The position numbers were made by a program, and so were the translations under genes. The notes under the pieces are model-generated. The model saw only the letters and a list, made by a program, of their open reading frames with translations. It was not told where the DNA came from and ran no database searches. Of a DNA stretch of 64,000 nt, positions 1 through 64,000 are shown in pieces. The stretch's first letter is position 1. The number at the start of each line of letters is the position of its first letter. The DNA comes from Haloterrigena alkaliphila (GTDB lineage Archaea; Halobacteriota; Halobacteria; Halobacteriales; Natrialbaceae): positions 3,658,001 through 3,722,000 of the forward strand of contig NZ_CP071462.1 in assembly GCF_017352155.2 (NCBI RefSeq). The letters run 5' to 3'.

Positions 1-708
1 GACTGGGCGGGCCGGATCTACTACGTCGCGTACACGATGTTCACCGACGGCAACGGCGATTACTCCCCCACCTACGGCGGCGATGTCTGGGAGATCGCCA
101 GCGCGTTCACGACCGCATCCGGAATGGCCTTCGTCACGCTCGGCGTCTCCTACATCCTCTCCGTCCTCGGGGCCGTCGCCGACAAGCGCTCGTTCGCCAG
201 CACCGTCACGGGACTCGGCAACCGGAGCGAGGCGTTCGTCCGCGCCGGCTGGAACGGCGAGAACTTCGACGGCCTCGAACTGACCCTCGAGACGCTCGGT
301 TCCGATCTGAGCACGCTCGCCGAGCAACACAAGTCCTACCCGATCCTGCACTACTACCACAGCGAGCAGAGCGAGCAGGCGTCGGCCGTGGCCGTGTCCA
401 TCCTCGACGAGTCGCTCACCCTCTTCCGGTACGCCGTCGACGACGAGCACAGCCCCGACCCCGCCGTCGTCGAAACCGCGCGCTCGAGCGCCCGGAGCTA
501 CATCGACGCCCTCGACGAGGCGTTCATCGATCCCAGTCCGGCGGTCCCGCGCTCGCCGGATCTCGATCGCCTTCGCGAGGACGACATTCCGACCGTCTCG
601 GACCAGGAGTTCGCCGAGGGCCTCGCGGAGCTGACCGACCGCCGGCGTCACCTGCTCGGCCTGGTCGAAGCCGACGCGTGGGAGTGGCCGCCGGTCGAAG
701 ATCAGTGA
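1..708 (+). CDS. Membrane protein with ion-channel-like pore segment, C-terminal part
   Basis: The reading frame is open from the first base, so the N-terminus lies outside the window. The first residues contain a segment reading FTDGNGDYSPT, followed by a hydrophobic helix (about residues 30-60 of the visible part). This resembles the pore loop plus last helix of two-helix potassium channels, whose filter normally reads TVGYGD; here the tyrosine-bearing GYG is replaced by GNG. The remaining 170 residues are acidic, soluble and helical. Family resemblance is inferred from this short stretch only. It could equally be an uncharacterised haloarchaeal membrane protein. The gene is co-directional with top6B but separated by about 225 bp. 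Confidence 0.55.
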   Translation, partial: DWAGRIYYVAYTMFTDGNGDYSPTYGGDVWEIASAFTTASGMAFVTLGVSYILSVLGAVADKRSFASTVTGLGNRSEAFVRAGWNGENFDGLELTLETLGSDLSTLAEQHKSYPILHYYHSEQSEQASAVAVSILDESLTLFRYAVDDEHSPDPAVVETARSSARSYIDALDEAFIDPSPAVPRSPDLDRLREDDIPTVSDQEFAEGLAELTDRRRHLLGLVEADAWEWPPVEDQ

Positions 709-901
709 CGACGCCTCGAACGACGATTCAGCCGTCGATCCCGTCGTCCAGCCCGACGACGACCGGGCCGTCGCTGACGACGGTCACCAGTGGGTCCCGG
801 GTCGTGAAACTACCAACCACTCCCCGAACTGACTGGCTGCCCGAGGCGTGGTACCGCGGAACGTGGTCCGATCGCGTTCACTTCCGCTCCGGTAGCACAC
901 A

Positions 902-908
902 GCTTTTA
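902..908 (+). promoter_or_regulatory. Box A promoter of top6BA
   Basis: The sequence cttttag is centred about 28 nt before the ATG of top6B. This spacing predicts transcription starting at or next to the start codon, the leaderless arrangement common in haloarchaea. Confidence 0.5.
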
Positions 909-933
909 GCCCCGCCGTTTGTAAGAGGGGACA

Positions 934-3417
934 ATGACGTCGTTTCAGTCGACACTCGGTGACGAAGCGGGGATCGCCGAGGAGCTGGCCGAGAACCAGC
1001 AAGCGATCTCCATCGCCGAGTTCTTCGAGAAGAACAAGCACATGCTCGGCTTCGACAGCGGTGCTCGAGGCCTCGTCACGGCCGTCAAGGAGGCCGTGGA
1101 CAACGCCCTGGACGCCGCCGAAGAGTCGGGCATTCTCCCGGATATCTACGTCGAAATCGAGGAGGCCGGCGACTACTACCGGCTGATCGTCGAGGACAAC
1201 GGACCCGGGATCACGAAGGAATCGCTGCCGAAGGTCTTCGGAAAGCTGCTCTACGGCTCCCGGTTCCACGCCCGCGAGCAATCGCGCGGGCAGCAGGGGA
1301 TCGGGATCTCGGCCGCCGTCCTCTACTCGCAGCTCACGAGCGGGAAACCCGCAAAGATCACCAGCCGAACCCAGGGCTCGAGCGAGGCCGAGTACTTCGA
1401 ACTCATCGTCGACACCGACTCCAACGAACCCGAGATCAGCGTCGAGGAGACCACCTCCTGGGACCGCCCCCACGGGACGCGCATCGAACTCGAGATGGAG
1501 GCGAACATGCGCGCCCGCCAGCAACTCCACGACTACATCAAGCACACGGCGGTCGTCAACCCCCACGCGCGCCTCGAGTTGCGCGAGCCCCAGGAACACT
1601 TCAAGTTCGAGCGCGCGACCGATCAGCTTCCGGAGGAGACCGAGGAGATCCGACCCCATCCCCACGGGGTCGAACTCGGCACCGTCATGAAGATGCTGAC
1701 GGCGACCGACTCCCAGACGATCTCCGGGTTCCTGCAGGAGGAGTTCACCCGCGTCGGGAAGAAGACCGCCGACACGATCATCGACGAGTTCCGAGACCGT
1801 CACTTCGGCCGCGAGATGCGCTGGCGACCGCCGGCGAGCCACGAGGACGTCGACCTCGAGGCCGCGGTTTCGGACGCCACGTCGAACAAGGGCGCCGACG
1901 CCACGAGCGCTTTCGCCGCGGCCATCGCCGACGCGGTCGACGACCGCGACCGGATCGCCCACCACGAACTCCTCGCGGTCGTCGACTCCGCCGCCGACGA
2001 CGTCGAAGCCGACCACGGGACGACGTTCGGCGACACCGTCCGCGAGAACGCCGTCGAGGTCGTCTGGCGCGCCCTGATCGACGCTCGAGAAGACGAGGCC
2101 GACGCGGAGCGCGAAGACGACGACGCGGCCGCGGAATCCAGACTCGTCGCCGACTGCTACGACCTCGCCGACGAGGCGACGAGCACCCGCAAGGACGACG
2201 ACGTGATCCACGCCTTCGCCGAGCGGCTCGCGGCCAAGTTCGAGGACGAACTCGAGGCCGGAGACGATGACGAGGGGAACCTGCGCCACCGGCTCACCCA
2301 CACGCAACTGCGCGCACACGTCGACCGCGCCGCGGACCTCACCGAGGAGTACGACGACGTCTCCTTCGGGGACACCGCCCGCGAGAACGTCGTCGAGGCC
2401 CTCTGGGACGTGATGGCGACCGTCCCCGACGACCCGCCGCTCGTTCGCGAACTCAACGAGGATCGCGACGCCACCAGCAATCTCGTCGACGGGATGCGCG
2501 CGACCGACATCATGGCGCCGCCGACCCGGTGTCTCGCGCCGATCTCCGAGGACCTCATCACGGCCGGCCTCGAGAAGGAGTTCGACGCGGACTTCTACTC
2601 CTCCGCGACCCGCGACGCCGAGGTCCACGGCGGCGACCCGTTCATCGTCGAGGCCGGCATCGCCTACGGCGGCGAACTCGAGGCCGAGGGCGGCGTCAAC
2701 GTCATGCGATTCGCCAACCGCGTGCCGCTGGTCTACCAGCGCGGCGCGTGTGCGACGACCGACGTGGTCAAGTCCATCGGCTGGCGCAACTACGGACTCG
2801 ACCAGCCCGGGGGCTCCGGCCTGCCGAAGGGGCCGGCCGTCATCATGATCCACGTCGCCTCGACGAACGTCCCCTTCACCAGCGAATCGAAGGACGCCGT
2901 CGCGAACGTGCCGGAGATCGAAGACGAGATCGAGCTCGCCATTCGCGAGGCGGCCCGCGAACTCAAGAGCTACCTCAACAAGCGTCGCTCGATGCAACAG
3001 CGCCGGAAGAAACAGAACGTCCTGGGAACGATCCTCCCCGAGATGGCCTCGAAGGTCGCCGAGGTCACCGGCCGCGACGAACCCGACATCGGCGACGCAA
3101 TCGCCCGGATCATGAACAACGTGCTCGTCGAGCGCGACGTCGAGCAGAACGGCGACGGCCAGGCGGTGTCGGTCGTCGTCGAGAACAACTCGAGTACGAA
3201 CGAGAGCCTCGAGATCACGGACATCGTCACCGCCGAGCCGACGGACCTCCCCGACGACGCCACCGTCGTCGAGATGGACGGCGAGTGGTTCGTCAAGTGG
3301 GAACCCGACGTCTCGAGCGGCGAGGACGCCGCCCTCGAGTACGTGGTGGCCGACGACGCGGAGTACGATCTCGACGTGAAGGGAGTCGAAAGCGAGAAAC
3401 TCACGGTGTCATCATGA
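934..3417 (+). CDS. top6B: DNA topoisomerase VI subunit B
   Basis: This is the ATPase subunit of the type IIB topoisomerase that relaxes and decatenates DNA together with Top6A. The GHKL ATPase domain occupies about residues 1-230, with the N-box [15 protein letters not shown] and GQQGIG (119-124). A helix-two-turn-helix segment follows (about 230-305, [12 protein letters not shown]). A transducer domain starts near residue 505 and an immunoglobulin-like acidic tail ends the protein. At 827 residues it is much longer than crenarchaeal TopVI-B (about 530). The extra length is a roughly 190-residue acidic insert at about 310-500 that contains two copies of one 35-residue unit. Leaderless ATG at 934. 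Identity is very secure; the role of the insert is unknown. Confidence 0.97.
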
Positions 3418-3470
3418 GCGCGCGAATGATGGCTCGTGATGAACGAAGTGAAATCACGGTGAAACAATGA
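3414..3470 (+). CDS. Possible 18-residue coupling ORF between top6B and top6A
   Basis: An ATG overlaps the top6B stop codon (ATGA at 3414-3417) and opens an 18-codon frame reading [18 protein letters not shown]. Its own TGA overlaps the ATG of top6A (ATGA at 3467-3470). The short frame therefore bridges the 49-nt gap exactly and could let ribosomes terminate and reinitiate from top6B to top6A. A 6-bp stem (cgtgat/atcacg, 3435-3440 with 3453-3458) lies inside it. Nothing shows that the peptide itself is made or useful. It may be chance or a relic of an ancestral longer N-terminus of Top6A. Confidence 0.35.
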
Positions 3471-4558
3471 GCGCAGACAACGACCAGCAGGCCAGAGAGC
3501 AGTTGATCGACCTCGCGGCACAGTTCTACGACCAGTTCGAACTGGGCGAGATTCCACACATGTCCGTGCCGACGCGGACGAAGAACAACATCGAGTACGA
3601 CGAAGAGAAGGACGTCTGGGTGTACGGCGACCGGGAGTCGACGCGGTCGGCGAACTCGGTTCGAGGGGCCCGAAAGCTCCTCAAGGCGGTCTACACCATC
3701 GAGTTCCTCGCCGAGCAGCTCGAAGAGGATCGCTCGTCGACCCTGCGTGAACTCTACTACCTCTCCGAAAGCTGGGACAACACGGAGGCACAGTTCAACG
3801 ATCAGGACGAGTCGAACGGGCTGATCGAGGACCTGGAGATCGTCTCCGGCGTCACCCGCGAGGACTTCCACATGCGCCCGGAGGAGTCCGGCGCGAAGGT
3901 GATGGGGCCGATCCACATCCGCGAGCAGACCAAGCGCGGCGACCGCGACATCCACTGCCAGCTCGACGTCGGACAGGGCGGGTACCAGATCCCGAACAAC
4001 CCGGACATGATCGAGTTCCTCGACAACGACGCCGACTTCGTCCTCTGCGTGGAGACCGGCGGCATGCGCGACCGACTCGTCGAGAACGGCTTCGACGAGG
4101 AGTACAACGCCATCGTCGTCCACCTCGGGGGCCAGCCCGCACGCGCCACCCGGCGACTGACGAAGCGCTTCCACGACGAACTCGGCCTCCCCGTAGTGGT
4201 CTTTACAGACGGCGACCCGTGGTCGTACCGCATCTACGGCTCCGTCGCCTACGGCTCGATCAAGTCGGCCCACCTCTCGGAGTACCTCGCGACGCCCGAG
4301 GCGAAGTTCATCGGCATCCAGCCCGCGGACATCGTCGAGTACGACCTGCCGACCGACCCGCTCTCGGACTCGGACGTCAACGCCCTCGAGAGCGAACTCG
4401 AGGACCCGCGGTTCCAGACCGACTACTGGGAGGAACAGATCGAACTGCAACTCGACATCGAGAAGAAGTCCGAACAGCAGTCGCTGGCGTCCCACGGCCT
4501 GGACTTCGTGACGGATACGTATCTGCCCGAGCGACTCAACGATATGGGCGTCCTTTAG
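3467..4558 (+). CDS. top6A: DNA topoisomerase VI subunit A (Spo11-type)
   Basis: This is the DNA-cleaving subunit of topoisomerase VI, homologous to eukaryotic Spo11. It has 363 residues, the normal family length. The 5Y-CAP domain carries the catalytic tyrosine in the motif [11 protein letters not shown] (Y97/Y98). The Toprim domain shows the metal-binding glutamate in LCVETGG (E196) and the DxD pair in FTDGDPWSY (D248 and D250). It lies 49 bp after top6B in the same orientation, with a tiny ORF spanning the gap, so the two are almost certainly one transcript. The family is universal in haloarchaea and works beside gyrase. Confidence 0.97.
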
Positions 4559-4667
4559 ACGCCCCTCGAACTCCCCTCGAACCGTTTTCGCCACCGGAAC
4601 TCGAGACTCGAGACCGATACCGCGCTCGAGATCGATACTGCAGCCGTCCGTCACCGCCGCCGTCTTC

Positions 4668-5972
4668 TCACTCTTCGTAATCGTGGCGATGGAGCCAGAC
4701 CGCACAGCAGACGGCCACGACGCCGGCGAGGGCGCCGATCGCGAACGCGACGCGGTAGCCGGTCTCGGTGTAGACGCGGGCGCCGTTGTGGAACTCGCCG
4801 GTCCAGTAGGCGTCGAGCGCCCAGCCCATGATCGTCGGGAAGGTGGCCGCACCGGCGAACGACGCGCCGTTGATCGTCCCGATGGCGATGCCGCTGGCCC
4901 GCTCGTCGTACCGGGACTGGATCATCGGGAAGGTGAGCACGAACGACCCGAACAGGCTCCCCGCCAGGAAGAACACCGCGCCGAGGGCGACGAGCGGCGG
5001 GTCGCCCGTCGCGGCGACGAAACCGAGAACGGTCGTGTAGACGACCGTGCCGAGGACGATGAATTCGGTATCGCGGTCGAGGTAGTCCGAGAGGCGGCCG
5101 AACGTCGGCGGCCCGACGACGAGTCCGATACCGCCGAAGAGCGTGATCGTCGAAGCGGCCGTCACCGAGACGTCGTACGTCTGGACGACGTAGGGGATCC
5201 CCCACAGTCCCACGAGCGTCAGATTGATCCCGCCGGTACAGTACAGCATGACGCCGGCGACCCAGGTCCACCGGTCGGAGACGATGCGGGCGGTGAACTC
5301 GCGTACCTCCGGGACCGACAGCGTCGACCGCTCGGGCGCGCCCTCGATCTGGGGCAACCCGGCCCGCTCGGCGGAGTCGCGGACGAAAACGAACGTCGCG
5401 ACCGCGACCGCGAATCCGCCCGCTCCCAGCGCCAATAGCGCCGTTCGCCAGCCCGCGGCCTCGACCGCGACGGCGAACGGGGTCGTCGCGAGGATGCCGC
5501 CGATCCCGCCGACGGCGATACAGAGCCCGTTCATCGTCCCGAACTCGTCTGCCCGATACCAGTTCGCGCAGAACCGGAGCATCGCGACGAAGATCACGCT
5601 CCCGCCGAGACCGATGAGAAACCGGCCGCCGAGCCCGCCGCCGTAGCCGCCGGCGAGTGCGAACCAGATCGCCCCGAGGTTCATCACCGCCGCGCCGACC
5701 GTGGCCGTCCGCCGGGCACCCATCCGGTCGACGAGGATCCCCGAGGGGATCTGCATCAGCGCGTAGACGACGAAAAACGACGCGTGTAGCAGGCCCAGCT
5801 GAGCGCCCGTGATCCCGAACGCGTCCATCAGCGAGCCCGCCATAACCGCCGTCGAGAGCCGGTAGACGCTCACCAGCAGGTACAACGCCGCGAGGATCCC
5901 CCACAGGAGCCACCGGCGGCGGTACGGGTTCGACCAGACGCTCGACCAACCGGGCAGCGAGCGGACGCTCAC
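4668..5972 (-). CDS. MFS transporter
   Basis: A 434-residue polytopic protein with about 12 predicted membrane helices. The loop between helices 2 and 3 carries the major facilitator motif A (GILVDRMGARR), and a second related motif (GRLSDYLDRD) sits at the start of the second half. It begins with GTG at 5972, since no ATG occurs near the expected N-terminus. The substrate cannot be read from the sequence. The shape and a glycine-rich helix 4-5 region are common to haloarchaeal carriers for organic anions or glycerol-phosphate-like compounds. It is transcribed away from top6A, whose 3' end it faces, and has no obvious operon partner. Confidence 0.85.
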   Translation of the reverse strand: MSVRSLPGWSSVWSNPYRRRWLLWGILAALYLLVSVYRLSTAVMAGSLMDAFGITGAQLGLLHASFFVVYALMQIPSGILVDRMGARRTATVGAAVMNLGAIWFALAGGYGGGLGGRFLIGLGGSVIFVAMLRFCANWYRADEFGTMNGLCIAVGGIGGILATTPFAVAVEAAGWRTALLALGAGGFAVAVATFVFVRDSAERAGLPQIEGAPERSTLSVPEVREFTARIVSDRWTWVAGVMLYCTGGINLTLVGLWGIPYVVQTYDVSVTAASTITLFGGIGLVVGPPTFGRLSDYLDRDTEFIVLGTVVYTTVLGFVAATGDPPLVALGAVFFLAGSLFGSFVLTFPMIQSRYDERASGIAIGTINGASFAGAATFPTIMGWALDAYWTGEFHNGARVYTETGYRVAFAIGALAGVVAVCCAVWLHRHDYEE

Positions 5973-6168
5973 ACTACCACCCCTGTTACGTCGATCACCG
6001 AAAACGTTGGCAAACCGGAAGCCGCAGCAGCTCGTCGTTTCGACACCGCGACGGATCCGACGGCCGTCGTTTCGCTCGGACCCTTAGCGGCAGTCCGTCA
6101 CCCTCGAGCGTCCACCTCTCGCGGGAGGCGCGCGCGATTCAGCGCTCGAGCGGCCCGACAGCGGGCCG

Positions 6169-7200
6169 TCAGTCCGTGCCCGCGTTCGTTTCGGTCGGTT
6201 CGGCGGCCGATCGCTCCGTCTCCGCCCCCGTCTCCTCCGTTTTCGTCCCTGTCTCGGTCGTCGCGGCCGCGTCCGCGGTCTCGGTTTCGTTCTCGCTTCC
6301 GTCCCCGCGGTCGCGAGTGATCGACCCGAGCCCGGCACAGGTGTGACAGTAGTAGTTCGCACCGCGATCGGTGGTCACGATCGAGACGCCGAGGAGCCTG
6401 ACCCGCTCGCGGTACCGGCGTTCGATTCCCTCCGCTATCGAGTCGTGGCAGACGGCACACGGCCGCTCGGGCGAGCGAACCACGGTCTCCTCGACCGATC
6501 GCGTCCGGCCGGTCGTCGTGATCGGCTCCCGGTCGCGAATCCGCCGGCGAACCGACGGTGACATCGCCGCGCCCGTCACGAGGAGGAGCAGGCCGAATCC
6601 GCTCGCGAGCAGCGACCCCTCGAGGAGCAACGCCAGGCCGAACAGCCAGAGGAGGCCGACCACGAAGATCCGTCCGACCGAGTAGGAGCCGGCGGACGCG
6701 GAGCCGTTCGCGGTCGCGTCGGCCTGAGCCGATACCGAGTCGTCGGCCGACACTGACCCCATCCGAGCGCCCGACTCCGGCCGGACGACCGTCCGCTCCA
6801 CGTCGCCGAAGTACTTGTAGCCCGCGTAGAGGGCGTTTCCGATCCCCATCGTGAACCAGATCGTGAACAGGGCGATGAGCGCGTGCACGCCGGCCGATCC
6901 GAGCGACCGCTTGATCAACACGGCGTGATCGCCGAAGTCGCGCTCGAGCTCCCACCCCTCCTCGAGGGCCGTCGCGATCCGGCGCTCGAGACGCTCGCGA
7001 TCCGTGCCGTCGCCGCGATCGGTTCTCCCGGCGGTCCAGCTCCGATCGGGTGCGGTGCTATCGGTCGACCGTCCGGCAGCGTTCCCGGTCGCGGCGCCGC
7101 AGCTCGGACAGTAGTTCGTCGACGGCTCGATGTCGGTGCCGCAGTTCGAACAGTATCGCGCGGTCCCGGCGTGCCCTCCCGAACGATGGTCGCCGCCCAT
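6169..7200 (-). CDS. Zinc-ribbon membrane protein
   Basis: This 343-residue protein starts with a zinc ribbon (CSNCGTD and CPSCGAA, about residues 17-37). A variable acidic linker follows, then a helix near residue 105-125 and a pair of membrane helices near 175-205. A second CxxC-type knuckle (CAVC and CHTC) sits in a cytosolic domain at about 245-295. The C-terminus is a low-complexity tail of Thr, Glu and Ala. Haloarchaea carry many such ribbon-plus-membrane proteins of unknown function. No enzymatic motif is visible and there is no close operon neighbour. Confidence 0.7.
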   Translation of the reverse strand: MGGDHRSGGHAGTARYCSNCGTDIEPSTNYCPSCGAATGNAAGRSTDSTAPDRSWTAGRTDRGDGTDRERLERRIATALEEGWELERDFGDHAVLIKRSLGSAGVHALIALFTIWFTMGIGNALYAGYKYFGDVERTVVRPESGARMGSVSADDSVSAQADATANGSASAGSYSVGRIFVVGLLWLFGLALLLEGSLLASGFGLLLLVTGAAMSPSVRRRIRDREPITTTGRTRSVEETVVRSPERPCAVCHDSIAEGIERRYRERVRLLGVSIVTTDRGANYYCHTCAGLGSITRDRGDGSENETETADAAATTETGTKTEETGAETERSAAEPTETNAGTD

Positions 7201-7301
7201 ACGCGAACTGATGGCCGCAATGACACTAACGTTTGGGTCTCGTGCGAGGGCGATTTTCGTCTCGCGCTCGGACCGAGTGCGGCCGAGACGGTGATCGACG
7301 C

Positions 7302-8015
7302 TCAGCGGCCGGTCGGATCGTCGAGGACGACCGGGATCCCGCGGTTCGCGACCTCGACCACGAACGCGTCGGCGTCGGTCTCGATCGCCTCGAACGTGTC
7401 GTAGTGGACCGGGAGGACGAGATCCGGTTCGATGCGCTCGGCGAGCGCGGCGGCCTCGCGGCGGTCCATCGTGAACGTTCCGCCGATCGGCGGACAGAAG
7501 AGATCGACCGCGAGGTCCTCGTGAATCGGCAGCACGTCGGTGTCGCCGGGCCAGAAGGCGGTGACGCCGTCGACGGTGACGCCGTAGCCACAGCCCCGCC
7601 TCTCGAGGTGGTAGGGGCTACCGTCGTCGTCGACGTGTGGCCCCGCGGGATCGTTGTAGGCGGGCGTCGTGAACAGGTCCAGCGGCCCGAGGACGAACGA
7701 CTCGTCGTCGCGAACGCGCTCGACGTCGTAGGGCAGGTCCTCGGGCCCCTCGTCGACCCGATCGATCTCGGCGGCGTCGATCGACTCGTGGACGAGGACG
7801 ACCGCGTCGTCGCGGGCGACCCGCCGGATCGACTCGGGGTCGTAGTGGTGGTCGTGGGAGACGAGGACCAGATCGGCGTCCTTCGGTTCGTCGTCGAGGA
7901 CGTCGTACTCCTCCGGCCCCGGGTCCGCGTAGATCACCGCCCCGGTCCGGCCCTCGAGTCGGATCGTCGCGAGGCCGAGCCAGTCGACGGTCACCGCACC
8001 GAATCGAACGGTCAT
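7302..8015 (-). CDS. MBL-fold metal-dependent hydrolase, UlaG-like
   Basis: A 237-residue metallo-beta-lactamase-fold protein. The metal motif is VSHDHHYD at about residues 50-57, and the later conserved elements are WPGDTDV and LPVHYDTF. This pattern matches the UlaG/RomA-like group, which includes lactonases and phosphodiesterases. The physiological substrate is unknown. The ATG at 8015 was chosen because the sequence before it lacks the family N-terminus (MTVRFGAVTVDWLG), although an open frame extends further upstream. It lies about 80 bp from the FAA hydrolase gene in the same orientation, so co-transcription is plausible. Confidence 0.85.
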   Translation of the reverse strand: MTVRFGAVTVDWLGLATIRLEGRTGAVIYADPGPEEYDVLDDEPKDADLVLVSHDHHYDPESIRRVARDDAVVLVHESIDAAEIDRVDEGPEDLPYDVERVRDDESFVLGPLDLFTTPAYNDPAGPHVDDDGSPYHLERRGCGYGVTVDGVTAFWPGDTDVLPIHEDLAVDLFCPPIGGTFTMDRREAAALAERIEPDLVLPVHYDTFEAIETDADAFVVEVANRGIPVVLDDPTGR

Positions 8016-8098
8016 ACCCGTGTGTTCGCTCGAGCGGGTCGAAAAAGGTTCGTCTGCGGCAGGGAGGGACGCACGCGTTGCCTTGCGTCCCGGCGCGC

Positions 8099-8836
8099 TC
8101 AGGGTCGTCGAATGCTGTGCTCGAGCGTACCGACGCCCTCGATTTCGATCTCGACCTCGTCGCCGTCCTCGAGCGGGCCGACGCCCTCGGGCGTGCCGGT
8201 GGCGATGACGTCGCCCGGCTCGAGGGTTAAGTAGGTCGTGATCTCGGCGATCAGTTCGGGGATCGGGAAGATGAGTTGTTCGCGGGAGCCGTCCTGTCGG
8301 AGTTCGCCGTTGACCCGCGACTGGACGGACGCGTCGTCGGGCACCTCGTCGGGGGTCGCGAGCACCGGACCGAGCGGCGCGGCGCCGTCGAAGGCCTTCC
8401 CGCGGATCCAGTTTTGTTCCTCGTTCTGGTCGTCGCGGTTCGAGACGTCGTCGACGCAGGTGAAGCCCTCGACGACGTCCATCGCGTCCGAGACCGGGAC
8501 GTGGCGACACTGCTCGCCGATGACGACGCCCAGTTCGGCCTCGTGGTCGATGCGCTCCTTGCCCGCGGGCGCGGTGACGGTGTCGCCGTGGGCGGCGACC
8601 GCGTTCGGCGGCTTCAGGAAGAGCATCGGTCGATCCGGCAGGTTCGACCCCATTTCGTCGGCGTGATCGGCGTAGTTGCGCCCGATACAGACGATCTTCG
8701 ACGGCTCACAGGGCGGCAGGACGTCGATCGCCTCGTCCTCGAGGGCGTAGCTCTCGTTTCCGAAGTGGACGTGACCGGACTCGAGTTCGCCGCGCCGAAC
8801 GGCCCCTGCTGGGTCGCGGAAGCGTACGTATTTCAT
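8099..8836 (-). CDS. Fumarylacetoacetate hydrolase family protein
   Basis: A 245-residue single-domain FAH-fold enzyme. The divalent-metal site is visible as HEAELGVVIG and the active-site lysine region as GKAFDGAAPLGP. The C-terminal motif TGTPEGVGPL is typical of the family, which cleaves or decarboxylates beta-diketo acids, for example acylpyruvates or 2-oxo-hept-3-ene-1,7-dioate. The exact substrate cannot be assigned. The ATG at 8836 begins the conserved MKYVRFRDP; the longer frame upstream runs into intergenic DNA next to tRNA-Glu. It is probably the first gene of a two-gene unit with the downstream MBL hydrolase. Confidence 0.9.
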   Translation of the reverse strand: MKYVRFRDPAGAVRRGELESGHVHFGNESYALEDEAIDVLPPCEPSKIVCIGRNYADHADEMGSNLPDRPMLFLKPPNAVAAHGDTVTAPAGKERIDHEAELGVVIGEQCRHVPVSDAMDVVEGFTCVDDVSNRDDQNEEQNWIRGKAFDGAAPLGPVLATPDEVPDDASVQSRVNGELRQDGSREQLIFPIPELIAEITTYLTLEPGDVIATGTPEGVGPLEDGDEVEIEIEGVGTLEHSIRRP

Positions 8837-8980
8837 GCGTGGGTGGTCGTGACGCGGCTTCAAAAGGATTGAGATGACGGCACGCGCTGGCGGGGATTCC
8901 GTCGTGCGGCAGGCCGTGTCATCCTCGACTCGGAACGGAACGCTTTTTACTAGGCCTCGGCAACGACTTATTGCGTTCAC

Positions 8981-9055
8981 GCTCCGTTGGTGTAGTCCGG
9001 CCAATCATTTCGGCCTTTCGAGCCGATGACCTGGGTTCAAATCCCAGACGGAGCA
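8981..9055 (+). tRNA. tRNA-Glu (UUC)
   Basis: A 75-nt cloverleaf. The acceptor strand gctccgt pairs with acggagc and is followed by discriminator A. The anticodon stem tcggc/gccga encloses the 7-base loop ctttcga, giving anticodon TTC (UUC). The T arm is ctggg ttcaaat cccag. No CCA is encoded. The 3' part is repeated downstream (see the next entry). Confidence 0.96.
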
Positions 9056-9056
9056 C

Positions 9057-9174
9057 TCTTCTGAACGAACGAAGTGAGTGAAGAAGGAAGCGCACGCTCT
9101 GGGATTTGAAGTAGACCAGTCGCGCGCAGCGTAGCGAGCACGTCTGGGCGTAGTTCAAATCCCAGACGGAGCAC
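9057..9174. repeat. tRNA-tail palindromic element behind tRNA-Glu
   Basis: Bases 9153-9174 repeat exactly the last 22 bases at the tRNA-Glu 3' end (9035-9056). Between them, 9098-9110 is an inverted 13-nt copy of the same T arm (matches 9154-9166 in reverse complement), so the two outer arms can fold into a hairpin. The loop contains AGTCGC (9118-9123), a GC-rich stretch gcagcgtagcga (9126-9137), and cgtctgggcgtag leading into the direct copy. The same core occurs behind tRNA-Val at 35.9 kb. The rest of the 320-bp gap up to 9375 holds nothing recognisable. Confidence 0.8.
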
Positions 9175-9375
9175 GTTCCCGCGAATAACATCCACTCGAG
9201 TTCTCACGGTGTACAGGCCTTGAGCAAAGAGATCGCCATCCCCACTCGAGCGAGCTAATTCCGGCTCGGTCTGACAAACGAACAAACAGTAGATTTCAGT
9301 CGGGCCGAAAGTCCACTACGCGACGCCAATCCGTTTTGGAGAGGAGTTCAAGCAGCGTGTCGCTGAAGAAGGCTC

Positions 9376-9555
9376 ATGGCAATCACAGAGCGCGACCCGG
9401 GCCAGGGAGAGCCGAAGCGGTTCCTCGTGGAGTGCGAGGGCTGTTCGTTCGAGTGCGCGACGACGGGACGCGAGGAAGCGGAACGGATCGGCGACGCACA
9501 TCGCGGCGAGACCGGCCACGACCTCGTCGCGCTCGAGTTACCGCCGTCGATGTAA
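9376..9555 (+). CDS. Small zinc-finger protein (59 residues)
   Basis: A short frame from ATG 9376 encodes 59 residues with CEGC near residue 20, a further Cys four residues on, and two histidines (DAHRGETGHDL). This is a plausible single zinc-binding knuckle. Codon use is GC3-rich like its neighbours, which supports real coding. It belongs to the broad set of haloarchaeal very small Cys-rich proteins with no assigned function. It lies between the tRNA-Glu element and a second small zinc finger on the opposite strand, which it faces. Confidence 0.65.
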   Translation: MAITERDPGQGEPKRFLVECEGCSFECATTGREEAERIGDAHRGETGHDLVALELPPSM

Positions 9556-9616
9556 TTCTGGCTGGAGTCGCGGGAACAGCAGCCGGGTCGCTACGTCCGC
9601 GTCGACGCTCGGCCAG

Positions 9617-9775
9617 CTAGGAAAGCGGCTGGGCGTTCGTCTGTTCGTGCTGGGACGCGACGTACTGGATCACTTCGTCGTAGGGATGCGCTCGTCTGAG
9701 ATGGTCCTCGAGCGTTCGATCGGGATCCAGCGTCTCGGCACAGATCGGACACTCGGTCGGCGGTTGAAAGGCCAT
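9617..9775 (-). CDS. Small C2H2-type zinc-finger protein (52 residues)
   Basis: This 52-residue protein reads MAFQPPTECPICAETLD at its start and continues with LEDHLRRAHPYDEV. The spacing CPIC-x12-H-x4-H is that of a classical C2H2 finger. Such single-finger proteins are common in haloarchaea and may bind nucleic acid or protein, but the target is unknown. ATG 9775 is chosen because it directly precedes the finger; an upstream extension would add unrelated residues. Confidence 0.75.
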   Translation of the reverse strand: MAFQPPTECPICAETLDPDRTLEDHLRRAHPYDEVIQYVASQHEQTNAQPLS

Positions 9776-9942
9776 TTCCCTGTACTTGCTCCCTGACGTG
9801 AAAGACGCTAAAGCCTGCACATGCACGCCGCCGTCCCCGACTCGAGGCGACCCACCGCGATAAGAAACGGCGATTCGCCCACGCTCGGTCCGCGCTGTGA
9901 CCGTCCGACTGGGGTCAGTCGGCCGGTCTCACGTGGCCGGCG

Positions 9943-12390
9943 TCACTCGGCCGCCGGAAGCGTGAAGGAGAACGTCGTTCCGTCGCCGGGTTCGGAGTCG
10001 ACGGTGATCTCGCCGCCGTGGCGTTCGACGATGCGCTGACAGAGCGCCAGTCCGATCCCCGTCCCCTCGTACTCCTCCTGGCTGTGGAGGCGATCGAAGA
10101 CGGTGAACACCCGGTCCTGATCGGCGGGATCGATCCCGATCCCCTCGTCCGCGACCGAAACGACCCACTCCTCGCCACCGTTCTCCGCGGCGTTGCCGCT
10201 TCGTTCCGAGGCGCGTGGCGCCTCGCATCGCTCGGCGTCGACGTGCACGCGCGGCGGGTCGTCGCCGTGGTAGGTCAACGCGTTTTCCAGCAGGTTCTGG
10301 AACACCTGTCGTAACTGGCTCGCGTCGCCCTCCACAACGGGGAGGGTTCCGGTCGAGATTCTGGCGTCGGTTTCCTCGATATGCAACTGGAGGTCGTCGA
10401 TCACGTCCCCGAGGGCGGTCTCGAGGTCGACCGGCTCGAGGGGGTCGCCCCGGGTCTCGACGCGGGAGTACTCGAGCAGGGCGTCGATCATGTCGCTCAT
10501 GCGCTCGGCGCCGTCGACGGCGAAGTCCAGGAACTCCTGGCCGTCCTCGTCGAACGCGTCGCCGTAGCGGCGTTCGAGCAACTGGAGGTAGCTCGTGATC
10601 ATCCGCAGCGGCTCCTGCAGGTCGTGGCTGGCCGCGTAGGCGAACTGCTCGAGCCGTTCGTTCGAGGCCTCGAGTTTCTCGACCGTCTCCTCGAGTTTGC
10701 GCTGGGAGGCCCGGCGTTCCGTGATGTCGGTCAGCGTGACGACCGCCCGACTCACCTCGCCGCGCTCGTTCCTGACCGGCATCCCGTGTTCCATGATGAT
10801 CCGCTGTTCGCCGTCGAACGTGCTGATCTCGTAGATGTTGGGCTCCGAGACCTCCTCGCCCTGGAGCACCTGATACATCGTCCAGTCCTCGGGACCGACC
10901 GGTTCGCCCGAGTCCGCCCAGACCGCCTCGAACTTGTCGTACTCCTCGACGGATTCCGCGTCGAAGACGTCACCGCCCCAGAGTTCCCTGGCGGTATCGT
11001 TGGCTTTGAGCAGCGAGCCGTCCGCGTCCGCGACGACGGCCCCGACGGGCAACACCTGAAACAGCGTCTCGAGTTGCTTGCGCTGCTTCTCGGCCTCGAG
11101 TTCGGCGCGCTTTCGCTCCGTGATGTCCGTCAGCGCCCCGGGGAACGTCTTCGGATCGCCGTCCTCGTCGGCCTCGACGTGGCCGCGGGCGACGACCCAC
11201 CGGAGTTCGTCGTCGGCGTTCCAGACGCGGTATTCGGCCTCGTACTCTCCGCGGGTCTCGACGGCCTCCTCGATTTCCCGTTCGACCCGGTCGCGGTCGT
11301 CTTCGTGAATCGCTTCTATGAACTGTTCGAGCGGGACGCCATTGCGGGCGTCGTCGGGATCGAGACCGAACGTTTTGGCGAACGATGCTCCGGCGGTCAT
11401 CCGGTCCTCGGGAATCGACCACTCCCACGTTCCGACCGCGCCCGCTTCGGTCGCGGCTTCGAGTTGTTCCTTCGCGTCGCGCAGGTGCCGTTCGCGCTCC
11501 TTGCGTTCGGTGACGTCGCGGTCCGAGACGATGATCGAGACGACGTCGCCGTCGTCGTTCGTGACGGGCCTGAAGACGCCGTTGAGCGTGTACTGCTCCC
11601 CGTTCGGGCGGGTGAGATCGGTCTCGAACTCGACGTACTCGCCGTTCGCCGCCCGGTTCGTCCACTCTCTAACGTCCGAGTGTGCACCGTCGCCCTCGCC
11701 CCACCACGGCGTCTCCCAGAAGGGTTCGCCGGTTACGTCCTCGAGGTCGGCGTCGATGTACTCCATCGCCGTCCCGTTGATGTCGAGGACCGTTCCGTCG
11801 GGTTCGAGCAGTCCGACGAGGATGTTCGGATCCTCGAAGATCGCTTCGAACCGGCGCTCCGTCCGCGCGTTCTCGATCGCCGACGCGAGCACGGTGGCGA
11901 CGCTCCGGACGAAGGCGGCGTCGGAGTCGGTGAACGCTTCCGTCTCGGTCGCGTGCACAGATAGGACGCCCCACGGCTCCTCGACCGTGCCGATACCCGC
12001 GCTCACGCTACTCACGACGTCGTGATCGGCCAGTCGGTCGGCGCGGGAGAACCGCTCCTCGGCGCGCAGGTCGTCGACGATCACCGGCCGGTCGCGGCGA
12101 AGCGCGTACCCGCTCTGTGAATCCGGATCGGTCGAGACCGTCGCCGTCCCGACCAGTTCGTTCGGCCAGCCGACGCCGTGGCGAAGGAGGGCGTCGTCGC
12201 CGGGCACCACCTCGAGGACGCTCGCGTACTCTGTCCCGAGGGTCTCGGCGACGGCGGCGGTCGCCTCGCGAAGCAACCCGTCGAGGTCGTCCGCCTCGAG
12301 GGCTCGCTGGCCGAGATCCGCGACGACCTCCTGCTGGCGGATGCGGGTATCGGCGTCCGAGTCGACATCCACGTACGGGGAGGAAGGCAT
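9943..12390 (-). CDS. GAF/PAS sensor histidine kinase
   Basis: An 815-residue cytosolic sensor kinase. Domains in order are a GAF domain (about 20-175), three PAS/PAC modules (about 180-295, 310-425 and 435-560), a HisKA dimerisation domain (about 575-645) and a HATPase_c domain (about 690-813). The phospho-accepting histidine is H589 in YAASHDLQEPLRM. The N-box includes N703 (NLLENALTYH), and GIGID and GTGIGLAL are the G boxes. There is no membrane helix, so the input is probably intracellular (redox, ligand or light via PAS). No response regulator is adjacent, so it is an orphan kinase. A box A lies 28 nt before the ATG. Confidence 0.95.
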   Translation of the reverse strand: MPSSPYVDVDSDADTRIRQQEVVADLGQRALEADDLDGLLREATAAVAETLGTEYASVLEVVPGDDALLRHGVGWPNELVGTATVSTDPDSQSGYALRRDRPVIVDDLRAEERFSRADRLADHDVVSSVSAGIGTVEEPWGVLSVHATETEAFTDSDAAFVRSVATVLASAIENARTERRFEAIFEDPNILVGLLEPDGTVLDINGTAMEYIDADLEDVTGEPFWETPWWGEGDGAHSDVREWTNRAANGEYVEFETDLTRPNGEQYTLNGVFRPVTNDDGDVVSIIVSDRDVTERKERERHLRDAKEQLEAATEAGAVGTWEWSIPEDRMTAGASFAKTFGLDPDDARNGVPLEQFIEAIHEDDRDRVEREIEEAVETRGEYEAEYRVWNADDELRWVVARGHVEADEDGDPKTFPGALTDITERKRAELEAEKQRKQLETLFQVLPVGAVVADADGSLLKANDTARELWGGDVFDAESVEEYDKFEAVWADSGEPVGPEDWTMYQVLQGEEVSEPNIYEISTFDGEQRIIMEHGMPVRNERGEVSRAVVTLTDITERRASQRKLEETVEKLEASNERLEQFAYAASHDLQEPLRMITSYLQLLERRYGDAFDEDGQEFLDFAVDGAERMSDMIDALLEYSRVETRGDPLEPVDLETALGDVIDDLQLHIEETDARISTGTLPVVEGDASQLRQVFQNLLENALTYHGDDPPRVHVDAERCEAPRASERSGNAAENGGEEWVVSVADEGIGIDPADQDRVFTVFDRLHSQEEYEGTGIGLALCQRIVERHGGEITVDSEPGDGTTFSFTLPAAE

Positions 12391-12414
12391 TTAGGACCCA
12401 TATCAGGGGACACT

Positions 12415-12420
12415 GTATAA
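12415..12420 (-). promoter_or_regulatory. Box A promoter of the histidine kinase gene
   Basis: On the minus strand the sequence reads cttatac about 28 nt before ATG 12390, predicting a leaderless transcript. The 216-bp gap to the winged-helix gene at 12607 is a divergent promoter region. Confidence 0.5.
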
Positions 12421-12606
12421 GCGCTTCTTTCACCGAACGTGAAACGAAGAGGTCGGACGCCGGAACGGCGATATTCAACCACCGATCGAGGTTTTTGTTG
12501 TGATTTCGTGGGTGAAAAGCGGGTTCCGTTCGGGGACTCGTGGTGAACACCAATGTATTTAGCCGGAGTCGCTTTTCCCCCCGAAGCCGTCGGGCCAAAT
12601 ACTGAC

Positions 12607-12963
12607 ATGGACCGTCGGGAAGCATTCCGGGTGTTGGCCAGCGCGGACCGTCAGCTCGTCCTCCACGAGCTACTGGAACGGGACGGACGGGCCTCGATTC
12701 CCGAACTCTCCCGACAGGTCGCCGCCCGGAGACACCGACTCGTCCCCGAGAAGCTCAGTGATGAGGAACGCAGGCGCGCTCGAATCCGATTGATCCACAC
12801 CCATCTACCCCGAATGGAAGAGGCGGACGTCATCGATATCGTCTGGGACGACACGGAAATCGTCCTCAACGATGCGGAAGTCGATAAGCTGTTCGAGGCC
12901 GCCGAGGAGCTAGACAACTGGCCGCCGAACGACCTGCTGGGACGGCGCGCGCGACGCCGATAG
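12607..12963 (+). CDS. Haloarchaeal winged-helix protein, DUF7344 type (copy 1)
   Basis: A 118-residue protein starting MDRREAFRVLASADRQ. It has a winged-helix N-terminal half (VLHELLERDGRASIPELS) and the conserved core IHTHLPRMEEADVIDI typical of a large haloarchaeal DNA-binding family. It is a paralogue of the gene at 19388-19741; both end in FEAAEELxxWPPxDL. A longer frame begins at 12553, but that extension is not family-like. It is divergent from the histidine kinase, so it could be a regulator in the same circuit, although this is only positional inference. Confidence 0.75.
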   Translation: MDRREAFRVLASADRQLVLHELLERDGRASIPELSRQVAARRHRLVPEKLSDEERRRARIRLIHTHLPRMEEADVIDIVWDDTEIVLNDAEVDKLFEAAEELDNWPPNDLLGRRARRR

Positions 12964-13035
12964 TCCGCTATCCCGCCAGTCGCACCGGTTCGAACGGTCC
13001 CAAAAAACCTCTCCTCGAGCGTCGATACGCGTCGC

Positions 13036-13740
13036 TCACGCCTGCGAGCCCGGGTCGATCCGGATCCCCCTCGCGGCGGTGGCCTTGAACGAAGCGGTGA
13101 TCGCCCGTCCCGGGGCCAGTCCCAGCCGCTCTACGCTGGATTTCGTGACCAGCGCCTGGAGTTCGGCGTCGCCCTCGAGCCGAACCGTCACCCTGGTGAT
13201 CGATTCGCCCGGCTCGAGGCGGTCGACGGTCCCCCGGAACTGGTTGCGGAGGCTGGTGCCGTCGGCCTCGGGCGCCTCGTCGGGGTCGGTCAACACGACG
13301 GCGTCCGAGCGGACGGTGAGCTGTACCTCGTTCGCCCCGTCGGGAACCAGCGCCAGTACCGGCCCGATCGCCGTCTCGACCGTCGCGAGTTCTCCGGTTC
13401 GCTCCCGGACGGTGCCCGCGAAGACCGATTCCGTGACTCGAGCGACGCCGTCGAGTTCGGCGTCGTGGCGGTCGAACTGCTGGCGTAGCTCGCGGGCGGT
13501 CGCGGTCAGCTCGGTGCCGCCGCCGCCGCTGCCGCCGCGCTGGCGCTCCGTGATCGGGCCGACGGCGTCCTCGATCTCGACGATGCGGTTCTGCAGGCGC
13601 GCGTACGAGCGGCCCAGTTCCTCGGCCGCGCGGTGCATCGACCCGTACCGGTCGATGGCGTCGAGCATCTCGATGTCGCGGCGCTCGATCGTGACGCCGT
13701 CGACCGCGAGTTGCGTACTGTACTCCTTCTCGACGGTCAT
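13036..13740 (-). CDS. ModE-like HTH/TOBE regulator of the tungstate/molybdate operon
   Basis: This 234-residue protein has a LysR/ModE-type winged helix in its N-terminus (DIEMLDAIDRYGSMHRAAEEL with SYARLQNRI). Two MOP/TOBE-like segments follow in the C-terminal half (about 95-160 and 165-230), the fold that binds molybdate or tungstate. The glycine-rich linker RGGSGGGGTE joins the two parts. It is the last gene of the tup operon, about 50 bp after tupC. The expected role is oxyanion-dependent repression of the transporter or of tungsto/molybdoenzymes. The classification rests on architecture and context. Confidence 0.85.
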   Translation of the reverse strand: MTVEKEYSTQLAVDGVTIERRDIEMLDAIDRYGSMHRAAEELGRSYARLQNRIVEIEDAVGPITERQRGGSGGGGTELTATARELRQQFDRHDAELDGVARVTESVFAGTVRERTGELATVETAIGPVLALVPDGANEVQLTVRSDAVVLTDPDEAPEADGTSLRNQFRGTVDRLEPGESITRVTVRLEGDAELQALVTKSSVERLGLAPGRAITASFKATAARGIRIDPGSQA

Positions 13741-13790
13741 GGTGGCCTCGAGCGGTGACCGCGGCGTGCGCGGTGGGTGGACATCGATGG

Positions 13791-14558
13791 TCAGTATATC
13801 AGTTCGCCGTCGATAAATTTCCGGGTCCGGTCGTCCCGCGGGTCGTCGAACACGCGCTCCGTCCGATCGACTTCGATGATGCCGTCGCCGAGCAACACGG
13901 CGGTGCGGTCCGCGACGCGCCGGGCCTGGTGCATGTCGTGGGTCGCGACGACGACGCCGATTCCCTCGGTTCGGGCCTCGGCGACGGCGTCCTCGATGAC
14001 CGCCGTGTTTCTGGGGTCGAGATCGGAGGTGGGCTCGTCCAGCAGGAGGATATCGGGATCGTACGCCAGCGCCCGGGCGAACGCGACCCGCTGGGCCTCG
14101 CCGCCGGACAGCGAGTCAGCGTCCTGTTCGGCCTTGTCGGCCAGCCCGACGGTCTCGAGGGCGTCGATCGCGTCACCGGTTCCGTTTTGTCCGCCGACGA
14201 GCCGCGCGAACTCGTGGCGGATCCGATCCGGCCACGCCTGGCGGACCCGCAGCCCGTACTGGGCGTTCCGGCGGACGCTCGCGTCGAAGAGGCTCGCCTC
14301 CTGGAAGACCATCCCGATGCGGCGGCGGTACGCGAGGCGCCGGTCCTCGGCGACCCGCCAGACGTCCTCGCCGTCGTAGCTGATCGTCCCGTCGTCGGGC
14401 GCGTCGAACAGCGCCAGCAGCCGGAGCAGCGTGGTCTTGCCGACGCCGGAGGGACCGATGATCGCGACGACCTCGCCGGGTGAGACCGACAGCGAGACGC
14501 CGTCGAGGACGGTCTCGTCCCCGTAGCCGTGGGAGACGTCCGCCGCCTCGAGGCTCAT
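13791..14558 (-). CDS. tupC: Tungstate/molybdate ABC transporter ATP-binding protein
   Basis: A 255-residue ABC ATPase with Walker [11 protein letters not shown]-loop [10 protein letters not shown], signature [15 protein letters not shown], Walker [14 protein letters not shown] and the switch histidine in [13 protein letters not shown]. It energises tungstate (or molybdate) uptake with TupB and TupA. Its ATG overlaps the stop codon of tupB (ATGA), a sign of translational coupling. The family assignment to the Tup rather than the Mod or Wtp group comes mainly from the binding protein. Confidence 0.92.
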
Positions 14559-15271
14559 CGGTACCCCCCTTCGTCGCTGCCCAGTCGGATTACGATCCCG
14601 TTGACGACCAACACGAGGACGAGGAGAATCGCGCCGAGGACCATGGCCGTCTCGTACCGACCCCGCTGGGCCTCGAGCTGGATCGCCGTCGTGAGCGTCC
14701 GCGTCTTCGAGGTGCCGTCCGCGCCGGCGATGTTCCCGCCGACGATGAGGACGGAGCCGACCTCGCTGATCGCGCGGCCGAAGCCCGCGAGGACGGCGGT
14801 CGCGATCCCGTAGCGGGCCTCCTTGATCGTAACCAGCGCCACGTCGAGTCGGGTCCCGCCCATGGCGTAGGCGGCGTCGCGGACGTTCGCCTCGACGCTA
14901 CTGACGGCGGCGAGGCTCACGCCGGTGATGACCGGCGCGGCGAGGACGAACTGGGACATGATCATCGCCTCGCGCGTGAAGACGAGCCCGAGCGACCCGA
15001 GCGGCCCCTGGTTCGAGACCGCGACCAGCACGAGGAGGCCGACGACGACGCTCGGAAACCCCATTCCGGTGTTGATGACCGACGTCAGGAACTGCTTGCC
15101 CCGAAACTCCGCGAACCCGACGGCGAGCGCGATCGGGAGGCTACACAGCGTGCTCAACGCGACCGCGATCACGCTGACGTACAGCGAGACGACGATGATG
15201 CTCCAGACGTAGTTCCACTCGAAGGGAAACGCGGCCAGCGATGGACCGATCACGATGCTCTCGAGTAGCAT
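14555..15271 (-). CDS. tupB: Tungstate ABC transporter permease
   Basis: A 238-residue permease with about five or six membrane helices. The cytoplasmic EAA-like loop reads [20 protein letters not shown]. The start at 15271 is chosen because its ATG shares one base with the TGA stop of tupA (TGATG), the usual coupling pattern; a longer frame overlaps tupA and has a basic non-hydrophobic extension. It forms the membrane channel of the tungstate importer. Confidence 0.92.
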
Positions 15272-16221
15272 CACCCGTCCGATGAATCGTTCGACTCGCC
15301 GCCGTCCGCGCCGTTCCACCCCTCGGGGACGTACTGCCGGAAGTTCGGGTCCTCAGAGAGGGCCTCCGGGTAGAACAGCTGTTCGCCGTTGGCGGTGTAG
15401 TTCTCGATGAGCTCCTGGCCCTCCGGGCCGGTGATGAAACCGATGTACGCCATCGCGAGGTCGTACTCGACGTGGTCGTGGACCGCCGGATTGACGGCGA
15501 CGATTCCGTAGGGGTTCGCGAGCAGCTCCGCCCCGCCCTCGATGGGCCCCTGCACGTGGATCTCGAGGTCGAGTTCGTCCTGCATGTCCAGATACGTCCC
15601 GCGATCGGACAGCGTGTAGGCGTCCAGCTGGGTGGCCCGATTGAGTGCGTCGCCCATCCCCGCGCCCACCTCGGCGTACCAGTCGCCGAATTCCTCGACC
15701 GCGAGTCCCGTCTCGTCCCAGAGCTCGAGTTCCTTCGTGTGCGTGCCGGAGTCGTCGCCCCGCGAGACGAACGCAGATTCCGACTCGGCGATCGCCTCGA
15801 AGGACGCGACGACGTCCTCGCCGCCGCCGATTCCCGCGGGGTCGTCGGGGCCGCCGACGACGACGAAGTCGTTGTACATCAGATCGCGCCGGTTGACGCC
15901 GTACCCCTCCCGCATGAACTCGTCCTCGAGCGAGCGGGCGTGGACCATCACCACGTCGGAGTCGCCGTTTCGCGCGGTCTCGAGGGCCTGGCCCGTCCCC
16001 TGCGAGACGGCGTCGACGGTGACGCCGTACCGATCTTCGAAGGGCGCGTTGAGTTCGTCGAGCAACCCGGTGTTGTACGTGCTCGAGGTCGTCGTCAGCG
16101 TCAGCGTTTCCCCGGTGATCGATCCGCCGTCGGAGTCGCTGGTCAGCGACGCGCAGCCGGCGAGTCCCGCGACGCTCCCGGTCGCGAGCGCGGCGACGAA
16201 CTCACGCCGTTGTATCGTCAT
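15271..16221 (-). CDS. tupA: Tungstate ABC transporter substrate-binding lipoprotein
   Basis: A 316-residue extracytoplasmic oxyanion-binding protein. The N-terminus has a Tat motif (QRREFVAAL) and lipobox LAGC with C23, so it is exported folded and lipid-anchored. [26 protein letters not shown] and [17 protein letters not shown] are characteristic of the TupA family, which prefers tungstate, needed for archaeal tungstoenzymes. Molybdate cannot be ruled out. It is the first gene of tupABC plus the TOBE regulator. On the minus strand a box A (ctattt, 16247-16252) lies 29 nt before the ATG. Confidence 0.93.
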
Positions 16222-16536
16222 AGATACCACGCTAGCGGCCGGGGAGAAATAGCTTTGGATGGGGGAATACCGACGAGCGGGTACGCGGTGGCGGGATCGC
16301 ACGCGATCTGCCGGATCACGCCCGTCGATTCGGCTCACCGATAGCTGGTATCGATTCCGTCGCCGCCGGGGCGCGCCGTTCGCAACGGATCGCGAAAGCG
16401 CGGATCGTCCCTCGCTGCACCCGTTGGCTACCGAAATCGAGTGGAAATACGCCGTTGCTGCTGGAAGGCTCGAGGGCAGGAGACATAACTGGATATTCGT
16501 AAGGCCCTAATATAGGGAGTCCTTCATAGTATACAA
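16222..16536. promoter_or_regulatory. Divergent tupA/Lrp promoter region with palindromic box A
   Basis: This 315-bp gap holds the tupA promoter on the minus strand (16247-16252) and the promoter of the Lrp-type gene on the plus strand. The latter is a near-palindrome ccctaatataggg at 16505-16517, in which the TATA-like core is the centre; its middle lies 26 nt before ATG 16537. A protein binding this palindrome would block TBP, so it is a good candidate autoregulatory operator. No coding sequence was seen in the rest. Confidence 0.5.
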
Positions 16537-17004
16537 ATGACCTACGAACATCTGGACACGGACCTGGTCAACGAACTGCTCGACGACGGCCGCGCGAGCC
16601 TTCGCAGCCTCGCGGAGGAACTCGACGTCTCCGTCACGACCGTCTCCAACCACCTCTCGGACCTCGAGGAAGCGGACGTCATTCAGGGGTACACGCCGAT
16701 CGTCGACTACGACGCGCTCGGCTACGACGTCACCGCCATCATGCAACTCAAGGCCGAGGGGAGCGCCCTCCCGGAACTGACGGAGACGCTGAAGGACCAC
16801 CGGCAGATGATTTCGGTCTACGAGGTCACCGGCGACTACGACGTGATCGCCATCGGCAAGTTCACCGACACCGACGACATGAACGACCAGATCAAGACCC
16901 TGATCACCGACCCCGATATCAACCAGTCGAACACGAGCATCGTCCTCAACACCGTCGTCGAGAACGAGCAGTTCGAACTCGACGGCGAGAGTTCCGACAT
17001 CTAG
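16537..17004 (+). CDS. Lrp/AsnC family transcriptional regulator
   Basis: A 155-residue regulator. An N-terminal helix-turn-helix ([20 protein letters not shown], about 20-40) is followed by the RAM/AsnC ligand-binding domain (about 65-145), in which the loop [13 protein letters not shown] is typical. Members form dimers to octamers and respond to amino acids. Effector and targets are not evident. It is divergent from tupA, and its promoter contains a palindrome suited to self-repression. Downstream, the 17005-17212 gap contains a short direct repeat but no gene. Confidence 0.92.
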
Positions 17005-17065
17005 ATCGTCTCGAGACGGATCGCAGCGGTCGAGAACCGTCGACTTACCCCGCGCGATCGCTTCC

Positions 17066-17108
17066 GCTGTCGCCAGAGACGCTTACGACTGCTGTTGCCA
17101 GAGACGCT
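17066..17108. repeat. Two 18-nt direct repeats behind the Lrp gene
   Basis: The unit gctgtYgccagagacgct occurs at 17066-17083 and 17091-17108 with a 25-nt period and one mismatch. It lies between two convergent genes. Function is unknown. Confidence 0.6.
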
Positions 17109-17212
17109 CCGATACCGCTGGCAGCGGTGCTCGAGGCGCGACGAGACGTCGATGAGAACCGAACCCCGGCCTCGAGCGGCGGGCCGACCGCGATTCGACC
17201 TGGCGGCGAGCG

Positions 17213-17530
17213 TCAGTGGCCGATTCCGGGCCGCTGGAACGTGGTCTCGTCGGCCGAGGGATCCTCGAGGGCCGTATCGATCTCCGAGGCGCCGAGGACG
17301 TCGTTTCGCTGGGGCTCGTCGGGTCGTCTGAAGTAGTACGTCTCCGCACAGCCGGCGACCATCTCCGTGAGGGGCTGGTCCTCGTCGTGGACGACCGACA
17401 CGAGGTCACCCGTGACGGCGATCAGTGTCGCGTCGTCCGGTTTGTGAAGTTCGTCTCGTAGCTCGGCGGCGGTGCAGTCGTCGGGTAGCTGCAGGTGGAC
17501 TCCGTCGACGGTCGCCCATCGCGTCTCCAT
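17213..17530 (-). CDS. Conserved small protein of unknown function
   Basis: A 105-residue acidic protein with no membrane segment. The first 60 residues (VHLQLPDDCTAAELRDEL, then TLIAVTGDLVSVV and ETYYF) have a strand-helix-strand rhythm compatible with a beta-grasp or ubiquitin-like fold, but this is a guess from pattern alone. The C-terminal 40 residues are polar and probably disordered. Codon use is normal for the window. No operon partner is evident; it converges on the Lrp gene. Confidence 0.6.
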   Translation of the reverse strand: METRWATVDGVHLQLPDDCTAAELRDELHKPDDATLIAVTGDLVSVVHDEDQPLTEMVAGCAETYYFRRPDEPQRNDVLGASEIDTALEDPSADETTFQRPGIGH

Positions 17531-17643
17531 ACGTCTCCGTTGGGGCCTTGGTACCTATACCGTTGGGCCCGCAGCTACAGGCCGCTTACTAAATACCGGT
17601 CGGTAGCGCAAACGAGGCGATGTGCGGCTAAACCAGCGGCCGA

Positions 17644-17772
17644 TCAGGCCGTCGCCGTCCCGTAGTCCACGGCATCGTACCGTTGCCCGCAGTTCGGGCA
17701 CTGGTACCTCCCGTCGATGTGCTCGTAGAGGCGTTCCCCGCAGTGCTGGCAGCGCCAGATGGGGTGTTTCAT
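17644..17772 (-). CDS. Small zinc-ribbon protein (42 residues)
   Basis: A 42-residue protein starting MKHPIWRCQHCGERLY and continuing YQCPNCGQRYDAV. The two CxxCG knuckles (Cys8/11 and Cys25/28) form a rubredoxin-like zinc ribbon. Haloarchaea express many such CPxCG small proteins; a few have been studied in Haloferax volcanii, but this one cannot be assigned. It is divergent from the DUF309 gene at 17875. Confidence 0.75.
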   Translation of the reverse strand: MKHPIWRCQHCGERLYEHIDGRYQCPNCGQRYDAVDYGTATA

Positions 17773-17874
17773 CTAGTCGAATCGCGGGACCTGAACCGAA
17801 TAAATACTCGGCTGCCTCGGTGGCCACTTTAAGTCAGGCGACGGAATTACCCGTCGGCCGATCCAACTCGACCT

Positions 17875-18366
17875 ATGGACGATCACACCAGCGACCCCAC
17901 CGTCGCGGCGCCCGCCGGCTCCGGTACGCCGACGGGCTGGAACGCCGAAACGGGGCGCTGGGACCACGCGACGCTCCGGCGCGCGACGGTCCACGGGGTC
18001 CGCCTCTTCAACGAGGGTGCCTACCACGAGAGCCACGATTGCTTCGAGGCGGAGTGGTACAACTACGGCCGCGGGACGACCGAGAGCTCCTTTCTGCACG
18101 GGATGGTCCAGGTCGCCGCCGGCGCGTACAAGCGCGTCGACTTCGACAACGACGACGGGTTGCGATCGCTCTTTCGAACCGCGCTGCAGTACCTCCGGGA
18201 CGTCCCGCGAGACTACTACGGCGTCGACCTCCTCGAGGTTCGAACCGTCCTCACGAACGCGCTCGGGGAACCGGGCCGGATCGACGAGTGGGCGATCCCC
18301 CTCGACGGCGAGCGGCCGACCGCCGGCCCGGCGGATTTCGCGTACGCGGACGGACTCGAGGAGTGA
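17875..18366 (+). CDS. DUF309 family protein
   Basis: A 163-residue helical protein with the DUF309 signature: [20 protein letters not shown] followed by [17 protein letters not shown]. The conserved His and Glu pairs in [11 protein letters not shown] suggest a metal- or anion-binding helical bundle, but no biochemical role is known. The first 35 residues are a variable Pro/Thr/Gly-rich lead. The gene is single and is followed by an independent promoter. Confidence 0.85.
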
Positions 18367-18480
18367 CAGTTCGGACCGCGCGGACCACGCCGCCCGGTTC
18401 ATACCGGCAGCAGGGGGCATGGTACCGCGTGCCACGTCGGATCGGGTGACTATTCATCGTTGCGAGAGACCGAATCGCCT

Positions 18481-19305
18481 ATGGCTCCCGAGCCCTACTG
18501 TCCGATAATGAGAGTTGCACAGCTCGGGTCGGGAACGCCGGAGCTCGCAGTCGTCGCCGGGATCCACGGGGACGAACCCTGCGGCGTCCGGGCCGTCGAG
18601 CGCCTACTCGACGAGTGTCCGACAGTCGAACGGCCGGTCAAACTCGTCGTCGCGAACGAAGAGGCGCTCGAGCGACGGGTCCGATTCGTCGACGAGGATT
18701 TGAACCGGGCGTTCCCGGGCGACCCGAACGCGAAGACCCACGAGGGACGGCTCGCACACCGACTGGTCGACGAACTCGAGGGCTGTCTCACCTTCTCGAT
18801 GCACTCGACCCAGAGTCACGCCGAGCCGTTCGCGATCGTCAACGGGATCAGCGAGACCGCCAGAGCGGTGGTCCCACAGCTCCCGGTGGCGGCGATGGTC
18901 GAGACGAGTAACTTCGCGGAGGGACGGCTGTTCTCCGCGGTCGACACGGTCGAAGTCGAGTGTGGCATGCAGGGATCGGAGACGGCCGCCCAGAACGCCG
19001 ACCGACTGACGCGGTCGTTCCTGACGGCCGTCGGGGCGTTGCCCGGCGACACGATGCACAGCGAGCTCCCGGTCTATCAGCTCACCGACGTCATCCGCAA
19101 GCAGGAGGCCGACACCTACGAGGTCTTCGTGGACAACTTCACCGAAGTCGACGCCGGCGATCCGTTCGCGGCCGCCGACGGCGACACGCAGGTCGCCGAG
19201 GAGCCGTTCTATCCGGTCCTCATGTCGCCCAACGGCTACCGGGACGTCTTCGGCTACGCGGCCGAGAAACTGGACGTCCTCTCGAGTCCGACGGCGGCGG
19301 ACTGA
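18481..19305 (+). CDS. Succinylglutamate desuccinylase/aspartoacylase family protein
   Basis: A zinc carboxypeptidase-like amidohydrolase. The zinc motif GIHGDEPCG is near the N-terminus, the basic-residue region VRFVDEDLNRAFPG follows, and SMHSTQSH holds the third metal ligand. Such enzymes release acyl groups from acylated amino acids; the substrate is unknown here. Start choice: a box A (tattca, 18451-18456) lies 28 nt before ATG 18481, predicting a leaderless message, while family alignments favour ATG 18508 (MRVAQLGSG). Either is possible. Confidence 0.85.
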   Translation: MAPEPYCPIMRVAQLGSGTPELAVVAGIHGDEPCGVRAVERLLDECPTVERPVKLVVANEEALERRVRFVDEDLNRAFPGDPNAKTHEGRLAHRLVDELEGCLTFSMHSTQSHAEPFAIVNGISETARAVVPQLPVAAMVETSNFAEGRLFSAVDTVEVECGMQGSETAAQNADRLTRSFLTAVGALPGDTMHSELPVYQLTDVIRKQEADTYEVFVDNFTEVDAGDPFAAADGDTQVAEEPFYPVLMSPNGYRDVFGYAAEKLDVLSSPTAAD

Positions 19306-19387
19306 TCGGCGAGGAACTCGATTCACGAGGGATTCGATCGATCCGCAGAAGATTCGCTATCCGCGAGTGGGAACGACGGGTCGCCGA

Positions 19388-19741
19388 CTACGTCGCGAAG
19401 TCGTGTATCAGGTCGTCCGGTGGCCACTGCTCGAGTTCCTCGGCGGCCTCGAACAGCGAGTCGACGTCGGGGCTCCCCGTCAGCGCCACTTCGCGGGTCT
19501 CCCAGTCGACGACGAGGAGGTTCCGGTCGCAAAGGAGCGGGAAGTGCTGATGGACGAGACGGACCTGCGCGCGTTCGAGTTGCTCGTCGGTCATTCGTTC
19601 GAGGGGCAGTCCGTGTCGTCGGGAGGCGACGCGCTGTGAGAGCTGTTCGATCGACACCGGCTCGGAGTCGGTCACGAGCTCGTGAAGCACGAGCTGTCGA
19701 TCGATGCTCGCGAGCACTCGAAACGCGTCTGTTGGTTCCAT
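19388..19741 (-). CDS. Haloarchaeal winged-helix protein, DUF7344 type (copy 2)
   Basis: A 117-residue protein, MEPTDAFRVLASIDRQ, with the same domain as the protein at 12607. The winged-helix core is LVLHELVTDSEPVSIEQLS and the conserved RLVHQHFPLLCDRNLLVV replaces the HTHLP motif. The shared tail LFEAAEELEQWPPDDL makes the pair recent paralogues or close family members. It is divergent from the PQQ-dehydrogenase gene (154-bp gap). The DNA target is unknown. Confidence 0.78.
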   Translation of the reverse strand: MEPTDAFRVLASIDRQLVLHELVTDSEPVSIEQLSQRVASRRHGLPLERMTDEQLERAQVRLVHQHFPLLCDRNLLVVDWETREVALTGSPDVDSLFEAAEELEQWPPDDLIHDFAT

Positions 19742-19895
19742 CTCCGTTGTTCCATCCTAGGCGTCGGAGGAGCATAGGAAACCCGCCTAAAGAGCTTGGA
19801 ATCGATCAGCCTCGACGCTCGAGCCCCCCTTACGGCGGTCGTGTCGAGCGAGGCGGATCCCAGTATTCTCCCGTCTCGGCGCCGTGAGGTCGATC

Positions 19896-21236
19896 ATGAA
19901 CGCCTGCACGCGGCGACGACTCCTCGCGGCGGTCGGACTCTCGATCGCTATCGCCGGCTGCAGTACGGGGTCGGAACCCGACGCGAGGGAGCTCGCCACG
20001 CCCGAATCGGTACCAGACGACGACTGGTCGACCCCCGAGTGGCGGCCGGGCGAGGGGACGCCCGCCGAGGACGACGTCGTCGCGACCACGGTCGTCGCCG
20101 GGCTCGAGGTCCCGTGGGACCTCGCGTTCGCCGACGGCGACGCTTTCGTCACCGAACGCGACGGCGGCGTTCGGCGGTTCGACGCGAGCGCGCTGGCCGA
20201 AGACGCGGCTCTCGGGCCCGACGGCGGCGAGACCGTCCTCCCGGGCGACGCCCTGCCGAACCGGTCCGCACCCGGGGAGGGCGGTACGCTCGGGGTCGCG
20301 GTCCACCCCGACTATCCCGACCCGGCGGCGGTGTTCGTCTACTACACGGTCGACGAGAACGGCATCGGCAATCGGCTGGTCCGGTACGATCTCGAGGCCG
20401 ACGACCTCGAGCCGGTCCTCGAGGGGATACCCGGGGCGTCGATCCACAACGGCGGGCGGATCGCGTTCGGCCCCGAGGGGGCGCTCTGGGTGCTCACGGG
20501 CGACGCCGACGATCCCGCGCTCGCACAGGATCCCGGCTCTCGGGCGGGGGCAGTGCTTCGAATAGCTCCTGACGGCGATCCCCATCCCCGAAATCCCGAC
20601 TGGGGCGCGGACGGCGACCGGCGAACCTACACGCTCGGGCACCGCAACCCGCAGGGTATCGATTTCACGCCCCAGGGACGACCGGTGATCGCCGAACACG
20701 GGCCGAGCGCTCGAGACGAGGTGTCCGTCCTCCGGCCCGGGGGAAACTACGGCTGGGATATCGTCCGGGGCGGGCCTGACGATTCAGAGTACGGGAGCTA
20801 CGACGCGTACGACGACGCGGCGCCGCCGGTGGTCAACACCGGTCCGGGGACCACGATGGCGCCCTCCGGCATCGCCTTCGCCGACGACGCCGTCGGGTTC
20901 TGGGAGAACCGCCTGCTCGTCGCCGGACTCGCCTCGAGCGCCCTCCACGTCGTCACGCTCTCCCCCGATGCCGGAGACGACGGCGACGACGGCGACGGAG
21001 CCGCCAATGGTGGCGACGAGTCCGGCGTCCGCTACGACGCCCCGTGGCTCGACGATCGATTCACCGCGACGGTCAACACGCTGTTCGACGGAGCGTTCGG
21101 CCGTCTCCGACACGTCGAACCAGGTCCCGACGGTTCGCTCTACCTGCTCACGTCGAACCGGGACGGCCGCGCGAGCGGCGCGTTCCCGCGCGAGGGTGAC
21201 GACCGGATCATCAGGCTCGAGGCTGCGAATTCGTGA
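19896..21236 (+). CDS. PQQ-dependent sugar dehydrogenase family lipoprotein
   Basis: A secreted beta-propeller protein of about 446 residues. The N-terminus has a twin-arginine-like CTRRRLLAAVGL and lipobox IAGC (C22). Family motifs include GLEVPWDLAFADGDAFVTER, GTLGVAVHPDY, GHRNPQGIDF and EHGPSARDEV. The fold is that of soluble aldose dehydrogenases, but many members are not shown to bind PQQ, and haloarchaeal PQQ synthesis is not evident here. A disordered Asp/Gly insert sits near residue 370. ATG 19896 is preferred over GTG 19884. Confidence 0.88.
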   Translation: MNACTRRRLLAAVGLSIAIAGCSTGSEPDARELATPESVPDDDWSTPEWRPGEGTPAEDDVVATTVVAGLEVPWDLAFADGDAFVTERDGGVRRFDASALAEDAALGPDGGETVLPGDALPNRSAPGEGGTLGVAVHPDYPDPAAVFVYYTVDENGIGNRLVRYDLEADDLEPVLEGIPGASIHNGGRIAFGPEGALWVLTGDADDPALAQDPGSRAGAVLRIAPDGDPHPRNPDWGADGDRRTYTLGHRNPQGIDFTPQGRPVIAEHGPSARDEVSVLRPGGNYGWDIVRGGPDDSEYGSYDAYDDAAPPVVNTGPGTTMAPSGIAFADDAVGFWENRLLVAGLASSALHVVTLSPDAGDDGDDGDGAANGGDESGVRYDAPWLDDRFTATVNTLFDGAFGRLRHVEPGPDGSLYLLTSNRDGRASGAFPREGDDRIIRLEAANS

Positions 21237-21368
21237 TTCCCGTCGGATCGTGACTCCGCCGTACGTGTTTCGGACGCTCGAGTCGGCCCACCGGGGAACG
21301 AGTCACGAGGACGCACTGGGGCCCGCGAGGACGCAAGGCCTATCCCGGTTCGCCGCCTTATCACGGAT

Positions 21369-21713
21369 ATGGAATTCCCACCGAACCAGGGGCTCGATCA
21401 GGACGAAGTCAACGAACAGGTCGACGACGCCCTCGAGAACAACGAGGTCGTCCTCTTCATGAAGGGGACCGAACTCATGCCCCAGTGTGGCTACTCCCGA
21501 AAGGCGCTGGGTCTCATCGACAGCTACCGCGACGAGTACGAGACCGTCGACGTCCTCGACTCGCTCGACGAGTTCCGCACCGCCCTGAACCGCCACAGCG
21601 GCTGGGAGACGATCCCGCAGACGTTCGTCGACGGCGAGTTCGTCGGCGGCTCGGACGTCCTCGAAGAACTCGAGGAACGGGGCGAACTGGCCGAGACCCT
21701 CGACGCGGAGTAA
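21369..21713 (+). CDS. Monothiol glutaredoxin (Grx4 type)
   Basis: A 114-residue protein with the monothiol glutaredoxin pattern VVLFMKGTELMPQCGYS (C40), WETIPQTFVDG and GGSDVLEEL. The usual CGFS motif is CGYS here. Proteins of this class bind and transfer [2Fe-2S] clusters using glutathione or a low-molecular-weight thiol; haloarchaea use gamma-glutamylcysteine, so that is the likely partner. No iron-sulfur genes are adjacent. Confidence 0.93.
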   Translation: MEFPPNQGLDQDEVNEQVDDALENNEVVLFMKGTELMPQCGYSRKALGLIDSYRDEYETVDVLDSLDEFRTALNRHSGWETIPQTFVDGEFVGGSDVLEELEERGELAETLDAE

Positions 21714-21835
21714 TTCGACCGCGAGCCGCGGGAGTGAATTTATCCGGGTGCGTCGACGACGGATGCAATAGCAGATCATATAAGTCGCGCTCTCGTATGA
21801 GGTAACAACCGACCGTCGCCGCAGGTCATCCCACC

Positions 21836-22417
21836 ATGTCAACAGAGGAATCCAGACACGTATATCGGTTGCATTCGACCCTCGAACTACCGCTCGAAGA
21901 CCTTCGGGACCACATCGAGGAGGCTGAGTACCCGGACGGGATTACCGACGTCGAGATCACGCGGCGAAACAACACGCTCATTCTCAAGGCCGTCGCGGAG
22001 GACCAGTCGGTCAGCAAGTATACGCCGACCGCCCAGCTCAAAGCCAGCGTCACCGAAAATCGGGTCTACGAGGAGGATCCGGACGAACGACGCAACGCCT
22101 TCAGCTGGGACGAGGAGGACGAAGAGGAGATCGAATCCGAACTCGTCGAGTTCGCGGCGTTCAAGGGCGATCGCGAGACCGTCCTGCAGAACTCGCTGCT
22201 CCAGTACCAGATGTTCCTCGTCCTCTGTGGTATCGCCGAAGCAGCCGAGAAGGGCACGCTGACGGCGATCTCGGAGCGCGACGGCGACCTCGAGGCGACA
22301 CGCATCGTCGAGGGCGAACCGCGCCCGGCCAACATCGAAGTCGTCGAGGGGCCTCGAGACCACAACAACGGTCAGGGCGGCGTCAACTGGCGGGACAACA
22401 AGTTCATCTCGGACTGA
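21836..22417 (+). CDS. Conserved haloarchaeal protein of unknown function
   Basis: A 193-residue soluble acidic protein beginning MSTEESRHVYRLHSTLELPL. The first 75 residues look like an alpha/beta domain (ITDVEITRRNNTLILKAV), a strongly acidic linker follows (DEEDEEEIESE), and a helical part with LQNSLLQYQMFLVLCGIAEA comes next. I recognise the sequence style as a widely conserved haloarchaeal family but cannot assign a function. It stands alone, with about 120 bp upstream. Confidence 0.7.
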   Translation: MSTEESRHVYRLHSTLELPLEDLRDHIEEAEYPDGITDVEITRRNNTLILKAVAEDQSVSKYTPTAQLKASVTENRVYEEDPDERRNAFSWDEEDEEEIESELVEFAAFKGDRETVLQNSLLQYQMFLVLCGIAEAAEKGTLTAISERDGDLEATRIVEGEPRPANIEVVEGPRDHNNGQGGVNWRDNKFISD

Positions 22418-22563
22418 CCGATCAGTCTCGAGTTCGACGCAGATTCGTTCTGGAGCCGCGGCTCTCGCGGTTGACAGTTTGATAGTACGATCGACAGTCC
22501 GGGCGAGAGACCTGTTCCTTTACCTTCGAGAGCAGTTTTGTTCGTGGCGCCGTACCCACCGTC

Positions 22564-22869
22564 ATGGACGATCCCGGAACCCTCGAGCTGCTCGGCCGAC
22601 TCACCGTCGCCGGCTTCGTCATAATCGCCCCGTCGCTGCTCTTTCTGGGGTTGATCCGGGGGCTCGAGCGCCTGCGGGACGACGCCTTCCTCGACCGGTT
22701 GGTCCGCGAACAGGGCGGGGAGATCGAGGACGACGTCCTGACCGTCCTGGGGAACGGGATGCGACTCGAGACGGGCGGCGACTCGAGCGGGCACTGTCCG
22801 GCCTGTGGCGCGTCGAACGCCCCCACGGCGCAGTACTGTCGGAACTGTCTCGGAAAACTCCCCTCGTGA
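22564..22869 (+). CDS. Membrane-anchored zinc-ribbon protein
   Basis: A 101-residue protein with one N-terminal membrane helix (about 12-35, VAGFVIIAPSLLFLGLI). A charged helix and a C-terminal zinc ribbon follow (CPACGAS and CRNCLGK, about 78-97). The ribbon is predicted to face the cytosol. No function is assigned to this architecture; it may scaffold other proteins at the membrane. Confidence 0.75.
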   Translation: MDDPGTLELLGRLTVAGFVIIAPSLLFLGLIRGLERLRDDAFLDRLVREQGGEIEDDVLTVLGNGMRLETGGDSSGHCPACGASNAPTAQYCRNCLGKLPS

Positions 22870-22930
22870 GGCGCACCGCGGCTACCCAGTAGCTGACGAG
22901 TCGACCGTGTGGCTCGAGGGGACCGACGAG

Positions 22931-23107
22931 CTATCGCTCTTCGTTCCGCCAGCCGACGGCGAACGCGGGTCCGAGGGCCAGACCCACGGCGATTCCCATC
23001 GGCAGATTGTCCATCATGACACCGATCACGATCCCGACGGAGAGGCCGACTGCGATCCCCTTCCCCATCGACTCCCGGGTGACTTTCTTCGCTATTCGAC
23101 TCGACAT
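22931..23107 (-). CDS. Small glycine-zipper membrane protein
   Basis: A 58-residue protein with two short glycine-rich hydrophobic helices (GKGIAVGLSVGIVIGVMM and GIAVGLALGPAFAVGW). The regular GxxxG spacing suggests tight helix packing. ATG 23107 is taken instead of the upstream GTG. The function is unknown; haloarchaea and bacteria carry many such short proteins, sometimes with stress roles. Confidence 0.65.
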   Translation of the reverse strand: MSSRIAKKVTRESMGKGIAVGLSVGIVIGVMMDNLPMGIAVGLALGPAFAVGWRNEER

Positions 23108-23284
23108 AACCACTCGTACGCCGTGTCAGACGATAAGCCTTTCATTCAGGTTGAATAGCGAACCTACCACCACCGCATCGAACGAACGCCGCGCGCAGCA
23201 ATCGGCCCGCCCGCGGACTACACTGAGGGGCTTTCGGGTCCCGTAACGGCAACGTAACCCGGACAGTCAGTTTCGCATTCCGAG

Positions 23285-24058
23285 TCAGTCCGAGGGAGTG
23301 CCGACGACGGGCGTCTCCGCGATCGCGGGATCCCGCTCCCGCCGGTGGACCCACGTGCCGAGATCGCGGCCGAACGTCGAGTCAGCGTCGACGGCGACGC
23401 GGACGGTGGTGCCGTCGATGGTCGTGATGGCGATCACCGCCTCGTCCTCCCGCTCGAGACCCAGGCCCTCGATTCGGGGCTCGATTTCGTCGCGGTATCG
23501 GACGGCGTAGCCGGCGAGTACCAGACCGCCGAGGGTCGCGAGCACGTAGAGGGGAATCGACACGCTCGAGGCGACGAACGCGGTGCCGACCAACCCGAGC
23601 AGGGCGAGGCCACCCACGCCAACGGCGATCTCGTCGTACGAGCGACTGACGCTGGATCGCCGACGGACGATCTCGGTCGGAACGGCGACGGCGACCGTCA
23701 CGACGGCGAGTGCGACCGCCGCGGCGGCTCGAAACGACGGGATCGACGACGAGAGGACGAGTCCGGTTACCAGCGCGAGCGCCCCAACGAGACCTGCCAC
23801 GAGGTGCAACAGTCGGTTCGGTCCACTCTCGGACCGAACCCGGATCTTCGTTCGCCGCCGCCTGCGGATCGAACTGACGTAGTCGTAACTGACGTCGACG
23901 AAGTCACCGGTGTCGTCGACACAGAGGAATCGCCGCTCGGTGAGTCCGATCGCCGCTCGGCCGCGCGCGCCGGCCTCGAGGAGCCGTCCGGCCGTCACCG
24001 ACTGGATCGATTCGCCCTCGACCAGATGGCCCCGGAGCCGATCTTCGACGGGTCGCAT
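23285..24058 (-). CDS. Membrane protein of unknown function with PH-like terminal domain
   Basis: A 257-residue protein. Its first 75 residues (GRAAIGLTERRFLCVDD and VSYDYVSSIRRRRR) resemble a bacterial pleckstrin-like domain. Four hydrophobic helices follow at about 82-105, 108-130, 147-168 and 170-190. The C-terminal 50 residues repeat a PH-like strand pattern (DEAVIAITTIDGTTVRV). Such proteins often sit in membranes without known substrate. ATG 24058 is divergent from the pilin-like gene at 24246. Confidence 0.65.
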   Translation of the reverse strand: MRPVEDRLRGHLVEGESIQSVTAGRLLEAGARGRAAIGLTERRFLCVDDTGDFVDVSYDYVSSIRRRRRTKIRVRSESGPNRLLHLVAGLVGALALVTGLVLSSSIPSFRAAAAVALAVVTVAVAVPTEIVRRRSSVSRSYDEIAVGVGGLALLGLVGTAFVASSVSIPLYVLATLGGLVLAGYAVRYRDEIEPRIEGLGLEREDEAVIAITTIDGTTVRVAVDADSTFGRDLGTWVHRRERDPAIAETPVVGTPSD

Positions 24059-24216
24059 ACGGCAAGCAGTACCCCGAGATGTCACATAGTAAGCCGCTCC
24101 CTTCAGGACAGTCTCCGGACGGGAATCCGCCGCGAACAGCGGCGCGCTCGACGGTGCCAAGCGACTGTCGTGGCTTCAGTACGGCGAGCGAACTCGGTAT
24201 CGGGTCGGCCAGTACA

Positions 24217-24224
24217 CGTTTAAG
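24217..24224 (+). promoter_or_regulatory. Box A promoter of the pilin-like gene
   Basis: The sequence cgtttaag is centred about 26 nt before ATG 24246, consistent with a leaderless transcript. Confidence 0.45.
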
Positions 24225-24245
24225 GGGTCGAGCGAATGCAGCGAC

Positions 24246-26060
24246 ATGGTACGCCGGGGAGACGAGCGCGGTGTCACCGTCCAGATCGGGGCGGTCCTGT
24301 TGCTCGCGATCGTCTTCTCCGCGTTCGCGCTCTATCAGATCAACGCCGTTCCCGCGGAGAACGAACGGGTCGAGTTCGCGCACAATCAGGAGGTCCACGA
24401 CGAGTTACAGACCCTCCGGAACGCGATCCAGAACGTCGGAACCGGCGGCGGGACGCAATCGACGGCCGTGACGCTCGGGACCCAGTATCCGTCCCGAACC
24501 CTCGCGACGAACCCACCGGCACCGACGGGGCGACTCGAGACGACCGGAACGGCAAATATAACCGTCGACGCGCGGGCTGACACCGATTCGGAGTACGACG
24601 GCAACCCGGACAATCTGACGGGCGATCACGAGACGACGACGCTGGCCTATACGCCCGACTACAGGGAGTACGGGTCGGCACCGACGACGCGGATCGAACA
24701 CGGGTTCGCGTTCAACGACTTCGACGACGCGCAGGTGACGCTGACCGAGCAACCGCTGCTTTCGGACGGGACGATCAGGCTGGTCGTCCTCGAGGGTGAA
24801 CTCTCGGAGTCCGGCGGCGGTGCCATCACGCTCGATCCGACCGCGCTCAGCGGTCCGTCCGACGCGGTGCCGATCGAACCTGCGAGCGGGAACAACCACG
24901 TGACGATTTCGATCCCAACCGCTGCGCCCACCGCATGGAACGATACGATCGGGACGACGTTCGCCGACGGCGAGTCGGGCGCTCGAGTAGCCGGCTACGA
25001 TAATGACCGGTCCCTCCTCACGCTCGAACTGAACGAGACGTACGACAAACTGCAGGTCGCTCGAGTCGGGATCGGTGATGGCGGTACGAAGACCGACGAG
25101 TACGACGTTCACAGATCGGACGACGGCGACGACGGTGGTGGCGCGTACGACGTCGGCTGGAACCTGAGTCGAATCGAAGCCGAAAATGATCGCGTGTCGT
25201 GTACGTCCGATCGCTGCACCTTCGAGGCGGCTGGCGTGGGCGATACGGCAACGATGAGCGTGGAGACGACTCCGTCGGTCGACGACGCGACCGTCGAGTA
25301 TGCGGTCAGCAACAGCGGCGTCGGACGGGTCGATCCCACCAGCGGCACGATCCAGAACGGCGACCACCAGACCGAACTCGAGGCTCGAGCCAATGGAACG
25401 GTGACCGTGTTCGCTTCGAGCGGCGGCGACGGCGACCGCGTCCCGGTCGATATCGTGCTCGGGAGCGGGAGCAGTCCGCTGTTCGGCGTCACCATCGACG
25501 GGACGAACTCGCCGGTGACCGAGGGCGAGACGCTGTCGGTAACGGCAACTGTCGAGAACAACGGATCCGACGCCGGGACGCAAAACGTGACCCTCGAGAC
25601 TGACGGCCAGCGGCGGGACGCCGCGTCGGTCACGCTGCAACCGGGCGAGTCCACGCAGGTGACCCTCGAGTGGTCGACGACCGACGGTGACGCCGGCGAG
25701 TATACCGCACTCGTCGCAAGCGGTGACGACGAGGCGACGACGGGCGTGACCATCGAGAGCGCCGGCGGGCCGAGCGTCGACTCGTTCACGACCGAGCAAC
25801 GGCCCGGCAACAACGTCGGCATCAGATACAGTTGGGCCGTCTCGTCGACCGACGCGGAACTGGACACCGTCACCGTGGAACTCTATCGCGATGGAACGTA
25901 CGTTGACGAGCGGACGGCCGCCGTCAGCGGAACCAGCGCCAGCCGAAATAACGAGGAGTTCTCCAACCTCGGGAGCGGACAGGAGTACACCCTGGAGCTA
26001 ACCGTCACCGACGTGAACGGAAACAGTGCCACCGCGACTCGGACGCAGGTTGCGGGCTGA
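24246..26060 (+). CDS. Pilin-like N-terminus surface protein with CARDB-type repeat (DUF7289-like)
   Basis: A 604-residue predicted cell-surface protein. It opens with a short charged lead, then GVTVQIGAVLLLAIVFSAF, the pattern of haloarchaeal type IV pilin-like anchors, and VEFAHNQEVHDELQTLRNA. A beta-rich ectodomain of about 280 residues follows. A cysteine pair (CTSDRC) occurs near 320. A CARDB-like domain is at about 415-505 (GETLSVTATVENNGSDAGTQ) and a final fibronectin-like beta domain at about 510-604. It is probably displayed outside the S-layer. No pilus assembly genes are nearby, so it may be a stand-alone anchor protein. Confidence 0.75.
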   Translation: MVRRGDERGVTVQIGAVLLLAIVFSAFALYQINAVPAENERVEFAHNQEVHDELQTLRNAIQNVGTGGGTQSTAVTLGTQYPSRTLATNPPAPTGRLETTGTANITVDARADTDSEYDGNPDNLTGDHETTTLAYTPDYREYGSAPTTRIEHGFAFNDFDDAQVTLTEQPLLSDGTIRLVVLEGELSESGGGAITLDPTALSGPSDAVPIEPASGNNHVTISIPTAAPTAWNDTIGTTFADGESGARVAGYDNDRSLLTLELNETYDKLQVARVGIGDGGTKTDEYDVHRSDDGDDGGGAYDVGWNLSRIEAENDRVSCTSDRCTFEAAGVGDTATMSVETTPSVDDATVEYAVSNSGVGRVDPTSGTIQNGDHQTELEARANGTVTVFASSGGDGDRVPVDIVLGSGSSPLFGVTIDGTNSPVTEGETLSVTATVENNGSDAGTQNVTLETDGQRRDAASVTLQPGESTQVTLEWSTTDGDAGEYTALVASGDDEATTGVTIESAGGPSVDSFTTEQRPGNNVGIRYSWAVSSTDAELDTVTVELYRDGTYVDERTAAVSGTSASRNNEEFSNLGSGQEYTLELTVTDVNGNSATATRTQVAG

Positions 26061-26193
26061 GACGATCCGGCTCCGATTGCGGCGAGGATGGAGGTGGTTT
26101 AGGGCGCTCACTCCGGGCGGCAGCGTTATCGTTTCGGCAACTGTCGAAACCCCGAACGACAATATCATGTATCGTCACCTCCATTGACGAGGC

Positions 26194-27531
26194 ATGACTG
26201 CAGTCGGTATCGACGCGATCGAGATCTGGACCGGGAATCTCAAACTCGACCTCCCGGGGACGTTCGCACCCGAGAAGGGCGAAGACCCCGAGAAGTACAC
26301 GAAAGGGCTGGGACTGAACGCCAGTTCCTTCCCCGATAGTTACGAGGACATCGTCACGATGGGGGCCAACGCCGCCCATCGGTTGATGGAGCGCAAGGGC
26401 CTCGAGCCGGACGATATCGGGCGTATCGACGTGGCGACCGAGAGCGCTTTCGACAACTCGAAGCCGGTTTCGACGTACGTCGCTGGCTGCCTCGAGCAGG
26501 TCTACGAGGAGGACTTCCACCACGCCAACAAGGGCGAACGGAAGTTCGCCTGTATCGCAGGTACCCAGAGTTTAGACGACGCGTACAACTGGATCCGCGC
26601 GGGTCGGAATCGCGGTCGCTCGGCGCTGGTCATCGCGACCGACACCGCGCTCTACGCGCGGGGTGACGACGGCGAGGCCACCCAGGGTGCCGGGGCCGTC
26701 GCGATGCTCATCAGCGAGGAACCGAACCTGGTCGAACTCTCCACCGAGCAGGGGTACGGCTCGGCCGACGAGACCGACTTCCTGAAGCCCAACCAGCAGT
26801 TCCCGAGCGTCGACGGCAAACGCTCCGTGCAGGTCTACCTCGCGCGGATGCGCGAGGCCCTCGAGGACTACGAGAGCGTTGCGGGGGAGGTCCACGAGGA
26901 GGACTTCGCCTACGCGCCCTTCCACACGCCGTTCCCGGGCATGGTCCGGAAGGCCGCCCTGCTCGCGTTCCGTCACGTCACGCGGAACACGGAGGTCGAG
27001 GACGAACTGGCCGAGGAGATCGGTCGCCAGCCCCGCCCCGAGGCGTTCGACTCCGACGACGAGTACCGCGATGCGCTCCTGGAGTACATGGACGCCCTCA
27101 AGGACACCGACCGCTACGCCGAGTGGTACGACGCCACGATCGACCCGACGCTGACCATCTCCCGCGAGGTCGGCAACTGGTACACCGGCTCCGTTCACGT
27201 CGCCCGCGTGAGCGCGCTCAAACACGCCCTCGAGAACGACCGCGAGATGGTCGGCGAAAAGCTGCTCGTCGGCTCCTACGGGAGCGGTGCACAGGCCGAG
27301 ATCCACGCCGAAACGGTTCGTGACGGCTGGATCGAGGAGCTCGAGGCGCTGAACGTCGACGACCAGCTTGCCGACCGCTACGAGATGACGTGGGACGACT
27401 ACGAGGAGATCCACGACGCCCACAATCACGAGATGGACGTCGACGTCGAGGAGTTCACGACGCCCGACGAAGAGTTCGTCTTCGACGGCTGGGGTCGCAT
27501 GGGCGAGCGGAAGTATCGGTACGTCGAATAG
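26194..27531 (+). CDS. hmgB: Hydroxymethylglutaryl-CoA synthase
   Basis: This enzyme condenses acetoacetyl-CoA with acetyl-CoA, the committed mevalonate-pathway step feeding archaeal isoprenoid lipids. It has 445 residues. The catalytic cysteine is C120 in GERKFACIAGTQ, a conserved acidic residue is in ATESAFDNSKP, and the histidine is H244 in PFHTPFPGM. In many archaea an HMG-CoA synthase gene sits with a thiolase and a DUF35 gene; here it stands alone, and the only thiolase-DUF35 pair of this window is 29 kb away. A box A-like aatatc is at 26161-26166. Confidence 0.95.
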   Translation: MTAVGIDAIEIWTGNLKLDLPGTFAPEKGEDPEKYTKGLGLNASSFPDSYEDIVTMGANAAHRLMERKGLEPDDIGRIDVATESAFDNSKPVSTYVAGCLEQVYEEDFHHANKGERKFACIAGTQSLDDAYNWIRAGRNRGRSALVIATDTALYARGDDGEATQGAGAVAMLISEEPNLVELSTEQGYGSADETDFLKPNQQFPSVDGKRSVQVYLARMREALEDYESVAGEVHEEDFAYAPFHTPFPGMVRKAALLAFRHVTRNTEVEDELAEEIGRQPRPEAFDSDDEYRDALLEYMDALKDTDRYAEWYDATIDPTLTISREVGNWYTGSVHVARVSALKHALENDREMVGEKLLVGSYGSGAQAEIHAETVRDGWIEELEALNVDDQLADRYEMTWDDYEEIHDAHNHEMDVDVEEFTTPDEEFVFDGWGRMGERKYRYVE

Positions 27532-27626
27532 CGGATCAGCTCGCCCCTCGGTACCGCCGCTCGAGCGGTTCGCAGTCCGTCGATCGGTACAGTGGACTAA
27601 TCCGTCAGGGCGTTGCAGCCGGTGAT

Positions 27627-28793
27627 ATGCCAGATCGTCCAGAGCCGCCGGCGTGGATCGTCGAACAGCCCGTCCTGACCGTGCTCGCGCTGGTCGGGGT
27701 CGTCCTCGGACTGCTCATCGTCCTGCCGTACCTGCAGTACGTCCTCTTCGGGGTCGTCCTCGCGTACATTCTACTGCCGCTCCAGCGGCGCCTCGAGGCC
27801 CACGTCCGGCCGATGATCGCGGCCTCGATCACGATCGTGGTCGCGGTGATCGTCATCCTGATCCCGATCATCTACGTCCTCAGCGTCGCGCTCAGACAGA
27901 CGAGCCAGCTCGTGACCGCGGTCCGGAACGGCGAGGTCGACCTCGAGACGATCGAGTCGATGGTCGCCGAGACCGGGTACAGCGTCGATCTCACGAGCCT
28001 CTACGAGTCGTATCAGGACGGGATTACCGGCGGGCTACGGGGGCTGGCGACCGGCGCGCTCGACGTCGTCGGCGGGCTACCGGGGATCGCGATCGGGCTG
28101 ACGGTCACGCTGTTCGTCTGTTTCGCGCTGTTGCGGGACGGGGATCGGCTGATCGAGTGGCTCTACCGGGTCGTCCCGATCGACGACGACGTCCAGCGGG
28201 AGCTGTTCGAGGAACTGGACCAGCTCATGCAGGCGTCGGTCATCAGCAACGTCCTCGTCGCGGTGATCCAGGCCGTGATGCTCGGCGTCGGGCTCGCGAT
28301 ACTGGGGGTCCCCGCAGTCGTGTTACTCACCGTTCTCACGTTCCTGCTCACGCTGCTGCCGCTCGTCGGCGCGTTCGGCGTCTGGCTCCCCGTCTCGATC
28401 TATCTCCTCGCGATGAGCCGCCCGCTCGCGGCCGCCGGGCTCGCGGTCTACGGCCTGTTCGTGACCCTCTCAGACACCTATCTCCGGCCCGCGCTCATCG
28501 GCCGGACGGGCGCGATCAACTCCGCGATCATCGTCGTCGGCATCTTCGGCGGACTCATCACGTTCGGTGCCGTGGGGCTGTTCATCGGTCCCGTCGTCCT
28601 CGGCGGTGCGAAGGTCGTGCTCGACATCTTCGCGCGGGAGCGCGCCGACGGCCCGGAAACCGACGCCGGGACGACGGGCGACGGCTCCCCCGAGCGGTCG
28701 GGAGCCCAATCCACCGACGCGGAGACCGACGAGCGAACGGCGTCGGCCCCCGACGCGGCGGCCGAGGACGGCGATCCCGACCCCGAGGCCTGA
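27627..28793 (+). CDS. AI-2E family transporter
   Basis: A 388-residue membrane protein with about eight helices in the PerM/TqsA pattern. There is a helix pair at the N-terminus (about 12-60), a third helix near 65-85, a periplasmic-type amphipathic region (85-140), and then the conserved C-terminal block TFLLTLLPLVGAFGVWLP with FIGPVVLGGA. Family members export small organic molecules or sodium; substrate is unknown here. The last 50 residues are a disordered acidic Thr/Ser/Asp tail. ATG 27627 starts the conserved part; an earlier ATG in frame reaches into the HMG-CoA synthase gene. Confidence 0.87.
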   Translation: MPDRPEPPAWIVEQPVLTVLALVGVVLGLLIVLPYLQYVLFGVVLAYILLPLQRRLEAHVRPMIAASITIVVAVIVILIPIIYVLSVALRQTSQLVTAVRNGEVDLETIESMVAETGYSVDLTSLYESYQDGITGGLRGLATGALDVVGGLPGIAIGLTVTLFVCFALLRDGDRLIEWLYRVVPIDDDVQRELFEELDQLMQASVISNVLVAVIQAVMLGVGLAILGVPAVVLLTVLTFLLTLLPLVGAFGVWLPVSIYLLAMSRPLAAAGLAVYGLFVTLSDTYLRPALIGRTGAINSAIIVVGIFGGLITFGAVGLFIGPVVLGGAKVVLDIFARERADGPETDAGTTGDGSPERSGAQSTDAETDERTASAPDAAAEDGDPDPEA

Positions 28794-28807
28794 CCGGCCC
28801 CGGCGAC

Positions 28808-29596
28808 TCAGTCGCCCTTCCAGTCGCCCGGTTCGACACCGTGGATCTCGCCTTTCGCCTGCCGTCCCCCCGGCCAGAGGGCGATTGCGATCACGCACGC
28901 GAAGAACACGGCGAGCAATACCGCTACGGCCGTACCGGGAATCCCTGGCAGCTCGGCGGCCTCGGTCCACTGCTGTTCCGGCGTGAACAGCGTGACCTTG
29001 AACGCCCAGCCGACGCCGGCCACCGCGAAGAGGAGTCCGTACACGCGCCGTATCCGACGGGAGAGCGCCTCTCGGGTGGAGACCTTGAACGTTGGATTCC
29101 GGAGGTCGTCGCTCAGTTCCTCGCGCCAGGCCGGGTGTTCGACCCCGGTCGGCTCTAAGGCGTTCGCGAACACGTTCTCCTGGACGAAGCGGACGCGGGC
29201 GCGCCAGTGGTCGTAGAACTGGTACCGACGCACCTCGAAGAACAGGAAGATCGACAGGACGAAGATCCCGATTAGAAGCAGGAACGCGGGCATATTCCGA
29301 CTCGAGAAGACGAGCGATAGCACGGCGGCGAGCAGCGTGATCGCCCAGTCGGTCGTCCGGTCGATCCGATCCTGCGCGCTGTTGGCCTGACTGACCTCGC
29401 CGCGGTAGAAGTGGGGCAGGACGTCGAGCAGGAATTCGGATTCGTTTGCGACCGCCGCGCCGATCTCCTGATCTTCGCGATCGAGCGGACCGTCTCGGCC
29501 GGTGCGTTCGTTCCGCCCGCTCTCGGCTGCGTCATCGTGGGGGCGTTTTCGATCGTCGCGTTCGGTCGCCCCGGCGTCGTCGCGTTCGTCGACCAT
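28808..29596 (-). CDS. DUF2270 family membrane protein (copy 1)
   Basis: A 262-residue protein. The first 50 residues are a charged disordered lead. The conserved DUF2270 region follows, with FLLDVLPHFYRGEVSQANS, two helices at about 80-120, FFEVRRYQFYDHWRARVRF, VQENVFANALEP, and a final helix pair at about 180-245. No biochemical role is known. A second copy lies at 36174-36893. It faces the AI-2E gene tail to tail with only 14 bp between the stop codons. Confidence 0.82.
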   Translation of the reverse strand: MVDERDDAGATERDDRKRPHDDAAESGRNERTGRDGPLDREDQEIGAAVANESEFLLDVLPHFYRGEVSQANSAQDRIDRTTDWAITLLAAVLSLVFSSRNMPAFLLLIGIFVLSIFLFFEVRRYQFYDHWRARVRFVQENVFANALEPTGVEHPAWREELSDDLRNPTFKVSTREALSRRIRRVYGLLFAVAGVGWAFKVTLFTPEQQWTEAAELPGIPGTAVAVLLAVFFACVIAIALWPGGRQAKGEIHGVEPGDWKGD

Positions 29597-29812
29597 GCGA
29601 CCGCCCAACACCGCCGGTCAGCATAGTGGTCCGTGTAGCGACTGCAGGGATCGTTACAGTCACGTCCATCGGCGGATACCCGATAGTCACGCCGAAACGA
29701 GTGCGTTCATTACCCCGTACCCGCTAGAGGCGAGTATCGTGCCTCGGATCGAACGCCGCTGTCGACGCGGAGGGAGACGGATCGACTCGATCGATCGAGA
29801 TCACGCTTAGCC

Positions 29813-31150
29813 ATGCACGGATCACACGCCACGGGGAGCCCGTACGCTCCCCACACGGATGCGGAGCGATCGCGGATGCTCGAGGAAGTCGGGGCCGAGT
29901 CGGTCGAGGACCTCTTCGACATCCCGGCGGCCGTCGAGTTCGACGGGGAGTTCGGGATCGACGCGCGATCGGAGCGGGAGACGAGGCGACTCGTGCGCTC
30001 GATCCTCGGGCGCAACGACGACCTGACGGAACTGCTGGGGCGGGGCCACTACGGCTACTACGTGCCGTCGCTGGTCGACCATCTCGCGGACCGCTCGGAG
30101 TTTCTGACCTCCTACACGCAGTACCAGCCCGAGGTCTCGCAGGGGTTCCTGCAGGCGCTGTTCGAGTACCAGTCGCTGCTGGTCGAACTGACGGGCCTCG
30201 AGGTCGCGAACTGCTCGATGTACGACGCCGCGACGGCGCTGGGCGAGGCCGCCACGCTGGCCGAGCGCGTCCGGGATACGACCGGCTACCGCGTGCTCGT
30301 TCCCGACCTCCTGCTCGAGGGCCGACGCTCGACGCTCGAGAACTACGTCGCCGGCACCGACCTCGCGGTCGAGGCGTACCCGACCGACGACGCCAACGTC
30401 GATCTCGCGGCGCTCGAGGACCTGATCGACGAGGAGTGCGTCATGGTCTACGCGGAGAACCCGACCGTCCGGGGAACGATCGAAGAGGGCCTCGAGTCCG
30501 TCGGCGACCTCGCGGCCGAGAACGACGCCCTGTTCGTCCTCGGTTCGGACCCGATCGCGCTCTCCGTGCTCCAGCGGCCCGCCGACGTCGGCGCCGACGT
30601 CGTCGTCGGCGACGCGAGCGTACTGGGGCTGCCGACGAGCTACGGGATGGGACTGGGGCTGTTCGCGACGACGGAAGATTACCTCCGACAGGTCCCGGGT
30701 AGACTGGTCGGCGCCAGCGAGGACGCGACCGACCGGCGGGCCTACACGCTCACCCTGCAGACCCGCGAGCAACACATCCGCCGGGAGCGGGCCACGAGCA
30801 ACATCTGTACGAATCAGGCCTGGGTCGCCCTGCGAACCGCGATGCACGCCGCGTACCTGGGTCCGAGCGGGATGGTCGACCTCGCGAATCGCGGCGTCAC
30901 CCGCGCCGCCGACCTCGCCGAGCGCCTCGACGACATCGTCGGCGTCAAAGCGCCGGTCCACGACCGCCACCACCTCCGCGAGTTCGTCGTCCGGATCGAC
31001 CAGCCCGCGCCGGCGATCGCCGCCGACCTCGAGAAACGCGGGTTCGCGGTGCACGTCCTCGGCGACCACGCAATCCAGGTCTGCGTCGCCGGCGTCCCCG
31101 ACGAGCGACTCGAGCGGTTCGTCGCGGCGTTCGAGGAGGTGGTCCGATGA
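29813..31150 (+). CDS. gcvPA: Glycine dehydrogenase (decarboxylating) subunit 1
   Basis: N-terminal half of the split P-protein of the glycine cleavage system, 445 residues. Motifs include [15 protein letters not shown] near the N-terminus, [20 protein letters not shown], and [14 protein letters not shown]. It forms a heteromer with GcvPB and decarboxylates glycine, passing the aminomethyl group to the H-protein. The split form is usual in archaea. The stop overlaps the next ATG (ATGA). GcvT and GcvH are not in this window. Confidence 0.95.
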
Positions 31151-32694
31151 GCGAGGACCGGGAGGACGGGTCCGTCGGGGAGGGAGCTGCCGGCCCCGAG
31201 GGAACCGCCGGCGAGGAACAGGTCCGCTACGATCAGGCGCGCTACGTGGAGAACGGCCAGTACGAGCCGCTGCTCTCCGAGAAGGACCTGACGCGCGTCG
31301 AGATCGGCGGTGCGGACGCGACCGACGAAACGGGCGACGACGCCGAGTCGCCGCTCCCCGACGACCTCACGCGCGGCTCCCTCGAGTTGCCCGAACTCTC
31401 CGAACCCGAACTGGCGCGCCACTACACGCGGCTCTCCCAGATGATCTACGGGATCGACAGCGGCCCCTACCCGCTGGGATCGTGCACGATGAAGTACAAC
31501 CCGAAGTTCACCGAGGACGTGGCGGCGCTGCCGACGGCGGCCGTCCACCCCGACCGCTCAGAGCGGTCGATTCAAGGCACCCTCGAGCTACTGTACCGGC
31601 TGCAGGACTACCTCGGCCGAATCGGCGGGATGGACGCCGTCACGCTCCAGCCGCCCGCGGGCGCCGCGGGCGAGTTCGTCGGCATCCGCGTCGCCGCGGC
31701 CTACCACGAGCACAACGGCGAGGGCCACCGCGACGAGGTCATCGTCCCCGAGAGCGCCCACGGGACCAACTTCGCGAGCGCCGCGCTGGGGGGCTACGAC
31801 GTCGTCGCTCTGCCCAGCGACGACGACGGCCGGGTCGACCTCGAGGCGCTCGAGGCGGCCCTCTCGGAAAACACGGCGGCGCTGATGTTGACCAACCCGA
31901 ACACGCTGGGGCTCTTCGAGCGCGACATCGAGGAGATCGCGGCGATGGTCCACGACGTCGGCGGCCTGCTGTACTACGACGGGGCGAACCTCAATGCCCT
32001 GCTCGGCCGCGCTCGCCCGGGCGACATGGGCTTCGACGTGATGCACTACAACGTCCACAAGACGTTCGCGACGCCCCACGGGGGCGGCGGCCCGGGTGCG
32101 GGCCCGGTCGGCGTCGTCGAGGATCTCGCGCCGTTTCTGCCCGCGCCTCGAGTGCGCGAGGGTGGGACCAGCAAGAGCGGCGACCCGACGTACGAACTGT
32201 TCGACCCCGAACAGACAATCGGCAAGGTCCACGGCTACCAGGGCAACTGGCTCGTCCTCGTCAAGGCCTTCGCCTACATCGCGCGGCTGGGCGACGAGGG
32301 ACTCGCGGACGCCAGCGCGAAAGCGGTGTTGAACGCGAACTACCTCGCAAGCCGGATCGAGTACGACGTCCCCTACGAGCCGTTCCACCACGAGTTCGTC
32401 GCCAGCGCGGGCGACCAGGACGCGGCCGACGTCGCCAAACGGATGCTCGACTACGGCGTCCACCCGCCGACGACCAAGTGGCCCGAGATCGTCCCCGAGG
32501 CGCTGATGACCGAACCGACGGAAGTCGAGGGCGAGGACACGCTCGATCGACTCGCCGCGGCCTTCAACGCCGTCGCCGCGGAGGACGACGCGACCCTCGA
32601 GGCGGCACCCGATCGGACGACGGCCCGACGGATCGACCAGACGAGCGCCGCGCGAAGTCCGCGACTGTCGTGGCAGGCGCTCGAGGAGGAGTGA
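31147..32694 (+). CDS. gcvPB: Glycine dehydrogenase (decarboxylating) subunit 2
   Basis: C-terminal half of the P-protein, 515 residues, carrying pyridoxal phosphate on the lysine in [18 protein letters not shown]. Other landmarks are [29 protein letters not shown] and the tail ATPHGG-rich loop. The first 60 residues (acidic, Gly/Glu rich) and last 40 residues exceed the bacterial length and appear disordered, a halophilic trait. It is translationally coupled to gcvPA. Confidence 0.95.
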
Positions 32695-32741
32695 GTACCG
32701 CCGCGTCGAACTCGCCTTCAGCGCCGCTCACCGCGTCGGCG

Positions 32742-32915
32742 TTACGCGCTCGAGTCGACGACCGTCTCGTTGTCGGAGATCCGCACGAAGCCGTAGTCGC
32801 ACTCCGGGCAGTGCCACTTGACCTTCTCGCCGAGGTGGACCGTCGTGCTCGCGGCGCGATAGAAGACCCGTTCGGTGCCGCAGTTCGGACACTCGTGCTC
32901 GAGTTCCATAGCCAT
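32742..32915 (-). CDS. Small zinc-ribbon protein (57 residues)
   Basis: A 57-residue protein beginning MAMELEHECPNCG. The two knuckles CPNCGT and CPECDYGFVRI are separated by a hydrophilic hairpin (TVHLGEKVKWH), giving a complete zinc ribbon. It belongs to the haloarchaeal small CPxCG group; no function is assigned. It converges on gcvPB and is divergent from the adenosyltransferase gene. Confidence 0.75.
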   Translation of the reverse strand: MAMELEHECPNCGTERVFYRAASTTVHLGEKVKWHCPECDYGFVRISDNETVVDSSA

Positions 32916-32983
32916 GCTCGGGCGTTGGGCGCGGCGGCTGTTTAATGGTTCGGTCGCTGCCGGCCGCGACGACCCGCTGAAAG

Positions 32984-32989
32984 TTAAGT
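32984..32989 (+). promoter_or_regulatory. Box A promoter of the cobalamin adenosyltransferase gene
   Basis: The sequence ttaagt lies about 27 nt before ATG 33013, predicting a leaderless message. Confidence 0.5.
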
Positions 32990-33012
32990 ACGCCTCGGCC
33001 GTCCACTCGGAC

Positions 33013-33546
33013 ATGGCGATCTACACCGGCCGCGGCGACGACGGGCAGACGGACCTCCGAGACATGAGCCGCGTCTCGAAGGCCAGTCCGCGCATCGAAG
33101 CTTACGGCACCGTCGACGAACTGAACGCGCTGATCGGCACGACTCGACCGACCGGCCACGACGACGTCGACGAGCGCCTCCGGGAGGTCCAGAACCACCT
33201 CCACGTCGTCCAGGCCGACTTCGCGAACCCCGATCCCGACGAGGACGACCCCGCGATCCGGGCCGACCACATCGAGACCGTCGAGGACTGGATCGACGAG
33301 TACGACGAGGAACTCGAGCCGCTGACCTCCTTCATCCTGCCGACGGGGAGCGACCGCGGCGCGGCACTCCACCACGCCAGAACCGTCTGTCGGCGCGCCG
33401 AGCGCCGCGCCGTCGCGCTGGCGTCGGAAGAAGCGATCAACGAGCAGGCCGTCCAGTACCTGAATCGCCTCTCGGACGGCCTCTTCACGTTCGGTCGCGT
33501 GGTCAACGCCCGCGACGGCGAGCCGGAAGAAGCGCCGCAGTACTGA
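33013..33546 (+). CDS. Cob(I)yrinic acid a,c-diamide adenosyltransferase (PduO type)
   Basis: A 177-residue helical enzyme that transfers the adenosyl group of ATP to cob(I)alamin or its precursor. The N-terminal ATP-binding loop reads MAIYTGRGDDGQTDL, and the conserved stretches ARTVCRRAERRAV and YLNRLSDGLFTFGR match the PduO fold. Haloarchaea need adenosylcobalamin for class II ribonucleotide reductase and methylmalonyl-CoA mutase. The start at 33013 is fixed by the box A spacing and the family N-terminus. Confidence 0.94.
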   Translation: MAIYTGRGDDGQTDLRDMSRVSKASPRIEAYGTVDELNALIGTTRPTGHDDVDERLREVQNHLHVVQADFANPDPDEDDPAIRADHIETVEDWIDEYDEELEPLTSFILPTGSDRGAALHHARTVCRRAERRAVALASEEAINEQAVQYLNRLSDGLFTFGRVVNARDGEPEEAPQY

Positions 33547-33636
33547 CCGGCGTTGTCGCGGTCGCAGTACTGGCCAGTGCCGGCGCGGTCGCAGTATTGA
33601 GCAGCGGCGTTGCGGTCGCGTTGCCGCTGTGGCCCG

Positions 33637-35421
33637 TTACGACTCGCGTTCGACCGCCGGCTCGAGGCCGACCAGCGATTGCCCGAGCACGTCGGCGTAC
33701 CCCGAGTGCGTGAGCTTCAGCGCCGGAACGCCGGGGAACGTCAGCGTCTGGAGGGTCAACAGCGGTCGTTCGATGTCGACGCCGCTCTCGCGCAGGGTAT
33801 CCTCGACCGCGTCGAATTCGGCCACGGCGTCCTCGAGGGGCGCCTCGGACGCGGTCCCCGCGACCGGCATCGCGAGGTCGGCGACGACGGCGCCGTCTCG
33901 AGCGACGGCGAATCCGCCGCCCGTCTCCGCGACCCGTTCGGCGGCCACGACCGCGTCGGCGGTGTCGGCGGCGACGACCGCGAGGCCGGGCGTCTCCCAG
34001 GTTACGCTCGTAGCGACGGCGCCTCGCTCGAGGCCGAAGCCGGTCAGAAAGCCCGTGAAGGCGCGGTCCTCGGTCGCGGGATCGCGGTCGAACAGCGTCG
34101 CCGTGAGGACGTCCGCGGCCGGGTCGGGCCCGAGTCGGTCGGGGTCGGACTCGCCGTCCGCGTCGGCGGCGTTGTCGAGAACTGCGGGTTCGGCCGTCGT
34201 TTCGGTCGTCACGAGCCCCCGGCCGACCTCCATGGCGCGGACGGTACCGTCCGGTGCCGCCTCGAGCGGCGCGGTGAACCGCGATTCGGCGAGGTCGACC
34301 GAAATCGTATCGTAGAGGTAGTCGGGATAGGGGTCGTCCCGCACCGCCACGTCCGGCGTGCCGTCGGTGACGACCACGTCGCCGTCGGCCACCACCGTCT
34401 CGACGGTCAGCGACTCGAGGCCGTCGACGACCAGCAGATCCGCGAACGCGCCGGGGGCGACGACGCCCCGCCCGTCGAGTCCGAACTGTTCGGCCGGGTT
34501 GCGGGTCGCGGCGTCGATGGCGGCTTTCTCCGGAATCCCGACATCGATGGCGCGCCGGACCACGTCGGCCATCCCGAACCCCTCGAGCAGGTCGTCCGGC
34601 CAGACGCCGTCGGTCGACAGCGAGACGCTGGCCCGATCGATGTCGGGGAAGGCCTCGGCGAGCGCCCCCAGATCGTCCCGGTTCGAGCCGCAGCGGCCGA
34701 CGACGTGGATGCCGTTGGCAGCGCGTTCGCGAACGCCGTCGGCCGCGATGGCTTCGTGGTCGTTGTCCACGACGGTCGCGAACGCCCGGAGCGACTCGCC
34801 GCGACAGCCCGCTCCGTGGCCGACGATCGTGGCGTCGGTCCCGCGGGCGCGCTCGTAGAGCCGTTCGACCGGCGACTCGCGGCCGACGACGTGGATCCAG
34901 TCGATCTCGCCGACGCCGACCACGCGCTCGTGACCGAGTAGGTCCGCGAGGGCGTCGACCTCCGCGTCGCCGCCGCGCGCGGGTTCGAACGTGACGAGGA
35001 GTCGCTGCGGCGGGAGCGAGAGGTACGTCGTAACCGGGAACCCTTCAGTTCGCTCGAGGACGGTTTCGGCCCCTCGGCTCCCGAAGAGGAGGCCGATCCC
35101 GGAGGTCTCGGTGACGATTGACGTGGTGCCGCTCGCGAGCGCCCCGGAGACCGTGCGCTCGGGGACCGCCTGTAGGTCGGTGTGCGTGTGCGCGTCGATC
35201 AGCCCCGGGAGGACGATTCGTTCCGTGGCGTCGACGACCGTCGTCTCGGGTCCGGTGACGGAGTCGGCGTCCTCGAGGAGGGCCGCGATCCGATCGCCGA
35301 CGACGGCGACGTCCCGCTCGAGGAATTCCCGGCGGTTCGAGCAGTAAACGCGTCCGCCCGCGACGACCAGGTCGGCGGTCGCGCCCTCGCGCTCGAGGGC
35401 GACCGGCTGTAACTCGTTCAT
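33637..35421 (-). CDS. Adenine deaminase family amidohydrolase (divergent)
   Basis: A 594-residue amidohydrolase. N-terminal landmarks are LVVAGGRVYCSNRREFL and IVLPGLIDAHTHTDLQ, the latter with the metal-binding HxH. The C-terminal adenine deaminase domain is recognised from FTGFLTGFGLERGAVATS and ETGGGFAVARDGAVVADLAM. In characterised adenine deaminases a HDSHN motif follows the first of these; here it reads TWETPGL, so a metal or substrate contact seems lost. The protein may act on another amide or be a purine-related hydrolase. ATG 35421 begins the recognisable domain. Confidence 0.8.
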   Translation of the reverse strand: MNELQPVALEREGATADLVVAGGRVYCSNRREFLERDVAVVGDRIAALLEDADSVTGPETTVVDATERIVLPGLIDAHTHTDLQAVPERTVSGALASGTTSIVTETSGIGLLFGSRGAETVLERTEGFPVTTYLSLPPQRLLVTFEPARGGDAEVDALADLLGHERVVGVGEIDWIHVVGRESPVERLYERARGTDATIVGHGAGCRGESLRAFATVVDNDHEAIAADGVRERAANGIHVVGRCGSNRDDLGALAEAFPDIDRASVSLSTDGVWPDDLLEGFGMADVVRRAIDVGIPEKAAIDAATRNPAEQFGLDGRGVVAPGAFADLLVVDGLESLTVETVVADGDVVVTDGTPDVAVRDDPYPDYLYDTISVDLAESRFTAPLEAAPDGTVRAMEVGRGLVTTETTAEPAVLDNAADADGESDPDRLGPDPAADVLTATLFDRDPATEDRAFTGFLTGFGLERGAVATSVTWETPGLAVVAADTADAVVAAERVAETGGGFAVARDGAVVADLAMPVAGTASEAPLEDAVAEFDAVEDTLRESGVDIERPLLTLQTLTFPGVPALKLTHSGYADVLGQSLVGLEPAVERES

Positions 35422-35550
35422 ACTCGAGGTGGTGGCCGCCCAGCGTTGTATGGGAATCGATCCCGAAGGGCCTCGCCTGGGGTTCGCGAGGATTCTGTCC
35501 CCTGCGAAAGGGCTATAATAGACCCAAGCCTCCCTACGGGAGAGAATCAC

Positions 35551-35802
35551 ATGAACAAGCACTTCCACGACAGCCGCTACTACCTCGCCCGCGCCGCCGA
35601 CCACGCGAAACTCGGTCTCACCGAGACGCTCGAGCCGGCCGTCTCTCGGGTTCGAGGACTGGGCCGCGACGACGAACCGGAGCCGGAACCGACGCGCCTC
35701 GAGTCGGTTCGAGGGCGGCTGTCCGGCCTCGAGCGAGCCGTCAGCGGGCGGGTGGGTTCCGCACGAGCGGTCGTCTCTCGAGACGGGTCGGACGCTCGGT
35801 GA
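35551..35802 (+). CDS. Small haloarchaeal protein, DUF7553-like
   Basis: An 83-residue charged, helical protein starting MNKHFHDSRYYLARAADHAK. It has no membrane segment or cysteine. A TATA-like tataat (35514-35519) is upstream, and a purine-rich gggagag about 8 nt before the ATG could pair with 16S rRNA, so this one appears to be a leadered gene. The function is unknown; the style matches a haloarchaeal family of short helical proteins. Confidence 0.65.
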   Translation: MNKHFHDSRYYLARAADHAKLGLTETLEPAVSRVRGLGRDDEPEPEPTRLESVRGRLSGLERAVSGRVGSARAVVSRDGSDAR

Positions 35803-35842
35803 AAGGAAGCCTTAAGTCGAACGCACGGATATCAACCCGTGC

Positions 35843-35917
35843 GGGTTGGTGATCTAGTCCGGTTATGATACCTCCTTCACACGGAGGAAGTCGGCAGTTC
35901 AAATCTGCCCCAACCCA
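35843..35917 (+). tRNA. tRNA-Val (CAC)
   Basis: A 75-nt cloverleaf. The acceptor strand gggttgg pairs with ccaaccc and ends in discriminator A. The anticodon stem cctcc/ggagg encloses ttcacac, giving anticodon CAC. The T arm is ggcag ttcaaat ctgcc. No CCA is encoded. Its 3' end is duplicated downstream. Confidence 0.96.
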
Positions 35918-36058
35918 CTAATTTTGCTGCGAGCAATTTCACGAGCAGCAAATTCGTTATGTTGGGCAGATTTGAACCAGACGAGTCGCAGCCCGGGAAG
36001 CGAACGCAGTGAGCGACCCGGAACGTCTTGGCGTGGTTCAAATCTGCCCCAACCCACT
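35918..36058. repeat. tRNA-tail palindromic element behind tRNA-Val
   Basis: Bases 36036-36058 repeat exactly the 23 bases at 35897-35919, the tRNA-Val 3' end. An inverted copy of the T arm is at 35964-35978 and can pair with 36035-36049 over 15 bp. The loop has AGTCGC (35984-35989), gcagtgagcga (36006-36016) and cgtcttggcgtg leading into the direct copy. A separate hairpin-like pair of gcagcaaatt sequences lies near 35922-35953. The organisation parallels the element behind tRNA-Glu. Confidence 0.8.
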
Positions 36059-36173
36059 CGCTCATCTACCGGTGATCTCTTACAAGCGGGAAGCGCGGAC
36101 AAGCAGAGAAGCGTATCGACCCTTATTTTCACAGCAGTTGGTATGGGTGCTCTGGTCAGTATAGCGAACGGAT

Positions 36174-36893
36174 TTATCGGTCTGTCTCTTTCCAGTCGTC
36201 CGGGTCCCCTTCCCGGAATTCACCCTTAGCGTGGCGCTCGCGGGGCCAGAAGGTGACGCCCAGCAGTACGACGTAGAACACACCCACAACGGCAACCACA
36301 GCAATCCCGGGGATACGAGCGATTTCAGCGGTTGTCAGCCAGTCTTGTCGCGGCCCGAACGCTGTAATCCTGAAGACCCAGGCGACCACTAGGACGCTGA
36401 GCAGCGCAAGGTACACACGCCGGAGCCGGTTTACGACTGCTTCGGATACCGAGACTTTCAGCGTCGGCCTGCGATAGTCCTTGCTCAGTTCCGCTCGCCA
36501 GTCGTGATTTTCAGTGCCTTGGGACGGATCGAGGGCGTTTGCGAACAGGTTCTCTTGGATGACTCGAGCACGGGAGCGAAAGACGTCGTAGTCCCGGTAC
36601 CGCCGTGCTTCGATGCCCAGAAAAATGGTGACGACGACGATCCCGATCAGCAAGATATAGTGTGGGTTATCGGTACTCGAAAACGCCCACGTCAAGATCG
36701 CTGCCATCAGCGTCACCGCCCACGTCGTCGTCTCGTCGAGGCGCTGCCGCCACGTCCCCACTCGGTCGATCTCTCCGCGATAGACGTGGGCCATCACCGA
36801 ACCGAGTCCCGTACTGTCGTCAACCATTTCCCGGCCGATCTCCCGTTGGTCTGGTGCTGTTGGGTCGAACTCGTCGCTATTCGAATCGGTCAT
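36174..36893 (-). CDS. DUF2270 family membrane protein (copy 2)
   Basis: A 239-residue paralogue of the protein at 28808-29596. Shared features are VMAHVYRGEIDRVGTWRQRL, two helices near 58-95, EARRYRDYDVFRSRARVI, IQENLFANALDP, and a terminal helix pair. Its GC content is visibly lower than that of copy 1 and of the neighbouring genes, and it lies directly behind the tRNA-Val element, which suggests acquisition. Role unknown. The 282-bp stretch upstream (36894-37175) shows no convincing gene. Confidence 0.8.
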   Translation of the reverse strand: MTDSNSDEFDPTAPDQREIGREMVDDSTGLGSVMAHVYRGEIDRVGTWRQRLDETTTWAVTLMAAILTWAFSSTDNPHYILLIGIVVVTIFLGIEARRYRDYDVFRSRARVIQENLFANALDPSQGTENHDWRAELSKDYRRPTLKVSVSEAVVNRLRRVYLALLSVLVVAWVFRITAFGPRQDWLTTAEIARIPGIAVVAVVGVFYVVLLGVTFWPRERHAKGEFREGDPDDWKETDR

Positions 36894-37175
36894 AGCGGAG
36901 AGACAGCTTCTCGCTCCATAAGCAGGTATGGTGACGGCATAACCTGAGTGTCATGTCCGGGAGAACATCGAACAGTACACAGGATACTTAGCAAATCGAC
37001 GTCACCAATTCCTTCCGAACTGGACGAGGAAGTCGTCACTAAGCCGGAAGGCCAACCACGCAACTACCGCACTCATTTGGCCGTGAGCCACACCGTAGTT
37101 CGTTCCCTGACCAGTTGAAGAGTACCTGTGAACAGGCGACTTGGGTGGAGAAGAACGGGGCCTATGGTAGCGTGG

Positions 37176-37685
37176 CTACTCGAAGAGAGCCGCAGACGCG
37201 TCGAACCCGATCGGTCGTTCGCCTTCCCATTCGACGGCGAGGAGCGCATCCGGAAGCGATTCGAGCCGCTGTTCGACCACGTCGAGTGGATGCGTGTCGA
37301 TGAACTGCGCTCGCTCGTAAGCGACGACCGTCGAGCCGTCGGTTACTTGCAGGTGTACCGGACCGAGATCGCCGTGGGTGTCGTCCTGATGCCAGCCGAC
37401 GAGCAGGCTTCGATCCGGCTCGAGCCAGTTGATCCAGTAGTGCTCGTACGGATCGCTCGTTCGGAGTTGGAACCCGATTTCGACTCGAGCGGCCGTCACG
37501 GGATACTCGTCGTCGCCGAGGAACTGCCGCGGATTCACGTCGCCGACGACGCGATACGGGCCGGCTTCGCGCGGCTCGGTACGCCGTCGTCGAACGTCGT
37601 TGAATTCGGCACCGAGCCGTTGCTGGATGCGGTCGTGGAGCCGTTTGTGCTGTAAGTTCGCCCGGTTAGCCAGAAAGACGACCAT
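37176..37685 (-). CDS. Unknown protein, possible toxin partner of an HTH gene
   Basis: A 169-residue soluble protein. The visible core has DPYEHYWINWLEPDRS, LLVGWHQDDTHGDLGPVHLQ and ALLAVEWEGERP, with conserved-looking His, Asp and Trp that could form an active site. The sequence order recalls small toxin families such as TumE, in which a RYDN-H-x-H region is catalytic, but the similarity is weak. Its ATG overlaps the stop of the upstream helix-turn-helix gene (TGATG), so the two are coupled, as in many toxin-antitoxin pairs. Function is inferred only from this arrangement. Confidence 0.5.
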   Translation of the reverse strand: MVVFLANRANLQHKRLHDRIQQRLGAEFNDVRRRRTEPREAGPYRVVGDVNPRQFLGDDEYPVTAARVEIGFQLRTSDPYEHYWINWLEPDRSLLVGWHQDDTHGDLGPVHLQVTDGSTVVAYERAQFIDTHPLDVVEQRLESLPDALLAVEWEGERPIGFDASAALFE

Positions 37686-38224
37686 CAGGCGAACGTCGAC
37701 CGCGAGTCAGTTCGAGACGAGGAGAGTTCGACGACGTCTCCGTACAGTTGGAGCGCGTGCTTCACGAGCCCGAGTTCCGTGTTAATCGCCTCCCACGTCG
37801 CGATCACGTTGCGACGCTCCCTGAGCTCCTCGGCCGATAACTCGTCCGCAGCGAGTTGCTCTCGGAACGCCGTGAGTGAATCGGCATCGTACTCCGCGGC
37901 GAGCTCCTCCTGCTCCGCTTTCAACTCCGTGAGCTGACTCTCTAACTCGTCGCGCGAGTGCTCCGCGATCAAGTCCGTTACTTCGTCGAAGAGCATCCGG
38001 ACGGGATTCAAATCGTACGCCTTCGTGCCGTCGATGGTCGTTTCGGTGACCCAGTCGTCGCTCTCCAGACGCTGGAGTTCGTCGTCTGCCGTCGCGCGCG
38101 AAACCTCCGCGCGGTCCGCAATCTCCTGTACTGGCGTCGATTCGTCCAACAACTCCACGACGTGTCGAACCCGCTCACGCCCGCTCGTGCTCTCCGTCCA
38201 CGACCCCTGGCTCGAGTTGGCCAT
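37685..38224 (-). CDS. HTH regulator, DUF7342-like, possible antitoxin
   Basis: A 179-residue protein. An N-terminal winged helix (ERVRHVVELLDESTPVQEI, then RAEVSRATADDELQRLESD) covers about residues 15-75. A coiled-coil region (about 95-135, SRDELESQLTELKAEQEEL) and a helical C-terminus follow. ATG 38224 is chosen because it directly precedes the conserved part; a longer frame runs upstream through AT-rich DNA. It precedes and overlaps the unknown gene, consistent with an autoregulated two-gene operon. Confidence 0.65.
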   Translation of the reverse strand: MANSSQGSWTESTSGRERVRHVVELLDESTPVQEIADRAEVSRATADDELQRLESDDWVTETTIDGTKAYDLNPVRMLFDEVTDLIAEHSRDELESQLTELKAEQEELAAEYDADSLTAFREQLAADELSAEELRERRNVIATWEAINTELGLVKHALQLYGDVVELSSSRTDSRSTFA

Positions 38225-38433
38225 CGTACTGGCTCTTACACAGCCCAGTTCAAATAATTTGGCTTTGTACAAATAATCAAACACTAGCAGCAGAGGTCTC
38301 TCGGTCAGCTTTGTCATCTGACATAGCGGTTAGGCTGGTGGACGTCCAGAAGAAACTCCGTACTGCTCCGACGGAACGACTGTTCAATCGACCGTGGCCA
38401 ACGCTTAAGCCGGTGTTCGTGCCACGAGAAAGA

Positions 38434-38574
38434 ATGGCATACCAACTCCGCTGTGATTCCTGTAACCTCGAGCGCGAGTGCGGCGACTGGCCGGACGCCA
38501 ACCGGGACGCCAGCGACCACGAGGCGGCCTATCCGGACCACTGGGTAAGCATCCACGAGGTACAGGAGGCCTGA
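38434..38574 (+). CDS. Small zinc-finger protein (46 residues)
   Basis: A 46-residue protein starting MAYQLRCDSCNLERECGD, with later histidines in SDHEAAYPDHWV. Cys7, Cys10 and the two histidines fit a zinc knuckle. A box A (ttaag, 38405-38409) lies 27 nt before the ATG, which supports this start over the longer frame from 38311. Function unknown; it resembles the 59-residue protein at 9376. Confidence 0.7.
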   Translation: MAYQLRCDSCNLERECGDWPDANRDASDHEAAYPDHWVSIHEVQEA

Positions 38575-38659
38575 GACGACCGCCGGCCGCTCTGGTGCTA
38601 CCGCAGCGCGATGTTCGGGTTCCCACAGACTCTTGTTGACGTATCACACTGGCACTGAT

Positions 38660-39115
38660 ATGCAGTACTACGAGGACGTCGAGATCGGGACGACGCAGGA
38701 GTTCGGCGAGTACGAGGTCACGAAGGAGGAAATCTTCGAGTTCGCCGAACAGTACGATCCGCAGCCGTTCCACACCGACGAGGACGCGGCCGAGGAGTCC
38801 GCGTTCGGCGAACTCGTCGCCTCGGGGTGGCACACGGCCTCGATCTGTATGCGGCTGCTCGTCGACGGATTCGTCGACGATCGGGCCAGCATGGGCGCCC
38901 GCGGAGTGGACGAACTTCGCTGGAAGCAGCCGGTCAAACCCGGCGATACGATCTCGGTCCGGACCGAGGTCCTGGACAAGCGCGTCTCCGAGAGCGATCC
39001 GCGACGCGGCTACGTCGACACGCGGATCGAGGGCACGAACCAGCACGGCGACGTCGTCATCTCGTGGATCGCGCTGGGAATGGTCGCCCGCCGAAACCCG
39101 GACGAAGCGGCGTAA
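38660..39115 (+). CDS. MaoC family dehydratase
   Basis: A 151-residue single hot-dog domain. The hydratase signature is FAEQYDPQPFHTDEDAA, with the catalytic Asp/His pair typical of (R)-specific enoyl-CoA hydratases, and GWHTASICMRLLVDGF follows. It likely hydrates enoyl-CoA in fatty acid or polyhydroxyalkanoate metabolism, but no such operon surrounds it. The ATG at 38660 precedes the conserved MQYYEDVEIG. Confidence 0.88.
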   Translation: MQYYEDVEIGTTQEFGEYEVTKEEIFEFAEQYDPQPFHTDEDAAEESAFGELVASGWHTASICMRLLVDGFVDDRASMGARGVDELRWKQPVKPGDTISVRTEVLDKRVSESDPRRGYVDTRIEGTNQHGDVVISWIALGMVARRNPDEAA

Positions 39116-39123
39116 CCGATCCG

Positions 39124-39531
39124 CTACTCGGACCCCTCGTCCGCCAGATAGGCCTCGAGAATCGCGGTCTGGACGGTCCGCAGGTCCGCTTCCTGAATCG
39201 TGGCGGCCGCCCGGAACCGTTCACGAACGTCTGCGACGCGCTGGGGGCGGGCGGCGAGCGTGACGAGCACGAACTCGTCGGACGGAGCGGCAGCCGCCGA
39301 TTCGAAGTCGGCCCGGTCGTAGAGGGCGGCGAACCGCTCGCGGACGGTCGCGACGAGGTCGTCAGTGGCGTCGGCACCGGGGTCGCCGACAGGCACGGAG
39401 TCCGCGGTTTCCTCGAAGTAGTCCTCGAGATCCACGATACCCGCCGTTTCGTAGAGCGTATCGTGAAGTTCGTCGGCGACCGGTTCCGAGAGGTAGACGC
39501 CGAACAGTTTGTATCGATCGTCGGCGGTCAT
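39124..39531 (-). CDS. Conserved protein of unknown function
   Basis: A 135-residue soluble, acidic, helical protein starting MTADDRYKLFGVYLSEPVAD. It has no cysteines or obvious catalytic motif and a charged tail. It converges with the MaoC gene, with 8 bp between the stops, and is followed on the same strand by msrA further along (75-bp gap), so it could share regulation with oxidative stress repair. Function unassigned. Confidence 0.6.
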   Translation of the reverse strand: MTADDRYKLFGVYLSEPVADELHDTLYETAGIVDLEDYFEETADSVPVGDPGADATDDLVATVRERFAALYDRADFESAAAAPSDEFVLVTLAARPQRVADVRERFRAAATIQEADLRTVQTAILEAYLADEGSE

Positions 39532-39606
39532 AGCCGCCACTTCGAGCCGAACGTACTAATAAGGCCGATCCGACGTCGATCCGACGACCACCGGTCGTGG
39601 GGTCAC

Positions 39607-40266
39607 TCAGAATCGGCGCCGCAGTTCCGACGCCACCGTCGGTGGCAGATCCAGCTCCGCAAGCAGTTCGTCACGGTGGTCGGGCTCACCGTAGCCCGCG
39701 ACGAACCCGTTGAGCCGGGCGACGACCGTCGAATCGACGAACCCGTCGCCGTAGCGATCCGCGAGTTCGTCGCCAGCGACCGGCGTCGATCGGAGTTCGT
39801 ACTTCTGGTGGTACTCCTCTGCGCGGGTGAGTCCCTCGAGCCGTTCGACCTCGGTCGCGGCCGAGGTCCCGGCCCGCTCCTCGACTGCGGTCCGCTGTCG
39901 CACGGCGGTTTCGTACTGCCGATCGTCGTGTGCGAGCACGACGCTCCGGTACTGGCGCTTCGGCGCCGACGACGCCCAGTCGTGGTTCGCCCAGAACGCC
40001 TCGAGCACGTCGTCGAAGGACAGGGCCTCCGGATCGTACTCGAGTTGGACGACCTCGGTGTGATCGCCCAGCGAGCCGTAGCTGGGTGTCGGGTCCGTCC
40101 CGCCGGCGTAGCCGACTCGGGTCCGAACGACGCCGTCCATCGCGCCGAACAGCGCGTCGGGACCCCAGAAACAGCCCATGCCCAGCGTCGCCGTCTCGGT
40201 CGGCGCCGACATCGTCGCGTCGTCCTCGAGCGTCGACGCCTTTCCGTTCCAGTTCGTCCGTGCCAT
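39607..40266 (-). CDS. msrA: Peptide-methionine (S)-S-oxide reductase
   Basis: Repairs oxidised methionine. The catalytic motif is LGMGCFWGPDALF, C32 in the frame used, with the family markers RTRVGYAGG and YEAVxQ-like YETAVRQ. It has 219 residues; the start at 40266 gives a short N-terminal lead, and ATG 40212 (MSAPTETATLG) is an alternative. The C-terminal half carries the conserved HQKYELRS. Recycling would use a thioredoxin. No MsrB is adjacent. Confidence 0.93.
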   Translation of the reverse strand: MARTNWNGKASTLEDDATMSAPTETATLGMGCFWGPDALFGAMDGVVRTRVGYAGGTDPTPSYGSLGDHTEVVQLEYDPEALSFDDVLEAFWANHDWASSAPKRQYRSVVLAHDDRQYETAVRQRTAVEERAGTSAATEVERLEGLTRAEEYHQKYELRSTPVAGDELADRYGDGFVDSTVVARLNGFVAGYGEPDHRDELLAELDLPPTVASELRRRF

Positions 40267-40328
40267 ACCGATAGCAGGTGCTCCGGACGGATGGCTTCGT
40301 CGCCGGGGTAACGGCGCCCCGGAACGCC

Positions 40329-40472
40329 TCAGAATTCGTAGTGGGCGATTTCGGCCGAACCGCAGGTCGGGCACGGGTCCCGATCGTCGTCGAGCTTTGC
40401 ACCGCAGTTTCGGCACTCGTACAGCCCTTCGTCGTCGTCGACGAAGTGCCGCAGTTTCGTAACGACCCCCAT
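40329..40472 (-). CDS. Small zinc-ribbon protein (47 residues)
   Basis: A 47-residue protein with an N-terminal helix (MGVVTKLRHFVDDDEGLY) and a rubrerythrin-like zinc ribbon (CRNCGAKLDDD, CPTCGSAEI). It lies 62 bp upstream of msrA in the same orientation. Rubredoxin-like modules often pass electrons or sense redox state, so a link with methionine repair is possible but untested. Confidence 0.75.
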   Translation of the reverse strand: MGVVTKLRHFVDDDEGLYECRNCGAKLDDDRDPCPTCGSAEIAHYEF

Positions 40473-40690
40473 CCTACCGCCCCGTTGGATTCGAACTGGC
40501 ATTAATGGAACTGCCAGCATTGTTCACGATTGGTCAGACCCGAGGATAGTCACGGGTTGAAGACACCAATTCGATAGAGAACCGCTCCACGACTTTCGAG
40601 CGACGACTGGATTACTCTCAGTTCTCATAGTAGAATTTAGATCTGATAGCTAATAGAATTCAATGGACATAGATATTTTCCGCCTAATAG

Positions 40691-40990
40691 TTGGCTAAAT
40701 TCCTATCTAAAACTCTATATTGGCATATTTATGGACCTAGAGCAGATAATTCCTTATTTGTTTATTCCATTAGCAAGAATATTGAGGTAGGAGACATGGC
40801 GCTCCGCTTTCGAGTAAACCCTCGATATCGCCATATATGGCCGTTTTCCGGCCGATCACTCCTTGAGAACGTCCATACCAGCCAATCTTTAATCTACAGT
40901 AGATGGATAAGTATCCAGAGAGTACCCATAAATAAACAGAAAGAGTATATTAACGGCACTGAAGACTACCGAGTACTCTCCCTGAACTAA
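40691..40990 (+). pseudogene. AT-rich ORF remnant of foreign origin
   Basis: A 99-codon frame (TTG start at 40691; an internal ATG at 40796 gives 64 residues) within an AT-rich island of about 500 bp. Codons such as ATA, AGA and TTA are common, unlike the GC3-rich neighbours. An in-frame stop directly precedes it, and a short frame from ATG 40663 ends inside it in another frame, so a frameshift is likely. The peptide has WHIYGPRADNSLFVYS but no recognisable domain. It looks like a decayed gene from a virus, plasmid or distant archaeon. Confidence 0.45.
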
Positions 40991-41337
40991 TGGTTGTCGT
41001 CAGCCGTTGGGACCGAGTTAGCGTCAGCAACGCACCTGCCGCCCGCGAGTCGAAAATCTCCCTCGATCCCCTCGTCGCGGGCGGTGCGCGAGACTCTTCC
41101 AGTAGCGACCGCCTGCTCCCGTCCGCATCGAGTGACGATCGACCCATCCGACGGGACGCTCCGTGTGTTTTTACGTACATATGAGTGTAATTTCAAGCGA
41201 CGTTCCGGCCGGCCGAACGGTCTGGCGAGGACGGGAGCCGGTTCGAGGTCCGATCGACGCCAGAACGAGAGGAATCGAGGGGATACGCAGGCGTTCAACC
41301 GGACGGAACAGCCCGTGATATCGTCCAACTCTGCGTC
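40991..41337. other. Intergenic stretch, nothing recognised
   Basis: This 347-bp gap returns to a high GC level after the AT-rich island. The only short frames have poor codon structure, no box A at proper spacing, and no familiar motif. Confidence 0.5.
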
Positions 41338-42114
41338 TCAGTCGGTGTACAGCAGGTTGACTTCGATCGTGTTCGCCGTGGAGCGCAGTTGGTCGTGCAG
41401 TTCCTCTCGGTCCCACTCGCTCTCGAGGCGGTGCTTGGGACCGGCGACAGTGACGGCGCCGTGGACCGTCCCGTCGTTGTCGCGGATCGGGGCGGCGACG
41501 GCGACGATCCCCGGGAGGTACTCACCCCGGTTGTAGGCGATACCCACCTCGCGGATCTCCTCGAGTTCGGCCGCGAGCGACTCCCAGTCCGTGATCGTCT
41601 CGTCGGTGAACTCCGGCAACCCCCAGTCGGCGACGATCCGGTCGACCTTCTCCGGGTCGAAGTAGGCGAGCATCGCTTTCCCGCCAGCGGAACAGTGGAG
41701 GTAGATCGGCGTCCCGACCTCGATACCCGTGGGAACCGACCGGTCGCCGTCGTACGCCCGAAGGACGGTGCCGAGGCCGTGTTGCTCCGTCGAACAGAGG
41801 ACCCGTTCCCCGGTTCGTTCTGCGAGTTCGGCGAGGGGTTGCTCGGCGGCCTCGTACAGCGGCTGTGCCCGTTTGACGTGTTCGCCGAAGGAGAGAAATC
41901 GGAGGCTCAGCCGGTACTCGTCGCCGTCCTGAACGACGTACCCCTTCGAGCGAAGCGTCGTCAGGTGCGCGTGGACCGTGCTCTTCGCCAGCCCCGTTCG
42001 CTCGGTCAGTTCGGTGACGCCGGCGCCTTCGGCCTGCCAGAGCGCCTCCAGCAGATCCAGGGTCTTGACTACCGCTTGGATCCTGTCCCCCTCGTCCGTG
42101 CCGGTGGTTGCCAT
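41338..42114 (-). CDS. IclR family transcriptional regulator
   Basis: A 258-residue regulator. The N-terminal winged helix spans about 10-70 (VVKTLDLLEALWQAEGAGVTEL, LAKSTVHAHLTTL). The effector domain follows, with PIYLHCSAGGKAMLAY and GIVAVAAPIRDNDG, the ligand-binding signature. It is divergent from the acyl-CoA dehydrogenase gene and is the probable regulator of that operon. On the minus strand, ttataa at 42138-42143 lies 27 nt before the ATG. The open frame extends far upstream, antisense to other genes, and that part is not real. Confidence 0.92.
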   Translation of the reverse strand: MATTGTDEGDRIQAVVKTLDLLEALWQAEGAGVTELTERTGLAKSTVHAHLTTLRSKGYVVQDGDEYRLSLRFLSFGEHVKRAQPLYEAAEQPLAELAERTGERVLCSTEQHGLGTVLRAYDGDRSVPTGIEVGTPIYLHCSAGGKAMLAYFDPEKVDRIVADWGLPEFTDETITDWESLAAELEEIREVGIAYNRGEYLPGIVAVAAPIRDNDGTVHGAVTVAGPKHRLESEWDREELHDQLRSTANTIEVNLLYTD

Positions 42115-42130
42115 ACGACAATCTCCCGGA

Positions 42131-42162
42131 CAGAGCATTATAACTGTTCCGCTCTGTTGAAC
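42131..42162. promoter_or_regulatory. Candidate IclR operator and promoter
   Basis: Two inverted repeats lie in the 147-bp divergent region. CAGAGC (42131-42136) pairs with GCTCTG (42151-42156), spanning the iclR box A. GTTC-N9-GAAC lies at 42146-42162. Both are close to the short palindromes bound by IclR proteins. A separate box A, tttatg at 42233-42238, sits 27 nt before the acyl-CoA dehydrogenase ATG. Confidence 0.5.
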
Positions 42163-42261
42163 GGACGAACCCGACGGCCGCTCGAGTTCCCATCGAGACC
42201 GCGGGCCGCGAAGACTGTGGGATACGATAACATTTATGTGGGCGGTTCTGTCATATGAGCT

Positions 42262-43458
42262 ATGGACTTCAGCGAACCGTCCGAAGCGGTGCAGATTACG
42301 AAGGCCCTCGAGGAATTCATCGATCGGGAGGTCGCCCCGCTCGAGAACGAGTACGATCAGTTCCTCGGCGCGGACTACGAGAAGGAGATCGTCGACGACG
42401 ATCATCGACAGGTCCCCGAGTATCGGAACATCGTCGAACAGATCCGACAGAAGTCCGTCGAGGCGGGCTTCTACGGGATGACGATGCCCGAGGAGGTCGG
42501 CGGCGGCGACGTCGACATCCTCACGCGCGCCATCGTCGGGGAGCACATGTCGAACCGGCCGCCGGGCTTCCACAGCGCCATCTTCGGCGGGGCCGGCGGA
42601 CCGACGCCCATCCTGCTCGAGTGCGACGAGGACCAGCGCGAGGAGTACCTCGAACCGCTGATGGACGGCGAGATCACGACCTGCTTCGCGCTCACCGAGC
42701 CGGGCCACGGCAGCGACGCCCACCACATGGACACCCGCGCCGAGAAGGACGGCGACGAGTGGGTCATCAACGGACAGAAGTGCTACATCACGAACGGTCC
42801 GTACGCCGACTTCGCGATGGTCTTCGCGCGGACGAGCGGCGAAGACGGCGACCTCGAGGGGATCACGTGCTTCCTCGTCGACGACGACAACCCCGGCTTC
42901 GAGGTCGGCACGATCCACCGCGCGATGGGGATGACGCCCGGCACCCACTCCGAACTCTACTTCAACGACTGTCGCGTCGGCGAGGACCAGGTGCTCGGCG
43001 AGGTCGGCCACGGATTCCAGGCAGCGATGAGCTGGATCGGCGGCGGGCGGATCAACATCGCCGCGGGCTCGGTCGGCACCGCCCAGTTCCTGCTCGACAT
43101 GTCCGTCGAGTACGCGCGCAACCGGGAGACGTTCGACAAACCGATCGCCCACCGGCAGGGGGTCTCCTTCCAGCTTGCCGAACTCGCGACGGACATCGAA
43201 CAGGTCCGCCAGCTCTACCGGTACGCGGCCTGGAAGATGGACAACGGCGAACGCGCGCGCAAAGAGGAGTCGATGGCGAAGCTCCGGGGCGCGCAACTCG
43301 CCAACGACGCGGCCGACATCGCGATGCAGGTCCACGGCGGCGCCGGCTACATGAAGGAGCTCCCGATCGAGCGCAACTACCGCTCGGCGCGCGTCTTCCG
43401 CATCTTCGAGGGCACCGACGAGATCCAGAAACGAACGATCGCTCGCGAACTGATCTGA
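42262..43458 (+). CDS. Acyl-CoA dehydrogenase
   Basis: A 398-residue FAD-dependent enzyme that introduces the 2,3-double bond in acyl-CoA. The family motifs CFALTEPGHGSDA and GQKCYITNGPYADF are followed by the C-terminal helical domain ending in HGGAGYMKE and VFRIFEGTDEIQ, which holds the usual catalytic glutamate region. Electrons would go to ETF and quinone. It leads an operon with the downstream MBL gene (stop and start 3 bp apart). Confidence 0.94.
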   Translation: MDFSEPSEAVQITKALEEFIDREVAPLENEYDQFLGADYEKEIVDDDHRQVPEYRNIVEQIRQKSVEAGFYGMTMPEEVGGGDVDILTRAIVGEHMSNRPPGFHSAIFGGAGGPTPILLECDEDQREEYLEPLMDGEITTCFALTEPGHGSDAHHMDTRAEKDGDEWVINGQKCYITNGPYADFAMVFARTSGEDGDLEGITCFLVDDDNPGFEVGTIHRAMGMTPGTHSELYFNDCRVGEDQVLGEVGHGFQAAMSWIGGGRINIAAGSVGTAQFLLDMSVEYARNRETFDKPIAHRQGVSFQLAELATDIEQVRQLYRYAAWKMDNGERARKEESMAKLRGAQLANDAADIAMQVHGGAGYMKELPIERNYRSARVFRIFEGTDEIQKRTIARELI

Positions 43459-43461
43459 GCG

Positions 43462-44457
43462 ATGCAGGATCCGACGGATCGCGCATCGGAACCGACCTCG
43501 GTGCCGATCACCAGGCTGGACTTCGATATCGAGTGGCCGCCGAAACACGCCGCCGCGTACCTGATCGAAACGCCCGCCCCGATCCTCGTCGACACCGGCG
43601 ACCCGGCCGATCGGGCGGCGGAGACGATCCGGGACGAACTGGCCGCGAAGGGGTACGAGCTTTCGGACGTCGAAGCGGTCGTCGTCACCCATCCCCACAG
43701 CGACCACATCGGCCAGGTGCCGTTGCTCCGGGAGAGCGGTGCAACCGTGTACGCCCCCGCGCCGGTGCTCGAGCGACTCGAGCGCGACGCCGACGAACTG
43801 GCCGCCGGGGTTCGCGAGATCGGCCGATCCGCGGGCTATCAGGGCGAAGCGATCGAGCACGAGGCCGAACGCGCCTGTGAGTCGCTGGAGCGAAACCGAC
43901 GACTGCTCGACCCGGACGCGGCCGTCGGGTTCGGGTTCGACGAGTCGGTGACGGTCGCCGGTCTCGAGTTCGATCCCATTCACACGCCCGGCCACCAGAT
44001 CCACCACGCGAGCCTCGCGGCCACCGTCGACGGCCAGCGCGTCCTCTTCAGCGGGGACGGCCTCATCGACTCGTTCCGTCCGGGGGCGCTCCACGTGGGA
44101 ATCGATTACGGCGCCTACGAGGCCGTCGACGCGTTCCACGAGGGGATGGATCGACTCGAGGAGCACTCGTTCGATCGGGTGTTCCCCGGCCACGGCCCGG
44201 TCTTTACGGACGCCCGGGGTGCCATCGAGCGCATGCGCACCGAACTCGAGTCACTGACCGGCGAGACCCTCGAGGCCGTCGTGACGGTCGGTCCGGCGAC
44301 GCCGATGGAGATCACGCGGAACCGTATCGGCGAGATTCGCCATCCGGCACAGCTACTGGACACGCTCGGCGCGCTCGGAACGCTGACACGGCGCGGTCGC
44401 GTCGACTACACGACCCGCGACGGCGTCCGCAGCTATTCCGTGCTGAAGGCGGCGTAA
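43462..44457 (+). CDS. MBL-fold metallo-hydrolase
   Basis: A 331-residue glyoxalase II-like protein. The zinc motif is VVTHPHSDHIG, with later ligands in HTPGHQIHH and FSGDGLI plus PGHGPV. A winged-helix-like tail (LLDTLGALGTLTRRGRV) ends the protein. The likely role is hydrolysis of a thioester or lactone, perhaps an acyl-CoA linked to the neighbouring dehydrogenase. It is the second gene of the acyl-CoA dehydrogenase operon. Confidence 0.87.
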   Translation: MQDPTDRASEPTSVPITRLDFDIEWPPKHAAAYLIETPAPILVDTGDPADRAAETIRDELAAKGYELSDVEAVVVTHPHSDHIGQVPLLRESGATVYAPAPVLERLERDADELAAGVREIGRSAGYQGEAIEHEAERACESLERNRRLLDPDAAVGFGFDESVTVAGLEFDPIHTPGHQIHHASLAATVDGQRVLFSGDGLIDSFRPGALHVGIDYGAYEAVDAFHEGMDRLEEHSFDRVFPGHGPVFTDARGAIERMRTELESLTGETLEAVVTVGPATPMEITRNRIGEIRHPAQLLDTLGALGTLTRRGRVDYTTRDGVRSYSVLKAA

Positions 44458-44514
44458 CCCTCGACGGCGCCGCCGCGAATCGTCTGAGAACGCCGCCGGT
44501 TCCGAGATGGCGAC

Positions 44515-45450
44515 TCAGACGACCCGATTCTCGAGGTCCTCGTCGGCTCGAAACGTGTCGTAGTTCCGCAGGAAGACGTCGGCGCACCGCTCCCAGTAGT
44601 GGGGCGTCGACCCCGCCATGTGGGGCGTCACGAGCACGTCGTCGCGGTCCCACAGCGGGGACTCCTCGGGCAGCGGTTCCGCCTCGAAGACGTCCAGCGC
44701 GGCGCCGCCGAGTTCGTCCGCATCGAGGGCGTCCACGAGCGCCGGCTGGTCGACGACCTCGCCGCGGGCGACGTTGACCAGCACCGCATCGTCGTGGAGC
44801 GTCGCGAGCGCGTCGGCGTCGATCAGTCCTCGCGTCTCCTCGGTCAACGGACAGGCGAGGACGAGGTAGTCGCTGGCCGCGAGGACGGACTCGAGGTCGT
44901 CCGGGCCGTAGATCTCGTCGACGGCCGCGGGGACGTCGGTCGGATCCCGCTTGGTGCCGATGATGCGAGCGTCGTAGGCGGTGCAGTACTCGGCGACCTG
45001 CGAGCCGATCGCGCCGACGCCGACGATGCCGACCGTCCGATCGCCGAGTTCGCCGCCGAGGTAGCGCTCCCATTCCTGCCGTTGTTGCTGGGCGATCGCA
45101 CGATCGAACCGCCGTTCGAAGTGCAGGAGGTAGCCCAGCACCTGCTGGCCGATCGGTTTCGCGTGGATCCCCGAGACGGTCGTCAGCGCGACCCCGCGAT
45201 CGGCCAGCGCGTCGTGATCGTACGCGTCCGTCCCCGCGCTGAGCGCCTGCACCCAGCGCAGGTCCTCGGCGGCCTCGAGGACGTCTTCGGGGAGTCGTCC
45301 CGTGACGACGATTTCGGCGTCCGCGACCACCTCGAGCACGTCGTCCTCGTCGGGGTGCTCGAGGTCGATCTCGGGCCGACGGTCGCGGATCGCGTCGACC
45401 AGTCGCGGACCGCCGCCGCCGAAGATGTACGGCGTGACGACGACGGTCAT
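44515..45450 (-). CDS. D-2-hydroxyacid dehydrogenase
   Basis: A 311-residue NAD-dependent enzyme of the phosphoglycerate/glyoxylate reductase family. The Rossmann motif is GIVGVGAIGSQV, followed by conserved NVARGEVVDQ (arginine), LDVFEAEPLPE (glutamate) and VTPHMAG (histidine), the usual catalytic triad. The substrate is unknown. It converges with the MBL gene and is divergent from the sulfite-oxidase-family gene. ATG 45450 follows from the family N-terminus. Confidence 0.93.
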   Translation of the reverse strand: MTVVVTPYIFGGGGPRLVDAIRDRRPEIDLEHPDEDDVLEVVADAEIVVTGRLPEDVLEAAEDLRWVQALSAGTDAYDHDALADRGVALTTVSGIHAKPIGQQVLGYLLHFERRFDRAIAQQQRQEWERYLGGELGDRTVGIVGVGAIGSQVAEYCTAYDARIIGTKRDPTDVPAAVDEIYGPDDLESVLAASDYLVLACPLTEETRGLIDADALATLHDDAVLVNVARGEVVDQPALVDALDADELGGAALDVFEAEPLPEESPLWDRDDVLVTPHMAGSTPHYWERCADVFLRNYDTFRADEDLENRVV

Positions 45451-45635
45451 GGGCTGGTCGCCTCCCGAGGTTCGCGTCGGCGACGCACGGTGACACCTGG
45501 TGGTTGGCGGTCGCTGCGAGACAGCATTTGTGTGCCAGTCATTGCGGTGTGGCGACAAAATAGTACGCGTCGGCGACCGGGACGCCCGAGGCGGCCGCGA
45601 AGGTTTCATATCCGACGATCCCATATTGTTACATA

Positions 45636-47171
45636 ATGTCTCACAGGCAGGGTGCGATCGATCGCGTGCGCTCGTGGCTCCCCCTGGCCGCCGTGGCGCT
45701 CGCGGCGGGACTCGGTGGCGTGGGAGGTTCGTACCTGTCCGTCGGTCGACGGCCGGCTTTCGTCGCGGCGCCGTTCGATCGCATCGTCCTCGCACTCAGC
45801 CCCGACGCGCTCGTGGCGTTCGCGATCACGGAGTTGGGGACGCTCGCCCACCGATTGGCCTTCGTGACCGCCATCGCACTGACGTGCGTCTGTATCGGGC
45901 TGGCGGCCCTCCCCGGTGTGGCGGTTATCTGGGGTCGCGGACCCCTCCCCGATCGGCTGGTCCTCCCGGGCGTCGTGCCCGCCGTCGGCGTCGTTCTCGG
46001 GGCGGCGCTGCCGGGTGCACTCGCGTTCGCGTTGACCGGTTCGCCTGTCTCGAGCGGCGCCACCGCCGCCGGGGTCGGACTCGTCCTGCTGGTAACGGTC
46101 GTCGCAGCCGGCCTCGTCGACGGCGCGGACGCCACACCCGCGTTCGACCGCCGGCGGGTGCTGGGCGCAGTCGGGTCAGCAGTCGGGGTAGGCGCACTCG
46201 GCCTCCTCGTCCACGGGTCCGGCGAGGAGCCGTTCCCGTCCGGCCTCGAGATTCCCGAGGACGCCCGGCCCGAGGTCCGCGAGCTACTCACACAGGCGAG
46301 AGAGCAGTCACTGCCCGTCGACGGGCTCGAGCCGCTGGTCAGCACTGAGTTCTACGAGGTGGACATTACCAACGTGGATCCCGACGTCGACCGCGGGGAG
46401 TGGACGCTCTCGATCACCGGCGCCGTCGAGGCCGAACAGGAGTACGACTTCGCCGACGTCGAGGCTATGGACTTCGAGGACCGGTTCGCCACGTTGCGCT
46501 GCGTCGGCGACCAGCTCAACGGCTGGCAGATGGACACCGCGCTGTGGGGCGGGGTGCCGGTCAGGGCACTGCTCGAGGACGCGAACCCCCAGGGTGACCG
46601 AGTGATCCTGCACGGAACCGACGGCTACTACAACGAGTTTCCCATCGAGGCGCTGTGGCCCGGGCTGCTGGCCTATCGAATGAACGGGCGACCGCTGCCC
46701 CGGGCACACGGCGCGCCGCTGCGCGCCCTCGTCCCGGGCCACTGGGGCGAGATCAACGTGAAGTGGCTGACCGACATCGAGGTTCGCGAGGAGGACACCG
46801 AGGGATACTGGGAGCCTCGCGGCTGGCACGGCACCGGCCCGGTCGAGACGGTCGCCAAGCTCTGGCAGGTCAACCACCTCGGAAGCGGCCGGTTCGAGGT
46901 GGCGGGCCACGCCTACGCCGGGACCCGGGGTATCGAGTCCGTCGAGGTCTCGACCGACGGCGGCGACACCTGGGTCGAAGCCGAACTCTCCGAACCGCTC
47001 CCCGGGGAAGACGTCTGGCGGCAGTGGCGCCACGAGTACGGAGCGGCGGGCTCACACGAGGTGATCGTCCGGGCCCGAGACGGCGAGGGAAACCTCCAGA
47101 TCCCCGAGGAGGACGGCCCGAAGCCCGACGGCGCTACCGGCTGGGTTTCAGAGACCATCCGACCGCAGTGA
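45636..47171 (+). CDS. Membrane-anchored sulfite oxidase family molybdoenzyme
   Basis: A 511-residue protein. The N-terminal 190 residues hold about four membrane helices (near 15-35, 55-100, 108-133 and 145-165). The catalytic domain follows, with the Moco cysteine C289 in FATLRCVGDQLNGW, the loop ALVPGHWGEINVKWL, and a C-terminal dimerisation domain (SVEVSTDGGDTWVEAEL). A twin-Arg-like DRRRVLGAVG sits between the two parts. It probably oxidises or reduces a sulfur compound outside the membrane. Its box A is at about 45604-45612. Confidence 0.9.
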   Translation: MSHRQGAIDRVRSWLPLAAVALAAGLGGVGGSYLSVGRRPAFVAAPFDRIVLALSPDALVAFAITELGTLAHRLAFVTAIALTCVCIGLAALPGVAVIWGRGPLPDRLVLPGVVPAVGVVLGAALPGALAFALTGSPVSSGATAAGVGLVLLVTVVAAGLVDGADATPAFDRRRVLGAVGSAVGVGALGLLVHGSGEEPFPSGLEIPEDARPEVRELLTQAREQSLPVDGLEPLVSTEFYEVDITNVDPDVDRGEWTLSITGAVEAEQEYDFADVEAMDFEDRFATLRCVGDQLNGWQMDTALWGGVPVRALLEDANPQGDRVILHGTDGYYNEFPIEALWPGLLAYRMNGRPLPRAHGAPLRALVPGHWGEINVKWLTDIEVREEDTEGYWEPRGWHGTGPVETVAKLWQVNHLGSGRFEVAGHAYAGTRGIESVEVSTDGGDTWVEAELSEPLPGEDVWRQWRHEYGAAGSHEVIVRARDGEGNLQIPEEDGPKPDGATGWVSETIRPQ

Positions 47172-47361
47172 TCGCGGGGTGGTGTCCGCGGGGTTTCACG
47201 CCGTCGATGTCTGCACGGTCTCACATCGTCTTCGCGCGCGCGGACAGCGCGGCACGAGCGAGTCCTGTCGTTCCATTCCCGACGGAAGACTGCATCCGAG
47301 CCGATCCCATTTAAAAGGTGGGCGCGCTGGCAGCGTCAATCCCGTGAAAAAATAGTGTAGA

Positions 47362-47367
47362 TTTATA
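47362..47367 (+). promoter_or_regulatory. TATA box of the sugar ABC operon
   Basis: The AT-rich tttata in a 243-bp gap would place the transcript start near 47391, giving a short leader before ATG 47415. Confidence 0.5.
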
Positions 47368-47414
47368 TGGTTGGATATACCTGTTATCAGTGAACGTGTG
47401 TGGGTCGATCACAG

Positions 47415-48848
47415 ATGACAGAAAATAGCTTCAATAGACGGCAGGTACTCGCAGGAACCGGGTTGGGAATGACGGCGGCCATGGCGGGCTGTTTGGGTGG
47501 TGGTGGTGGCAGTGACGACGAAGTTCACTTCATCACCGACTACTACAACGGTGCGTGGGAGTCTCTCTGGGGCGACCTCGAGTCCCAGTTCGAGGACGAG
47601 ACCGACTTCCAGATGAACATCGAGGAGGGCGGGATGTCCGGAACGCAGGAAGGACGTCTCGCCCAACTGATCCAGGCGGGCAATCCGCCGGACGCGAACA
47701 CGTCCACGTTCGACCAGGTGGCCGACATCTGGTCGACCGATCAGCTCGAGCCCGTCAACGACGTCGTCTCCGCGATCGAAGAGGTCAACGGAGAACTGAA
47801 CGCCGGCGGGGCGTTCCTCGGCGAAGGGGACGAAATCTATCAGATCCCCCACGGCGTGTACGTCTCGAACTTCCAGTACCGGGCCGACGTCTACGAGGAA
47901 CTCGGACTGGACGAGCCCGAGACGTTTAGCGACGTTCTCGAGAACGCCCAGGCCATCGACGAGGCCGGTGGCCCCTTCGAGGACATGCGCGGGTACGGAC
48001 TGGCCGGCGCACCGACCGGCAAGAGCCAGGACGAACTCCTCGTCCTGCTGGCGAGTGCCGGCATCTCCGGAATCGGCCTCCGCTGGAAGGATCCGGACGC
48101 CCGCGAGGAACTCGAAATCCACTGGCCCGAGGACACGGTGACTCAGGTCCTGGAGTACATCAAGCAGCTCTCCCAGTACTCGCCGGACCCGACCAGTATC
48201 GGCTGGGCCGATTCGCTCAGTCAGTGGGTTCAGGGCCAGTACGGCCAGTGTTATCACCTCAACGCCTGGCCGGTCGGCGTCACCGCACAGGCGGCCGAGG
48301 GACAGGATAGCCAGGAGGCCAAAGAGGGGCTACGCCACGTCGCCAGAAGCACCGAGATCATCGCGTACCCGATGCTAGACGGGGTCGATCCGAGCGAGAA
48401 CTGGCTCTCCGCACCGGCCCCCGACGGCTACCACATCTTCTCGAACGGCGGCAACACGGAAGGTGCCAAGGAGTGGTTCGAGTGGGTCTACGCCGACAGC
48501 ATGGAGCAGACCGCGAGCTTCTACGAGGCGGACCCCGGACGGTTCCTGCCGACGTACTCCGACGTGATCGAGTCGGACCCGTTCCGGAACCAGGCTCTCT
48601 TCCAGGAACACGAGCACCTGCTCGAGAAGCTCGAGTACGTCCAGGACGAGATCTGGGGGAACCACTACGGAAGCGTCGACGAAGCGAACACCTCCTCGCC
48701 CGAGTCGCTGTACATGCAACGGCAGTGGTTCTACGGCGAGATGGTCAACCGCGTCGTCACCGACTCGATGGGGGTTCAGGAGGCCTACGAGTGGGGCTAC
48801 AGCCAACTCGAGGAAGCCTTCGCGGACGCCCAGGAGCAGTTCGCATAG
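47415..48848 (+). CDS. ABC transporter sugar-binding lipoprotein
   Basis: A 477-residue extracytoplasmic binding protein. The Tat motif NRRQVLAGTG and lipobox MAGC (C26) with a Gly-rich tether are visible. The sequence FITDYYNGAWESLWGD and the later PHGVYVSNFQYRADVY are typical of family 1 carbohydrate-binding proteins. The sugar is unknown. It is the first gene of a four-gene importer. ATG 47415 starts the Tat peptide. Confidence 0.92.
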   Translation: MTENSFNRRQVLAGTGLGMTAAMAGCLGGGGGSDDEVHFITDYYNGAWESLWGDLESQFEDETDFQMNIEEGGMSGTQEGRLAQLIQAGNPPDANTSTFDQVADIWSTDQLEPVNDVVSAIEEVNGELNAGGAFLGEGDEIYQIPHGVYVSNFQYRADVYEELGLDEPETFSDVLENAQAIDEAGGPFEDMRGYGLAGAPTGKSQDELLVLLASAGISGIGLRWKDPDAREELEIHWPEDTVTQVLEYIKQLSQYSPDPTSIGWADSLSQWVQGQYGQCYHLNAWPVGVTAQAAEGQDSQEAKEGLRHVARSTEIIAYPMLDGVDPSENWLSAPAPDGYHIFSNGGNTEGAKEWFEWVYADSMEQTASFYEADPGRFLPTYSDVIESDPFRNQALFQEHEHLLEKLEYVQDEIWGNHYGSVDEANTSSPESLYMQRQWFYGEMVNRVVTDSMGVQEAYEWGYSQLEEAFADAQEQFA

Positions 48849-48951
48849 TTATCGAGTACGGCCGATTTTCATTTGGCCGTGTTCGAGACCGAGCGAATCG
48901 TTTATGACCAACCGTGAGATTAACATACATGCATGCAGTGGGATCCTAGAT

Positions 48952-49905
48952 ATGGCCAGTGAAACCGGAGAATCGATACGGCCGGGCAGGACGTACATTC
49001 CGTGGGACGACCTGCCGGTCAAACGGGAAACGGTCGCCGGTGTCGGCACCATCCTTCCCGTCGTTGTCCTGTACTTGCTCATCGCGGTGCTCCCGATCGC
49101 GTTCGCGTTCTGGGCATCGTTACACCACATTCACACGCTCAATCCGGAGTGGCAGTGGGCCGGCCTCGCGAACTACCGGGAGGTCCTGAACATCTCCACG
49201 TTCTGGGGTTCGCTGTGGCGAGGGATCATCTACATGGTCGGCAGCACCCTCCTCCAGCTCGCCGTCGGGCTCTGGATGGCGCTGGTGCTCAACCGCATCA
49301 CCCGCGGGCAGAAGCTGCTCACCGCGGTGGTCTTTACGGCCTACCTGATCCCGACGATCATCGTCTCGCTGGTGGCGATGCGGGTGTTCGACCCGGCCGG
49401 CGGCGTCTTCCAGATGATGGGCGCCGAGTGGTTCGGACTCTGGGGCGGCCGGGAGGCACCGCTGGGCTCGCGAGACTGGGCCATGCGGCTGCTGATCCTC
49501 ATCGGGACCTGGAAGTTCGCCGTCTTCGTCACCATCTTCACGCTCGCGCAGTTGCGCGCGATTCCGGATCGGTTCTACGAGGCGGCGAAGGTCTGCGGTG
49601 CGAACCGGTGGCAGATGTTCCGCGACATCACGCTGCCGCGTCTCATGGGGATCGTCCTGGTCGTCGTCTTGCTCCGGTCGGTCTTCATGTTCAACAAGTT
49701 CGACATCATCTGGCAGCTGACGGAAGGTGGACCCGGCAACGCAACGACCACGCTGCCCGTACTGGCCTACAAGACCGTCTACACGGACCAGGCCTACGGG
49801 CTCGCTAACGCGATCTCCGTCGTCATGTTCCTGTTCCTGCTGGCGTCGGCGATCGTCTACTTCAAAATCTTCAACCCCAGCGAGGAGGTGGAGACGACGA
49901 CATGA
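48952..49905 (+). CDS. Sugar ABC transporter permease 1
   Basis: A 317-residue permease with six predicted helices. The EAA loop is FYEAAKVCGANRWQMFRDITLP. An ATG at 48904 gives an extra 16 residues whose codons (ATA, CAT, CTA and ATT) are unlike the rest, so the ATG at 48952 (MASETGESI) is preferred. It pairs with permease 2, whose ATG overlaps its stop. It follows the binding protein by about 100 bp. Confidence 0.92.
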   Translation: MASETGESIRPGRTYIPWDDLPVKRETVAGVGTILPVVVLYLLIAVLPIAFAFWASLHHIHTLNPEWQWAGLANYREVLNISTFWGSLWRGIIYMVGSTLLQLAVGLWMALVLNRITRGQKLLTAVVFTAYLIPTIIVSLVAMRVFDPAGGVFQMMGAEWFGLWGGREAPLGSRDWAMRLLILIGTWKFAVFVTIFTLAQLRAIPDRFYEAAKVCGANRWQMFRDITLPRLMGIVLVVVLLRSVFMFNKFDIIWQLTEGGPGNATTTLPVLAYKTVYTDQAYGLANAISVVMFLFLLASAIVYFKIFNPSEEVETTT

Positions 49906-50774
49906 GTCAGAGTGAACCACCGGGAGGCATCTTCGGCCTCTCATACGACGGCGAGATGCGAGTCACCGAAGCACTGAAACTCGTCAGCACCGCGATCATC
50001 GTCATCGTGGGTGCCTGGCCGATCTACTGGATGACCCAGCTAGCCTTCACCCAGTACGGGACGGTCGAGAGTAGCGTCACCGTCTTCCCCACGCCGGACA
50101 TCTTCACGTTCGATAACTTCACCGTGTTGACGCAGCCGGAGATGTACACGTACATGTTCAACACGGTCGTGGTGGCCATCGGGACCATCGTGACGGTCGT
50201 CCTCGTCTCGTTGCTCGCCGGCTACGGCCTCGCGCGACTCGAGTTCCCGCAAAAGGAGAACTTCGCGCGGATCCTCCTGATCGGGTACCTCTTCAGCCCC
50301 ATCGTGATCGGGATCCCGCTCTACCAGATCTGGCAGAATATCGGTCTGCTCGGGACCCGCACCGGGCTCATCATCGCCCTGTCGGCGATCTCGATGCCCT
50401 TCGCGGTGTGGCTGATGTGGAAGTACATCATGACGATCCCGGCGGCCCACGAGGAGGCCGCGTGGGTCGACGGGGCGTCGCGCTGGCGGGGCTTCCGCGA
50501 CGTCGTCGTCCCCCAGTGCCGTCCGGCGATCATCGCCGCGGCCCTGTTCGCCTTCGCGCTCGCCTGGAACGACTTCACGTTCGCGCAGATCCTCCTGCCC
50601 CAGACCGACACCACGACGTTCGCGCCCGGGATCCTCCGGGCGATGGGGCAGGCCCAGTTCCTGCCGGACGCCTACCTGATGGCGATCTCGCTGGCCATGA
50701 CGTTGCCACCGCTCCTGTTCGCCTACTTCATGCAGAGCTACCTGCTGAAGGGGTTCCAGGTCAGAGCCCTCTGA
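49902..50774 (+). CDS. Sugar ABC transporter permease 2
   Basis: A 290-residue permease with six helices. The EAA loop reads HEEAAWVDGASRWRGFRDVVVP, and the C-terminus PLLFAYFMQSYLLKG is family typical. It is translationally coupled to permease 1 by ATGA overlap and followed after 44 bp by the ATPase gene. Confidence 0.93.
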   Translation: MSQSEPPGGIFGLSYDGEMRVTEALKLVSTAIIVIVGAWPIYWMTQLAFTQYGTVESSVTVFPTPDIFTFDNFTVLTQPEMYTYMFNTVVVAIGTIVTVVLVSLLAGYGLARLEFPQKENFARILLIGYLFSPIVIGIPLYQIWQNIGLLGTRTGLIIALSAISMPFAVWLMWKYIMTIPAAHEEAAWVDGASRWRGFRDVVVPQCRPAIIAAALFAFALAWNDFTFAQILLPQTDTTTFAPGILRAMGQAQFLPDAYLMAISLAMTLPPLLFAYFMQSYLLKGFQVRAL

Positions 50775-50818
50775 GAGTGCACCACCTTTACAATTAACAC
50801 CACGAGACAAACCAACAT

Positions 50819-51904
50819 ATGCCAGACATCGAGATTCGGAATCTGACGAAAGTGTACGACGAATCGGGCAACAAAATCGTCGCCGTCGACGACGTCGACC
50901 TCACTATCGAAGACGGCGAGTTCGTGACGCTCGTCGGCCCATCGGGCTGTGGGAAGACCACGACGCTGCGCTGCGTCGCGGGGCTGAACAAGCCCACCAG
51001 CGGCACGATCAAATTCGGCGACCGCGACGTGACGCACAAGCCGGTCCAGGAGCGCAACATCGCCCTGCTCTTCCAGGACATCGCGCTCTACCCGCACATG
51101 AGCGTCCAGGAGAACATGGCCTACGGCCTCAAGATCACCGGCTTCTCCCGGGAGGAACGGATCGCCCGCGTCGAGGAGGCCGCCGAGTTGCTCCAGATCA
51201 CGGACCAGCTCAAGAAGATGCCCGCGGACCTCTCCGGCGGCCAACAACAGCGCGTCGCGCTGGGCCGGTCGCTGGTGCGCGACCCGGAGATCTTCCTGTT
51301 CGACGAGCCGATGTCGGACCTGGACGCCAAGCTCAAGGCCGAACTGCGGCCGGTCATCGAGAAGGTGACCGACGAGATCGGCTGTCCGACGCTGTACGTG
51401 ACCCACGACCAGGAGGAGGCGATGACGATGTCCGACCGCGTCGCGGTCATCAACGACGGGAAACTGGCACAGGTCGCTCCGCCGAAGGAAGTGTACGACG
51501 AGCCGAACTCGCAGTTCGTCAGCCAGTTCATCGGACAGCCGTCGACGCAGTTCTTCGACGGGAACGTCAGGTCCGTCAACGGCACCGCCGAACTGGCGGT
51601 AAGCGACTACCGTTTCAACCTGGCCTCCGACGGCCTCGAGGGTTGGGCCGGCGAGGACGTTCGCGTCGGCCTCCGACCGCAGTACATCCAGGTCAGCGAC
51701 GACCCCGCCGCCGGCATCCCGGCGACGCACCTGCTGGACGAGCCGCTGGGCGACGCGACGCACAGCTTCTTCGACACGGAGTTCGGTGAAGTCGTCGTCG
51801 TCACCGATCCGGACTTCGATGGGAACGGCGAGGAGTACAGCCTCATCTTCCGGGAAGACGACATCCAACTGTACGACGCCACCTCCGGCGTCAGAATCGC
51901 CTGA
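50819..51904 (+). CDS. Sugar ABC transporter ATP-binding protein
   Basis: A 361-residue MalK/UgpC-type ATPase. Walker A is GPSGCGKTTTL, the Q-loop GLLFQDIALYPHM-like region reads LLFQDIALYPH, the signature is LSGGQQQRVALGRSL, and Walker B with D-loop is FLFDEPMSDLDAK. The C-terminal 120 residues form the regulatory TOBE-like domain. It powers the upstream permeases. A metabolic gene for the sugar is absent around it. Confidence 0.93.
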   Translation: MPDIEIRNLTKVYDESGNKIVAVDDVDLTIEDGEFVTLVGPSGCGKTTTLRCVAGLNKPTSGTIKFGDRDVTHKPVQERNIALLFQDIALYPHMSVQENMAYGLKITGFSREERIARVEEAAELLQITDQLKKMPADLSGGQQQRVALGRSLVRDPEIFLFDEPMSDLDAKLKAELRPVIEKVTDEIGCPTLYVTHDQEEAMTMSDRVAVINDGKLAQVAPPKEVYDEPNSQFVSQFIGQPSTQFFDGNVRSVNGTAELAVSDYRFNLASDGLEGWAGEDVRVGLRPQYIQVSDDPAAGIPATHLLDEPLGDATHSFFDTEFGEVVVVTDPDFDGNGEEYSLIFREDDIQLYDATSGVRIA

Positions 51905-51919
51905 GCGCTCGACCAGCGG

Positions 51920-52495
51920 TCAGTTCTCTCCGTTTTCGCCCGCTCGAGCGGCCGCGCTGGCGTCCATGTCGGCCGACGTCGCCGCGTCGCGATCCGTCGG
52001 CGCCGTCGAGCGAACGACGACGGTCCCGGCGGCGTAATCGCCGAGGCGACGGCCGCCCGTCACGAGGGCCGATACCGAACCGACCACGACCGGCGGGACG
52101 CCCAGCAGGTCGACGTACAGGAGGAGGTTCCGCACGGCGCTGGCGCGGTAGGTGCACGGGCTGCCGTCCGCCATGACGACCAGCAGGCCCCGATTGACCT
52201 TCCCCGGCGTCCGACCGTATCGCCACTCGCAGACGAACGAGTAGGAGGCGTAGATCGGCAGCAGCGCGAGCAGCGACAGGGGGACGACGAAGTCGCCGAG
52301 AGCCTCGTAGGTTCCGCTGAACACCTCTCCCAGCACGTAGATCAGCGGAAACTCGATCAGGACGTAACAGACGAACAGGTCGATGGCCGCCGCAGCGCCG
52401 CGTGCGAGCAACACGTCGCGGTCGTCCGCGGACTCCAGTACCGGTGCCGGTTGCCGCTGCGTCGGCAGGAATCCGTCTAACTTCCAGTCGATCAC
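51920..52495 (-). CDS. RDD family membrane protein
   Basis: A 191-residue protein with four membrane helices. The RDD signature is ARGAAAAIDLFVCYVLI, with later conserved YGRTPGKVNRGLLVV and RRLGDYAAGTVVVRS. RDD proteins may act as sodium/proton exchangers or have unknown roles. It begins with GTG. It converges with the ABC operon. Confidence 0.85.
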   Translation of the reverse strand: MIDWKLDGFLPTQRQPAPVLESADDRDVLLARGAAAAIDLFVCYVLIEFPLIYVLGEVFSGTYEALGDFVVPLSLLALLPIYASYSFVCEWRYGRTPGKVNRGLLVVMADGSPCTYRASAVRNLLLYVDLLGVPPVVVGSVSALVTGGRRLGDYAAGTVVVRSTAPTDRDAATSADMDASAAARAGENGEN

Positions 52496-52590
52496 TGTGT
52501 CATCGCCCCGACGTTCATACCGACGGTATTCGTCGAGGTGTACAAAATATCTGGTCCTCTACCGGTACTCGGGGTCGGCGTCCGCCGGGG

Positions 52591-52872
52591 TCATTCCATG
52601 CTGACGTCCGTGCGGAGCGTCACGAGGAAGTACAGCAGCAGGAAGATGGTGATCCCGCCGAACACCTGGGTGTCGATCGACAGGTACCCGTCCACGCGGT
52701 ACAGCAGGACGGTCGTAACCGCCAGCACGACGATAGCGCCGACGGTTCGCCACCGTTCCCAGATTTTCTCGAGAATTATTCCGGCCGTGGACTTCTCCAC
52801 TGCATCCGACGCCTCGCGAATGTTCTCCAGACCGGCACTCTCCGATGTCTGTCGCGTGGTATCCCCGCTCAT
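52591..52872 (-). CDS. Small two-helix membrane protein
   Basis: A 93-residue protein. The N-terminal 40 residues are polar (TSESAGLENIREASDAVEK), followed by helices at about 43-60 (VGAIVVLAVTTVLLYRV) and 70-85 (GGITIFLLLYFLVT). It ends three residues past the second helix. Unknown function; a box A-like element is not clear. It is on the same strand as the RDD gene, 95 bp apart. Confidence 0.6.
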   Translation of the reverse strand: MSGDTTRQTSESAGLENIREASDAVEKSTAGIILEKIWERWRTVGAIVVLAVTTVLLYRVDGYLSIDTQVFGGITIFLLLYFLVTLRTDVSME

Positions 52873-53020
52873 ATGTACTCGATATTCCCAGCGGGACGTA
52901 AATATCTATGGGTGACAGTGACAGGGACCGTTCGCACGGCGACGGACACCGAGCGGAGATCGGTGTAGCTGGCGTTCGCAGCCGACTCGAGACGGAGAAC
53001 GGACGGTTAGAACCGCAGCG

Positions 53021-54490
53021 TCAGTCCTCGACCGCCGACGAGGCCGAATCGTCCGTCGTCGGATCCCCATTCGTCGGTCGACCGGCACGTGATCCGGCTT
53101 CGGCGCGTTCCTCCTCGTAGTCGTGGAGGGACTTCATGCGCCGTTTCAGGTCGACGCCCTTCTTCTCCCGGAGCGACCGGACGCGGTACCGGTAGGCCGG
53201 GTAAGCCAGCGCCATCCAGCCGAGGACGATCCCGAGGATCCAGCCCATCTCCAGGGAGACGCCGGCGAGAAAGACGGCCGCGATGAGCGCGCTCGCGACG
53301 GCGACGAACTTCAGGACCGGCCGCGGGAGCTTGTAGATCGCGTACTCGTAGCGGCGTTCGAACCGCTTGGGGAGGTTCCACAGCGCGACGGAACTGATGA
53401 TCGCGCCGACCAGCGACGTGATCGCGAGCACCGAGGCCATGATGACCGGCGTCGTCCGGCTCATCGGCGGCACCACGATCAGTGCGGGGACCGCCAGCAG
53501 CAAGATCGCTCGGTAGGGCGTCTGGTACGTCGGGTGGAGCTTCGCGAAGTAGAGCGGGATCGCTTCGTCGCGCGCGGCCCGCATCAACTGCCTCGAGTAG
53601 GCCGTCTAGAGGGTGTTGAGCGACGTGAACGCGCCGACGACCGCGGCGGCCGCGACCAGGTACGCGCCCGCCGACGGGAGGAACTCGAAGGCGGCGTAGG
53701 CGACCCCCGCGTCGCGGTTCTCGACGTAGAAGTCCAGCGGGACGACGCCGACGGCGACGACCACGAGCGCGGTCATCAGGGTGATCGAGATCACGGCGCT
53801 CAGCGCGAGCACGCGAAGGATGTTTTTGACGGGATCCTCGAGTTCCTCGCCGAGGTCCGTCGCGAGGTTGAAGCCGTGCATGGCGATCGACAGCGAGACG
53901 AGGGCGACGAAGAACGAGCCGGTGCCCGACTCGAACATCCCGGAGTAGTTCCCGGGATCGACGTGGAAGGCCCCCGGAACGATGAAGGTCACCATGCCGC
54001 CGATGATGATCGAGACGAGGACGATCTGGACCTGCGTCACCAGCCGGATCCCCAGGACGTTCAGCACGATGAACGGAATCATGACGCCGTACATCAGCGC
54101 CCACATCGGAATCCAGTCGAACGTCGGGAAGAACTGCACGAACTCGGCGAAGCCGAAGGCGAGATAGAGTTGGCCGAGCCAGATCGACGGGATGACCATC
54201 CACGGCAGCAGGAAGCCGAAGAACGGACCGATCAGCCGCGAGCCGTAGACGTAACTCCCGCCGGCGGCCGGCATCGCGCCGCCGATCTGGAGCGTGCTGA
54301 GGATGCTGAACGTGACCGGGAGCAGGACCAGCACCATCGCGACGGCGACCTCGGGACCGAGGCCGTCGTCGGCGATGAGGTGGGCGGGCAACAGGAACGC
54401 CGTCACCGCGATGACGTTCCCGACGATCAGCAGGGTCCCGCCGAACAGGCCGATCTCCTCGTCGATGAGGCTGAACTCCGCGTCGGACAT
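53021..54490 (-). pseudogene. APC-type amino acid permease interrupted by one amber codon
   Basis: The frame from ATG 54490 encodes 294 residues of a permease with about nine helices (IGLFGGTLLIVGNVIAVTAFLLP, then GGAMPAAGGSYVYGSRLIGP), followed by TAG at 53606-53608 after SLNTL. The same frame continues to 53021 with AYSRQLMRAARDEAIPLYF, TPYRAILLLAVPALIVV and further helices, exactly the expected second part. One base change would restore a 489-codon gene. It is most simply a nonsense mutation, a sequencing error, or an amber readthrough. No frameshift is needed. Confidence 0.85.
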
Positions 54491-54962
54491 CTCAGTCACT
54501 CACTCGGTCTCGGAACGGGTCGATGTCACGACGGCGTCGGCTCCCGGCCACTCGCGCCGGGGACGCTCGAGGGGCCGATCGTCGGCGCCATTTCACGTCG
54601 GTCGCGGTCGATGACCGCCGGTCACCGGACCCGTCGAATCGTGCGCCCTGGGCTGTTCGTGCGCCCGCTCTCGAGGTGACTTGCGCGCCTGCATCCGGAG
54701 CTATTCTCACGCCCACAGATCGTTGGATCATGGGTGAAAGTATGAGCCGAATGACGTAAACCTAGCGGGTATCTCTCACGAGAATCACTGACACGATCAG
54801 TGCCCGTTTTCGAGCGCTGGCCGATCGGCTTCGGCGTCGCGGCGGATGGAACGGACTCTTCGTCGGCCATCGAATCCGATCGCGTTCCACGGACGAGTGA
54901 CCTCGAGCGTCGGCGACGAACCCCTGCGACCGCGAACCGCCGACTGTCGACAGTGGGACCGC
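54491..54962. other. Intergenic stretch with a short hairpin
   Basis: This 472-bp gap contains no convincing gene. A hairpin cactga-N5-tcagtg at 54786-54802 is followed by cccgtttt, a terminator-like shape on the plus strand, but no plus-strand gene ends there. The rest has normal GC and no repeated motif. Confidence 0.45.
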
Positions 54963-55190
54963 TTAATAGTACAGCAGGTCGGCACCACCGGTGACGACGA
55001 CCTGTCCGGTGATGTACGCGGCGTGGTCCGAGGCGAGAAACGCGACCAGCGGGGCGACGTCCTCCCCGCGGCCGAGGTGGCCTATCGGCGTCGCGTCCGC
55101 GAGGCGGGCGAAGTTCTCGTCGATCGCCGCGAGTTCCTCCTGTGAGAGGTCCGCCAGTTCGTCCGCGACGGCTTCGGCACCCTCGGGCAT
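54963..55190 (-). pseudogene. Truncated short-chain dehydrogenase (C-terminal part only)
   Basis: The 75 residues from ATG 55190 match only the last part of a short-chain dehydrogenase: ATPIGHLGRGEDVAPLVAFL and AAYITGQVVVTGG are family C-terminal landmarks. The Rossmann N-terminus with TGxxxGIG and the catalytic YxxxK are missing, so the product would be inactive. The upstream DNA leads into the promoter of the thiolase gene. This is most likely a deletion remnant left when the acyl-CoA module was rearranged. Confidence 0.75.
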
Positions 55191-55281
55191 ACCGTAGATC
55201 TGTGTTAACTCACCACAAGCTATTTGGCGCCCGTCGGAAAACCGAGGGCCATGGCAGGCACTGCATTCCGGAGGGAGTGGC

Positions 55282-56433
55282 GTGGCTGAGCCGATCGTCG
55301 CCGGCGTCGCCGAGAGCGACCTCGGCGAGACCCCCGACCGCAACTGGCTCGACAACGCGGGGATCGCCACCGTTCGCGCACTCGAGGACGCCGATCTGAC
55401 GCTCGAGGACGTGGACGGCGTGGCGGTCGGCGGCGGGGACGACTACATGCCCGCGCTGGTGCTGGCGGAGTACCTCGACCTCGAGGAGCCGTCGCTGCTC
55501 GAGGGGACCGAGATCGGCGGGTCGTCGTTCGAGAACTTCTGCGGCCACGTCGGTGACGCGATGGCCCGCGGCCGGGCCGACGTCGTCGTCATCGCCTACG
55601 GATCGACGAGCAAAACCGGCCCCGGACGGGACCGGTCGCTCGAGGTGACCCACCCCGTCGACGGCTTCGTCCGGCCGACGGGGCTCTTCCGGCCGCCGGG
55701 TGCCTACGCGATGGCCGCGCGCCGGCATATGCACGAGTACGGGACGACCGAGGAGCAACTCGCCGAGATCGCCGTCGCGACCCGCGAGTGGGCGTCGATG
55801 AACCCCAAAGCCGCACAGCGGGAGCCGATCACGGTCGAGGACGTCCTCGAGTCCCGGCAGATCGCGGAGCCGTTCAACCTGCTGGACTGCTGTCTGGTCT
55901 CGGACGGCGGCGGCGCGGTCGTGCTGGTCTCGGAGGAGAAGGCCCGCGAGTTGGGGGTGCCCGAGATCGCGGTGGCCGGGGTCGCCTCGACGAGCACCCA
56001 CCGACAGGACATCAGCGAGATGCCCGACATGACCACGACCGGAGCGGCGGTGACGGGGCCGAAGGCGTTCGACGAGGCCGGAATCTCGCCGGACGACGTC
56101 GACGTCGCCCAGCTCTACGACTCCTTCTCCTACACCGCGCTCGTGACGCTCGAGGATCTGGGCTTCTGCGAGAAGGGCGAGGGCGGGGAGTTCGTCGAGG
56201 GTGGAACGACCGCACCCGGCGGCGAGTTGCCGATGAACACGCAGGGCGGCGGGCTCTCCTACTGCCATCCCGGCCACTTCGGGGTGTTCGTGTTGATCGA
56301 GGCGGCGCGGCAGTTGCGCGGCGACTATACCGGTGACAGGCAGGTCGATGGGGCCGAGGTCGCGGTGGCCCACGGGACCGGCGGCGTGTTATCCTCGAGT
56401 AGCACCGTCGTCTTACGGAGGGAGGACGCATGA
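55282..56433 (+). CDS. SCP2-type thiolase family protein
   Basis: A 383-residue thiolase-like enzyme starting with GTG. Landmarks are AEPIVAGVAESDLG, GGSSFENFCGHVGDA, RPPGAYAMAARRHMHEYG, and the C-terminal GGGLSYCHPGHFG with HGTGGVLSSSS. The usual thiolase nucleophile position holds Ser or Gly, and Cys87 is a few residues later, as in many SCP2-like proteins, so the reaction may not be a simple condensation. The following DUF35 protein overlaps its stop (ATGA) and is the expected partner, as archaeal thiolases often bind DUF35 proteins. Confidence 0.88.
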   Translation: MAEPIVAGVAESDLGETPDRNWLDNAGIATVRALEDADLTLEDVDGVAVGGGDDYMPALVLAEYLDLEEPSLLEGTEIGGSSFENFCGHVGDAMARGRADVVVIAYGSTSKTGPGRDRSLEVTHPVDGFVRPTGLFRPPGAYAMAARRHMHEYGTTEEQLAEIAVATREWASMNPKAAQREPITVEDVLESRQIAEPFNLLDCCLVSDGGGAVVLVSEEKARELGVPEIAVAGVASTSTHRQDISEMPDMTTTGAAVTGPKAFDEAGISPDDVDVAQLYDSFSYTALVTLEDLGFCEKGEGGEFVEGGTTAPGGELPMNTQGGGLSYCHPGHFGVFVLIEAARQLRGDYTGDRQVDGAEVAVAHGTGGVLSSSSTVVLRREDA

Positions 56434-56885
56434 CTGGGGACGCGGACGAGTCGGCCTCGAGCGCGACGGTGGAGGACCGCCGCGAGGAGTGGAAGGGACC
56501 GGTTCCGGTTCCTTCCGGGGCGAATACGGAGTTCTGGGCCGCGACGCTCGAGGGGGAGTTGCTGTACCAGCACTGCGAGGAGTGCGGGACCGCGCAGTTG
56601 TACCCGCGGGCGGTCTGTACCGGCTGCGGGGCCGTGGATCCGCCGTTCGAGCGGAGCGAGGGTGTCGGGTCGGTCTATACGTACACGGTGTGTCACGTGC
56701 CGGGAGAACCCGGCTTCGGTGATCGGACGCCGTACGTCGTCGCCGCGGTCGATCTGGCCGAGGGGCCGCGATTGCTCGCGTTGGTGGACTGTGCGCCGGA
56801 TGCGATCGAGGTCGGTGACTCGCTCGAGGTCCGGTTCTGGCAGGTCTCCGACGAGGCCGCCGTGCCCGTGTTCGTACCGGCGTAA
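56430..56885 (+). CDS. Zn-ribbon OB-fold (DUF35) protein
   Basis: A 151-residue partner protein. The zinc ribbon holds CEECGTAQLY and CTGCGAV (about 49-71), and an OB-fold follows (GVGSVYTYTVCHV, RTPYVVAAVDL, SLEVRFWQV). Such proteins bridge thiolase and other acyl-CoA enzymes in archaea. It is translationally coupled to the thiolase. Confidence 0.9.
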   Translation: MTGDADESASSATVEDRREEWKGPVPVPSGANTEFWAATLEGELLYQHCEECGTAQLYPRAVCTGCGAVDPPFERSEGVGSVYTYTVCHVPGEPGFGDRTPYVVAAVDLAEGPRLLALVDCAPDAIEVGDSLEVRFWQVSDEAAVPVFVPA

Positions 56886-56914
56886 GTCGGCTCATCTCGT
56901 CCCTTCTTGGTCCC

Positions 56915-56954
56915 TTCTCGAGGGTTCTCGAGGGTTCTCGAGGGTTCCCGAGGT
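56915..56954. repeat. 10-bp tandem repeat (ttctcgaggg)
   Basis: Three exact copies of ttctcgaggg and one degenerate copy lie directly behind the DUF35 gene. It contains the palindrome ctcgag in each unit. Confidence 0.8.
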
Positions 56955-57010
56955 GGATCGACGGTGCTTCTCTCGCGATGAAATCGACGACAGAGACGGT
57001 TCTCTGCTAT

Positions 57011-57085
57011 CGTGGCAACGGTGAGGTCCACACCCTCCCCAACCGATTCGCTCGCTTCCGCTGGTCGCTCGCTCATCCCTCGCGC
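57011..57085. repeat. Dispersed repeat, copy A
   Basis: This stretch shares most bases with 63374-63441: cgtggcaac, ccacaccctcccca, ccgattcgctcg and ctcatccctcgcgc occur in the same order in both. It lies in the gap (56886-57199) between the DUF35 and MaoC genes. Confidence 0.7.
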
Positions 57086-57199
57086 AGTGTCATCGACGCC
57101 CCCTCGTGGTACTCGGGGGCGTCACCAGCGCGCGCCACCGCAAGCGGCCGTCTCGCTATGCAGTGATCGATAGAGAACGAAATGAGTTGAGACGCCCGC

Positions 57200-58225
57200 T
57201 CAGTCGTCGTCCAACGTCGCCGTCACCGACCCGGTCAGCAGCGTCTCGCCGTGCTGGTTGGTCGCCTCGAGATCTACCCCGACGGCGCCCCCGTCGGCCT
57301 GTCGGTCGACGACCTCGCCGGTCGCGACGATCGTGTCGTCGGGGAAGACCTGCGACTGGAAGCGGACGCCGAAGGAGTCGACCGCCTCGAGCGGGAACCA
57401 ATCGGTGACGACCCGCGAGGCGACGCCGGCGGTGAACATCCCCTGTCCGAAGACGCTCTCGTTGCCCGCCGCGCGGGCGTAGGGCTCGTCGTAGTGGATC
57501 GGGTTGAAGTCGCCGCTCGCGCCGGCGTACTTCACGAAGTGCATCCGCTCGAGGTCCTCGACGACGACCGTCGGACCCGCGTCGCCGACCTCGAGGTCGG
57601 CGATCGATCGGACGGTATCGACCGACTCGGCGGCGGGGACCTGCCCGCCGTTGGCGGCCGCCGTCTCCGAATCGTCGGTCGCAGCGTCGCTCGAGTCGTC
57701 GCTCGCGTTCCCGTCGTCCGCGTCGTTGTCGACCGCGCCGGAGGTCTCGATGGCGGTCGCGCGGTCGGTTATCACGAGGTTACCGTTCTGGTCGCGGTAC
57801 TGGGTCTCGTAGACGGCGAAGGTCATCGTCCCGGCGCGGCCGCCTTCGCGCTGGAAGACCTTCGTGAGCGTCGTCTCACCCGTCAGCACGTCGCCGACCC
57901 GTAGCGGGCGCTCGTACTCGTAGGACTGCTCGCCGTGGAGGACGTACTCGGGCTGGAAGCCCAGATCGAAGCCGTACCCCTCGAGGTCGTCGGGGCGATA
58001 GCGCGGGAACCGGGTGACGCGCGGATACGTCGGCGGGGCCGGGATGGCGTCGAACCCTCGTTCTCGAGCGACCGACTCGTCTCGGAACACCGGGTCCGGC
58101 TCCGTAATCGACCGGGCGAACTCCTCGACCTTCCCCCGCTCGATGCGGAAGTCCTCGACGGTCGCTCGCGAGTCGCCGACCATCGCCTCGAGTTCGTCCA
58201 TCGACTTATTCGGCACGGCGCTCAC
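57200..58225 (-). CDS. Fused double hot-dog MaoC hydratase
   Basis: A 341-residue protein with two hot-dog domains. The N-terminal one has the dehydratase-N pattern PPTYPRVTRFP and HGEQSYEYERPLRVGD, and a disordered Asp/Ser/Ala linker (about 160-195) separates it from the C-terminal MaoC domain with FVKYAGASGDFNPIHYDEPY, the hydratase catalytic Asp and His, and VFGQGMFTAGVASRVV. It probably hydrates a bulky enoyl-CoA. GTG 58225 is used; ATG 58201 (MDELEAMVG) is an alternative. Confidence 0.85.
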   Translation of the reverse strand: MSAVPNKSMDELEAMVGDSRATVEDFRIERGKVEEFARSITEPDPVFRDESVARERGFDAIPAPPTYPRVTRFPRYRPDDLEGYGFDLGFQPEYVLHGEQSYEYERPLRVGDVLTGETTLTKVFQREGGRAGTMTFAVYETQYRDQNGNLVITDRATAIETSGAVDNDADDGNASDDSSDAATDDSETAAANGGQVPAAESVDTVRSIADLEVGDAGPTVVVEDLERMHFVKYAGASGDFNPIHYDEPYARAAGNESVFGQGMFTAGVASRVVTDWFPLEAVDSFGVRFQSQVFPDDTIVATGEVVDRQADGGAVGVDLEATNQHGETLLTGSVTATLDDD

Positions 58226-58424
58226 CTCGAGGATTCGAGCACAGTCGCCGGCCGTCTCGTCGTCGATACGCCGTCCGCGTCCGGGATCGACCCCCGGTCC
58301 GGTTTCGCATCATTGCCACGATGGTTTCGCGACGAGTTCCATAAGCGTACTCCTCACGGACGATAGCGAGCGCTCGGAGGGACGAATCACTTAACAAAGA
58401 GGTCGTCGAACCCCTGTACGAAGT

Positions 58425-58487
58425 ATGTCAGCAACCACCACGATAGCGTCGAGAGCGACGCGCGTAGAGCGGAGGGAGAACCGATGA
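58425..58487 (+). CDS. Possible 20-residue leader ORF before the SDR gene
   Basis: An ATG at 58425, about 30 nt after the box A-like cttaaca (58390-58396), opens a 20-codon frame. Its TGA stop (58485-58487) overlaps the ATG of the SDR gene by two bases. A Shine-Dalgarno-like ggaggga (58471-58477) sits inside it, 6 nt before the SDR start. The arrangement suits a leaderless uORF feeding ribosomes to the dehydrogenase. The peptide may not be stable. Confidence 0.35.
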   Translation: MSATTTIASRATRVERRENR

Positions 58488-59254
58488 CGACGACGCAGTT
58501 CAGCCTCGAGGGACAGACGGCCGTCGTCACCGGCTCCTCGAGCGGTATCGGGAAGGCGATGGTCGAGCTGTTCGCCGACGACGGCGCGAACGTCGTCGTC
58601 ACCTCGCGGGAACTGGAGAACGTCGAACCGGTCGCGGAGGCGATCAACGAGAGTGAGGCCGAGGGGCGGGCGCTGCCCCTCGAGTGCGACGTGACCGACC
58701 GTGACGCGGTCGAGGAACTGGTAGAACAGACTGTCGACGAGTTCGGCGCGCTCGACATCCTGGTCAACAACGCGGGCGCGAGCTTTCAGGCGCCGCCGGC
58801 GGAGATCAGCGAGAACGGCTGGAAGACCATCGTCGACATCAACCTGCACGGGACGTTCCACTGCTCGCAGGTGGCGGCCGCGTACATGCGCGAGCACGGC
58901 GGCGGGAAGATCGTCAATATCGCGAGCGTAGCCGGGCAACAGGGCTCGCGGCAGATGAGTCACTACGGCGCCGCGAAGGCCGGCGTGATCAACTTCACGA
59001 AGTCGGTCGCCGCCGACTGGGCGGAAGACGACATCTGGGTCAACTGTATCGCGCCAGGACTGGTCGCGACGGAAGGCGTCAAGTCCCAGATGGGCGTCGA
59101 GGACGAGGCCGACGCCATCGACCGGACCACCGCCGACCGGACGATCGGCACGCCCGAGGAGGTCGCCGACCTCGCGCAGTTCCTCGCCAGTTCGGCCTCG
59201 TCGTACCTCGTCGGCGAGACGGTCACGATCATGGGGACGCCGCGGCTCGAGTGA
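58484..59254 (+). CDS. Short-chain dehydrogenase/reductase (FabG-like)
   Basis: A 256-residue classical SDR. Landmarks are TGSSSGIGKAM for the nucleotide-binding turn, NNAGASF, and the catalytic pair in HYGAAKAG. The ending VGETVTIMGTPRLE is unusual but compatible. It may be a 3-oxoacyl-CoA reductase in the acyl-CoA module. A strong Shine-Dalgarno-like ggaggga precedes the ATG. Confidence 0.9.
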   Translation: MTTTQFSLEGQTAVVTGSSSGIGKAMVELFADDGANVVVTSRELENVEPVAEAINESEAEGRALPLECDVTDRDAVEELVEQTVDEFGALDILVNNAGASFQAPPAEISENGWKTIVDINLHGTFHCSQVAAAYMREHGGGKIVNIASVAGQQGSRQMSHYGAAKAGVINFTKSVAADWAEDDIWVNCIAPGLVATEGVKSQMGVEDEADAIDRTTADRTIGTPEEVADLAQFLASSASSYLVGETVTIMGTPRLE

Positions 59255-59322
59255 GCCCGGAACCCGTCTCCTGTTACCAGTACCCATACTCTTTTGGGAC
59301 CGATCGTCAAATTACGGGCCAT

Positions 59323-60927
59323 ATGGACCGCGAGCCCGTGCCGGCGGAGTCGCTACTGGCCCCGCCGTACGACGGTAACATCGCCGCGCTCCTCGAGCGA
59401 GCGATCGACGGCGATTCCGACGAGACGGCGATCGAACACGACGGCGAAACCGTGACGTACCGCGAACTGGACGCGCTGATCGACCGCTACGCGCGCGGCC
59501 TCCGCGCGGCCGGCCTCGAACCCGACGACCGGCTCTGCGTCTACGTTCCCAACAGCATCGACTTCTGTGCGGTGATCTGGGCCTGCTGTCGAACCGGGAT
59601 CGTTGCCAGTCCGCTGAACCCGGCCTATCGACGCCGCGAGATCGAGTACCAGGTCGATCACGCCGACGCGAAAGCGGTCGTCGTCACCGGATCGCCCGCC
59701 GATCACGTCGTCAACGCCGTCGCCGACCTCGAGGCCGAGATCCTCACCACGGCGCCAGGGAGCGACGTCGACGGCGAGTGCGACTCGCTGGCGAACCTCG
59801 GCGAAAGCGGTACCGACGAGGGACGGATCGAGATCGTCGACCGCGCGGACGACGACGTCCTGCTCCAGCCCTACACCTCGGGGACCACCGGCGATCCGAA
59901 GGGCGTCCTGCTGACCCACGAGAACTTCCGGGTCCAGATCGCCACCAGCGTCTCGGGGTACAGCGCCAGCCCCCTCCAGGGGGACGCGCTGATCGTCCTC
60001 CCGATGTACCACATCACGGGGCTGCTCGGGATGCTCTCCTCGCTGTGTGCCGGCCGGACGCTGCACCTGCTCCGGCCCGACCGGTGGGATCCCGAGCGCG
60101 TCCTCGAGGTGATCGACGAGTTCGACATTCCCTCGTTCATCGGCGTCGCGACGATGTTCAACGACCTGCTCGAGGCCTACGACCCCGACGCGCACGACCT
60201 CGAGTCGCTCCAGCGGGCCGGACAGGGCGGCGACAAACTCCCCAAGCCCGTCCAGCGGGAGTTCGAGGAGACGTTCGACGCGCCGCTCTCGGAGGGGTAC
60301 GGCCTCACGGAGACGACCGCGACGACGCACACGCTCCGCCGGTCGACGCTCGGGATCCGGGCCGGCAGCGTCGGCCAGCCGATCGGCCACGCGCGCTCGA
60401 AGATCGTCGACGAGAACGGCGAGGAACTCGGCGTCGGCGAGGAGGGAGAGATCCTCGTCGAGGGGCCGCAGGTGATGAAGGGCTACTACAAGAACCCCGA
60501 GGCGAACGAGGCGGTGTTCACCGAGGACGGCTTCTTCAAAACCGGCGACATCGGTTCCCGCGACGAGGACAACTACTACTACGTCGAGGGCCGCGAGAAG
60601 GAGATGATCCTCACCGCGGGGTACAACGTCTACCCCCGCGAGATCGAGGAGACGCTGTACGACCACCCGGGGGTGCTCGAGGCGGCGGTCTTCGGCGTCC
60701 CCGACGAGCGACGGGGCGAGACCGTCGCGGCCGCGGTCACCACAACCGAGGGTGCAGACCTCGACGAGGAAGCGATCGAGTCGTACGTCCTCGGCGAACT
60801 CGCGCCGTACAAGCACCCGCGGTACGTCGAGATCCGCGAGGAACTCCCCAAAACCGGCAGCGGCAAGGTCCGGAAGACGGTGCTCGAAGCGGAGTTCCGA
60901 GCGGCATACGCGGACGGCGGCGAATGA
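59323..60927 (+). CDS. Acyl-CoA synthetase (AMP-forming)
   Basis: A 534-residue ligase of the AMP-binding superfamily that activates a carboxylic acid with ATP and CoA. Motifs: PYTSGTTGDPKGVLLTHEN, SEGYGLTETTAT, DGFFKTGDIG, GYNVYPREIEE and the catalytic lysine in PKTGSGKVRK. The box A cttttgg (59291-59297) is about 29 nt before the ATG. The substrate is likely a fatty or aromatic acid, given the surrounding genes. Confidence 0.94.
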   Translation: MDREPVPAESLLAPPYDGNIAALLERAIDGDSDETAIEHDGETVTYRELDALIDRYARGLRAAGLEPDDRLCVYVPNSIDFCAVIWACCRTGIVASPLNPAYRRREIEYQVDHADAKAVVVTGSPADHVVNAVADLEAEILTTAPGSDVDGECDSLANLGESGTDEGRIEIVDRADDDVLLQPYTSGTTGDPKGVLLTHENFRVQIATSVSGYSASPLQGDALIVLPMYHITGLLGMLSSLCAGRTLHLLRPDRWDPERVLEVIDEFDIPSFIGVATMFNDLLEAYDPDAHDLESLQRAGQGGDKLPKPVQREFEETFDAPLSEGYGLTETTATTHTLRRSTLGIRAGSVGQPIGHARSKIVDENGEELGVGEEGEILVEGPQVMKGYYKNPEANEAVFTEDGFFKTGDIGSRDEDNYYYVEGREKEMILTAGYNVYPREIEETLYDHPGVLEAAVFGVPDERRGETVAAAVTTTEGADLDEEAIESYVLGELAPYKHPRYVEIREELPKTGSGKVRKTVLEAEFRAAYADGGE

Positions 60928-61059
60928 CTCGAGGCGGACGCTTCCGCGGCCGAGCGGCGTCGCAAGGACGGAATATCACAGCCGTTTCGGCTCGGACTTC
61001 GAGACGGAATCCGAACGGAACTTTGAACACCGTATGACCGAAACGACACACAGACTTCG

Positions 61060-62364
61060 ATGACGGACGACGCGCGGACGGACGACACGTACTCGACCGG
61101 CGAGATCAGAACCGTCGCGCTGGCGGTCATCGCCGGAATCTTCTTCGGTGGCGTGGCGACCGGCGTCGCCTTCCCGACGCTGCCGCTACTCGACGAGCGG
61201 CTCGTGATCAGCACGGTGATGCTGAGCGTGATCCTCTCTGCCAACCGGATCGCGCGGCTCTTCATGAACACGCCGGCCGGAACGATCATCGACCGCGTCG
61301 GCGCGCGGACGCCGATGATCATCGGGCTCTTCACGCAGGCGCTCGCGCCGTTCGGCTACATCGCCGGCCTCCGGACGCCGCCGATCATCCTCGGGACGAT
61401 CCCCGGCTTCGGCGAGGTGTCGCTTCCGGGGGTCGTCTTCGTCCTCGCGCGGACGTTCTGGGGACTGGGCAGCGCGTTCGTCTTCATCGGCGCGTTCGCG
61501 ACGATCACGTACGTGACGACGTCGGACAACCGCGGCCGCTGGGTCGGCTACATGCGCGGCGGCCAGTCGCTGGGGTTCCCCACCGGCCTCATCCTCGGGG
61601 GGCTCCTGACCGACATCGCCTCGATGGAGATCGCCTTCTTCACCGCCGGCGTCCTCGCGCTGATCGCCGGCACGGTCGCGACGTTCGTCCTCCCCGACGT
61701 CCACGGCGGCGCCGACACGAGGTCCGCGAAGCTCCGCGAGGTGCCGGCCCTGCTGCGCAGGCAGCCGACCGTGCTGCTGATCGGGTTCGGCAACTTCACC
61801 GTCCGCTTCCTCTGGGGCGGGATCATCCTCTCGACGCTCGCCCGCTTCGCCGACTTCCACGGCCTCGAGCTCGCCGTCCTCGAGGCCGCGGGGATCAGCG
61901 GCGTCGTGATGGGCGTCGGCGTGCTCACGATGGGCGGGACGACGGTCGTGACCGGCTGGATTTCCGATATGGTCAGCGACCGGACGCTGCTGACGGTGCC
62001 CGCGTTTCTGGCGATGACCGCGGGGTTCCTGTTGATCGCGTACGTCCCGACGATCGAGGCGCTGTTCGCTGCGCTCGTGTTGATCGGCGCCGGCATGGGC
62101 GCGGCCGCGCCGGCGATGCTCGCGATTCTGGGCGACCTCACACCCGGCGACGAAATCGGGCGGATGGGCGGCGTCTATCAGGTGTTGGGCGATATCGGGC
62201 TCAGCCTCGGCCCGCTGATCGCGCTCCCCGCCGTCGACAGCTGGTTCGGCTACCAGTGGACGTACGTCCTCTGTGCCGTGCTGGTCTGTAGCTGCCTGCT
62301 GATCGTCTCCCTGCCGCTCCTGCGGGACCCGGAGGTCTCGCGGACGCCCGTGAAAGCCGATTGA
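61060..62364 (+). CDS. MFS transporter
   Basis: A 434-residue carrier with 12 helices. Motif A is AGTIIDRVGARTPMI, and MRGGQSLGFPTGLILGG follows in helix 5. The second half has TGWISDMVSDRTLL. It sits in the acyl-CoA module and may import the organic acid activated by the neighbouring ligase, but no direct evidence exists. Confidence 0.87.
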   Translation: MTDDARTDDTYSTGEIRTVALAVIAGIFFGGVATGVAFPTLPLLDERLVISTVMLSVILSANRIARLFMNTPAGTIIDRVGARTPMIIGLFTQALAPFGYIAGLRTPPIILGTIPGFGEVSLPGVVFVLARTFWGLGSAFVFIGAFATITYVTTSDNRGRWVGYMRGGQSLGFPTGLILGGLLTDIASMEIAFFTAGVLALIAGTVATFVLPDVHGGADTRSAKLREVPALLRRQPTVLLIGFGNFTVRFLWGGIILSTLARFADFHGLELAVLEAAGISGVVMGVGVLTMGGTTVVTGWISDMVSDRTLLTVPAFLAMTAGFLLIAYVPTIEALFAALVLIGAGMGAAAPAMLAILGDLTPGDEIGRMGGVYQVLGDIGLSLGPLIALPAVDSWFGYQWTYVLCAVLVCSCLLIVSLPLLRDPEVSRTPVKAD

Positions 62365-62407
62365 CTCGATCGAAACTATTATCGGACCATATGTGGGTTG
62401 TGAGTTT

Positions 62408-63145
62408 ATGGCACAGCAAGCAGCAGCCGTCGTCGGCGGCGGCATCATGGGTGCCGGCATCGCACAGGTACTGGCCCGCAACGGCTACGAAGTCCGCGTT
62501 CGGGAGATCAACGAGGAACTGGCCGAGGAGGCCCGCGAACGCGTCGTGTCGGGCAACTACGGCCTCGAGGACGCCGTCGAGGGCGGCTACCTCTCCGAGG
62601 ACGAGATGGACGAGGTGCTCGATCGGATGACGTTCACGACGGACCTCGAGGAAGCGACCGACGGCACCGAGTTCGTCATCGAGGCGGTCACCGAGAACCT
62701 CGCGATCAAGGGACAGGTGTTCCGCGATCTGGACGAGGTCACGGACGACCAGCCCCTGTACTCGAACACGAGCGGCTTCGCGGTGACCTCGATCGCCAAC
62801 GCCGTCTCGGATCCCTCGCGCGTCGCGGTGACGCACTTCTTCAATCCCGTCGCGGTGATGGACATGGTCGAAATCGTCCAGGCGCCCGAGACCGACGAGG
62901 CGGTCGTCGAACGCGCCGAGGAACTGGTCGACGAACTCGGCAAAACGCGGGTCACCATCGACGACGACCCCGGCTCCTACGGCTTCCTCGCCAACCGCTG
63001 TCACGCCGCCATGCGCGAGGAGGCCAAGAAGATCGTCGACGAAGGGATCGCCACGAAGGAGCAGGTCGACAAGGCGCTCGAGGACGGCTACAACCTCCCC
63101 GTCGGCCCGTTCTCGCTGGCCGGCCTCGGCGAAGAGTGGGACTGA
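62408..63145 (+). CDS. 3-hydroxyacyl-CoA dehydrogenase family protein, short
   Basis: A 245-residue protein. The NAD domain has VVGGGIMGAGIAQVLARNG, NTSGFAVTSIANAV and the THFFNPVAVMDMVEI motif with the catalytic His. The C-terminal part GPFSLAGLGEEWD ends about 35 residues earlier than usual family members (about 280 residues), so the dimerisation domain is short. It could be a natural short form or a truncation. Box A ctattatc is at 62376-62383, 28 nt upstream. Confidence 0.85.
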   Translation: MAQQAAAVVGGGIMGAGIAQVLARNGYEVRVREINEELAEEARERVVSGNYGLEDAVEGGYLSEDEMDEVLDRMTFTTDLEEATDGTEFVIEAVTENLAIKGQVFRDLDEVTDDQPLYSNTSGFAVTSIANAVSDPSRVAVTHFFNPVAVMDMVEIVQAPETDEAVVERAEELVDELGKTRVTIDDDPGSYGFLANRCHAAMREEAKKIVDEGIATKEQVDKALEDGYNLPVGPFSLAGLGEEWD

Positions 63146-63241
63146 CGAATCGGTCCGGGCTATTGTTTCGAACAGAGAAGTCGGCGTGCAGTGGCGCGCG
63201 CTGCGTCGCGGTGAGGGGATACCGAACCGCGACGCGAAGCC

Positions 63242-63441
63242 GCGCGAGGGATGAGCGAACGACCTCAGGGAGTGAGCGAATCGGCTGGGGAGGAAGTGGA
63301 AATCCTAGCCGCCAGCGAGAGCAGCGCACTCAGGGCTACGAGAGCAGACGACGTTCTCGAGCAGTGTGTAAATCGTGGCAACAGGGAGTCGCCACACCCT
63401 CCCCAGCCGATTCGCTCGTTTCACTCGCTCATCCCTCGCGC
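63242..63441. repeat. Dispersed repeat, copy B, with large inverted repeat
   Basis: The right half (63374-63441) matches copy A at 57011. The left half holds its inverted partner: 17 bases at 63242-63258 are the reverse complement of 63425-63441, and 20 bases at 63274-63293 are the reverse complement of 63398-63417. The whole could fold into a long cruciform with a loop of about 100 bases. It lies in the 404-bp gap 63146-63549, where no gene was seen. Confidence 0.75.
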
Positions 63442-63549
63442 GGCTTCACACCGTGGTTCGCGCTTCGCTCACCACGGTTCGGCACGCGCCACCGTCAGTG
63501 CACACAATTCCTCGCGTTGATCGCAGAGTGAAACGGGTGTCTCGAGTAG

Positions 63550-64000
63550 TTACTTCCCTTCGAATTCGGGCTCGCGGTCCTCGCCGAACGCGGCGGCGCC
63601 CTCCTCGTAGTCCTCGGTCTGCAGGAGCTGTCGGAAGAGCTTGCTGTCGTAGCGCAGGCCCTCCTCGAGTCCCGACTGGACGGCCATGTGCGCCGAGTCC
63701 TTGATCGCCTGCACCGCCAGCGGCGCCTGTCCGGCCAGGTTGGTGACGAACGCGTCGACCTCGTCCTCGAAGGCGTCGTCGTCGTAGACGTCGTTGATAA
63801 TGCCCTCGTCGGCGGCCCGCTGGGCGGAGATGTGCTCGCCGAACATGGCCAGTTCCTTGGCGACGGCGGGGCCGGCCAGCTTCGTGACGTACTGGACGCC
63901 GCCGGCGCCGGGGAGGATGCCGAGGTTCACTTCGGGGAAGCCGAACGCGCTGGACTCGCTGGCCAGCCGGAAGTCGCAGGCGAGCGCGGTCTCGAGGCCC
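63550..64000 (-). CDS. Enoyl-CoA hydratase/isomerase family protein, C-terminal part
   Basis: The frame is open to the window end; the N-terminus lies beyond it. Visible motifs are LETALACDFRLASE (the crotonase oxyanion-hole region) and PEVNLGILPGAGGVQ, which carries the second conserved loop. The tail ending FGEDREPEFEGK, containing EGAAAFGEDR, is typical of the family. It hydrates enoyl-CoA in beta-oxidation and fits the surrounding module. Confidence 0.93.
   Translation of the reverse strand, partial: GLETALACDFRLASESSAFGFPEVNLGILPGAGGVQYVTKLAGPAVAKELAMFGEHISAQRAADEGIINDVYDDDAFEDEVDAFVTNLAGQAPLAVQAIKDSAHMAVQSGLEEGLRYDSKLFRQLLQTEDYEEGAAAFGEDREPEFEGK

Follow-up and report, generated by a model that had tools for sequence, protein, structure and literature searches.

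What places two further copies of a tRNA 3' end, one of them inverted, directly behind the tRNA gene that they resemble? The question is posed by tRNA-Glu(TTC) of the haloarchaeon Haloterrigena alkaliphila, which lies in the 64,000-nt stretch of contig NZ_CP071462.1 analyzed here (the window). Mobile elements of archaea dock chiefly at tRNA 3' ends, and a sequence-only reading of the locus offered three accounts of the copies: a remnant att site, a small mobile element attaching itself to tRNA genes, and an RNA that mimics the tRNA 3' end. The best explanation, which we hold with about as much doubt as confidence, is that Halobacteria harbor a family of small DNA elements, apparently non-coding and targeted to tRNAs, which duplicate the tRNA 3' end.

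The direct copy is exact over 22 nt: positions 9153-9174 are identical to 9035-9056, i.e., to tRNA-Glu from G53 to one base beyond A73. The 13 nt TCTGGGATTTGAA (9098-9110) are the exact reverse complement of the T-loop and the 3' strand of the T-stem. Both copies had been noticed in the sequence-only reading and both hold; the inverted one, described there as a copy of the T arm, is real and reaches further, with 22-nt arms (9036-9057 and 9089-9110) that are 82% complementary, and thus represents the tRNA 3' end rather than the T arm alone. Its T-arm portion is exact and its acceptor portion is decayed. If the tRNA segment T54-A73 is called X and its inverse X', the parts follow in the order X, hairpin A, X', hairpin B, X, so that the three tRNA-end copies form a zigzag with a hairpin at both turns (Table 1). 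The tRNA-Glu region folds far beyond dinucleotide shuffles (z = -4.0, 0/200). The sole other tRNA gene in the window, tRNA-Val(CAC), is followed by a complete unit of the same family (35843-36056).

Table 1. Parts of the two tRNA-linked units, numbered from the first nucleotide of the window.
Feature	Position	Strand	Basis and remarks
tRNA-Glu(TTC)	8981-9055 (9055/6)	+	ARAGORN, Rfam RF00005; 3' part T54-A73 (X) at 9036-9055
Hairpin A, tRNA-Glu unit	9057-9087	+	Directly 3' of the tRNA; fold of 8981-9175
X', tRNA-Glu unit	9088-9110	-	tRNA 3' end copied in inverse orientation, decayed in part; 22 nt, 82%
Hairpin B core, tRNA-Glu unit	9111-9153	+	Class GTAGA-CCAG...CTGG-GCGTAG; fold, covariation over 135 cores
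X copy, tRNA-Glu unit	9154-9173	+	Exact 20-nt duplicate of T54-A73; identity extends to 9153-9174
tRNA-Val(CAC)	35843-35917	+	tRNA calls; same arrangement 3' of the gene
Hairpin A, tRNA-Val unit	35918-35956	+	Sequence and fold
X', tRNA-Val unit	35957-35976	-	GTTGGG-CAGATTTGAA; one base short of the exact inverse
Hairpin B core, tRNA-Val unit	35977-36036	+	60 nt, above the limit of the scan pattern
X copy, tRNA-Val unit	36037-36056	+	Exact, tRNA-Val T54-A73

The tRNA-Glu arrangement belongs to a large family of units behind haloarchaeal tRNAs. A BLAST-type search of the H. alkaliphila genome returns 23 matches, and most of those inspected lie behind tRNAs. Six genomes of the genus each have 11-19 matches to a general pattern (an inverted T-loop, 28-58 nt and a T-loop) and none to its reversed form, used as control, which excludes a chance origin. 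These counts are lower bounds because hairpin-B cores above 58 nt escape the pattern; the tRNA-Val unit of the window is missed for this reason, its core being 60 nt long. Of 160 general-pattern matches examined, 145 are located immediately 3' of a tRNA and on its strand, at about thirty isoacceptors; among the remaining matches in the genus, nine are attributable to islands or neighboring insertions. A stricter pattern, used to scan the phylum, occurs in 75 of 81 genomes from the order to which H. alkaliphila belongs and in 2 of 312 others, again with no control match. In the H. alkaliphila genome, a copy of X stands within 250 nt downstream at 25 of 45 tRNA loci and upstream at two.

Units measure ~75-120 bp (hairpin A, X' and hairpin B), contain no gene or transposase, and are patchy across isoacceptors and species. 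At tRNA-Glu, e.g., a similar hairpin A is present in Halorhabdus, Halomicrococcus, Natronolimnohabitans and Natribaculum, and other haloarchaea have no unit. With the Rfam covariance models, the threshold is reached by the tRNA alone, with no family for the unit, and no description of the units was found in the open-access literature searched.

The arms of a unit match the tRNA beside which it lies. Over 145 units, X and its own tRNA agree at 18.8 of 20 positions (perfectly in 87); the sequence-only reading had proposed to check whether copies are placed behind tRNA genes and correspond to the tRNA upstream, and this is what is seen (145/160 and 18.8/20, respectively). Within the variable 12 nt of X, 10.9 match the own tRNA, as compared with 5.7 for shuffled partners. 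The anchored match of X' to the local tRNA spans 9.6 nt versus 6.6 nt after shuffling (the maximum over 1000 shuffles is 7.5), its local identity residing mainly at positions 62-64. Base 57, which is either A or G, is concordant across the tRNA, X' and X in 131 of the 145 units, and at tRNA-His, the T-loop of which is unusual, the X copy is exact. Cores follow another rule: the core TCAGGGAGGAGCTTYGCTCCGACCGTGG and its close variants are found at five isoacceptors (Pro, Met, Glu and two Ser), with arms that fit each tRNA. Since cores recur at unrelated tRNAs and both arms are local, the arms would be either copied from the target or corrected to it.

Hairpin-B cores fall into several classes defined by conserved internal loops, with stems that vary freely. 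The core singled out by the sequence-only reading (AGTCGC ... cgtct-gggcg) does occur, as only one among these classes. In a covariation set of 135 cores from ten length classes, inner stem pairs are 81-97% complementary versus 8-59% when slid, and many pairs have changed on both sides. The tips of hairpin B repeat the motif GA-GC-GNA-GC-GA, which has tandem G-A mismatches and a GNA loop, in 57 of the 135 cores, as compared with 0.1 in shuffles; this combination of mismatches and loop gives very stable small DNA hairpins.

Comparison of related genomes points to gain and exchange of units. At tRNA-Leu(tag), genome G001 has a tRNA-proximal 94-bp unit that its sister species G002 lacks, and the flanks match; this is the sole insertion that is clean on both flanks. 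An apparent insertion at tRNA-Glu of Haloarcula mannanilytica, as compared with H. rara, was not counted: the downstream flanks are unalignable. In arrays, the proximal X is nearer to the tRNA sequence in eight cases, equal in nine and worse in one. Both the clean Leu insertion and the layering of arrays point to gain on the side nearest the tRNA. Turnover may affect part of a unit: the tRNA-Glu units of the sister species G000 and G004 have hairpin A in common and differ in hairpin B, and a megaplasmid of Natrinema thermotolerans carries hairpin A and X' of the window unchanged, followed by another hairpin B. The latter locus (L412 5910-6160, CP031304.1) also holds a gene resembling tRNA-Glu that is not called by ARAGORN; its 5' acceptor strand is changed, and its anticodon arm contains a hairpin-forming insert of ~35 nt. 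Many units are vertically conserved, e.g., the Leu(tag) hairpin B is kept in five species. Behind tRNA-Ser(tga) of genome G065 (L509), five units are packed within 550 nt, with X copies and cores that alternate, a pattern that suggests tandem duplication of a two-unit block.

Several known systems resemble the units in part. Short, non-coding, repeated, palindromic and transposase-free sequences are known from Haloquadratum as SMRs, PATEs and MITEs; the SMRs are ~80-110 bp long and their mobilization is enigmatic (PMC3119063). SMR-A enters PATE/IS605 elements, and neither SMRs nor PATEs duplicate their target (PMC3119063), whereas the units duplicate 20-22 nt (X) and so depart from the absence of target duplication that marks PATE and REP sequences; none of the Haloquadratum repeats bears arms copied from a host tRNA. 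A MITE would combine a target duplication with terminal inverted repeats that it shares with a known transposon; the units have a duplication, but their inverted repeats correspond to the T arm of the tRNA, and no partner transposon was identified. REP-like and other extragenic palindromes are likewise intergenic and present in many copies per genome, but the units are strictly tRNA-linked and have tRNA-specific arms, and 27 of 80 genomes in the order lack the IS200-type transposase Y1_Tnp (PF01797), among them several that are rich in units (e.g., G246, G114, G314).

CRISPR arrays and casposons grow in a polarized manner beside a fixed neighbor, duplicate a repeat of ~20 bp and stack differing spacers. 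Insertion polarized at one array end is also found here (the Leu(tag) insertion, the 8/9/1 gradient in arrays and the layering with islands); however, the inserts have a defined structure and recur, what is duplicated is the tRNA end itself, and 50 of 80 genomes in the order, that of H. alkaliphila included, lack Cas1 (PF01867). Cas1 and Y1_Tnp are thus ruled out as required general agents by their absence from 50/80 and 27/80 genomes, and no transposase, Cas1 or IS200 protein could be tied to the units. The attC sites of integrons are similar only in the way they work: their hairpins are conserved in structure, variable in sequence, equipped with conserved internal loops and arranged in arrays. 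Folded sites of this type, with conserved internal loops and variable stems, are what the covariation in ten length classes reveals; unlike attC sites, the units have arms that are the tRNA T arm and no cassette genes, and no integron integrase was found at them, integrases of any kind adjoining only a few units.

Integrase genes near the units at first led us to suspect att sites. Archaeal tyrosine-integrase elements have att sites in tRNA 3' ends (reviewed in PMC8371274); they target the tRNA 3' end, duplicate it in part, leave the tRNA intact and are found at the same loci as the units. An intact tRNA followed by a direct 3'-end copy on the far side is just what the units display (X 18.8/20, 145 units), such duplication is typical of integrases, a Haloquadratum prophage is accompanied by a 22-nt tRNA duplication (PMC3119063), and three of nine integrase genes in the H. 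alkaliphila genome lie less than 1 kb from a unit. That the units are relics of integrase islands is nevertheless very improbable. At Pro(tgg), Arg(tcg), Val(gac) and Gly(tcc), att copies that belong to the islands, 13-45 nt long, stand right before an intact unit. At Pro(tgg) and Arg(tcg), where the tRNA is ~19 and 54 kb away, the tRNA 3' end is copied over 13-15 nt at the end of the island, and next come hairpin A, X', hairpin B and X; the layout is the same, with longer att copies, at Val(gac) and Gly(tcc) in a sister species and at further loci. At these loci the duplicated end is thus not the boundary of an integrase-bearing element: the unit is outside the islands, beyond their att copies, which stand just before hairpin A. 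These separate att copies imply that islands were inserted between tRNA and unit, and they speak against the remnant att site of the sequence-only reading. At tRNA-Gly of G000 and tRNA-Val of G002, conversely, a unit lies on the tRNA side of an island that itself lies on the tRNA side of an older unit, which implies later gain. The att interpretation also leaves X', hairpins A and B and the sharing of cores unexplained: a unit is ~100 bp long, has no integrase and, besides an inverted copy, contains two hairpins that covary. No source of the units emerged from searches of viruses, phages and plasmids: pattern scans of viral contigs for a source of attP gave only chance matches without the hairpin anatomy, and phage records gave no match covering most of the query. 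A conserved 777-aa protein of the genus that scores with PF00589 was dropped as a candidate recombinase; by eye its sequence resembles a PAS/GAF-type regulator whose N-terminus is integrase-like (L225, 2466374-2466865 of the H. alkaliphila genome, with relatives of ~740-777 aa in six genomes, all PF00589-scored and with domains judged by eye). Two other loci have open reading frames within the arrangement. At tRNA-Gly of H. alkaliphila (L053, 6900-8809), a 330-aa metallo-beta-lactamase-like ORF lies between two units, the second of which is preceded by a tRNA-end copy of ~28 nt; at tRNA-Ser of G003 (L089, 3142-4300), a low-GC 187-aa ORF takes exactly the place of hairpin A, from the tRNA to X', without an att copy.

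Could the unit instead act in the transcript, or arise from the tRNA itself? An RNA switch in the pre-tRNA trailer would resemble an attenuator with three segments, the tRNA 3' end (1), X' (2) and the X copy (3), which form mutually exclusive hairpins: 1:2 destroys the T arm, 2:3 frees it, and transcript length or a factor controls tRNA maturation. Every unit has this geometry; the units are co-oriented with the tRNA and have covarying stems and an X' complementary to the local tRNA. Folding of tRNA plus trailer was predicted for 101 units (unmodified RNA at low salt): 71 keep an intact T stem when the unit is complete, 26 if the transcript stops after X' and 7 with a shuffled X, suggesting that X' would unfold the tRNA and that the X copy would sequester X', so that the tRNA still folds. 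Such a role differs from the mimicry of the tRNA 3' end considered in the sequence-only reading. The same predictions leave the T stem intact in 67 of 101 with a foreign X and in 69 with a wholly shuffled trailer. A foreign X is thus as good as the own one, which points to duplication, not pairing, as the origin of local identity in the acceptor part; a switch does not explain this match, and the X copy may merely neutralize X'. Moreover, the units are patchy among isoacceptors and species, and their hairpin cores are swapped wholesale. We therefore consider a regulatory switch unlikely. Slightly less likely still is endogenous copying, in which replication or repair switches strand twice (X, X', X) and leaves hairpins A and B at the turns. 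The exact zigzag order, the three copies of the same tRNA end and the invariably local arms are as such copying predicts, but the turn is always at T54, and the cores are recurrent families, shared by unrelated tRNAs and different genera, which local copying does not make.

A tRNA-targeted element accounts for these features as follows. A unit consisting of hairpin A, X' and hairpin B would be gained directly behind the tRNA gene and would leave a duplication of 20-22 bp, from T54 to the tRNA 3' end; the tRNA would remain intact, and older units and islands would be pushed downstream. Arms would become local through templated strand switching at insertion or through later correction within the palindrome, with some recombinase or replicative strand switch acting in trans. 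In the transcript, the X copy may pair with X' and keep it off the tRNA, making the insertion tolerable. Anatomy, distribution, local match of the arms, covariation, one clean insertion and layering can be read in the sequences; mobility beyond mere duplication, the way in which the arms become local, and the trans-acting recombinase or replicative strand switch are what we infer. Among the three accounts given by the sequence-only reading, the small mobile element is best supported, its mobility being subject to the same qualification. Several observations argue against a mobile element: one carried in from elsewhere is not expected to bear arms that fit the new tRNA, many units are inherited vertically, X' is local mainly at positions 62-64, tandem duplication occurs inside arrays (five units behind tRNA-Ser), the unit contains neither gene nor transposase, Cas1 and Y1_Tnp are not required, and only one insertion is clean.

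About half of the tRNA 3' ends in one genome bear a structured tail, and nearly all genomes of the order are affected. If the units are mobile, they would be a gene-poor element that rewrites its ends to match the host gene and keeps a record of the order in which events took place at every tRNA; if they act as RNA, tRNA transcripts would contain a three-segment switch. More tentatively, the units may constitute a new kind of non-coding element, the cores of which move between tRNAs and species, gain forward and backward copies of the local 3' end, stack chronologically and are tolerated because the third copy blocks the second. Should this be true, it would imply that haloarchaea possess an enzyme or a strand-switch process that recognizes the T-loop boundary of tRNA.
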